43,176 nt of DNA, taken from NCBI GenBank assembly GCA_018383375.1, contig JAHAWW010000237.1, positions 1-43,176 of the forward strand, written 5' to 3'. Every line of letters begins with the position of its first letter. Position 1 is the first letter of the stretch. Both the position numbers and the translations under genes were made by a program. The notes under the pieces are model-generated. The model had not been told where the DNA came from. It saw only the letters and a program-made list of their open reading frames with translations, and did not search any database. The stretch is from Prevotellamassilia sp. Lineage in GTDB: Bacteria; Bacteroidota; Bacteroidia; Bacteroidales; Bacteroidaceae. Positions 1 to 43,176 of this stretch are shown here, piece by piece.

Positions 1-2
1 TG

Positions 3-1490
3 GTGACGGAAATCAACGCGGGACGTGGCATGGAGTTTTTTATGGTCGGACTGCCCGACAACGCCGTGAGAGAAAGCCGTCTGCGCGTATATGGCGCACT
101 GGCCAACTCGGGCTACCACCTGCCACAACGCAGCGTAACCATCAACTTTGCTCCTGCCGACGTGCGTAAAGAAGGCTCAAGCTATGACCTACCATTGGCC
201 ATCGGACTGCTCGCCGCCACTGAACTGCTCGAGAGCAACAAACTGCAACGGGGTATGTTTGTCGGCGAATTGGGCCTCGACGGCAGTTTAAGACCGGTCA
301 AAGGAGCCTTGCCCATAGCCATCAAGGCCAGAGAAATGGGGTTTGACTTCCTCATTCTGCCCGAACGAAACGCTCGCGAAGCCGCCGTGGTGAACCAACT
401 AAAGGTGTATGGCGCACAACGGCTCAACGACGTGGTAGATTTCCTGCAAGACCAAAACGACTTGCAGCCGCTCGAAGTGGACACCCGCGCAGAGTTTTAT
501 GCCGCTCAACAAAACTGCGGCCCGGACTTTATCGACGTGAAAGGACAAGAACAGGTGAAACGCGCCTGTGAAGTGGCCGCTGCCGGCGGACACAACCTGT
601 TGCTCATAGGCAGCCCCGGTTGTGGCAAAAGCATGATGGCCAAACGCATCCCTTCCATTCTGCCTCAACTGACTCTGAGCGAAAGTCTTGAGACCACACA
701 AATCCACTCTGTAGCCGGTAAACTGGGGGCGAACGCTTCGCTCATCGCCCAAAGACCGTTTCGCAGTCCACACCACACCATCTCTGACGTGGCGCTCATT
801 GGTGGTGGCGCCAACTTTCAACCCGGCGAAATCAGTTTGGCCCACAACGGCGTGCTTTTTCTCGACGAATTGCCAGAGTTCAGTCGCGCCGCTCTTGAGA
901 CGATGCGCCAACCGCTCGAAGACCGACAAATCACGATTTCACGCGTAAAATACAGTGCCACGTTGCCATGCTCGTTTATGCTCGTGGCCTCAATGAACCC
1001 CTGCCCCTGCGGCTACCACGGGCACCCCAGCCATGAGTGCACATGCAGTCCGGGACAGATACAACGCTATATGAGCAAAGTGTCAGGCCCGTTGCTTGAC
1101 CGCATCGACATTCAGGTTGAAGTGGATCCTGTGTCGGTGAGCGAACTGAACGCTGCGCCAAGAGGCGAGTCGAGCGAAGCCATCAGAGCGCGTGTAATGA
1201 AAGCCAGAAACATTCAAACGGCACGCTTTGAGGGCATCAAAGGCGTACACTGCAACGCACAAATGAGTGCCTCACAGCTCAACCAATTTGCCTGTCTCGA
1301 CCAAACGGCTTCGACTCAACTGGAAAAGGCCATGACACGGCTCGGGCTCTCAGCCCGCGCCTATGAGCGCATCCTCAAAGTGGCCCGCACCATAGCCGAC
1401 CTCGACGGCTCAGACCTCATCACCTCGGCTCATATCGGCGAAGCCGTGAGCTATCGCAACCTTGACCGCAGCGATTGGATGGAACGGTGA
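3..1490 (+). CDS. comM: YifB/ComM family Mg-chelatase-like AAA+ ATPase (5' end truncated by window)
   Basis: ORF with Walker A GSPGCGKSMMAKR, FRSPHHTISDVALIGGG, NGVLFLDELPEF and C-terminal ChlI-like region. The N-terminal residues usual for this family are missing at the window edge. Confidence 0.93.
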   Translation: MTEINAGRGMEFFMVGLPDNAVRESRLRVYGALANSGYHLPQRSVTINFAPADVRKEGSSYDLPLAIGLLAATELLESNKLQRGMFVGELGLDGSLRPVKGALPIAIKAREMGFDFLILPERNAREAAVVNQLKVYGAQRLNDVVDFLQDQNDLQPLEVDTRAEFYAAQQNCGPDFIDVKGQEQVKRACEVAAAGGHNLLLIGSPGCGKSMMAKRIPSILPQLTLSESLETTQIHSVAGKLGANASLIAQRPFRSPHHTISDVALIGGGANFQPGEISLAHNGVLFLDELPEFSRAALETMRQPLEDRQITISRVKYSATLPCSFMLVASMNPCPCGYHGHPSHECTCSPGQIQRYMSKVSGPLLDRIDIQVEVDPVSVSELNAAPRGESSEAIRARVMKARNIQTARFEGIKGVHCNAQMSASQLNQFACLDQTASTQLEKAMTRLGLSARAYERILKVARTIADLDGSDLITSAHIGEAVSYRNLDRSDWMER

Positions 1491-1566
1491 GGCCTTTACA
1501 CAAACTTTAATACATGTTTTTTGTCCCGACACTCGCCTTGCACTAAATTCGCATTATATATAATAT

Positions 1567-2844
1567 ATGAGAGTAGTAATCGTCAACACGTCCGACATTG
1601 TCGGTGGAGCTGCCATCGCCGCCAACCGGCTCTTGCGCGCACTCAACAGGAACGGCGTAGAGGCTTCAATGCTTGTGAGAGACAAAAAGACCAACAATCC
1701 TCGTGTGGAGCAGTTGCCGCCATCGCCTCTGAGACGAGCTAAGTTTGTGGCCGAAAGAGCACAAATCTATCTGAAAAACGGATGGAGCAAAAACAATCTC
1801 TTTGGCATAGACATCTTCGCCTTAGGTAACGACATTGCCGACCTGCCCTCAGTGAAACGCGCCGATGTGGTGCACCTGCACTGGGTGAACCAAGCAATGC
1901 TCTCTTTTCGCACACTCGAGAAACTAATGGCAACGGGTAAACGCGTGGTGTGGACAATGCACGATATGTGGCCCTTTACGGGCATTTGTCACTGCACCAC
2001 AGATTGCACCCACTGGCGGCAAAACTCTGAAACGGGCTGCCAGATGTGCCCCCTGCTAAACAAGCCAGGCACACACGATCTCTCGGCCCAAATTTTTGCC
2101 AAAAAACAACGTTTCTTCGCCCAACACCAAATCACTATGGTGGGCTGCAGCCGATGGATTGCACAAATGGCCGCTGAGTCGAAATTGTTGCAGGGACAAA
2201 AGATTTGCAGCATACCCAATCCGCTCGACACGCAATTCTACTGCTCTGACGACAAAACGGCTGAACGCCAAAAATTGGGTTTACCCCTTGACAAGACGCT
2301 CATCTTTTTTGCTGCTTATAAAGCCACCGACAAAAATAAGGGTATTGACTATCTCAAAGAGGCCCTCGAATTGCTGGCCCAACAAAACCCGCAATCGATA
2401 GAAGAAGTGGCTGTCGTTGTGGCCGGCTATGAAGCCGAACAACTCAAAGACACTATGGCTGTGCCGGTGATACCGGTGGGGTTCATTGGCGACAGCACGA
2501 CGATGAGGCAGTATTATCGCGCCTCAGACCTATTGGCCATGCCCACGCTGATAGACAATCTGCCCAACACAATTGCCGAAGCCTCGGCGTGTGAGTTGCC
2601 GGTGGTGGCATTCAGTGTGGGTGGTGTGCCGCAAATGATTGACCACGACAAGACCGGCATGTTGGTGCGCTATAAAGATTCCGTCCATTTGGCAGAATGT
2701 TTGAACAAAATGATCCATCAGACAGACAGAGATGCCATGGGAAAAGCCGCACGCCAAAAAGCCATTCACGATTACTCCGAGCAAGCCGTAGCCGAGAGCT
2801 ATCTGAGAGTCTACGAAGAATGCCTCAACCAACCACAACGATAA
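1567..2844 (+). CDS. Glycosyltransferase family 4 (GT-B)
   Basis: N-terminal VNTSDIVGGAAIAANRLLRAL, Cys-rich TMHDMWPFTGICHCTTDC segment, C-terminal MPTLIDNLPNTIAEASACELPVVAFSVGGVPQMI motif. Confidence 0.9.
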   Translation: MRVVIVNTSDIVGGAAIAANRLLRALNRNGVEASMLVRDKKTNNPRVEQLPPSPLRRAKFVAERAQIYLKNGWSKNNLFGIDIFALGNDIADLPSVKRADVVHLHWVNQAMLSFRTLEKLMATGKRVVWTMHDMWPFTGICHCTTDCTHWRQNSETGCQMCPLLNKPGTHDLSAQIFAKKQRFFAQHQITMVGCSRWIAQMAAESKLLQGQKICSIPNPLDTQFYCSDDKTAERQKLGLPLDKTLIFFAAYKATDKNKGIDYLKEALELLAQQNPQSIEEVAVVVAGYEAEQLKDTMAVPVIPVGFIGDSTTMRQYYRASDLLAMPTLIDNLPNTIAEASACELPVVAFSVGGVPQMIDHDKTGMLVRYKDSVHLAECLNKMIHQTDRDAMGKAARQKAIHDYSEQAVAESYLRVYEECLNQPQR

Positions 2845-2911
2845 TCCAACTGACAAATCATTTCATAATCACAAATCAAAAACTGCCACAACAAAAAGTG
2901 GCACAACAAAA

Positions 2912-3703
2912 ATGTCTGAACCTCCGCTAAAAATCACCGTGGCTACGGTGACTTATAACGCAGCCGAACTCATTGAAAAAACAATTGCTTCTGTTGAAAA
3001 GCAAGACTATCCCCACGTGGAGCATCTCATCATTGACGGCAACTCGCAAGACAAAACACTCGAAGCCGTACACCACTATCAAGAACGCAACAGCATTGCC
3101 GGTGTACCACACGAAGTGAACTGCCTGAGCGAGCCTGACCACGGACTCTATGATGCTATGAATAAGGCCATCGACATGGCCACGGGCGACTACATCGTTT
3201 TTCTTAATGCCGGCGACACTTTCCACGAAAACACCACTCTGTCGAAAATCGCCGCCGCAGCCGAGCGCTATGGCGAAACTCACCCGGCCGTCATCTATGG
3301 TCACACGGACATCGTAGATGGCGAAGGAAACTTTTTGCGCCATCGCCGCCTATCTCCGCCACAACGTCTGACATGGCGCTCTTTCGCCTCGGGTATGTTG
3401 GTGTGTCATCAAGCCTTTTATGCCCGTACCGACTTGGCCAAAGCCAATCCCTACAATCTCAAATACCGTTTCTCGGCCGACTTCGACTGGTGTATACGCA
3501 TCATGAGAGAGGCTAAACGCAAGAAACTGCCTCTGGCCAACGCGCAGATTGTCGTGGCTGACTACCTCAACGAAGGTATGACCACCAAAAACCACAAAGC
3601 GTCGCTGCGTGAACGCTTCAACATTATGACACATCACTACGGCATCTTCATCACCCTCTTCCAACATCTTTGGTTTGTGGTGAGAAACGTCGTGAAGAAA
3701 TGA
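2912..3703 (+). CDS. Glycosyltransferase family 2 (GT-A)
   Basis: ITVATVTYNAAELIEKTIASVEKQDYPHVEHLIIDGNSQDKT and NAGD motif typical of GT2. Confidence 0.9.
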   Translation: MSEPPLKITVATVTYNAAELIEKTIASVEKQDYPHVEHLIIDGNSQDKTLEAVHHYQERNSIAGVPHEVNCLSEPDHGLYDAMNKAIDMATGDYIVFLNAGDTFHENTTLSKIAAAAERYGETHPAVIYGHTDIVDGEGNFLRHRRLSPPQRLTWRSFASGMLVCHQAFYARTDLAKANPYNLKYRFSADFDWCIRIMREAKRKKLPLANAQIVVADYLNEGMTTKNHKASLRERFNIMTHHYGIFITLFQHLWFVVRNVVKK

Positions 3704-3710
3704 AGCAGGT

Positions 3711-4199
3711 ATGGCTAAGACGCAACAAAGCCTGACAGCTGACACGGCCTATCAAAGGGCGGCCGCCCGCTGTGCCACGACAGAATACGCCCCGAACTAT
3801 TGGATGGAAAAATTCATTGCCGGCGGACTAAATCGAGATGAGGCAGAGCTTGTCGTGAAACGGCTGAAAAAGGAAGGCTTCATAGACGAGGCAAGATTTG
3901 CCCGAGCTTTCGTCCACGACAAAAGCGCCTACAACCATTGGGGACCCCTCAAAATTAAACAAGCCCTCATAGCCAAAGGCATTGACGCTACGCTGGCCGA
4001 TGAAGCCCTTAGCACCTTGTCGGCAGAAGGCCAAAACGATACCCTTAAGCACCTGCTCTGTCAGAAAAACCGCTCGCTGAAAGCCAATTCTGCCTATGAG
4101 CGACGGATGAAGTTGGCTCGCTTTGCCGCCGGACGCGGCTTTGCACCAAGCGAAATATTCAAAACACTCGATAAACTTGGACTTCAAGACGAAGATTAG
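3711..4199 (+). CDS. recX: Regulatory protein RecX
   Basis: Length ~162 aa; LKKEGFIDEARFARAFVHDKSAYNHWGPLKIKQALIAKGI matches RecX helical repeats. Confidence 0.85.
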   Translation: MAKTQQSLTADTAYQRAAARCATTEYAPNYWMEKFIAGGLNRDEAELVVKRLKKEGFIDEARFARAFVHDKSAYNHWGPLKIKQALIAKGIDATLADEALSTLSAEGQNDTLKHLLCQKNRSLKANSAYERRMKLARFAAGRGFAPSEIFKTLDKLGLQDED

Positions 4200-4207
4200 A
4201 CCTTAAT

Positions 4208-5530
4208 ATGAGCAAACTCTATATCGAAACCTACGGCTGCCAAATGAATGTGGCCGACAGCGAAGTGGTGGCCTCTGTGATGCGGATGGCCGGCTACGAA
4301 ACTTGCCAAAACATTGAGGAAGCCGACGCCGTGTTTCTCAACACTTGTTCGGTGAGAGACAACGCCGAACAGAAAATCATTCACCGCCTGGAAGCGCTGC
4401 ACGCCCTAAGGCGTAAAGGACGTCGACTCATCATCGGTGTATTGGGCTGTATGGCTGAGCGCGTCAAAGACGACTTGCTCAACAAACACCACGCCGACCT
4501 CGTGGCCGGTCCCGACGCTTACCTGTCACTGCCCGACCTGATTGCCCAAGCCGAAGGCGGACATAAAGCCATTAACATTGAACTGTCAACGACTGAGACC
4601 TACCGCGACATCGTGCCTGAACGTGTGTGTGGCAGCCATGTCTCAGGATTTGTCAGCATTATGCGCGGCTGCAACAACTTCTGCCATTATTGCATTGTGC
4701 CTTATACGCGTGGCCGTGAGCGGTCGCGTGATGTGGAGAGTATCTTGACTGAGGTGAAAGATTTGGCCTCACGCGGCTATAAGGAGGTGACTCTTTTGGG
4801 CCAAAACGTCAACTCTTATCGCGCTGTCGCTGCCGATGGGAAAGAAACAGACTTTGCCGACTTGCTCCGACTTGTGGCTCAAACCGTACCGGAGATGCGC
4901 ATACGTTTCTCCACAAGCCATCCCAAAGACATGAGCGACAAGACGCTTCATGTCATCGCCGAAGAGCCTAACGTGTGCCGCCACATTCACCTGCCTGTGC
5001 AAAGCGGTTCAGACCGCATCCTTAAATTGATGAACCGCAAATATACTCGCGAGTGGTATCTGTCGCGGGTAGAGGCCATCAAGCGCATCATTCCCGACTG
5101 CGGACTCTCCACTGATATCTTTGCCGGCTATTGTTCGGAAACAGAAGAAGACCACCAACTATCGCTCAGCCTAATGAAAACCTGCGCCTACGACTCGGCT
5201 TTTATGTTCAAATATAGCGAGCGACCTGGCACATACGCCTCCAAGCATCTTCCCGACGACGTGAGCGACGACGTCAAGACCCGGCGTCTTGAAGAACTTA
5301 TTGCTTTGCAAAACGAGCTATCACGGGAAAGCAACGCACGCTGTGTAGGCAAAGTCTATGAGGTGTTGATTGAAGGCACTTCAAAACGCTCACGCGAACA
5401 ACTCTTCGGGCGCACCGAACAAAACAGAGTGGTGGTGTTCGACCGCGGCACACTGCGCATAGGCCAATACGCCAAAGTGCGCATCACCGAGTCGTCATCC
5501 GCCACGCTGAAGGGCGAGGTGGTGGAGTAA
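4208..5530 (+). CDS. miaB: tRNA-2-methylthio-N6-dimethylallyladenosine synthase MiaB
   Basis: YIETYGCQMNVADSEVV N-terminus, radical SAM motif RGCNNFCHYCIVPYTRGRERSR, TRAM-like C-terminus. Confidence 0.95.
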   Translation: MSKLYIETYGCQMNVADSEVVASVMRMAGYETCQNIEEADAVFLNTCSVRDNAEQKIIHRLEALHALRRKGRRLIIGVLGCMAERVKDDLLNKHHADLVAGPDAYLSLPDLIAQAEGGHKAINIELSTTETYRDIVPERVCGSHVSGFVSIMRGCNNFCHYCIVPYTRGRERSRDVESILTEVKDLASRGYKEVTLLGQNVNSYRAVAADGKETDFADLLRLVAQTVPEMRIRFSTSHPKDMSDKTLHVIAEEPNVCRHIHLPVQSGSDRILKLMNRKYTREWYLSRVEAIKRIIPDCGLSTDIFAGYCSETEEDHQLSLSLMKTCAYDSAFMFKYSERPGTYASKHLPDDVSDDVKTRRLEELIALQNELSRESNARCVGKVYEVLIEGTSKRSREQLFGRTEQNRVVVFDRGTLRIGQYAKVRITESSSATLKGEVVE

Positions 5531-5601
5531 ACTGTCACCACACTCCTTATATATAATATATAGGTAGGCGCGTACCATCATTCATTAAACTGTTACTATT
5601 C

Positions 5602-7263
5602 ATGGGAAAGACCATTACCATCCGTTGCAAGAATACCGGTCGAAGCCATAAAGTACCTATAGGCTTCACACTTGAAGAAGTCTATGAGATGCTCGACATT
5701 CATATGCCACTTGGCCCTACGAGTGCGAAAGTCAACAATAAGGTGGAGGGCCTCCACTTTATGTTATTCAACGACAAAGACGTAGAGTTTCTCGACATCA
5801 CCTCTTCGTCGGGCATGCGCACTTATACGCGGTCGCTCTTCTTTGTGCTCTACAAAGCCGTTCGCGACCTTTATCCCTCGGCCAAACTCAGAATAGACAC
5901 ACCGGTGTCTAACGGCTATTATTGCGAACTCGACATTGCCGGTGGCATCACCAATGAGGTGGTCGGCAACCTTAAGGCGAGAATGCAAGAGATTGTCAAA
6001 GCCGATTTATCTTTCCACCGCATCACCTGTCACACCGACGAAGCCATTGCCCGCTTCAAGGCCGACGGACTCGATGACAAAGTGCGTTTGCTCGAAAGTT
6101 TGGGATCGCTCTACACCACCTATTACACACTCGATGACACAGCCGATTATTTTTATGGCTCGTTGCTCATCAAGACCAGCCAGCTGAACCTGTTTGACCT
6201 AATGGCTTATGGTGGCGGACTCTTCTTGCGTTTGCCCGACCCTCATCATCCCGGTAAGTTGCGTCCCTTTGTGGAGCAGCCCAAGATGTTTGATGTGTTC
6301 CGCGAGCAGCATCGCTGGCAAAAAATTCTCGGCATCTCTAACATCGGCACGTTCAACGAGGCTTGCGACAATGGTTATACCAACGAACTCATCAACGTGT
6401 CGGAAGCCTTGCAAGAGAAAAAGTTCAGTCAGATAGCCGACCATATCGCCGCCAACAAAGACATCAAGGTCATTCTCATTGCCGGCCCGTCATCGAGCGG
6501 TAAGACCACCTTCTCAAAACGCCTCTCAGTGCAGCTCATCGCCTCGGGTATGCACCCTGTGCCTATTTCGCTCGACGACTATTTTGTCAATCGTGAAGAC
6601 ACGCCGCGAGACGAAAACGGCGAATATGATTTTGAGCATGTTGAGGCTATGAACATTCCACTATTCAACGCCCAAATGAACGACCTGCTGGCCGGCAAGG
6701 AAGTGGAACTGCCACGCTTCAATTTCCAAACCGGCAGAAGCGAGAAAAGCGGTCAGAAACTGCGGCTCGAGCCTCACACCCTGCTCATCCTCGAAGGCAT
6801 CCATGCGCTCAATCCCGTATTGACCGAAAAGATTGACAACAAGGCCAAATTCAAAATCTATGCGTCGGCACTCACCTCCATATTGCTCGACGATCACAAC
6901 TATATCCCCACTACCGACAATCGCCTCTTGCGTCGCATCGTCCGCGACTACAAATACCGTGGATATAGCGCCGAAGAAACCATACGTCGCTGGCCGGCAG
7001 TGAGAGCCGGTGAAGAGAAGTGGATATTTCCTTTCCAAGAGCAAGCCGACGTGATGATCAACACGGCATTGATGTTTGAGCTGGCCGCCTTGCGCTCACA
7101 GGCCCTGCCTCTGCTCGAACAAGTACCCGAGAACGTACCCGAATATTCCGAAGCCTATCGGTTGCGCAAGTTCCTGCATTATCTCAAACCCATCTCTACA
7201 GAAGGGCTGCCGCCCACCTCTCTCTTGCGCGAATTTCTTGGAGGGAGCACATTCAAGTATTAA
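5602..7263 (+). CDS. Nucleoside (uridine-like) kinase with TGS-like N-terminal region
   Basis: GPSSSGKTTFSKRLSVQL P-loop, SLDDYFVNREDTPRDENGEYDFEHVEA, LEGIHALNP; ~553 aa Bacteroidetes-type nucleoside kinase. Confidence 0.88.
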   Translation: MGKTITIRCKNTGRSHKVPIGFTLEEVYEMLDIHMPLGPTSAKVNNKVEGLHFMLFNDKDVEFLDITSSSGMRTYTRSLFFVLYKAVRDLYPSAKLRIDTPVSNGYYCELDIAGGITNEVVGNLKARMQEIVKADLSFHRITCHTDEAIARFKADGLDDKVRLLESLGSLYTTYYTLDDTADYFYGSLLIKTSQLNLFDLMAYGGGLFLRLPDPHHPGKLRPFVEQPKMFDVFREQHRWQKILGISNIGTFNEACDNGYTNELINVSEALQEKKFSQIADHIAANKDIKVILIAGPSSSGKTTFSKRLSVQLIASGMHPVPISLDDYFVNREDTPRDENGEYDFEHVEAMNIPLFNAQMNDLLAGKEVELPRFNFQTGRSEKSGQKLRLEPHTLLILEGIHALNPVLTEKIDNKAKFKIYASALTSILLDDHNYIPTTDNRLLRRIVRDYKYRGYSAEETIRRWPAVRAGEEKWIFPFQEQADVMINTALMFELAALRSQALPLLEQVPENVPEYSEAYRLRKFLHYLKPISTEGLPPTSLLREFLGGSTFKY

Positions 7264-7305
7264 ACGGCACAACCTTTTCCTCTATTCCCCTACGACTATT
7301 CTCTT

Positions 7306-7899
7306 ATGAAACGACTCGTTTTTGCCACCAACAACGCCCACAAGCTCTCTGAAGTCCGCGCAATGGTGGGCGACACCTTTGAAATCTTGAGCCTTGAAGA
7401 CCTGGATTGCCATGACGACATTCCCGAAACGGCCGACACTCTGTCGGGCAACGCTTTGATGAAAGCCGAATATATTGCGGAGAAATACCACGTCAACTGT
7501 TTCGCCGACGACACTGGTCTGGTGGTTGATGCATTGGGCGGCGCGCCCGGCGTGCATACGGCCCGTTATGCCTTTCCCGACCGTCACGACCCTGTGGCCA
7601 ACACCAAGAAACTGCTCGCAGAATTGCAAGGTCAGCCCGACCGGCGTGCGGCTTTCATCACCGCCATCGCCCTCATCATCGACGGCCAAAAACATCTTTT
7701 TGAAGGCCGTGTTGACGGTTTTATTGCCACCGAAGAGCGCGGCACCGAGGGCTTTGGCTACGACCCCGTTTTCATCCCCGAAGACACCGGCAAGACTTTC
7801 GCTGAGTTGGGCGTCGACGCCAAAAACAAAATAAGCCACAGAGCACGTGCCATAGCAAAACTCTGCACTTTTTTGAAAGGCAAGCCTGCCGCTTGCTGA
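7306..7899 (+). CDS. rdgB: RdgB/HAM1 family XTP/dITP diphosphatase
   Basis: [51 protein letters not shown] motifs. Confidence 0.95.
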
Positions 7900-7950
7900 C
7901 AATGATTATTGTCTTCCCCCATTTTTTCTCTCCAAGCCCCGTGTGCTGAT

Positions 7951-10332
7951 ATGAAAAAGAAACTGACCCTCCTCTTATGCTGTCTTTTTATGCTGACTTT
8001 AGGCCTCAAAGCCGGCAATGACGTTTGGACGCTCTACCAGGCATTTCACGAAACCGACAGAAACATTCCGGTCACTGCGGCCGACGGCTCTACCACAGTC
8101 TATGCGCTTTATGCCGGCAATCTGCTGACCTACAACGCCACGACCGGCGAGGTGGAACTACTCTCCAAACTCACGGGACTAAGTGGTCAAGGCATTGCCG
8201 CCATAGACTATTCAGCAACGACACATACGCTCGTCTTGGTCTACGACGATTTGGGCATTGACCTTCTGTCTACCCGTAGCGGTGAAATCTGTTATCTCAG
8301 CCATCTGCGCTCAGCCGGCAGCGGCACAGCCACTTTCAATGACCTTACCGTGACGGGCGCCTCGGCCATTATCGCCACCAGTAGCGGCGTGGCTGTGGTC
8401 GACTTGCAGAAGCAGGCCGTTTGGGGGTTCTTCACCACTCCCGGCGCCACAAGCTCAGCAGCTTTAAGTGAAAACGGCATACTCTATGCGGCCACCAGCA
8501 CCGGACTGAAATATGGCGCCCTTTCCGACAATCTTTCAGACCCTGCAGCGTGGAAAATGCTTGCTTCACTCAATCGCATCTCACTGCTTACAGCCGTAGG
8601 TGGATATATCAGCTATGTGAACAGTTCAAGCAGTGGCACCGGACTCTGGCAACTCTCTCAAACTGCCGTCGACACCCCACCCATCACCAACAGGCTATCA
8701 AGCCAAACCTTTACGTCAAGATGGAGCAATGGCAATGAGGCCATCTACACCACGGGCGGTACGGCGGCGTTGGTGTCTGTCCCGACAACCGATGGTGCTA
8801 CGCTTCAAGTCACTCAGACCACAACGCCTTCCGGTCTTCAATACCTCACCCACGGCAACGGCCGCACCTATTGGGCCTCTTGTGCCACAGACGGTCTGCA
8901 ACCTCTCACGCTCAATGCCGACGGCACCCTTCAGCCTACGGGCGAAAAGATTGGCGGCTATGGCCCTATCCGCGACTTGTGCTACTATCTCACCTATGTC
9001 GGCGAGCGGCTCTTAGTGGCCGGCGGCCGTCTTGACCCTTTAGGTGTTTTACACTATCCCGGCACGGTGATGACCTATGAAAACGGTGAATGGGAAGCCT
9101 TTCAAGAGACAGGAATTAAAGAAGAGACTGGTGTGCCCTATCGCGACATCACCCGTATTATACAAGACCCAAACGATGCCAGCCACCATTATGTCTCAGC
9201 TGGCGGCGGTGGGCTCTATGAGTTCCGCAACGGCCAGTTTGTCAACCACTACAGTCTTCACAACTCGCCCCTTCGGTCGGCTGCTACCGACCCCAATCCT
9301 GAGGTGGGCAAGTTCTATGTCCGAGTGGACGGACTCAACTACGACAGCCAAGGCAATCTGTGGATGGTCAATATGGGCACAGACACCATTATCAATATTT
9401 TGCGTGCCGACGGTGAATGGACGCGCCTCTATGTGGAGGCCATAGCGGGCTATCCCACGCTTGAGAAAACCCTATTCGACGCCGACGGCCGTTTTTGGGT
9501 GGCTTCGCGCCGCTGGGCCGGCGACAAACGCGGCGGTCTGTTAGGACTGGATTATGGCGGCACGATGGAGCAAACATCCGACGACGTGGCCAAATACCGC
9601 TACAATGCCTTCAATCAAGACGGCAAGACTTGTGATTTCAGCGAAGGTGTATTTGACATTCTGCTCGACCGCGACGGCAGCATCTGGATGGGCACGGCCA
9701 CGGGTCTCTATGTCATTGAAGACCTCAACGAATGGTTTGGCAACAACTTCAACGTCATCCAAATCAAAGTGCCTCGCAACGACGGCACCAACTATGCCGA
9801 CTATTTGCTCGACGGCGTGGCCGTGTCGGCGCTGGCTCTCGATGGTGCCGGTCGCAAATGGATTGGAACGGCATCCAACGGCCTTTATCTCGTGAGCCAA
9901 GACGGCACCGAGATTCTCCATCATTTTGAAGCCGCTTCATCGCCCTTGCTTTCAGACTGCATCTACGACCTGGCCATCAATCCTGCCACGGGCGAAGTGA
10001 TGATAGCCACCGACGCCGGTCTGTGTGCCTATCAAGGCGATGCCACCGAGCCTTCAAAGCGTCTCGATGCCGACCTGGTGAAAGTCTATCCCAATCCCGT
10101 CCGTCCGGAATATCACGGACGCATCGTGGTGAGCGGTCTGACCGACGGCGCCGACGTCAAGGTGACCACTGCCTCCGGAATAGTTGTGGCGGGCGGCGTT
10201 TCAAACGGCGGCACCTTCGTGTGGGACGGCTGCAACACCAACGGCCGGAGGGTGGCCACAGGAGTCTATTATATTATGGTGAGCACAGCCGACGGCAAGA
10301 AAGGCATAGCCACAAAGATTGTGGTCATATAA
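7951..10332 (+). CDS. porZ: PorZ-like two-component-regulator-propeller protein with type IX secretion C-terminal sorting domain
   Basis: Signal peptide from ATG at 7951 (MKKKLTLLLCCLFMLTLGLKAG), repeated beta-propeller motifs (GSIWMGTATGLYVI, GRKWIGTASNGLYLV), C-terminal VYPNPVRPEYHGRIVVSGLTDGADVKV...GVYYIMVSTADGKKGIATKIVVI. The provided ORF starts further upstream (7909). Confidence 0.75.
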   Translation: MKKKLTLLLCCLFMLTLGLKAGNDVWTLYQAFHETDRNIPVTAADGSTTVYALYAGNLLTYNATTGEVELLSKLTGLSGQGIAAIDYSATTHTLVLVYDDLGIDLLSTRSGEICYLSHLRSAGSGTATFNDLTVTGASAIIATSSGVAVVDLQKQAVWGFFTTPGATSSAALSENGILYAATSTGLKYGALSDNLSDPAAWKMLASLNRISLLTAVGGYISYVNSSSSGTGLWQLSQTAVDTPPITNRLSSQTFTSRWSNGNEAIYTTGGTAALVSVPTTDGATLQVTQTTTPSGLQYLTHGNGRTYWASCATDGLQPLTLNADGTLQPTGEKIGGYGPIRDLCYYLTYVGERLLVAGGRLDPLGVLHYPGTVMTYENGEWEAFQETGIKEETGVPYRDITRIIQDPNDASHHYVSAGGGGLYEFRNGQFVNHYSLHNSPLRSAATDPNPEVGKFYVRVDGLNYDSQGNLWMVNMGTDTIINILRADGEWTRLYVEAIAGYPTLEKTLFDADGRFWVASRRWAGDKRGGLLGLDYGGTMEQTSDDVAKYRYNAFNQDGKTCDFSEGVFDILLDRDGSIWMGTATGLYVIEDLNEWFGNNFNVIQIKVPRNDGTNYADYLLDGVAVSALALDGAGRKWIGTASNGLYLVSQDGTEILHHFEAASSPLLSDCIYDLAINPATGEVMIATDAGLCAYQGDATEPSKRLDADLVKVYPNPVRPEYHGRIVVSGLTDGADVKVTTASGIVVAGGVSNGGTFVWDGCNTNGRRVATGVYYIMVSTADGKKGIATKIVVI

Positions 10333-10369
10333 ACACGCAAAAACAGACTCCGGATGCGCTAAAAAAGGG

Positions 10370-10435
10370 ACTAAATGACCTTTAGTGGGGCTAAAATGAC
10401 CTATTTCAAAGCTTTCTGCAAAAAAAACGCAGAAA
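10370..10435 (+). terminator. Hairpin cluster downstream of porZ-like gene (possible weak terminator)
   Basis: Perfect inverted repeat ACTAAA-TGACC-TTTAGT (10370-10386) and TTTCTGC-A-rich loop-GCAGAAA (10413-10435). Confidence 0.35.
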
Positions 10436-10438
10436 ATA

Positions 10439-10471
10439 TTTGCGAAAATACGCCAACTTAATTTACCTTTG
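10439..10471 (+). promoter_or_regulatory. Bacteroidetes-type promoter for HU gene
   Basis: TTTG (10439-10442), 21-nt spacer, TACCTTTG (10464-10471), matching the -33/-7 TTTG / TAnnTTTG consensus. Confidence 0.65.
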
Positions 10472-10662
10472 CCACATAAGAGTCACAAAAACAATTGTTT
10501 TGGAGGCTCAAAGCATCAATCATAGGCCTTGAGCCTTCGATTGCAACGCTTGTACAAGCCGAGCGCAGAGACAAACATTCTTTTGTTTGTTTGACTTTGT
10601 CGAGCATTCACTAAAGTTTATCGATATAAACTCAAATATCCTTTAATCAAAATTTTCTTATT

Positions 10663-10935
10663 ATGAACAAAAGCGAACTTGTCAACGCAATTGCAGCTGG
10701 TGCCGGTCTGAGCAAAGCTGACGCCAAAAAGGCTCTCGATGTAACCCTCAGCGCCATCGCCGACGCCCTCAAGAAAGAAGAGAAAGTAGCTCTTCTCGGT
10801 TTTGGTAACTTTGCCGTGACTGAGCGTCCTGCTCGCACAGGCATCAACCCTGCAACCAAAGAAAAGATCGAGATTGCAGCCAAGAAGGTCATCAAATTCA
10901 AAGCCGGTGCCGAACTCGCCGACGCCTTGAACTAA
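10663..10935 (+). CDS. HU family DNA-binding protein
   Basis: MNKSELVNAIAAGAGLSKADAKKALD..., GFGNFAVTERPARTGINPATKEKIEIAAKKVIKFKAG; 90 aa. Confidence 0.95.
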   Translation: MNKSELVNAIAAGAGLSKADAKKALDVTLSAIADALKKEEKVALLGFGNFAVTERPARTGINPATKEKIEIAAKKVIKFKAGAELADALN

Positions 10936-10956
10936 TTGACTTCACCAATTTAAGCC

Positions 10957-10990
10957 AATCGCCCGTTTGCCAAAAGCAAGCGGGCGATTT
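10957..10990 (+). terminator. Rho-independent terminator after HU
   Basis: AATCGCCCGTTTGC-CAAAA-GCAAGCGGGCGATT hairpin followed by TTCG. Confidence 0.8.
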
Positions 10991-11039
10991 TCGTATGGTG
11001 GCGATGCGACCGAGCGTGGGTGAAGCGGCAGTCGACGCG

Positions 11040-13166
11040 TCAGAGTTTCCACTCTTTGTGGTCGCGACCGAAGAGACTTGAAATATGGCTGACCGCCGGC
11101 TTTTGAGGCGGTTGTTCGCGATTGAGTTCGGGATAGGCAATGCGGGTGTGATAGATGGTTTTGAGACTGTCTATGAGACAGCGTTTGGCGTCGGCGATGT
11201 CGCGGAAGGTGATGGGACATTCGCGGAAGAAGCCGGCGGCCAACTGTGCATCAATGATACGGTCTACCAGCGCCGATATGTTTTCTTCGGTATACTCTTT
11301 GAGACTGCGCGATGCTGCCTCGACACTGTCACACATCATCAAAATGGCTTGTTCGACAGTCTTAGGGTTGGGTCCGGGATATCTGAAGGCTGCTTCGTCT
11401 ACTTTTTCCTCCGGGTGTTTGTTGCTGTATTGAATGAAGAAATATTTGGTGAGGCCTTCGCCGTGATGCGTACAGATGAAGTCGCGTATCACTTTGGGCA
11501 AATGGTATTTATCGGCCAGCCGAAGTCCGTCGGTGACGTGGCTGATAATGATTTGCGCACTGCGCTCCTCACTGAGGTTGTTGTGGGGATTGACGCCACT
11601 TTGGTTTTCTGTGAAAAAGGCTGGATTGAGCATTTTGCCGATGTCGTGATAGAGCGCACCGGTACGCACTAACTGTGGTTTGGCGCCTATTTTATCGGCC
11701 ACCTCGGCGGCCAGATTGGCCACCTGCATAGAGTGATTGAAGGTGCCTTGCGCCTCTTTAGACATACGCCTCAAGAGGGGGTGGTTGATGTTGGTGAGCT
11801 CAATGAGGGTGACGTTTGAAGTGAAGCCAAAGACTTTCTCGACGACATACATCAGCGGGTAGGCAAAGAGCATCATCAGACCGCCAATGAGCACGAAGAT
11901 TGAGCGCGACTGATCGAAGGCGGCAAAGCCAAGACCTTGCGAAAGGTCGTAGGTGATGCTGATAATCAAGCCGGCTGCCATGGCCATCAACACAGTCTTG
12001 AGCAGCTGTGAGCGTTCGGTGAGTTCGCGCAACGAATAGATGACTACCACGCCGGTGACTATCTGCAAGAGCACAAACTCAAAGGGCGCGTGGAGTGCCA
12101 TGGCCGAGAGCAGGGTCACCACTACCATCGTCACAAATGCCGTGCGAGAATCCATAAACAGGCGGATGAAAATGGGCACAATGGCATAGGGCACAAGGAA
12201 GACGCTGAAGAATTGGTGCGTCATCATCAGATAGGTGATGAGCGGAAAGATGACGACGAGCGAGAAAAGCAGCAACATCGTGTGGAGCGAAGCGAGATAG
12301 TCGCGGCGAAAGAGTTTGAGGTAAAACAGCAAGATGCTCAGCAAGATGGCAATATAGCAGGTCTGTCCGAGCAAGACGAACCAAAAACTTTTTGTGGGGT
12401 CAAGTCGTTGCTCACTGGCGCGGCGCATAGAGTCGAGTATGCGCACCTGATGGGCATTGACCAACTGGCCTCGACCAATAATAAACTGGCCGGCTTGCAC
12501 AAGACCGATGTTGTCGGCCACGGCGGCGAGTTGTCCGTCGAGTTCGGCTTTGTTTTTGGCCTGGTCTGTCTTGAGATTGGGCACGATATAATCATAGAGA
12601 TGCAGTCGTGAAATCATGATCGGGTTCACACTGTGGGCATCGGCTTGAATGACATATTCATAGGCCGTACGGGGCGTGAAGACATTGTCTGGCTCTCTCA
12701 CTCCGGCTTGCTTGCCGCGCAACACGCGAATGTTCACACCCCTCTTTTTGAGCTCTGCCACATCGTCGGCCGGCAAGACACCGCGGTCGTAGACCTCCCC
12801 GAGCAGTTCGACCAATCGGGGCAGATAGGCCACATCAAAGCCGGGTGCACCGCCACTATATACTTTTTGGCGCATGGCCGAGATTTGACGTTGTGCCGTG
12901 AGGGTGTCGAGTTGGTAATAGGGTTCAAAATTGCGCTTGATGCTGTCGCGCTCGGCGTTGAGTTCGGCTTCGGATTTGTAGATAGGAAAGTCAAACGAGG
13001 CGATGAGTTGTTGATAGCGCCAAGGGCGGTTTTCTTCATAGATATAGCCAAATTTGCTTTCGCGGGGAGCAAAAAAGACGAGCAGGGCCAGCGTCACGAC
13101 AAAGAGAATCGTGTTGACGATGAGACTGACATAGCGAGGCTTGCGCCAATTGTGTTTTGTAGACAT
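11040..13166 (-). CDS. 7TM-HD (PgpH-like) HDIG-domain metal-dependent phosphohydrolase
   Basis: Multi-TM protein with LVRTGALYHDIGKMLNPAFFTENQ (HD) and FICTHHGEGLTKYFF; 7TMR-HDED/7TM-HD architecture. Confidence 0.9.
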   Translation of the reverse strand: MSTKHNWRKPRYVSLIVNTILFVVTLALLVFFAPRESKFGYIYEENRPWRYQQLIASFDFPIYKSEAELNAERDSIKRNFEPYYQLDTLTAQRQISAMRQKVYSGGAPGFDVAYLPRLVELLGEVYDRGVLPADDVAELKKRGVNIRVLRGKQAGVREPDNVFTPRTAYEYVIQADAHSVNPIMISRLHLYDYIVPNLKTDQAKNKAELDGQLAAVADNIGLVQAGQFIIGRGQLVNAHQVRILDSMRRASEQRLDPTKSFWFVLLGQTCYIAILLSILLFYLKLFRRDYLASLHTMLLLFSLVVIFPLITYLMMTHQFFSVFLVPYAIVPIFIRLFMDSRTAFVTMVVVTLLSAMALHAPFEFVLLQIVTGVVVIYSLRELTERSQLLKTVLMAMAAGLIISITYDLSQGLGFAAFDQSRSIFVLIGGLMMLFAYPLMYVVEKVFGFTSNVTLIELTNINHPLLRRMSKEAQGTFNHSMQVANLAAEVADKIGAKPQLVRTGALYHDIGKMLNPAFFTENQSGVNPHNNLSEERSAQIIISHVTDGLRLADKYHLPKVIRDFICTHHGEGLTKYFFIQYSNKHPEEKVDEAAFRYPGPNPKTVEQAILMMCDSVEAASRSLKEYTEENISALVDRIIDAQLAAGFFRECPITFRDIADAKRCLIDSLKTIYHTRIAYPELNREQPPQKPAVSHISSLFGRDHKEWKL

Positions 13167-13189
13167 AGGGGAGGGGTAGGGATAAAGTT

Positions 13190-13891
13190 TCAGCCTTCGG
13201 CCAAAAGACGGCGCAGGGTGGCGACACCTTTTGATGCCACCTCTTTGATTACATTCACCGTCCGTCCGCCGGGCACGTGCACCTCTTTAGGGTCGATGAG
13301 ATAAACCGGCACACCGGGTCGGGCATAGCGCACGAGTCCGGCGGCAGGGTAGACATTGAGCGAGGTGCCCACGATGACGAAGATGTCGGCCTGCTCCACC
13401 TCGCGTGCTGCGGCTTCGAGATTGGGCACGGCCTCGCCAAACCAGACTATCCACGGGCGCAAGAGCGACCCGTCGCCGGCACGCTCGCCATGGGCCACGT
13501 CGGGATGGTCAGGCGGCAGCGTCTTGATGAACTTAGGGTGGTCGGGGTCGCGCGAGGAGCACACTTTCATCAACTCGCCGTGCAGGTGGATGACGTGTGA
13601 CGAACCGGCTCTTTCATGCAGGTCGTCGACGTTTTGCGTCACGATACAAACGTCATAGTCGGCTTCCATGGCGGCAAGCAAACGGTGCCCGTCGTTGGGC
13701 TCAGCCTTAATCAACTGTCGGCGCAACCCATTGTAGAAATCGGTCACCAAATCAGGGTCGGCCGCCCAGCCTTCGGGTGTGGCCACCTTTTCCACGGGAT
13801 AGCGCTCCCAGAGTCCACCGGTATCGCGAAAGGTTTCAAATCCGCTCTCGGCACTCATGCCGGCTCCTGTCAAAATTACGAGTTTTTTCAT
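13190..13891 (-). CDS. cobB: SIR2 family NAD-dependent protein deacylase (zinc-Cys-less)
   Basis: MKKLVILTGAGMSAESGFETFRD, TQNVDDLHERAG, HLHGEL, RPWIVWFGE, GTSLNVYPAAGL. Start at 13891 preferred over ORF start 13942. Confidence 0.9.
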   Translation of the reverse strand: MKKLVILTGAGMSAESGFETFRDTGGLWERYPVEKVATPEGWAADPDLVTDFYNGLRRQLIKAEPNDGHRLLAAMEADYDVCIVTQNVDDLHERAGSSHVIHLHGELMKVCSSRDPDHPKFIKTLPPDHPDVAHGERAGDGSLLRPWIVWFGEAVPNLEAAAREVEQADIFVIVGTSLNVYPAAGLVRYARPGVPVYLIDPKEVHVPGGRTVNVIKEVASKGVATLRRLLAEG

Positions 13892-14124
13892 GACTTGAAA
13901 ATATGTGTCACCGCGTGTGGCGCGTTTGTTGCAAAAATACATATTTTGTGCTTATTCAAACAGCCGAAGGTCAAGTTTAGGCTTGAAAGTGTACAAAAAC
14001 GGCTGTCATCGTGACAAGAATACACCTTTTTTAATCATTGCCGGTGCCACACGAGCGGCAAAGGCGCAAAAAACTGCGGCGCAGCCTGATTTTTTTGCCC
14101 AAATCAGAGAAACAACCTCCCGTA

Positions 14125-14170
14125 ATAAGGACGGTTTTCCCCGTCATAAGGCCCGCAAAAACTGTCCTTA
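14125..14170. repeat. 46-bp dispersed element copy A with terminal inverted repeats TAAGGAC/GTCCTTA
   Basis: Ungapped alignment to 26546-26591; 33/46 identical by hand count. Confidence 0.55.
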
Positions 14171-14190
14171 GGCCCGTCAAGGCGCTGATA

Positions 14191-14217
14191 ATCAAAAAAG
14201 GAGGCCGCGAGCCTCCC
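14191..14217 (-). terminator. Hairpin with minus-strand T-tract (terminator-like)
   Basis: Minus strand reads GGAGGC-TCGCG-GCCTCC followed by TTTTTTG. Confidence 0.5.
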
Positions 14218-14351
14218 TCTTTTCTCTTTGTCAAGGCAAATATACGTCGCAAAGCGCACAGGACAAAAGACAAATAGCAGCCGACGGACCGATAGAAGGC
14301 TTAAAAAAAGTGATAATTAAATATATTGTCGTTTTCACTGACTTTTTTATG

Positions 14352-14359
14352 TACATTTG
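14352..14359 (+). promoter_or_regulatory. Putative -7 box for GH2 beta-galactosidase
   Basis: TACATTTG matches TAnnTTTG about 90 nt upstream of the ATG. Confidence 0.5.
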
Positions 14360-14435
14360 CATACACGATATCACAGCGTGCGTTTAGAGCTTTTCGTTCC
14401 TCAACGCGCCACCTTAAATCTGAATTCAAATTTAA

Positions 14436-18527
<4,092 letters not shown>

Positions 18528-18547
18528 CCGCGGCTATAACCTCCTAT

Positions 18548-18586
18548 TAAATCCCCGCCTCTCTCTTATGCGTAGGCGGGGATTTA
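18548..18586 (+). terminator. Rho-independent terminator-like hairpin
   Basis: TAAATCCCCGCCT-CTCTCTTATGCGT-AGGCGGGGATTTA perfect 13-bp arms. Confidence 0.8.
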
Positions 18587-18684
18587 TACACTCAAGAAAG
18601 CACTTTAGACTTTTTCTCACCATTATCAAAGGCTATTAACAAAATCCTATAAAAACTTTGTTTCACCTTTAAGTCCTTAGCCCT

Positions 18685-21153
18685 ATGAAAAAACACCTAC
18701 GCTTGTTTCTCGCACTTTGTGCCTTGTGGCTGGCCTTGCCGGGAATGAGAGCCGGCAATGGTTTGGTTCTGACCTTCAACCACGACGGTACGAACATCGC
18801 GGTCAACGTGGCCGACTCGGCCGGCCAGGCCCTTGATGGTGTCACAGCCACGGCGACATGCTCAGAGGCCATTAAGGCCGTTAGCGGCAGTGTCACATCA
18901 AGCATTGTATGTCCTAATGTCAACGGCAACGCCTCGCCTACCATCAATCTCACGGTGACCGTCAGCGGCCTCACCGCGCCTGTGGTCTACAACACCATCG
19001 GGCTCGACATCCACGCGCTCAATGCCTCGGGCGCCTACCAGAGCAACAGCGACGGCAAGGCACGTCAATTCAACGTAGCCATAGCCACAGGCGCCACCGA
19101 CGATGCCACCACGACTTTCGCCACCTTAAGCGACATCGACATCGCCTCGGGAGTGGGCACAACAGGTGCCGTGCACAAAGTGTGGGATGCCGCCTCGACT
19201 AGTCTCAACACGGCCGAAGGCTCACTCGTCATTAAGCTCACCATCACCAAAGGCACGAATAATCAAGGTTGCTTCTTCGGTTTGTCTTCTATCTCGCTTA
19301 CCAATCAGAGCGCAAGCGGTGAGGGCGGCGAAGGCGAAGGTGAGGGAAGCGGCGACGAAACCCCTGATTTCCCCGACCCCGCGGCCTATTATCACATCAA
19401 GTGGTTCGGCAACACCGCTCTCTACATCACCGAAGAGACAGACGGCTCTCTCGACGTGCAGACCGCCGACGTGACACGCCGCCAATACTGGCAGTTTGAA
19501 CCCTCAGCCACCGCCGGCCTCTACCACATCAAAAACGCCGTCACGGGTCACTACATCGGCAGCTGCAACAAGACCCCGTCATCGGCATCACGCATCGCCA
19601 TCTCTGTCCAAGGCGTTCCTTATTATATAGAATGTGCGGCGAGTGGAACAGTCGCCGGCTACTATCGTCTCACCTCGTCAGACTGTGCCAACTATGCCGA
19701 CGTGTCACAATCGCCCGTAGGCCTGAACAAAGACGGTGCCTCATCCAACATCATAGCCTGGAATGCCGGACTCACCAATACCGGTTCGTATTGGCAAATC
19801 ACCGCTACGCCCTTCAACTATGAACTCCAGCCGTTCTCTTACAGCAGCGCCGTGGGCACACCGCAGTTCATCTACACGCTCAAAAACCGTGCCGGCAAGG
19901 CCCTCACTCAAGCCGCCGACGGCAGCCTTAGTTTTGAAACGCCGCAAATGAACGCCGAACAGACTTGGTATTTCGTGGGCCAGACCGGCTCAGGCACAGG
20001 TTTCTTGCTGGTCAACGCAGCCTCTCATCAGCCGCTGGCCGTGACGGGCGAAACAGACACCCGTTGGACCGTGTTTAGCGGCGAAGGCACCACCTACTAT
20101 TTCCGTCCGTTTGCCACACGCACCGAAAGTGCCACCACGCTCACCGTGGCCGGCGACTCGCTTTTCAACATCGTCGCCGCGCGTTCTACTTATGCTCGCG
20201 CCGCTCAGATTTATAATATGCCTTGTGGCTCGGTAGGCACACTCTATGTGAAGCGTGCCGTCATCTCTGGCACAGACATCGTGAAGGGTATGACCTATCC
20301 CTTGCCCACGCTGAGCGGTTCTGACATTACCGCCACCGAGGCCTCAACGCCGGCTTCTGCCTATACCATCTACACCAAAGACAAAGCCTCTGTAGTGGCG
20401 GGCAACGACTTCACCCTCTCGCTGAAACTCTCTCAGGCCCCGGCCGAGGGCGATACCGTCTACGCCCACTTTGATTGGGACTGCGACGGCGTGTTTGAGA
20501 CGCTACAGGTGCTCAATGCCACACAACAAAGCGAGCACACCGTCAGTGTGCCGGCCGATGCCAAAGTGGGCAAGACGCGTGCCCGTCTGCGCCTCACGTC
20601 ATTAGGCAACGAAGACCCTGAAGGCGAAGTCTACGGCCAGATTTTGGATTTCGTGCTGCAAGTTGAGGCTGCGCAGAGCGTGAGTGCTTCGCTCTCTGTG
20701 GTGAGCAACGACTCCACTCGCGGCACAGCCACCATCGTCAGCCAGAGCGATACAGAGGCCACCGTCCAAGCCACACCGTTGGGCAACGCCACCTTTGTGT
20801 GCTGGCGTCGCGGCAATGTGGTGGTTTCGGCATCAGCCGACTACACGCTGACCTTAAGTGGTAAAACAGAACTCACGGCTGTGTTCTCGCCCAACACCAC
20901 CGCCATCGTGGGCATCGGTAATGCCGGCTTGAGCGAAAGCGGCACCGCCATCGACATCCAAGGCCATGAGCGCCTCATCATCGTGAACGGCGGTAGCCCG
21001 AAGGGACAGATTGCCGTCTACGACACGGCCGGCGCCCTCAAAGCCTCAGCCACCGGTTGCTCGCTCTCTGTACGTCATCTGCCCCGCGGCACCTACGTTG
21101 TCAGATACGTCACACCCGAAAGCGGCAAAGCCTGCAAAATTTCCCTCAAATAA
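18685..21153 (+). CDS. Large secreted/surface protein: N-terminal beta domain, Gly/Glu linker, lectin-like repeats, GEVED-like and bacterial-repeat domains, C-terminal sorting-like domain
   Basis: Signal peptide MKKHLRLFLALCALWLALPGMRAG; linker GEGGEGEGEGSGDE; HFDWDCDGVFETLQ...AKVGKTRARLRL...GEVYGQILDFVLQVE (GEVED-like); VYDTAGALKASATGCSLSVRHLPRGTYVVRYVTPESGKACKISLK (T9SS-like C-terminus). Confidence 0.75.
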   Translation: MKKHLRLFLALCALWLALPGMRAGNGLVLTFNHDGTNIAVNVADSAGQALDGVTATATCSEAIKAVSGSVTSSIVCPNVNGNASPTINLTVTVSGLTAPVVYNTIGLDIHALNASGAYQSNSDGKARQFNVAIATGATDDATTTFATLSDIDIASGVGTTGAVHKVWDAASTSLNTAEGSLVIKLTITKGTNNQGCFFGLSSISLTNQSASGEGGEGEGEGSGDETPDFPDPAAYYHIKWFGNTALYITEETDGSLDVQTADVTRRQYWQFEPSATAGLYHIKNAVTGHYIGSCNKTPSSASRIAISVQGVPYYIECAASGTVAGYYRLTSSDCANYADVSQSPVGLNKDGASSNIIAWNAGLTNTGSYWQITATPFNYELQPFSYSSAVGTPQFIYTLKNRAGKALTQAADGSLSFETPQMNAEQTWYFVGQTGSGTGFLLVNAASHQPLAVTGETDTRWTVFSGEGTTYYFRPFATRTESATTLTVAGDSLFNIVAARSTYARAAQIYNMPCGSVGTLYVKRAVISGTDIVKGMTYPLPTLSGSDITATEASTPASAYTIYTKDKASVVAGNDFTLSLKLSQAPAEGDTVYAHFDWDCDGVFETLQVLNATQQSEHTVSVPADAKVGKTRARLRLTSLGNEDPEGEVYGQILDFVLQVEAAQSVSASLSVVSNDSTRGTATIVSQSDTEATVQATPLGNATFVCWRRGNVVVSASADYTLTLSGKTELTAVFSPNTTAIVGIGNAGLSESGTAIDIQGHERLIIVNGGSPKGQIAVYDTAGALKASATGCSLSVRHLPRGTYVVRYVTPESGKACKISLK

Positions 21154-21183
21154 ATCCTCTCACACCCCCAATCAGACAAAACT

Positions 21184-22686
21184 ATGAACAACCGATTGAT
21201 TTTTTGCGGATGCGGTGCCCTGGCCGCTTTGGCTGCCGGCGCACAGAACAAGCCCAATATTATATATATAATGTGTGACGACATGGGCTACGGCGACTTA
21301 GCTTGCTATGGTCAGCAATACATCTCTACGCCCAACATCGACCGTATGGCCGCCCAGGGTATGCGATTTACGCAAGCCTACGCCGGCAGCCCGGTGTCGG
21401 CCCCTTCGCGCGCCACGTTTATGACCGGCCAACACACCGGCCACACTCATGTGAGAGCCAACAAGGAGTATTGGAGCGGTTCGGTGCAATATGGCGCCAA
21501 CACCGACTATGCCGTTGTGGGCCAAGAACCCTACGACCCCAACCGCATCATCATTCCCGAAATCTTCAAAGACAACGGCTACACCACCGGAATGTTTGGC
21601 AAATGGGCCGGTGGCTATGAAGGCTCGGCCTCCACGCCCGACAAGCGCGGCATCGATGAATATTACGGCTACATCTGCCAGTTCCAAGCCCACCTGTATT
21701 ACCCCAACTTCCTCAACGAATACAGCCGTTCGGCAGGCGATGAAGGTGTGCGCCGCGTCATCCTTGAGCAGAACATCCAGTTCCCCATGTATGGCGACGA
21801 CTACCGTAAACGCGCCCAATACTCATCAGACCTCATCCATCAGAAGGCTATGGCCTGGCTCGACAAACAAAGCGCCGACCAGCCTTTCTTAGGCATTTTC
21901 ACCTACACGTTGCCTCATGCCGAACTGGTTCAGCCTGAAGACTCCATCTTGCTGGCCTACAAGGGGCATTTCTGTACGGAAAAGACTTTTGGCGGCCAAC
22001 AGGCTTCGCGCTACAACCCGACCAACTACGGCCACGCCGAGTTTGCCGCAATGATCACACGCCTCGATGCTCAAGTGGGTGAGATTATGGCCAAACTTGA
22101 AGAGAAGGGATTGGCAGACAACACCGTCTTGATTTTCACCTCCGACAACGGGCCACACGAAGAAGGCGGTGCCGACCCCGACTTTTTCAATCGCGACGGT
22201 CTCTTGCAAGGCAAAAAGCGCAGCACCTACGAGGGCGGCATCCGCATTCCCTTCATTGTGCGCTGGCCTGGCAAGGTGGCTGCAGGCTCGGTCAACGACC
22301 ATCAGTTGGCCTTCTACGACCTTATGCCCACCTTCTGCGACATTGCCGGCATTGAGAACTACGAAACACGCTATGCCAATCCGGAGGCCGAAAACGACAG
22401 TTTCGATGGGCTCTCATTCTATCCCACACTCACGGGAGAGGGTGAGCAGCAACAGCACGAGTTTCTCTACTGGGAGTTCTCTGAGACGAACATGATGGGC
22501 CTGAGAATGGGCAACTGGAAAATGGTGGTGCAACAAGGCAATTGCAAGCTCTTCGACCTGGCCACCGACCTGCACGAAGACAACAACGTGGCCGACCAAC
22601 ATCCTGAAGTGGTGGCCAAGATGAAAGCCATCCTCAAGTCGCAACACACCGACAGCAGTCTTTTCTCGGTGACCCTGCCGCAATGA
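21184..22686 (+). CDS. Sulfatase (Ser-type, S-x-P-S-R active-site motif)
   Basis: NIIYIMCDDMGYGDLACYGQQYISTPNIDRMAAQGMRFTQAYAGSPVSAPSRATFMTGQHTGH; FTSDNGPHEEGG. Confidence 0.93.
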   Translation: MNNRLIFCGCGALAALAAGAQNKPNIIYIMCDDMGYGDLACYGQQYISTPNIDRMAAQGMRFTQAYAGSPVSAPSRATFMTGQHTGHTHVRANKEYWSGSVQYGANTDYAVVGQEPYDPNRIIIPEIFKDNGYTTGMFGKWAGGYEGSASTPDKRGIDEYYGYICQFQAHLYYPNFLNEYSRSAGDEGVRRVILEQNIQFPMYGDDYRKRAQYSSDLIHQKAMAWLDKQSADQPFLGIFTYTLPHAELVQPEDSILLAYKGHFCTEKTFGGQQASRYNPTNYGHAEFAAMITRLDAQVGEIMAKLEEKGLADNTVLIFTSDNGPHEEGGADPDFFNRDGLLQGKKRSTYEGGIRIPFIVRWPGKVAAGSVNDHQLAFYDLMPTFCDIAGIENYETRYANPEAENDSFDGLSFYPTLTGEGEQQQHEFLYWEFSETNMMGLRMGNWKMVVQQGNCKLFDLATDLHEDNNVADQHPEVVAKMKAILKSQHTDSSLFSVTLPQ

Positions 22687-22707
22687 CAAGACCTGTCTGA
22701 CAAAACC

Positions 22708-22750
22708 ACTCCGGCCGCAGCACATACCAACGTATGCCTGCGGCCGGAGT
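22708..22750. terminator. Strong bidirectional hairpin between convergent sulfatase and btuG-like genes
   Basis: ACTCCGGCCGCAG (22708-22720) and CTGCGGCCGGAGT (22738-22750), 13-bp perfect arms with inner CATAC/GTATG pairing. Confidence 0.75.
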
Positions 22751-22794
22751 CTTTATGTCATCCACCGATGGGGTGGTAGAGCTATCTGTTTATC

Positions 22795-23877
22795 TCAATA
22801 CCACACTACGCCGACGGGGTGAATGCCGGTGTCATAGGTCTTGAGGTGGGTGCCGTCTGCCTTGTAGACGTAGAGCAATCCGGGCTTATCGTATTCGGCC
22901 GACGAGCGGTCTGAGCAGATATAGATGTCGCCGTTTTGCGGATTGATGTTGATGGCCTGAGGTGCCGGTGCCGTGGGCTGACCGGCGAGGAAGTTGTCAG
23001 CGGTCAAGTGACCCGTGGTGGTGTCGTAGGTTTTGAAGTCGACGAGTGTCTGATTGGTGCTCCAGTCCGTGACACTGTTGATCGCATAGAGCGTCGTGCC
23101 ATTCACGGCGATAAGCGAAGCCGGTGCCAGTTCGCTGCCTGCGGTGGCGCCTGCGGGGATGGTCCAAACGGCCGAAGCGATGTCGGCATAATTACCGCGA
23201 CACACCACAAACACGCGGCCATCTGCATCGGCGGCAATCGGTCCGGGGTTGACACCCACAGCAATGTCTCTCACCTTAGTGCCGGTTTGGGCATCGATTT
23301 CGGCAACACGGCAACCGTCAACATAGCCACCGCCATAGTTATAGCCGTCTGAGATGGACACATAGACCTTGCCGCCCGTGGCGCACATTTGTGCGGGATT
23401 GGGGCCTACGGCCTCGTGGGTGTCGATGGCGAGTGTGAGGGTGTCGATGCGACTCACATAGCCATCGTTGTTGCTCACGAAGACATAGCCTTCGGCCGCA
23501 CAGATGGCTTCAGGCTCATTGGTCTGAATGGAGGTGACGATGCGTGCCGTGGTCTTGTCTATCACCCACACCAGATTTTCAGCATACATCGGCACATAGA
23601 TGCGCGAGCCATAGGTCACGGCACCCTGTGGCGAAGAGCCCAGACTCTGTCCGTTGACAGCGGCAAAGACGCTCTGCGTATAGGCTGAGTCGCCGGTGAG
23701 TGTGAGGTGGTCGAGCGTGCCGTCCACGCCGCCGTAGTAGTTGCCTTGGTTGATGACATAAGCACCGCTCATTTGCCCCACCGGGTCGGTGGTGAAGAAG
23801 GGTCCGTCATCGTCTGAACAGGCCGTAAAAGCCAAAGCGGCTATCAGACCGATGGCCAAAAGTTTGAGTTGTTTCAT
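22795..23877 (-). CDS. btuG: BtuG-like surface beta-propeller lipoprotein (YncE-like)
   Basis: Lipobox LAFTAC followed by acidic SDDDG (surface export-like); propeller repeats; lies directly downstream of a BtuB-like TonB-dependent receptor and a cobalamin riboswitch. Confidence 0.75.
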   Translation of the reverse strand: MKQLKLLAIGLIAALAFTACSDDDGPFFTTDPVGQMSGAYVINQGNYYGGVDGTLDHLTLTGDSAYTQSVFAAVNGQSLGSSPQGAVTYGSRIYVPMYAENLVWVIDKTTARIVTSIQTNEPEAICAAEGYVFVSNNDGYVSRIDTLTLAIDTHEAVGPNPAQMCATGGKVYVSISDGYNYGGGYVDGCRVAEIDAQTGTKVRDIAVGVNPGPIAADADGRVFVVCRGNYADIASAVWTIPAGATAGSELAPASLIAVNGTTLYAINSVTDWSTNQTLVDFKTYDTTTGHLTADNFLAGQPTAPAPQAININPQNGDIYICSDRSSAEYDKPGLLYVYKADGTHLKTYDTGIHPVGVVWY

Positions 23878-23935
23878 AGTGTTTTTGTTGTTTATGATTG
23901 AAATGAATTGTCTATAATGGTCATGTTTGAGGGCC

Positions 23936-25936
23936 TTACCAGTTCACCTTCACAGACAGTTTGTAGGCTCTTCCGGGCATGGGGTAGCGCCGCACCACGG
24001 CATATTGCTTGTCGAAAGCATTGACCAAGTCGGCACGTAGGTCGATGGCTATTTTGCCCATATCAAAGCGATGATAGAGCGTCGCTCCGGCTTCGGCATA
24101 TCCCGGCAGACGGGTGGTGGGCGTATGGTCGTTGGTGCTCCATCGCTCCGAGGCATAGGTGGTGTGCACACTCAGGCTCACCCACGGTGTTTCGCAGGCC
24201 AGCGATGCGGCACCGCTGTGCATAGGCGTGTAGGCAGCTTGACAGCCATAACCAATCGTGCCGGGGAGTGTGCGGTCTTCGACGGCTTGAAGGGTGTGGT
24301 TGGCTGCGACGACCAACTGCCACTGTTCGGCAGGGCGCAAACGGGCCTCAAGCGTGAGGTCCAGTCCGCGTGCCACGGTTTTGCCCACATTCATCGTGCG
24401 CCACACATAGAGATTATAGGGGATGCTGACGATGCGGTCTCTGACACGGTTGAACCAGCCGTCGGCCGTGACGACCAGCGAAGCGAGCCACGACGTGGGC
24501 CTGTCGAGACGACACACCGCGCCTATGCCCACTTGCCGCGTGAGTTCGGGTTTGAGAGTCTGACTACCCAGGTGGTAATAATAGGCTTCGGTGAAGGTGG
24601 GCACACGATAGAGTTCTTGATAGAAGGAGCGGAGCGAGACATAGGTGTGCGGCTTGTCGATGGCGGCAAAGGCCAGCGAAACCATTGGTGTGAGCCGCCG
24701 GGTGTCGGTGAGTCGGTCTGCAACGTCGGTGTTGTCGTGGTGTAAATGGGCTGCGAGCCGGCCTGTGGCCGTGAGGCGGCCGTGGGTGAAGTTGAGACTG
24801 AAGGCTTGCAGCAGGCTTGTGCGTCCCACGTGGCTGTCGGTCTGTTGATTGCTGTTCATCGTGCGGCGCGCCAGGTCTACGGCATAGGCGGCCTTGAACG
24901 GTCCGAAGGCATAGGCCACTCCGGTGGTGGCAAACCACTCGCGGCGATAGTATTGCTGCACGAGTCGGCCACCGGGATATTGCCCGTCGATGTCTTGATA
25001 GTGGCTCGAGGCCCACTCAAACTTGCCTCCCCCCATGAGTTCGAACGCCCCAAATTGCTGCCGCCACATGGTCTGTGCCAGGGCCGTCTGTTCGGCCAAT
25101 CGCTCGTGGTTGTCGGCGGTGTAGAGGGTGACGATGCCGGGCAGGCGACGATGAGTGTTTTGGTAGTAGGCCTTGGCCGTGAGGCGTCCGCCGTTGAGGT
25201 GTTTCACGAAATTGGCCTCGCCGGTCCAGGCCTGCATACGGCTGCCTTGACGTTTCTCGCGATGTGTGGCCACGCCATTGAATACCGTGAAGGGATAGTC
25301 GTTGCGGCCGTAGTGGAAGTCGCCGCCAAGGCTCAAAGCCGACCCGTGGCCCATCGGTAAGGAGAGGTTAAAATAAGGCTCTGCCGTGCCGAAAGCACCG
25401 TGGGTGAGTCCCACGTGGCGATGTGTGGCCGCCGTGTCGGGACTGACAGACTGCACCACAATCTGCGCTGCCGCCAATGTGCTCACGGGCGAAAGCAGCG
25501 GTGCGTGGTCGGCCATGGCCACACCTAAACCCGAAAGGTTCTCGAGCGTGAAGCGTGAAAAATCGACCTGACCACTCCTCACGTCGGACATTGGCATCCC
25601 ATCGAACGACACGGCCGTATGGGCCGCACCAAGTCCGCGCACCGAGACCGTCTTTAAGCCTCCGGCACCACCATAGTCGCGCAAGTTCACGCCCGGCAGC
25701 CGCCTCAAGGCATCGCCCACATCAGTCACTCCGCGCTGACGCAGGGCGAGGGTGTCGAGCGTGAAAGCCGGCGTGGCCGACCGCCATGACGCCACCGGAC
25801 GATGGGTCACGACAATGGCCGTGCCGAGCGTATCGCTTGGCACAACATCGACCACATTGTCTGCGGTGGCATAGACCATACCAACCCAAAGACCAATGGC
25901 CGACACGACACCCCTATGCAGAGCGCAGCGTCTCAT
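23936..25936 (-). CDS. btuB: TonB-dependent receptor, BtuB-like (vitamin B12 uptake)
   Basis: Plug-domain motifs DVGDALRRLPGVNLRDYGGAGGLKTVSVRGLGAAHTAVSFDGMPMSDVRSGQVDFSRF; outer-membrane barrel end; cobalamin riboswitch in leader. Confidence 0.85.
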   Translation of the reverse strand: MRRCALHRGVVSAIGLWVGMVYATADNVVDVVPSDTLGTAIVVTHRPVASWRSATPAFTLDTLALRQRGVTDVGDALRRLPGVNLRDYGGAGGLKTVSVRGLGAAHTAVSFDGMPMSDVRSGQVDFSRFTLENLSGLGVAMADHAPLLSPVSTLAAAQIVVQSVSPDTAATHRHVGLTHGAFGTAEPYFNLSLPMGHGSALSLGGDFHYGRNDYPFTVFNGVATHREKRQGSRMQAWTGEANFVKHLNGGRLTAKAYYQNTHRRLPGIVTLYTADNHERLAEQTALAQTMWRQQFGAFELMGGGKFEWASSHYQDIDGQYPGGRLVQQYYRREWFATTGVAYAFGPFKAAYAVDLARRTMNSNQQTDSHVGRTSLLQAFSLNFTHGRLTATGRLAAHLHHDNTDVADRLTDTRRLTPMVSLAFAAIDKPHTYVSLRSFYQELYRVPTFTEAYYYHLGSQTLKPELTRQVGIGAVCRLDRPTSWLASLVVTADGWFNRVRDRIVSIPYNLYVWRTMNVGKTVARGLDLTLEARLRPAEQWQLVVAANHTLQAVEDRTLPGTIGYGCQAAYTPMHSGAASLACETPWVSLSVHTTYASERWSTNDHTPTTRLPGYAEAGATLYHRFDMGKIAIDLRADLVNAFDKQYAVVRRYPMPGRAYKLSVKVNW

Positions 25937-26004
25937 AACGTCATAAAATATTCAGTGATGATGTCCGGACCTTTCCTCGAAGGTCGATGGATGGACAATA
26001 AGGC

Positions 26005-26190
26005 AATCAACGGCAGGTCTTCTGACTTATCCTCGCTCTCAAGCACCTTCCCACACGCACTTCAGAACAACGTGCTTGCAGTGGCTCACATCCGGCAGAT
26101 GAAGCTTGAGAGGGTAAAAGGAGGACTTACAGCAGCGGGACTGTACGCGATTTTCACGCGTTTCCCTTTTAATGGGCTGTGCCCAACCGT
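26005..26190 (-). ncRNA. Cobalamin (AdoCbl) riboswitch upstream of btuB-like gene
   Basis: Minus strand contains AAAAGGGAAACGCGTGAAAATCGCGTACAGTCCCGCTGCTGTAAG ... GCCACTG ... GGGAAGG ... AGTCAGAAGACCTGCCG, the canonical B12-box elements. Confidence 0.93.
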
Positions 26191-26199
26191 TATATGCCG

Positions 26200-26230
26200 C
26201 GAAGTTACGCATTGTCTGGCAAGGGCCAAA
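26200..26230 (-). promoter_or_regulatory. Promoter of riboswitch-btuB-btuG transcript
   Basis: Minus strand TTTG (26230-26227), 19-nt spacer, TAACTTCG (26207-26200). Confidence 0.6.
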
Positions 26231-26498
26231 GATTTGTGCCGAGTTTTTTTGTGAGGGAGGGTGGGGGAGAACATCTTGGGCGTCGTGATTGGGGGCAACC
26301 AAGCAAGGCATAAGTCGGTGAAAAACGGCAAAGGGGCATGGAAAAGTTCGCGACCTTTATTAAGTGGCACAATCGCGGCCGGACAAACTCTTAATGGGCT
26401 CTTCTTTCAACACATATCCGGCCTCCAAATTTCCCCGCGCCTTTTGTCTTTTTCGCGACAGACGTTTTGCATTAACTTTGGGGTGAAGATAGAAGAGG

Positions 26499-26522
26499 AG
26501 GCCCATAATTGGGCCTTTTTTA
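26499..26522 (+). terminator. Rho-independent terminator in btuB-frr intergenic region
   Basis: AGGCCC-ATAATT-GGGCCT followed by TTTTTT. Confidence 0.75.
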
Positions 26523-26545
26523 TTGATATTTAGCGCGTTACTGCC

Positions 26546-26591
26546 ATAAGGACTGCACTCCCCGGCCTTATTCGCGCAACGATTGTCCTTA
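26546..26591. repeat. 46-bp dispersed element copy B with inverted ends (CCATAAGGAC/GTCCTTATGG)
   Basis: Ungapped alignment to 14125-14170; terminal 8-mers identical. Confidence 0.55.
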
Positions 26592-26628
26592 TGGGAGGAA
26601 AAATTTCAAGCCATCTTGCGTGAATTTT

Positions 26629-26652
26629 GTGGTTTTTCGGCCGAAAAACCAC
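26629..26652. repeat. Perfect 24-bp palindrome
   Basis: GTGGTTTTTCGG|CCGAAAAACCAC. Confidence 0.9.
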
Positions 26653-27084
26653 CGTGTACGTCGCGCTGAGCAGGCATAACGAACAAAAACCAAGTTTTTT
26701 TGTCACCTCAAACGCCTTTTTTGAACATTGGGAATGCTGAATTGCCGAAGCCGATTTTGACCCGAGATTTCGCGCCATAGGGTGTTGTCATTCGCCTCAC
26801 GTTGAGCGCCATCCTCACAATGGCTTGACAGCAAAAAATTTGACCTATTGGTCAACGGCGACGGACTTGTCTGATGAAACAAGGGCGCATTTTTCGTGCC
26901 GTGGGGTGATTGGCGTGATTGAAGCGTTCAGTCACAGCATTTACTTCATTTTCAACAAGTTAAAAAGGGTGTGATTGTGTGATTGGGAAAAAGGCAACAA
27001 TTTGGGGGACAAGGAAAGGCGGCATAAACAACATTTTTGCCCCTCCACTCGCCTTGCCCCAGTTTGGTGATTTGTTTTGTCTCT

Positions 27085-27300
27085 GCTCTCATTTGCACTA
27101 ACTTGCGCCTTACGACGCAAGTTAGGCTGCGGCTCGGGTAAGCAAAACAAAAAAACAAGTTTTTTATTTTGCTCACCGCTCTCATTTGCACTAACTTTCG
27201 CCTGACGGCGCAAGTTAGCCTGCGGCTCGGGTGAGCAAAACAAAAAAACAAGTTTTTTATTTTGCTCACCGCTCGCCTTGCACTAACTTTGTCCAACAAT
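27085..27300. repeat. 93-bp tandem repeat array (two full units plus partial third) upstream of frr
   Basis: Units start at 27085, 27178 and 27271 (exact 93-bp period). Each has an N-CACTAACTT promoter-like core, a TAACTT(G/T)CG..CGCAAGTTA palindrome and a GAGCAAAACAAAAAAACAAGTTTTTTATTTTGCTC hairpin. Confidence 0.95.
27261..27291 (+). promoter_or_regulatory. Promoter of frr
   Basis: TTTG (27261-27264), 19-nt spacer, TAACTTTG (27284-27291). Confidence 0.7.
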
Positions 27301-27366
27301 ATAAACCTTATTACCCACACGCGGGCTCAACAAACATGACGCCTGCCTTAATCTAACGCTTACATC

Positions 27367-27927
27367 ATGCTTGACGTAAAACAATGCCTCGCTGACTGTG
27401 AGGAAAAAATGGAAATGAGTGTGCTCCACCTCGAAGAGACACTCTCACACATCCGTGCCGGTAAGGCCAACGTGCACATCCTCGACGAAATCCGTGTAAA
27501 CAACTACGGCGTGCCCGCACCACTCAACAACGTGGCTGCCATCACTACACCCGACGCACGTACCATCGCCATCAAACCATGGGACAAAAAAATGTTTCCC
27601 GTTATCGAGAAAGCCATCATCGATAGCAACGTGGGCATCATGCCCGAAAACAACGGCGAAGTCATCAGACTGGGCATACCCCCTCTCACCGAAGAGCGAC
27701 GCCGCGACCTGACCAAACAATGCAACAAAGAGGCCGAAGAGTGTAAAGTCGCCATCCGCAATGCCCGACGCGACGGCATCGAAAAACTCAAAAAGGCTAT
27801 CAAAGACGGACTGCCTGAAGACGTGGAAAAAGACGGCGAAGCCGACCTGCAGAAAATACACGATAAACAGGTGAAAAAAGTGGAAGAACTCCTTGCTGCC
27901 AAAAACAAGGAAATCATGACCGTGTAA
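27367..27927 (+). CDS. frr: Ribosome recycling factor
   Basis: HIRAGKANVHILDEIRVNNYGVPAPLNNVAAITTPDARTIAIKPWDK...GEVIRLGIPPLTEERRRDLTKQ. Confidence 0.97.
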   Translation: MLDVKQCLADCEEKMEMSVLHLEETLSHIRAGKANVHILDEIRVNNYGVPAPLNNVAAITTPDARTIAIKPWDKKMFPVIEKAIIDSNVGIMPENNGEVIRLGIPPLTEERRRDLTKQCNKEAEECKVAIRNARRDGIEKLKKAIKDGLPEDVEKDGEADLQKIHDKQVKKVEELLAAKNKEIMTV

Positions 27928-27939
27928 ACCGCAACGAAT

Positions 27940-28881
27940 ATGCACGGCACTGTCATTCGCAACACGGGCAACAGCTATGTGGTACGCACCGACGAGGGTA
28001 AACTGCTCGACTGTAAAGTCAAAGGCAATTTCCGCCTGCGCGGCATACGTTCCACAAGCCCCGTTGCCGTGGGCGATGGCGTCACACTCAAACCCGCCGA
28101 CGACAACACCACGGCCTACATCACCGAGATAGACGAGCGACGCAACTATATCGTGCGCAAAGCGTCTAATCTTTCCAAACAAAGCCACATCCTTGCCGCC
28201 AACATCGACTTGGCTCTGCTCGTCGTCACCGTGGCAAGACCCGAAACCACCACCACCTTTATCGACCGATTTCTGGCCTCGGCAGAGGCCTATCGCGTGC
28301 CAACGGTGTTGGTGTTTAACAAAACCGACGAGCTCAACGACGACGAGCGCGCTCAGGCTGACTATCTGCAAGCCATCTACGGCGAAATCGGCTACGACTG
28401 CATCGCCATCAGTGCGCTCACCGGACAAGGCACAGACCGCCTGACCGAGATGATGGCCGGAAAAATCTGCTTGCTGGCCGGACACTCAGGCGTGGGTAAG
28501 TCTACACTCCTCAACCGACTCATTCCCACCGCACACGCCCGCACGGCCGAAGTCTCTGAAGCACACGGCACAGGTATGCACACCACCACCTTCAGCGAAC
28601 TCTATGACCTGCCCGGCCAAGACGGCGGAGCGGTCATCGACATTCCGGGCATCAAAGGCTTCGGCACCTTCAACATAGAGCCCGACGAGGTGGCACATTT
28701 CTTTCGCGACATCTTCAAAATTTCAGACGGTTGCCGCTTCAACAACTGCACCCACACACCCGAACCAGGATGCGCCGTGCTCGAAGCGCTCGAACAACAC
28801 CGGCTGGCGCCCTCACGCTATGCCTCCTATTTGTCTATGCGCGACGATAAAGACGAAGCCAAATATCGACCGGCCTTCTGA
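27940..28881 (+). CDS. rsgA: Ribosome small subunit-dependent GTPase A
   Basis: Circularly permuted GTPase: NKTDEL (G4), GHSGVGKSTLLNRL (G1), DIPGIKGFG (G3), Zn-binding CRFNNCTHTPEPGCAV. Confidence 0.96.
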   Translation: MHGTVIRNTGNSYVVRTDEGKLLDCKVKGNFRLRGIRSTSPVAVGDGVTLKPADDNTTAYITEIDERRNYIVRKASNLSKQSHILAANIDLALLVVTVARPETTTTFIDRFLASAEAYRVPTVLVFNKTDELNDDERAQADYLQAIYGEIGYDCIAISALTGQGTDRLTEMMAGKICLLAGHSGVGKSTLLNRLIPTAHARTAEVSEAHGTGMHTTTFSELYDLPGQDGGAVIDIPGIKGFGTFNIEPDEVAHFFRDIFKISDGCRFNNCTHTPEPGCAVLEALEQHRLAPSRYASYLSMRDDKDEAKYRPAF

Positions 28882-28912
28882 CCACTCCTTATTTATATAT
28901 AAAGCACAACTT

Positions 28913-29392
28913 ATGTCTATCACGCTCATCATCATCTTGCTCGTCGTCGTGGCATTGATGCTCTTTGCCATCGAAGGCTTGCTCTTTCCCGGTTACGGCA
29001 TAGCCGGTATTACGGCAGCCGCCTGTGTGCTTGTGGCTGATGTGTTGGTCTATACCCAATGGGGAACGACAGCCGCCATTTTGAGCGTCCTGGTGTCGAC
29101 GGCCGTTGTCATCGGTTTTTTCTGGTGGTTTGCCCACTCCAAAGCCCTGGACCGCATGGCCCTGAACGCCACCATCGACTCCACGGCCCCCACAGCCGCA
29201 CAACGCTCTGTCACGGTGGGCGATGAAGGTGTGGCCCTCACCCGTCTGGCCCTCATCGGCCGCGCCGAAATCAACGGCAAAATCGTCGAGGTGAAATCTG
29301 AAAGCGGTTTCCTCGACGAGGGCACACCCATCGTGGTTTCGGCCATAGACGAAGCCGCCATCATGGTGAAACAAAACATCATCAAAGCATAA
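28913..29392 (+). CDS. NfeD-like membrane protein
   Basis: TM helices followed by OB-like VTVGDEGVALTRLALIGRAEINGKIVEVKSESGFLDEGTPIVV; start ATG at 28913. Confidence 0.82.
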   Translation: MSITLIIILLVVVALMLFAIEGLLFPGYGIAGITAAACVLVADVLVYTQWGTTAAILSVLVSTAVVIGFFWWFAHSKALDRMALNATIDSTAPTAAQRSVTVGDEGVALTRLALIGRAEINGKIVEVKSESGFLDEGTPIVVSAIDEAAIMVKQNIIKA

Positions 29393-29413
29393 CACAAATC
29401 CATATTCACTGCA

Positions 29414-30487
29414 ATGAAAACTAAACTATTCACACTCTGTCTGGCCGCCATTATGGCCCTCGGCCTTCAAGCTCAGACCTACACCATCACGGGCAAAGCA
29501 CCCAAAGGCGAAAAACAAATATTCGTCACCCACTACACAACACGACAACGCGACACCATCAACGTGGCCCAAAACGGCAGCTTCAAACTCACACTCGACG
29601 CGGCCAAAGACCAAATCGTCGCCTTCTTAACAGAAAATTCGATGGACCTTTACGCCGTGGTCGACAACAATCTCACGGTCGATCTCGTCAACATGAAGGT
29701 GAGCGGCTCTGAAGAGAACACCCTGCTCTCAAACTACCAGTCTACCTATTCTGCCGAAAGCAAAGAGTTGGAGCGTATTGCCATAGAGATTAAGCCTTAC
29801 ATCAAGGATGAAAAACAAATCCCGGACTCCATAATGGCCGAATTGCGCAAGGCGAGGGAGGCTTATGGCAACAAAGTGGCCGAAGTGGCCCGCAAGGTGA
29901 GCAAAGAGCACACAGACAAACTCTTTCCGGCAGCCTTTTTGAAAATGGCGCAATATGACCTTGAAAAAGACGAACTGATTGCCATTGCCAAAAGCGGGGC
30001 TAAATTTATGGAAGCCGATATGATGAAAGGCTTGAAAAAAAACGCACAAGCCTGGGAGCGTCAAAGCATTGGCCAAAGTGTGACCGACCTCGTTATGCCC
30101 GACACCACCGGCGTGGAGCGCCACCTCACCGACTTTGTGGGACACGGCCAATATGTGCTGGTGGACTTCTGGGCCTCTTGGTGCGGTCCGTGCCGTCAAG
30201 AGATGCCCAACGTCAAAGCCGCTTATGCCAAATATCACGACAAGGGTTTCGACATCGTGGGCGTGTCGTTCGACAACAAACGCGAGGCTTGGGTCAACGC
30301 CATCAAGAAACTCGAACTCCCCTGGCACCACATCTCCGACCTCAAAGGCTGGAAATGTGCCGCATCTGAAGTCTATGGCATCAACTCCATACCAGCCACC
30401 ATCCTCTTCAACCCCGAGGGCAAAGTGATTGCCACCGACCTGCGCGGCGAAGCATTGGACAAGAAATTGGAAGAAATCTTCAAATAA
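29414..30487 (+). CDS. TlpA-like thioredoxin-family protein with N-terminal DUF4369-like domain
   Basis: Signal peptide; VDFWASWCGPCRQEMPNVKAAY active site; INSIPATILFNPEGKVIA. Confidence 0.92.
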   Translation: MKTKLFTLCLAAIMALGLQAQTYTITGKAPKGEKQIFVTHYTTRQRDTINVAQNGSFKLTLDAAKDQIVAFLTENSMDLYAVVDNNLTVDLVNMKVSGSEENTLLSNYQSTYSAESKELERIAIEIKPYIKDEKQIPDSIMAELRKAREAYGNKVAEVARKVSKEHTDKLFPAAFLKMAQYDLEKDELIAIAKSGAKFMEADMMKGLKKNAQAWERQSIGQSVTDLVMPDTTGVERHLTDFVGHGQYVLVDFWASWCGPCRQEMPNVKAAYAKYHDKGFDIVGVSFDNKREAWVNAIKKLELPWHHISDLKGWKCAASEVYGINSIPATILFNPEGKVIATDLRGEALDKKLEEIFK

Positions 30488-30618
30488 CACCCTCTACCAA
30501 CCTAAATAGAGCATAAATATGCGTGAAAGGCAGCCACTCGGGCCGGCTTTCGCGCCTTTTTGTGTGCCAAACTTTGCCTCTCGGCAGATTTGCTGTATTT
30601 TTGCACACACTTACGGTC

Positions 30619-30690
30619 GCCCTTGTAGTTCAATGGATAGAACAACTCCCTCCTAAGGAGTAGATATGAGTTCGATTCTCATCGGGGGTA
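30619..30690 (+). tRNA. tRNA-Arg (anticodon CCT)
   Basis: Cloverleaf: acceptor GCCCTTG/CGGGGGT, D-arm GTTC..GAAC, anticodon stem ACTCC/GGAGT with loop CTCCTAA, T-arm ATGAG-TTCGATT-CTCAT; CCA not encoded. Confidence 0.88.
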
Positions 30691-30792
30691 CAAAAAACAC
30701 CAAACGCTTTTTAATTCACCTACCAACAAGTCGCCATACCACTTCTACATCAGACTTGTTTCCCATCTTCTTTCTAAACGACCACATCTCGT

Positions 30793-32853
30793 ATGAAAAA
30801 ATCGTTTGCCCTTATGGCGCTTTGTCTGCTGTTTGTCTTGTCGGCTACGGCACAAGTCAAATTCACCGTAGATTACAAGCGCGTTTCACCCACTGAGCTC
30901 CACATCGTCTTCAAAGGCAAGGCCGACAAAGGCTGGCACGTCTACTCGGCTCAGGTGCCGGCCGACGGACCCAACCCGACGGCGTTCGTCGTGGACAAAA
31001 TCAGTGGAGCCAAACTCAAAGGCGGCCTCGTAGAAGGAGCCGGCAAGAAGACCGAATATGACGATATGTTCATGATGAACGTGGGCTATTTTGAAGGCAA
31101 TATGACTTTCACCCAAAAGGTGGAAATCACTGAGAAGAACTTTGCCATTGAAGGTTATCTCGACTATCAAGCCTGCGGCGAAGGGCAATGTATCGTGGAC
31201 AAGGCCGAATGTAAACAATCAGGCACAGACGGCCCGACGGCCACGACACCTGAAAAGGTGGCACCGGCAGAGCCAACCGCTGCAGTTCCGACCGTATCAG
31301 CACCCACCACGACAGAGGACGGCACCATGACTGCCGCCCTCGATTCAGTTTTGGCCGAAACCTCACCAGAGGCCCCCATAGCCACAGCCACCACGGCCGA
31401 CAGCAATCTGATAAAAGCTTGGTGGTCGCCCTCGATTGGCAATCTCAAGGCCCTTGGCGGCGATGAAGCTGCCGTGGCCGACTTGGCGTTTTGGTATATC
31501 TTCATCTTAGGTTTCTTGGGCGGTCTCGTGGCCCTTTGCACCCCCTGTGTATGGCCCATCATCCCCATGACAGTGAGCTTCTTCCTCAAACGCACAAAAG
31601 ACCGCAAGAAAGCCATTCGCGACGCCGTGCTCTATGGTTGCTCCATCGTGGTGATTTATGTGGCCTTAGGACTCATCGTCACTTCAATTTTCGGTGCCAG
31701 TGCGCTCAACGACCTCTCTACCAACGCCATTTTCAACATCTTCTTTTTCTTGATGCTCTTGGTGTTTGCCGCCAGCTTCTTTGGCGGATTTGAAATCACC
31801 CTGCCGTCGTCGTGGGGCAATGCCGTAGACAGCAAAGCCGACAAGACAACCGGCCTCTTGAGCATTTTCCTCATGGCCTTCACCCTCTCTTTGGTGAGCT
31901 TTTCTTGCACGGGTCCGGTCATTGGTTTCCTGCTTGTCGAAGCCAGCACATCGGGTGGCAGCATCTTGGCACCTGCCGTGGGAATGCTGGGCTTTGCCTT
32001 GGCTTTGGCTTTGCCTTTCACCCTCTTCGCCCTCTTCCCTTCATGGCTCAAGAGCGCACCCAAGAGCGGTGGCTGGCTCAATGTGGTGAAGGTGGTTTTG
32101 GGTTTCCTCGAATTGGCTTTTGCACTCAAATTTCTCTCAGTGGCCGACTTGGCCTATGGCTGGCATCTGCTCGACCGCGAAACCTTCCTCGCGCTTTGGA
32201 TTGTCATTTTTGCCTTGTTGGGCTTTTATCTGTTGGGCAAAATCAAGTTTCCCCACGACGACGACAATACCAAAGTGAGTGTGCCGCGTTTTTTTATGGC
32301 GCTCTGCTCATTGGCTTTTGCCGTGTATATGGTGCCCGGACTTTGGGGCGCTCCGCTCAAGGCCGTCAGTGCCTTCGCGCCACCCATGAAGACCCAAGAC
32401 TTCAATCTTGACCCGGTGAAGGTTGAAGCCCACTTCACCGACTACGATGCCGGTATGGCCTATGCCCGCCAGACGGGCCGCCCGGTGATTGTAGACTTCA
32501 CCGGCCACGGTTGCGTCAACTGCCGCCAGATGGAGATGGCAGTGTGGTACGACCCTGCCGTGCGCGACCTGCTGATGAAAGACTACGTGCTCATTTCGCT
32601 TTATGTCGACGATAAGACGCGTCTGCCCGAGCCCATTGTGGTAAATGTGGACGGCAAAGAAGAGAAGCTCCGCACCATAGGCGACAAATGGAGCTATCTG
32701 CAGCGTATGAAGTTCGGCGCCAATGCCCAACCTTTCTACGTTATTCTCAATCACGACGGACAACCGCTCATGCCGGCCTACACTTTCGACACCAGCGTAT
32801 CAAAATTCATTGATTTCCTTAAAGAAGGCAAGAGCAAACTGATGGCCCAATAA
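30793..32853 (+). CDS. dsbD: DsbD-like protein-disulfide reductase (thiol:disulfide interchange)
   Basis: N-terminal DsbD-alpha-like domain (CGEGQC), multi-TM core GLVALCTPCVWPIIPMTVSFFLKR, C-terminal thioredoxin DFTGHGCVNCRQME. Confidence 0.92.
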   Translation: MKKSFALMALCLLFVLSATAQVKFTVDYKRVSPTELHIVFKGKADKGWHVYSAQVPADGPNPTAFVVDKISGAKLKGGLVEGAGKKTEYDDMFMMNVGYFEGNMTFTQKVEITEKNFAIEGYLDYQACGEGQCIVDKAECKQSGTDGPTATTPEKVAPAEPTAAVPTVSAPTTTEDGTMTAALDSVLAETSPEAPIATATTADSNLIKAWWSPSIGNLKALGGDEAAVADLAFWYIFILGFLGGLVALCTPCVWPIIPMTVSFFLKRTKDRKKAIRDAVLYGCSIVVIYVALGLIVTSIFGASALNDLSTNAIFNIFFFLMLLVFAASFFGGFEITLPSSWGNAVDSKADKTTGLLSIFLMAFTLSLVSFSCTGPVIGFLLVEASTSGGSILAPAVGMLGFALALALPFTLFALFPSWLKSAPKSGGWLNVVKVVLGFLELAFALKFLSVADLAYGWHLLDRETFLALWIVIFALLGFYLLGKIKFPHDDDNTKVSVPRFFMALCSLAFAVYMVPGLWGAPLKAVSAFAPPMKTQDFNLDPVKVEAHFTDYDAGMAYARQTGRPVIVDFTGHGCVNCRQMEMAVWYDPAVRDLLMKDYVLISLYVDDKTRLPEPIVVNVDGKEEKLRTIGDKWSYLQRMKFGANAQPFYVILNHDGQPLMPAYTFDTSVSKFIDFLKEGKSKLMAQ

Positions 32854-32882
32854 AGAAGTCATCGGACTTCATCCCTAAAAAA

Positions 32883-32919
32883 CGTCCCCGAGCGAGTTTT
32901 TTCAACTCATTCGGGGACG
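32883..32919. terminator. Bidirectional terminator between convergent genes
   Basis: CGTCCCCGAgcgAGT-TTTTTCA-ACTcatTCGGGGACG, with a T-tract on the minus strand. Confidence 0.8.
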
Positions 32920-32991
32920 CATTATTTTGAAATATATCAATTGAAACGTGAGGCAGGAATGTCATGGGCGGCAGAATAAGAAGGTGCCGAC

Positions 32992-33639
32992 TCAGAGTTG
33001 ACCGCTCTCCACCATTCTCACCACGCGCTCAATATAGCGATCTTCGCCCTTAGGGTCGTAGCGTTTGGTGAGGCTGTTGCCAAAACAGAAAGCGATGGCT
33101 TGATACATATTGGCTTTGAAGGCACCAATAAACGCCTGAGCAATATCATAACCCGTCTGCCCACATTCACGGTCGATGAGTTTCACCAACAACCGCCCCT
33201 GCGAACGGGTGAGTTTCTTGAGCGTGGGCGTATATTGTTTTTTGAGCCCTTCCTCGACGCGTTTCAGATGTTCGGCCCGCTCTTTTTTTGTGGGCAAAGT
33301 CTGGATAAAATCATAAGTTTCAATGACGGTGTAGCGTGCCAGTTTAGCCAAGGGCAAAAGACGTTTGACATTGGCCACGAGACGATTGTAGCGGTCGCGT
33401 TCTTTCTGGTTTTTGAAATTGAGCGGCGGATATTTATAGAAGGTGGGCAAGACAATGTGTGCCACGCTGTCGCCGCCATAAAAGGCACGCGCGTGCATCA
33501 CCTTGATTTCAAGGTTGATGGCCGGCGGCTCATCGCTGTCGGGCACGTCGTCTACGTCGGGCACCGTTTGGGCCGATAGCGTCAGTGAGGCCACTAAAGC
33601 CATCAACAGCAAAATGTATTTAGTCAGTGATTGGCACAT
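32992..33639 (-). CDS. DUF4294 domain-containing secreted protein
   Basis: Signal peptide and KYPPLNFKNQKERDRYNRLVANVKRLLPLAKLA...IDRECGQTGYDIAQAFIGAFKANMYQAIA. Confidence 0.85.
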   Translation of the reverse strand: MCQSLTKYILLLMALVASLTLSAQTVPDVDDVPDSDEPPAINLEIKVMHARAFYGGDSVAHIVLPTFYKYPPLNFKNQKERDRYNRLVANVKRLLPLAKLARYTVIETYDFIQTLPTKKERAEHLKRVEEGLKKQYTPTLKKLTRSQGRLLVKLIDRECGQTGYDIAQAFIGAFKANMYQAIAFCFGNSLTKRYDPKGEDRYIERVVRMVESGQL

Positions 33640-33744
33640 AGTCTGAACGCGAAATTAGCAAGAAAAACAATAGCCACACGTTATTTATCCTTAAACACGC
33701 CAATTCCCCCATATGTTTTGATGTATTTTTTAACGAAATAAGCC

Positions 33745-33752
33745 TACATTTG
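33745..33752 (+). promoter_or_regulatory. Putative -7 box of rnr
   Basis: TACATTTG upstream of the rnr start. Confidence 0.4.
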
Positions 33753-33823
33753 CCATTAGAAGCATCCATGCAACCTCTTGTGGCACATGTATGGACATTG
33801 TTTTTCAACAAAAAAGACACACT

Positions 33824-36142
33824 ATGGGACGACAGAAAAAAACAGAAAGCGGACGGATGAAAAAGCAGGCAATTGTCGACCTCTTGCTCGACACCTTCAA
33901 TGCTCACCCCGACGAGAGCTTCAACGTCAAGAAAATATTTCAGTTGGTCGACGCCAAAAATCACCCGACCAAGATGCTGGTGATGGATGCGCTCGAAGAC
34001 TTGGTGCTCGACGATTATGTCAACACCGACGGCCACGGCAACTATACCGCCGCCGTGCGGTCTAACGTGATGGAAGGCACATTCCGCCGCAAACGCAATG
34101 GTCACAACTCTTTCGAACCCGACGACGGCGGCAAGAGCATCCTCGTGTGTGAACGCAACTCTATGCACGCCCTCGATGGCGACCGTGTCAGAGTGTCGAT
34201 GATGGCCCGGCGGTCCGGCCATACGCGAGAAGCAGAAGTAACCGAAATCATCCAGCGTGCCAACGACACCTTCGTGGGACAGTTGCAGGTGGAGAAAGGT
34301 TTTGGTTTCCTCGTCACCGAAGGGCGCTCACTGGCCAACGACATTTTCATTCCCAAAGACAAACTCGGCGGCGGCAAGACAGGCGACAAAGCCGTGGTCA
34401 AAATCATCGAGTGGCCCACCGACACCAAGAGTCCCATAGGCAAAGTGGTGGATATCCTCGGCCGGCAAGGCGAAAACAACGCCGAAATGCACGCCATCTT
34501 GGCCCAATACGGCTTGCCCTATCGCTATCCGGCCAACGTGGAGAAGGCTGCCGAAAAGCTCCAACCCGACATTACCCCCGAAGAGATAGCCCGCCGTGAA
34601 GACTTCCGCGGCGTCACCACCTTTACCATCGACCCCAAAGACGCCAAAGATTTCGACGACGCGCTCTCCATCCGCCGTGCTGAAGGCCAAAACTGGGAGG
34701 TGGGTGTGCACATTGCCGACGTGTCTCACTATGTCAAAGAGGGCGACATCATCGACCGCGAAGCCCAAAAGCGCGCCACAAGCGTCTATCTCGTCGACCG
34801 CACTATTCCCATGCTGCCCGAGCGACTCTGCAACTACATTTGTTCGCTCCGTCCCGACGAAGACAAACTGGCGTATTCGGTCATTTTTGTGCTCGACGAC
34901 CAAGCTCACATCGTACGCTGGCATCTGGCCCACACCGTGATACGCTCCAACCGCCGCTTCGCCTATGAAGAGGTGCAGGCCATGCTCGAACGCAACCGCC
35001 AAGCCTCTCCCGAAGACCTCACAGCTCCCGGCGACCACCCCGAACCACTGCCTGAGGGCGCACCCCTCGAGGGAGAATATGCCGAAGAGATTGTCACGCT
35101 CAACCGTTTGGCCAAACTCTTGCGTGCCGCTCGGTTTAAGAACGGCGCCATAGGCTTCGACCGTGCCGAGGTGAGATTTGAAATAGATGACAAAGGCCAT
35201 CCCGTTTCCACATACGTCAAAGTGGCCAAAGACGCCAACAAACTCGTCGAAGAGTTTATGCTCTTGGCCAACCGCACCGTGGCCGAAAGCATAGGGCGTG
35301 TGGGCAAAGGCAAAAAGCCCAAAGTGTTCCCCTATCGCATTCACGACGTGCCCGACCCCGAGAAACTTGAAAAACTCCGTGCCTTCATCACCAAGTTTGG
35401 TTATCGTCTGCGCACCGAAGGTTCCAAGACCGACATCTCCAAAAGTCTCAACGCCCTGCTCCAAGAGGCCAAAGGCAAGAAAGAAGAAAACGCCGTTGAA
35501 ATGGTGGCCCTTCGCGCCATGATGAAAGCCCGCTACAGCATACACAACATTGGACACTACGGCTTGATGTTTACCTACTACACCCACTTCACCTCGCCTA
35601 TCCGCCGCTATCCCGACACGATGGTCCACCGTCTGCTCACACGCTATGCCGAAGGTGGACGTTCGGTCAATGCCGCCAAATATGAGGAATTGTGCGAACA
35701 TTCATCGGATATGGAACAGATAGCCGCCACAGCCGAACGTGCCAGCATCAAATACAAGCAAGTGGAGTTTATGGCCGACCGCCTCGGTGAGGAATTCACC
35801 GGCACCATTTCGGGTGTCACCGAGTTTGGTCTGTATGTGGAGGTGGACGAAAACAAATGCGAAGGTATGATACCGATGCGCACTTTGCTCGACGACTATT
35901 ATGAGTTTGACGAGCGCAACTATTGCCTCATCGGCCGCCGAACCCACCACCGCTATAATCTTGGCGACAAGGTGAAAATCCGTGTGGAACGCGCTAATCT
36001 GGAGCGCCGACAGCTTGATTTCTCCATCATTTCAGACGTCAAAACCCCTGCCGCCCCACAGCCTTCCCTGCCGAAAAAGGGGGCCAAATCTGCCGGCCGC
36101 AAAGGCAAAGCCAAACAGGCTCCAAAAGGCCGTCGACGCTGA
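33824..36142 (+). CDS. rnr: Ribonuclease R
   Basis: FTIDPKDAKDFDDALSIR, VGVHIADVSHYV, YTHFTSPIRRYPDTMVHRLL, C-terminal S1 domain. The provided ORF begins at 33791; ATG at 33824 (MGRQKKTES) is a plausible start. Confidence 0.95.
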   Translation: MGRQKKTESGRMKKQAIVDLLLDTFNAHPDESFNVKKIFQLVDAKNHPTKMLVMDALEDLVLDDYVNTDGHGNYTAAVRSNVMEGTFRRKRNGHNSFEPDDGGKSILVCERNSMHALDGDRVRVSMMARRSGHTREAEVTEIIQRANDTFVGQLQVEKGFGFLVTEGRSLANDIFIPKDKLGGGKTGDKAVVKIIEWPTDTKSPIGKVVDILGRQGENNAEMHAILAQYGLPYRYPANVEKAAEKLQPDITPEEIARREDFRGVTTFTIDPKDAKDFDDALSIRRAEGQNWEVGVHIADVSHYVKEGDIIDREAQKRATSVYLVDRTIPMLPERLCNYICSLRPDEDKLAYSVIFVLDDQAHIVRWHLAHTVIRSNRRFAYEEVQAMLERNRQASPEDLTAPGDHPEPLPEGAPLEGEYAEEIVTLNRLAKLLRAARFKNGAIGFDRAEVRFEIDDKGHPVSTYVKVAKDANKLVEEFMLLANRTVAESIGRVGKGKKPKVFPYRIHDVPDPEKLEKLRAFITKFGYRLRTEGSKTDISKSLNALLQEAKGKKEENAVEMVALRAMMKARYSIHNIGHYGLMFTYYTHFTSPIRRYPDTMVHRLLTRYAEGGRSVNAAKYEELCEHSSDMEQIAATAERASIKYKQVEFMADRLGEEFTGTISGVTEFGLYVEVDENKCEGMIPMRTLLDDYYEFDERNYCLIGRRTHHRYNLGDKVKIRVERANLERRQLDFSIISDVKTPAAPQPSLPKKGAKSAGRKGKAKQAPKGRRR

Positions 36143-36302
36143 GACAAAGTTATTCGGTTCAAGGCGGTGTGTCATAATAGCCAATCTGCTGCGTTGCTAT
36201 CGGATTTGGGATTTTGACACACCCTCTTTGATGCCGATAAACACACTTCAAGCCGTCTTCATCTCATCGCGAAACTCTGCTTTGTCACGCCTCAAAGCCC
36301 AA

Positions 36303-36388
36303 ACATTTTCCGTTTTACGACAAAAACCGCTCAAAACATTTTCCGTTTTACGACAAAAACCTCCAAAAACATTTTCCATTTTACGACA
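36303..36388 (+). repeat. Three direct 33-bp iteron-like repeats upstream of DUF4143 ATPase
   Basis: ACATTTTCC(G/A)TTTTACGACA starting at 36303, 36336 and 36369 (exact 33-bp period). Confidence 0.95.
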
Positions 36389-36395
36389 TATTGAT

Positions 36396-36403
36396 TAATT
36401 TTG
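36396..36403 (+). promoter_or_regulatory. Putative -7 box of DUF4143 ATPase gene
   Basis: TAATTTTG matches TAnnTTTG about 24 nt before the ATG; flanked by ATTGATT/AATCAAT inverted repeat (36390-36396 / 36411-36417). Confidence 0.6.
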
Positions 36404-36426
36404 TAGTATAAATCAATTAGTTAGTT

Positions 36427-37791
36427 ATGTCGGACAAAATGTTTAAGCGAAAAATCTACGAAAAGATGCTTCGCTGGAAGAAAGAGAGCAATGGAAAAAC
36501 GGCACTTTTAATCAAAGGCGCTCGTCGAATAGGCAAATCGACCATTGCTGAAACGTTTGCTCAAAACGAGTATGAAACGTCCATCATCATAGATTTTTCA
36601 ATAGCCGACAAGGCTGTTAAGGAATTGTTTGAACACATCTCAGACTTAGACTACTTATTTCTGCGACTTCAATCGCTCTATAACGTTTCATTATATGAAC
36701 GTAAATCGGTCATTATTTTTGACGAAGTTCAGCTGTTCCCACCTGCTAGACAGGCGATAAAACATTTGGTCAAGGACCGCCGTTATGACTACATTGAGAC
36801 AGGTTCGCTTCTTTCCATTAAAAAGAATGTGAAAGACATCATCATACCCAGCGAAGAAACGAGAATTGCGATGTATCCGCTCGATTTTGAAGAGTTTTTG
36901 TGGGCCATAGGCAAAGGTCAGACCTTCGACCTGATAAAATATTCTTTTGATAATTTCAAACAGGTGGGTGACGCTATCAACCGCGATCTGATGCGGCTGT
37001 TCCGACTCTATATGCTTGTAGGCGGTATGCCACAGGCGGTCAATACATACCTTGAAACGAACGATTTCTCTGAAATTGATGCCGTTAAACGGAGGATACT
37101 CGAACTATACATTGATGATTTCCGGAAAATAGATCCGACGGGACGTGCCTCACGCCTATTTATGTCTATTCCGGCAGAACTCTCACGCAATACGTCACGC
37201 TATAAGGTGGGGAGCGTCATTGAAAAAGCCACCGCTTCGAGGCTTAGTGCCTTGTTTATGGATATGTCTGATTCAATGACGGTGAACTTTGCCTATCATG
37301 CCAATGATCCGGGTGTAGGATTTTCGCTTCATGCCGACTATGATTACTTCAAACTGTTTCTGGCCGATACTGGACTATTTGTCACATTGGCATTTATGGA
37401 CAGCGACTATACAGATAATGTCATCTATCGAAAATTGCTCTCCGACAAACTCAGTACCGATTTGGGTTATGTGTATGAGAATGCCATCGCCCAAATGCTA
37501 AAGAGTGCGGGCAACGAACTTTTTTATTATACCTTCAAGGAAGAAGGCGAAAGAGATGATACAAACAGTAAAACCATACGCCATTATGAAATAGACTTTT
37601 TGCTTTCACGAGGAAGCAAGATTTGTCCGATTGAAGTCAAGTCTTCAGGTTACAACTCACACAAATCACTCGACAAATTTCAAGAAAAATTTTCTGCAAG
37701 AATTATAAACCGATATCTACTCTATACCAAAGACCTGCGTAAAGACCAAGACTTGATGTGTCTACCTGTGTATATGGCGCAACTGTTGTAA
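36427..37791 (+). CDS. AAA_14 / DUF4143 family ATP-binding protein with PD-(D/E)XK-like C-terminus
   Basis: Walker A IKGARRIGKSTIAE, Walker B VIIFDEVQLFPPARQAI, sensor YIETGSLLSI; C-terminal EIDFLLSRGSKICPIEVKSSG. Confidence 0.93.
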   Translation: MSDKMFKRKIYEKMLRWKKESNGKTALLIKGARRIGKSTIAETFAQNEYETSIIIDFSIADKAVKELFEHISDLDYLFLRLQSLYNVSLYERKSVIIFDEVQLFPPARQAIKHLVKDRRYDYIETGSLLSIKKNVKDIIIPSEETRIAMYPLDFEEFLWAIGKGQTFDLIKYSFDNFKQVGDAINRDLMRLFRLYMLVGGMPQAVNTYLETNDFSEIDAVKRRILELYIDDFRKIDPTGRASRLFMSIPAELSRNTSRYKVGSVIEKATASRLSALFMDMSDSMTVNFAYHANDPGVGFSLHADYDYFKLFLADTGLFVTLAFMDSDYTDNVIYRKLLSDKLSTDLGYVYENAIAQMLKSAGNELFYYTFKEEGERDDTNSKTIRHYEIDFLLSRGSKICPIEVKSSGYNSHKSLDKFQEKFSARIINRYLLYTKDLRKDQDLMCLPVYMAQLL

Positions 37792-37981
37792 TAGTTCACT
37801 TCTCAAAAGCTGTCCCTCTTCGGCAAGCCGAACGATATATCCAATCCAAAGCCGCCAACTTCAAAAAAATGGCACAACTATTAAAAATTATCGGCTAATA
37901 GGCGTGGTATAATCAAGCAATGTTTGTACATTTGTGGTTCAAAGCAACTTTTTGTTTTAAAACTCAAATCTTAAACATACC

Positions 37982-39382
37982 ATGACGTTAATCAAATCAA
38001 TTTCAGGTTTCCGTGGTACCATTGGCGGTAAGCCCGGAGACACGCTCAACCCCATTGACATCGCCAAGTCTGTATCAGCTTATGCCAGCCTGCGCGAACG
38101 CGTAGTAGGGCCTTATCGCCGCAAAATCGTTGTAGGCCGCGACGCCCGTATCTCAGGCGAAATGGTTTCACACGTGGTTTGTGGAACGCTCATCGGTATG
38201 GGATTTGACGTGCTCAACATCGGTTTGGCCTCTACGCCCACCACTGAACTTGCCGTGACAATGGAGCGTGCCTGTGGTGGTATCATCATCACTGCCAGCC
38301 ACAACCCCCGTCAGTGGAATGCCTTGAAGTTCCTCAACGAAAAAGGTGAGTTCCTTCCGCCCGAAGAAGCCTCTGAAGTAGTGCGCTTGGCCCACAACTG
38401 CAACTTCTCTTTTGCCGACGTTGACCACCTCGGTTGCTACACCAAAAACTTCTATTTCGACCAACGCCATATCGACCTCGTCAAATTTCTTGAACTTGTC
38501 GACGTTGAGGCCATTCGTCAGGCCAACTTCCGCGTGGCCATTGACACGGTCAACTCTGTGGGTGGTATCATCCTGCCTAAGTTGCTCGGCCAGCTTGGCG
38601 TAACCCAGGTGACAGGCCTCAACACTGAGCCCACAGGCGACTTTGCCCACAATCCCGAACCGCTCAAAGAACATCTCTCCGATATCCGCAACCTCATGCG
38701 CAAAGGCCACCACGACATTGCTTTCGTGGTCGACCCCGATGTAGACCGCTTGGCTATGGTCTGCGAAGACGGCTCAATGTTTGGCGAAGAATACACTCTC
38801 GTGGCTGTGTCAGACTATGTCCTCCAGCACACGCCCGGCAATACCGTTTCTAACCTCTCTTCAACCCGTGCATTGCGCGACGTGACAGAGAAATATGGTT
38901 GCACCTACACGCCGGCAGCAGTGGGCGAAGTGAACGTGGTGACCAAGATGAAAGAGACCGGTGCCGTCATCGGTGGTGAAGGTAATGGTGGTGTCATCTA
39001 TCCCGCCGCACACTACGGCCGTGACGCTCTTGTGGGCATCGCCCTCATCTTGACCTATCTGGCCAAGACCAAGATGAAAGCCACTGAGCTCCGCGACTCC
39101 TTCCCCAAATATTTCATTGCCAAAAACCGCATCGACCTCGACCCGACTACCGATATCTTTGCCATTCTCAAGAAAGTCAAAGAGCTTTACAAGGACGAGA
39201 AAGTCACCGACATCGACGGCGTCAAAATCGACTTCCCCGACAAGTGGGTACACCTCCGCAAGTCAAACACCGAGCCGATTATCCGCGTTTATTCAGAAGC
39301 CTCTACCATCGAGGAGGCCGACGCTCTCGGCAAACAGATTATGGACGTGGTTTATTCAATGACCAACAAGCCTGAAGAATAA
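37982..39382 (+). CDS. glmM: Phosphoglucosamine mutase / phosphohexomutase
   Basis: GIIITASHNPRQWNALKF catalytic serine loop, VDPDVDRLAMV metal loop, GEGNGGVIYP sugar loop. Confidence 0.85.
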   Translation: MTLIKSISGFRGTIGGKPGDTLNPIDIAKSVSAYASLRERVVGPYRRKIVVGRDARISGEMVSHVVCGTLIGMGFDVLNIGLASTPTTELAVTMERACGGIIITASHNPRQWNALKFLNEKGEFLPPEEASEVVRLAHNCNFSFADVDHLGCYTKNFYFDQRHIDLVKFLELVDVEAIRQANFRVAIDTVNSVGGIILPKLLGQLGVTQVTGLNTEPTGDFAHNPEPLKEHLSDIRNLMRKGHHDIAFVVDPDVDRLAMVCEDGSMFGEEYTLVAVSDYVLQHTPGNTVSNLSSTRALRDVTEKYGCTYTPAAVGEVNVVTKMKETGAVIGGEGNGGVIYPAAHYGRDALVGIALILTYLAKTKMKATELRDSFPKYFIAKNRIDLDPTTDIFAILKKVKELYKDEKVTDIDGVKIDFPDKWVHLRKSNTEPIIRVYSEASTIEEADALGKQIMDVVYSMTNKPEE

Positions 39383-39405
39383 ACACACCGCCCCAATACG
39401 TCATT

Positions 39406-39443
39406 AAAAATGGGGGCCGGCATTAAACCGGTCTCCATTTTTT
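39406..39443 (+). terminator. Rho-independent terminator after glmM
   Basis: AAAAATGGGGGCCGG-CATTAAA-CCGGTCTCCATTTTTT. Confidence 0.8.
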
Positions 39444-39460
39444 GATTAAAACGCTCCACT

Positions 39461-41017
39461 ACGCAGAATAAAAAACAACTGTTACTACTTGTGCCCGGCT
39501 TGCTACCGGCTGCTTTGGCCGCACAAGGCCGCTACAACGTGGTATATATCATGACCGACGACCACACGGCGCAGATGATGAGTTGCTACGATAATCGCTT
39601 CGTGTCGACACCCAATCTCGACCGCATCGCCGCCGACGGCGTGAAGTTTGTCAACAGCTATGTGGCCAACTCACTCTCCGGACCGAGCCGAGCTTGTATG
39701 ATTACGGGAAAACATTCACACAAAAACGGCTTCACCAACAACGAGCACGGCATCTTTGATGGTTCGCAACAGACCATGCCCAAGCTGATGCGCGCCGCCG
39801 GATACGAAACGGCACTTATTGGCAAATGGCACCTCGTGAGCACACCGACGGGATTTGACTATTTCGACATCGTGCCGGGCCAAGGTGACTACTACAACCC
39901 CGATTTCATCAAAATGGACGGCTCGACGGTGACAGAAAAGGGTTATGTCACCAACCTCATCACCGACAAAGCCATTGACTGGATGGCAAACAAACGCGAC
40001 AAGTCCAAACCGTTCATTCTTTTCATCCACCACAAAGCCTGCCACCGCCCTTGGCTGCCCGAGATGAAATATATCAGAGCGTATGAAGACCAAACCTTTG
40101 CCCTGCCGGCCACACTCTACGACGACTACGAAGGCCGTGAGGCGGCTGCGGCGCAAGAGATGGAGATTGGCAACAACCAACACATGGACATTGTCTATGA
40201 CAACAAAATGTATCGACCGGGTGCCAATACGCGTCTGACCGACTTGTATCTCTCCATGCTGAGCCGTATGGACAGCAAAGACCGCGCCGATTACGACTAT
40301 TTCTACGACTCCATTGCCAATCGTTTTTATGCCCAAAATCTCACGGGCAAGGCGCTCACTGAGTTTAAATACCAACGCTATATGCGCGACTATGCCAAGG
40401 TGCTCAAGTCGCTCGACGACAACGTGGGCCGCACACTCGACTATTTGCGCGATGCGGGTTTGCTTGACTCCACTCTCGTGGTCTACACCTCCGACCAGGG
40501 TTTCTATATGGGCGAGCACGGCTGGTTTGACAAGCGTTTCATGTATGAAGAGTCATTTGCCACGCCTCTCGTTATGCGTCTGCCCAATGGTCTTTCGGCC
40601 CGTGGCGACATCAAAGAGATGGTGCAAAACATTGACTATGCGCCCACCTTCCTCGACATCGCCGGCGCCAAAATACCCGACGACATTCAAGGTGAGTCGC
40701 TGCTGCCCCTGCTCAAGGGCAAACATCCCGCAGATTGGCGCAAAAGCCTCTATTACCACTACTACGAATATCCGGCCGAGCACAGCGTGAAGCGTCACTA
40801 TGGCGTGAGCACCGCCGACGGTTGGAAACTCATCCACTTCTATCAAGACATCAACACTTGGGAACTCTACAATCTTAACGAAGACCCGCAAGAGCTCCAT
40901 AATCTCTATGGCCAACCGGGCACGGAGAAGGTGACCAAAAGATTGATGAAAGAACTCGTCAAACTGCAAAAGCAATACGACGACCAAGACGCACTCAAAC
41001 TCAATAACCAAAAGTAA
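39461..41017 (+). CDS. Sulfatase (Ser-type); probable non-canonical ACG start or mutated ATG
   Basis: NVVYIMTDDHTAQMMSCYDN, NSLSGPSRACMITGKHSHKNG, YTSDQGFYMGEHGWFDKR. ORF track starts at GTG 39491, but an in-frame codon run from ACG 39461 gives a complete signal peptide. Confidence 0.85.
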   Translation, partial: TQNKKQLLLLVPGLLPAALAAQGRYNVVYIMTDDHTAQMMSCYDNRFVSTPNLDRIAADGVKFVNSYVANSLSGPSRACMITGKHSHKNGFTNNEHGIFDGSQQTMPKLMRAAGYETALIGKWHLVSTPTGFDYFDIVPGQGDYYNPDFIKMDGSTVTEKGYVTNLITDKAIDWMANKRDKSKPFILFIHHKACHRPWLPEMKYIRAYEDQTFALPATLYDDYEGREAAAAQEMEIGNNQHMDIVYDNKMYRPGANTRLTDLYLSMLSRMDSKDRADYDYFYDSIANRFYAQNLTGKALTEFKYQRYMRDYAKVLKSLDDNVGRTLDYLRDAGLLDSTLVVYTSDQGFYMGEHGWFDKRFMYEESFATPLVMRLPNGLSARGDIKEMVQNIDYAPTFLDIAGAKIPDDIQGESLLPLLKGKHPADWRKSLYYHYYEYPAEHSVKRHYGVSTADGWKLIHFYQDINTWELYNLNEDPQELHNLYGQPGTEKVTKRLMKELVKLQKQYDDQDALKLNNQK

Positions 41018-41029
41018 CAGCTAAACGTC

Positions 41030-41497
41030 ATGATGCAAATAGGCGACAAAGTTCCCGACGTATTGGGCATCGATCAAGACGGCCATGAAGTCAGACTCTC
41101 AGACTATGCCGGCCGGGGCCTTATCCTTTATTTCTATCCCAAAGACAACACCTCGGGTTGTACGGCCGAAGCCTGCAGCCTGAGAGACCACTATGCCACA
41201 CTGCTCGACAAAGGGCTCGACGTGGTGGGGGTGAGCGTAGACAGCGCCAAATCACACCAAAATTTCATTGCCAAACACACACTGCCCTTCCGCCTCATCG
41301 CCGACACCGACAAACAACTCGTCGAGGCCTTTGGCGTATGGGCCGAAAAAAGTATGTATGGCCGCAAATATATGGGCACTCTGCGCACCACCTTCATCAT
41401 TAGCCCCGAAGGCGTCATCACCCACATCATAGGTCCTAAGCAGATTAAAACCAAAACACACGGCGAGCAACTGCTGGCCTTAACTGAACAAGCATAA
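41030..41497 (+). CDS. bcp: Thioredoxin-dependent thiol peroxidase (Bcp/PrxQ)
   Basis: [50 protein letters not shown]. Confidence 0.95.
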
Positions 41498-41522
41498 CTA
41501 TTATCATTCATCCCACACATTT

Positions 41523-42551
41523 ATGGCAAAAAAAGAAGACGAACAAAAGCCTATGGTGTCAGAGAAGCTAAAAGCGCTTCAAGCAGCCATGGCTAAGATA
41601 GAAAAAGACTTTGGCAAAGGCTCTGTGATGAAACTCGGCGATGAGAAAATCGAGAACGTTGAGGTCATCCCCACCGGAAGCCTTGCGCTCGACGCCGCTC
41701 TCGGCGTGGGCGGATATCCCAAAGGCCGCATCATCGAGATTTTTGGTCCAGAAAGTTCCGGTAAGACCACCTTGGCCATTCACGCCATTGCCCAAGCTCA
41801 AAAAAACGGCGGCATAGCTGCCTTTATCGATGCCGAACACGCCTTCGACCGCTTCTATGCGGCCAAACTGGGCGTCGACATCGACCAACTGCTCATCTCT
41901 CAGCCCGACAATGGTGAACAGGCGCTCGAAATTGCCGACCAGCTCATCAGTAGTGCGGCCATCGACATCATCGTGGTGGACTCTGTGGCGGCTCTCACGC
42001 CCAAAGCCGAAATCGAAGGCGACATGGGCGACAACAAAGTGGGCCTGCAGGCTCGCCTGATGAGCCAGGCACTGCGCAAACTCACCTCGACCATCAGCAA
42101 GACCAACACCACCTGCATCTTCATCAACCAGTTGCGCGAGAAGATTGGCGTGATGTTTGGCAACCCTGAGACCACCACGGGCGGTAATGCGCTGAAATTC
42201 TATTCGAGCGTCCGCCTCGACATCCGCCGCGTCACCACGCTTAAAGACGGCGACACGCCCATCGGCAACCAAGTGCGCGTCAAAGTGGTGAAAAACAAGG
42301 TAGCTCCTCCTTTCCGCAAGGCAGAGTTTGAAATCACCTTCGGCGGCGGCATTTCTCGCCTTGGCGAAATTGTAGACCTCGGCACCGAACTGGGCATCAT
42401 CAAGAAGAGCGGTTCGTGGTTCAGCTATGGTGAAGCCAAGATTGGTCAAGGCCGCGACGCCGTGAAACGTCTCTTGGCCGACAATCCCGAACTTTGCGAC
42501 GAGATTGAAGCTAAAATACGCGAAGCCCTCTCTACGTCGGCCAAAGACTAA
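41523..42551 (+). CDS. recA: Recombinase RecA
   Basis: [62 protein letters not shown]. Confidence 0.99.
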
Positions 42552-42563
42552 CATCTGTCTCTT

Positions 42564-42881
42564 ATGAAACACACAAAATTCTTGCTTCCATTGGCTTTTG
42601 CAGCCGTCGCCATGTGGTTTGTCTCTTGTGGAAATAAGGTTAAAGACGACTATATCGCCATTATCCAAGAGAGCACCGAAGACGTCAAGAAGGCCACGTC
42701 TTTTGACGAACTCGAAAAGGCCAGTGCCCGCTTCACCACGCGATTGAGCGAATTTGAGCGCAATCACCAAGAAGAGCTCAAAGCTTTGGTCGAAGACGCC
42801 GATGCTTTAAAAGAAATCCAAGCGGCCACTCAAGAATATGCCATGACGGCATTTCAGAAAAATGCCGAATTAGGCGAGTAA
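42564..42881 (+). CDS. Small lipoprotein of unknown function
   Basis: Signal peptide plus lipobox FVSCGN; remaining ~85 aa strongly helical. Confidence 0.75.
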   Translation: MKHTKFLLPLAFAAVAMWFVSCGNKVKDDYIAIIQESTEDVKKATSFDELEKASARFTTRLSEFERNHQEELKALVEDADALKEIQAATQEYAMTAFQKNAELGE

Positions 42882-42900
42882 GCAAGGTCGTCATAGAGAA

Positions 42901-42939
42901 AACCCGGGTCATTTTTTTGAATGGCCCGGGTTGTTTTTT
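42901..42939 (+). terminator. Rho-independent terminator
   Basis: AACCCGGG...CCCGGGTT followed by GTTTTTT. Confidence 0.85.
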
Positions 42940-42948
42940 GGGGCTTTG

Positions 42949-43176
42949 CAAGGCCTGAAAGGGCGCAACATAATAGCCCAGGTCGTCAGGCCTGGGTAGT
43001 GGATTATCCTCTAATCTCCGGCCTGCTAAGGTCGGCACATTATAGGAATAAATTATTGAAATAACACATTGATACTTATACACTTGATGTGCCGACCTTA
43101 CAGGCCGGAGCTATAGCGTACATCGTAACCCAGGCCTAACGACCTGGGCTGATATGTTACGCCCTTTCAGGGCTTG
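42949..43176. repeat. ~228-bp nested inverted-repeat (REP/BIME-like) element, reaching the window end
   Basis: Left arm 42949-43040 and right arm 43088-43176 share CTGAAAGGGCG(C/T)AACATA, AGCCCAGGTCGT(C/T)AGGCCTGGGT and TCCGGCCTG..AAGGTCGGCACAT in inverted orientation around an AT-rich centre. Confidence 0.9.

What the first reader, a model, noticed from the sequence alone, without database searches (positions are those of the whole stretch)
36303..36426. 33-bp iterons overlapping the promoter of a DUF4143 AAA ATPase
Three direct copies of ACATTTTCCGTTTTACGACAAAAACC(N)7 with an exact 33-bp (about three helical turns) spacing end immediately before TAATTTTG (-7). The third copy would cover the -33 region. 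An ATTGATT/AATCAAT inverted repeat flanks the -7 box. Same-face, helically phased sites next to an ATP-binding protein with a PD-(D/E)XK-like tail (EIDFLL...PIEVKSSG) suggest autoregulation or cooperative assembly on DNA. DUF4143 ATPases are abundant in Bacteroidetes but their function is largely unknown.
Basis: partly seen in the sequence, partly recalled or inferred. Interest (0 to 1): 0.65.

Follow-up and report, generated by a model that had tools for sequence, protein, structure and literature searches.

The report
33-bp promoter iterons of PDC-S01 ATPases
Three direct DNA repeats exactly 33 bp apart lie on the promoter of a solitary ATPase-nuclease gene, and related genes across bacteria and at least one archaeon carry the same 33-bp layout with a different repeat sequence each, which suggests that each protein reads and controls its own private switch.

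Summary
The repeats are real: 20-bp cores at 36303, 36336 and 36369, exact 33-bp spacing, found nowhere else in the genome. The third core covers the predicted -33 box and most of the spacer. The gene (AAA_14 + DUF4143) belongs to PDC-S01, an abundant, experimentally unvalidated phage-defence candidate family. The architecture is family-wide: 168 of 212 upstream regions of related genes carry direct repeats of 32-34 bp period, against 11 of 378 control upstreams. Examples come from Bacteroidota, Bacillota, Spirochaetota, Pseudomonadota and a Thermoplasmata archaeon; four of four named isolates checked afterwards also have it. The repeat sequence is nearly private to each gene; only the spacing is shared. 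Iteron divergence follows the predicted winged-helix domain (partial Mantel r 0.21), not the ATPase domain (-0.07). A sister subfamily has 23-bp arrays (11 of 11), a third has no 32-34 bp arrays (0 of 19). Best explanation: the protein binds its own promoter head-to-tail through its winged helix and represses itself. Binding and repression are inferred, not measured. I found no published description in the open-access library searched.

The parts
36303..36322 (+). Iteron core 1 (ACATTTTCCGTTTTACGACA)
36336..36355 (+). Iteron core 2, identical to core 1, 33 bp downstream
36369..36388 (+). Iteron core 3 (one mismatch), 33 bp further; covers the predicted -33 box and most of the promoter spacer
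36372..36375 (+). Predicted Bacteroidetes-type -33 element (TTTT), 20 bp before the -7 box
   Evidence: read from the sequence; consensus from general knowledge
36396..36403 (+). Predicted Bacteroidetes-type -7 element TAATTTTG
   Evidence: read from the sequence; consensus from general knowledge
36427..37791 (+). PDC-S01 protein, 454 aa: AAA_14 ATPase, predicted winged helix (residues about 240-312), DUF4143/PD-(D/E)XK-like C-terminus (E388, D390, E403, K405)

Best explanation
The array is the private operator of the ATPase gene. Each 20-bp asymmetric core is read by the winged helix of the encoded protein. Protomers sit head-to-tail at a spacing fixed by protein-protein contacts (33 bp in this subfamily) over the core promoter and repress transcription. 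The operator has no other copy in the genome, so the protein is not a general regulator. I infer that repression keeps a potentially harmful ATPase-nuclease scarce until the oligomer leaves the promoter, for example when nucleotide state or foreign DNA changes. Shown: repeats, spacing, predicted promoter overlap, privacy, family-wide conservation, intact catalytic motifs, covariation with the winged helix. Inferred: binding, repression, defence, release on infection.
For: Spacing 32-34 bp in 168 of 212 family upstreams against 11 of 378 control upstreams. Among 118 array-bearing genes (selected for 32-34 bp period), 203 successive spacings are exactly 33, 34 are 32 and 20 are 34; 105 of 118 have a copy overlapping the predicted core promoter. 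The iteron is found only at its own gene in the window genome and in a one-contig 99% complete relative; a second clade member in the same genome has its own different 33-bp array. Partial Mantel over 118 loci: winged helix 0.21 (null sd 0.024, maximum 0.053), nuclease 0.07, ATPase -0.07. In an unbiased column scan 15 of the top 25 columns lie in residues 239-312, many in helix 3 (267-284). The AlphaFold model (pLDDT 88) has the AAA core, winged-helix-like elements and a nuclease-like fold; Foldseek matches include SSO1545 and DNA-bound Orc1/Cdc6. Cores are not palindromic, as expected for head-to-tail assembly. A 23-bp period in a sister subfamily, 11 of 11, shows that spacing follows the protein subfamily. 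Named isolates: 4 of 4.
Against: No binding or expression data. The Mantel correlation is small and sequences are related, so shared descent is only partly controlled. About a fifth of sampled members show no clear 32-34 bp array (some may be wrong start codons). Promoter boxes are predicted by consensus, and an array of about 100 bp close to the start would overlap a promoter often by position alone. Some arrays extend downstream of the promoter. An activator role fits the same geometry.
Confidence: 0.66

Rival explanations
1. The iterons are an assembly or sensing site rather than a simple operator: the AAA+ protein forms a nucleoprotein filament there (as initiators or MuB/TnsC-like ATPases do), and transcription control is secondary or activating.
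For: AAA+ plus predicted winged helix with Foldseek matches to Orc1/Cdc6, RuvB, TnsC and MuB; direct, asymmetric, fixed-spacing sites.
Against: Arrays overlap predicted core promoters (105 of 118), which fits occlusion best; many unlinked copies per genome (21 and 16 DUF4143 genes in two genomes) make a replication-origin role unlikely; the MuB/TnsC resemblance is general AAA+ likeness.
Confidence: 0.2
2. The iterons are sites for a separate host transcription factor, and the ATPase does not bind them.
For: No direct binding evidence exists; many promoters carry repeat operators for dedicated regulators.
Against: The sequence is private to each paralogue and absent elsewhere in the genome; no neighbouring gene is conserved (at most 7 of 80 loci share one); the sequence tracks the ATPase's own winged helix.
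Confidence: 0.07
3. The repeats are substrate, immunity or mobility sites for the nuclease domain (selfish cassette), with promoter overlap incidental.
For: Catalytic residues invariant (D390 118/118, E403 117/118, K405 118/118); solitary gene, patchy occurrence across phyla.
Against: No terminal repeats or partner recombinase seen; no iterons beyond the promoter; an insertion boundary could not be tested because rnr and pgm are not neighbours in relatives.
Confidence: 0.06
4. Chance or recent tandem duplication by slippage.
For: Copies 1 and 2 are 91% identical over 33 bp.
Against: 0 of 100 shuffles reach the count; spacing is conserved across phyla while the sequence is not.
Confidence: 0.01

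Closest known systems
PDC-S01 (PADLOC phage-defence candidate; AAA_14 + DUF4143)
   Same: The window protein matches PDC-S01 models over its whole length (PDLC04786, E 4.5e-95). PMC12988326 describes the family as ATPase fused to PD-(D/E)XK, fourth most common defence across prokaryotes, experimental validation pending for most PDCs.
   Different: I found no mention of promoter repeats in the passages read or in library searches; the private arrays are the new element.
RptR direct-repeat operator of a phage-defence island (PMC12255303)
   Same: Three direct repeats over a promoter of defence genes, bound by an encoded repressor.
   Different: RptR is a separate repressor, with 9-bp repeats that hold a palindrome TAGCTA conserved across genomes. 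Here the would-be repressor is the ATPase-nuclease itself, the spacing is 33 bp, and cores are asymmetric and private.
Archaeal Orc1/Cdc6 and plasmid Rep iterons (general knowledge)
   Same: AAA+ or winged-helix proteins reading repeated sites, often next to their own genes.
   Different: No origin features were found; up to 21 paralogues per genome; nuclease-like C-terminus; arrays placed on promoters.
SSO1545 archaeal AAA+ ATPase (PDB 2fna)
   Same: Best Foldseek match (E 1.5e-7, TM 0.41/0.51).
   Different: Weak overall similarity (13% identity); no solved structure matches by sequence.

Membership tests
PDC-S01 / AAA_14-DUF4143 ATPases | AAA_14 and DUF4143 domains above Pfam cut-offs | tested here: met
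   77.6 against 27 bits and 51.6 against 28.1 bits
PDC-S01 / AAA_14-DUF4143 ATPases | Full-length match to PADLOC PDC-S01 | tested here: met
   PDLC04786 residues 5-453, E 4.5e-95
PDC-S01 / AAA_14-DUF4143 ATPases | Conserved Walker A/B and PD-(D/E)XK-like residues | tested here: met
   K37 118/118, D99 117/118, E100 118/118, D390 118/118, E403 117/118, K405 118/118
PDC-S01 / AAA_14-DUF4143 ATPases | Anti-phage activity | not testable with these tools
   Experimental validation reported as pending for most PDCs in PMC12988326
Autoregulated repeat operator | Repeats overlap the gene's own core promoter | tested here: met
   Window boxes read from sequence; 105 of 118 relatives by consensus scan; promoters are predictions
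Autoregulated repeat operator | Encoded protein has a DNA-binding domain | tested here: inconclusive
   Winged-helix-like elements at 240-312 in the AlphaFold model; read from the model, not tested by itself against a library
Autoregulated repeat operator | Protein binds the repeats and represses | not testable with these tools
   Indirect only: covariation with the winged helix
Plasmid/phage replication iterons | Linked replication origin and replicon | tested here: inconclusive
   Many unlinked copies per genome, rare in viral contigs (14 relatives found); origin activity itself not tested
RptR-type operators | TAGCTA palindrome within 9-bp direct repeats | tested here: not met
   Core ACATTTTCCGTTTTACGACA, spacing 33 bp

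The most novel reading that the evidence does not exclude
The whole PDC-S01 superfamily consists of self-reading ATPase-nucleases, each parked as a head-to-tail oligomer on its own private promoter array whose period (33 or 23 bp) is set by the subfamily. The array is both lock and sensor: foreign DNA or a nucleotide switch pulls the oligomer off, which derepresses the gene and frees the nuclease. A dozen or more mutually insulated copies could then coexist in one genome.
Probability: 0.2. Interest if true: 0.87.

Novelty: new variant of a known kind. Interest (0 to 1): 0.7.

Why it matters
PDC-S01 is reported as one of the commonest putative defence families (29,494 bacterial and 9,986 archaeal instances, PMC12988326), and I found no published demonstration of what it does. 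A conserved cis-element with subfamily-specific spacing and gene-private sequence is a concrete handle: it names the likely DNA ligand of each protein, predicts specificity from sequence, and makes binding, cooperativity and induction directly testable in cultured strains. If specificity follows the winged helix, the family would also be a large natural set of insulated repressor-operator pairs.

Tried and rejected
Empty-site comparison at rnr-pgm failed: rnr is not next to pgm in sister genomes, including one whose pgm is 95% identical. The 20-mer is absent from viral contigs as an exact match, and only 14 viral-contig relatives were found, so a phage origin was dropped. Rfam gives nothing at the region. 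Sequence search of solved structures gives no hit. The ATTGATT/AATCAAT repeat was dropped as not conserved. Conserved neighbour genes were sought and not found. First-pass start codons hid some arrays: the own-genome paralogue looked bare until its start was corrected. A signature regex used to split subfamilies was unreliable and is not used; HMM score bins are.

Full report
Observation. The window carries three direct repeats with 33-bp spacing at 36301-36399. The 20-bp core is exact twice and has one mismatch in copy 3; the chance expectation is 0.01 and no other site occurs in the window or in the 2.2-Mb draft genome at up to three mismatches. Core 3 covers a predicted -33 box (36372-36375) and most of the spacer before the -7 box TAATTTTG (36396-36403); the ATG is at 36427.

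The gene. The 454-aa product has AAA_14 and DUF4143 and matches PADLOC's PDC-S01 over its full length, E 4.5e-95. An AlphaFold model from 30 relatives (mean pLDDT 88, pTM 0.88) shows an AAA+ core, helices and a hairpin at 240-312 that I read as a winged helix, and a nuclease-like C-terminus. Foldseek's best match is the archaeal ATPase SSO1545, followed by clamp loaders, ORC/Cdc6, RuvB, TnsC and MuB. These are remote, AAA-driven similarities. No chain in the PDB matches by sequence. Walker and PD-(D/E)XK-like residues are invariant or nearly so in 118 relatives, which suggests, but does not show, an active enzyme.

The architecture is family-wide. A scan of genomes gave 80 relatives at 45-82% identity. 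The best direct repeat in their upstream 220 bp has a period of exactly 33 in 67 of 81 cases counting the window, and 32-34 in 74; random segments gave 33 in 4 of 124. Sampling relatives down to about 25% identity in related genomes gave 47 of 60 at 32-34 with a score of at least 13 of 16. Pooled and de-duplicated, 168 of 212 upstreams have 32-34 bp repeats (164 of 196 with HMM score of at least 150), against 11 of 378 upstreams of other ORFs in the same loci. The hosts, by record title, include Bacteroidales, Lachnospiraceae, Selenomonas, Treponema, Coriobacteriales, Testudinibacter and a Thermoplasmata MAG. The flanks of that MAG's locus encode what I read as archaeal proteins (aIF2-alpha-like, Nop10-like and PAC2-like, judged by eye, not by a family search). 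As a check on named isolates I looked at four plasmid-borne genes: Agathobacter rectalis, Segatella copri DSM 18205, Glaesserella parasuis and Acinetobacter baumannii. All four have 33- or 32-bp arrays.

Spacing is conserved, sequence is not. Iteron identity falls to near the shuffled level (0.43) once proteins are less than about 60% identical (0.47-0.49). In one genome with 21 DUF4143 genes, about a dozen clade members each carry a different core. Iterons were found only at their own gene in the window genome and in a one-contig relative. In a third genome the four array copies stand out from three scattered three-mismatch sites. The window genome's second clade member has its own 33-bp array, which an ORF caller reads through as a false N-terminal extension.

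Which domain reads them? In a partial Mantel test on 118 loci, iteron distance follows winged-helix distance (0.21; null sd 0.024, maximum 0.053), weakly the nuclease (0.07, just above its null maximum) and not the ATPase (-0.07). In a column-by-column scan, 15 of the 25 best columns fall in residues 239-312, which hold 74 of 423 columns; among closer pairs the strongest include 274, 305, 267, 273, 278, 269 and 268, that is, helix 3 and the wing, along with some nuclease columns such as 404 and 386. The effect is modest and phylogeny is only partly controlled. Cores are not palindromic (0.57 against 0.56 shuffled), so sites are asymmetric and head-to-tail.

Subfamily-specific geometry. DUF4143 proteins with a GPKxCGKT-like Walker A have tandem repeats of period 23 in 10 of 11 cases, and 46 (two units) in the eleventh. 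Those with KVITG-RR-GK have none at 32-34 (0 of 19) and more inverted repeats: 6 of 19 with at least 12 matched arm bases, none in shuffles. Three sampled proteins of these two subfamilies also match PDC-S01, through different models (PDLC04790, PDLC04787). Spacing is thus a property of the protein subfamily, which is what protein-protein geometry would give.

Mechanism. I infer cooperative head-to-tail binding by the encoded protein through its winged helix, repressing its own promoter. Promoter overlap (105 of 118), single-locus operators, absence of a conserved neighbour and covariation support this. What is not shown: binding, sign of regulation, ATP dependence, nuclease activity, defence. 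The defence label rests on PADLOC's prediction; [quoted passage not shown]

Comparison with the literature. Only one paper in the open-access library contains 'DUF4143' and three contain 'PDC-S01'. No passage I read mentions promoter repeats, and a combined search for iterons, AAA+ ATPase, winged helix, autoregulation and anti-phage found nothing. Subscription papers and preprints were not searchable, so novelty is provisional. RptR (PMC12255303) is the nearest described operator: three direct repeats on a defence-island promoter, but read by a separate repressor and of different design.

Limits. Sampling started from one query and is not even across phyla; control and family upstreams differ in promoter content; thresholds were set by eye; start codons are automatic; the 118 loci used for spacing, promoter-overlap and Mantel statistics were chosen for having 32-34 bp arrays. 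None of these could produce a 79% against 3% contrast at one spacing.

Noticed in passing
L188, L196, L197, L212, L213, L215, L248, L251, L185, L186, L048 (upstream of GPKxCGKT-type DUF4143 genes): Sister DUF4143 subfamily has tandem upstream repeats of 23-bp period in 11 of 11 genes (one scored as 46).
   Followed up: partly
L203, L205, L206, L223, L240, L243: KVITG-type DUF4143 genes show inverted repeats around the promoter instead of 33-bp direct repeats.
   Followed up: partly
L004 (G000 contig C46, about 4945-5032, - strand): The second clade member of this genome has its own 33-bp array; an ORF caller translates part of the array as a false N-terminus (MVIIRRNKCNFATVIRPNKCRD), so automated start codons can hide these arrays.
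   Followed up: yes
G156 and G161: Large expansions: 21 DUF4143 matches in a 3.2-Mb Treponema MAG and 16 in a 1.1-Mb MAG.
   Followed up: partly
36161-36228: Imperfect inverted repeat (77% over 26 bp, 16-bp loop) after rnr, possibly its terminator; the terminator scan did not call it.
   Followed up: no
33791-39382: rnr and pgm flank the gene here but are not neighbours in sampled relatives of the genus, so the locus has been rearranged or is an insertion site.
   Followed up: partly
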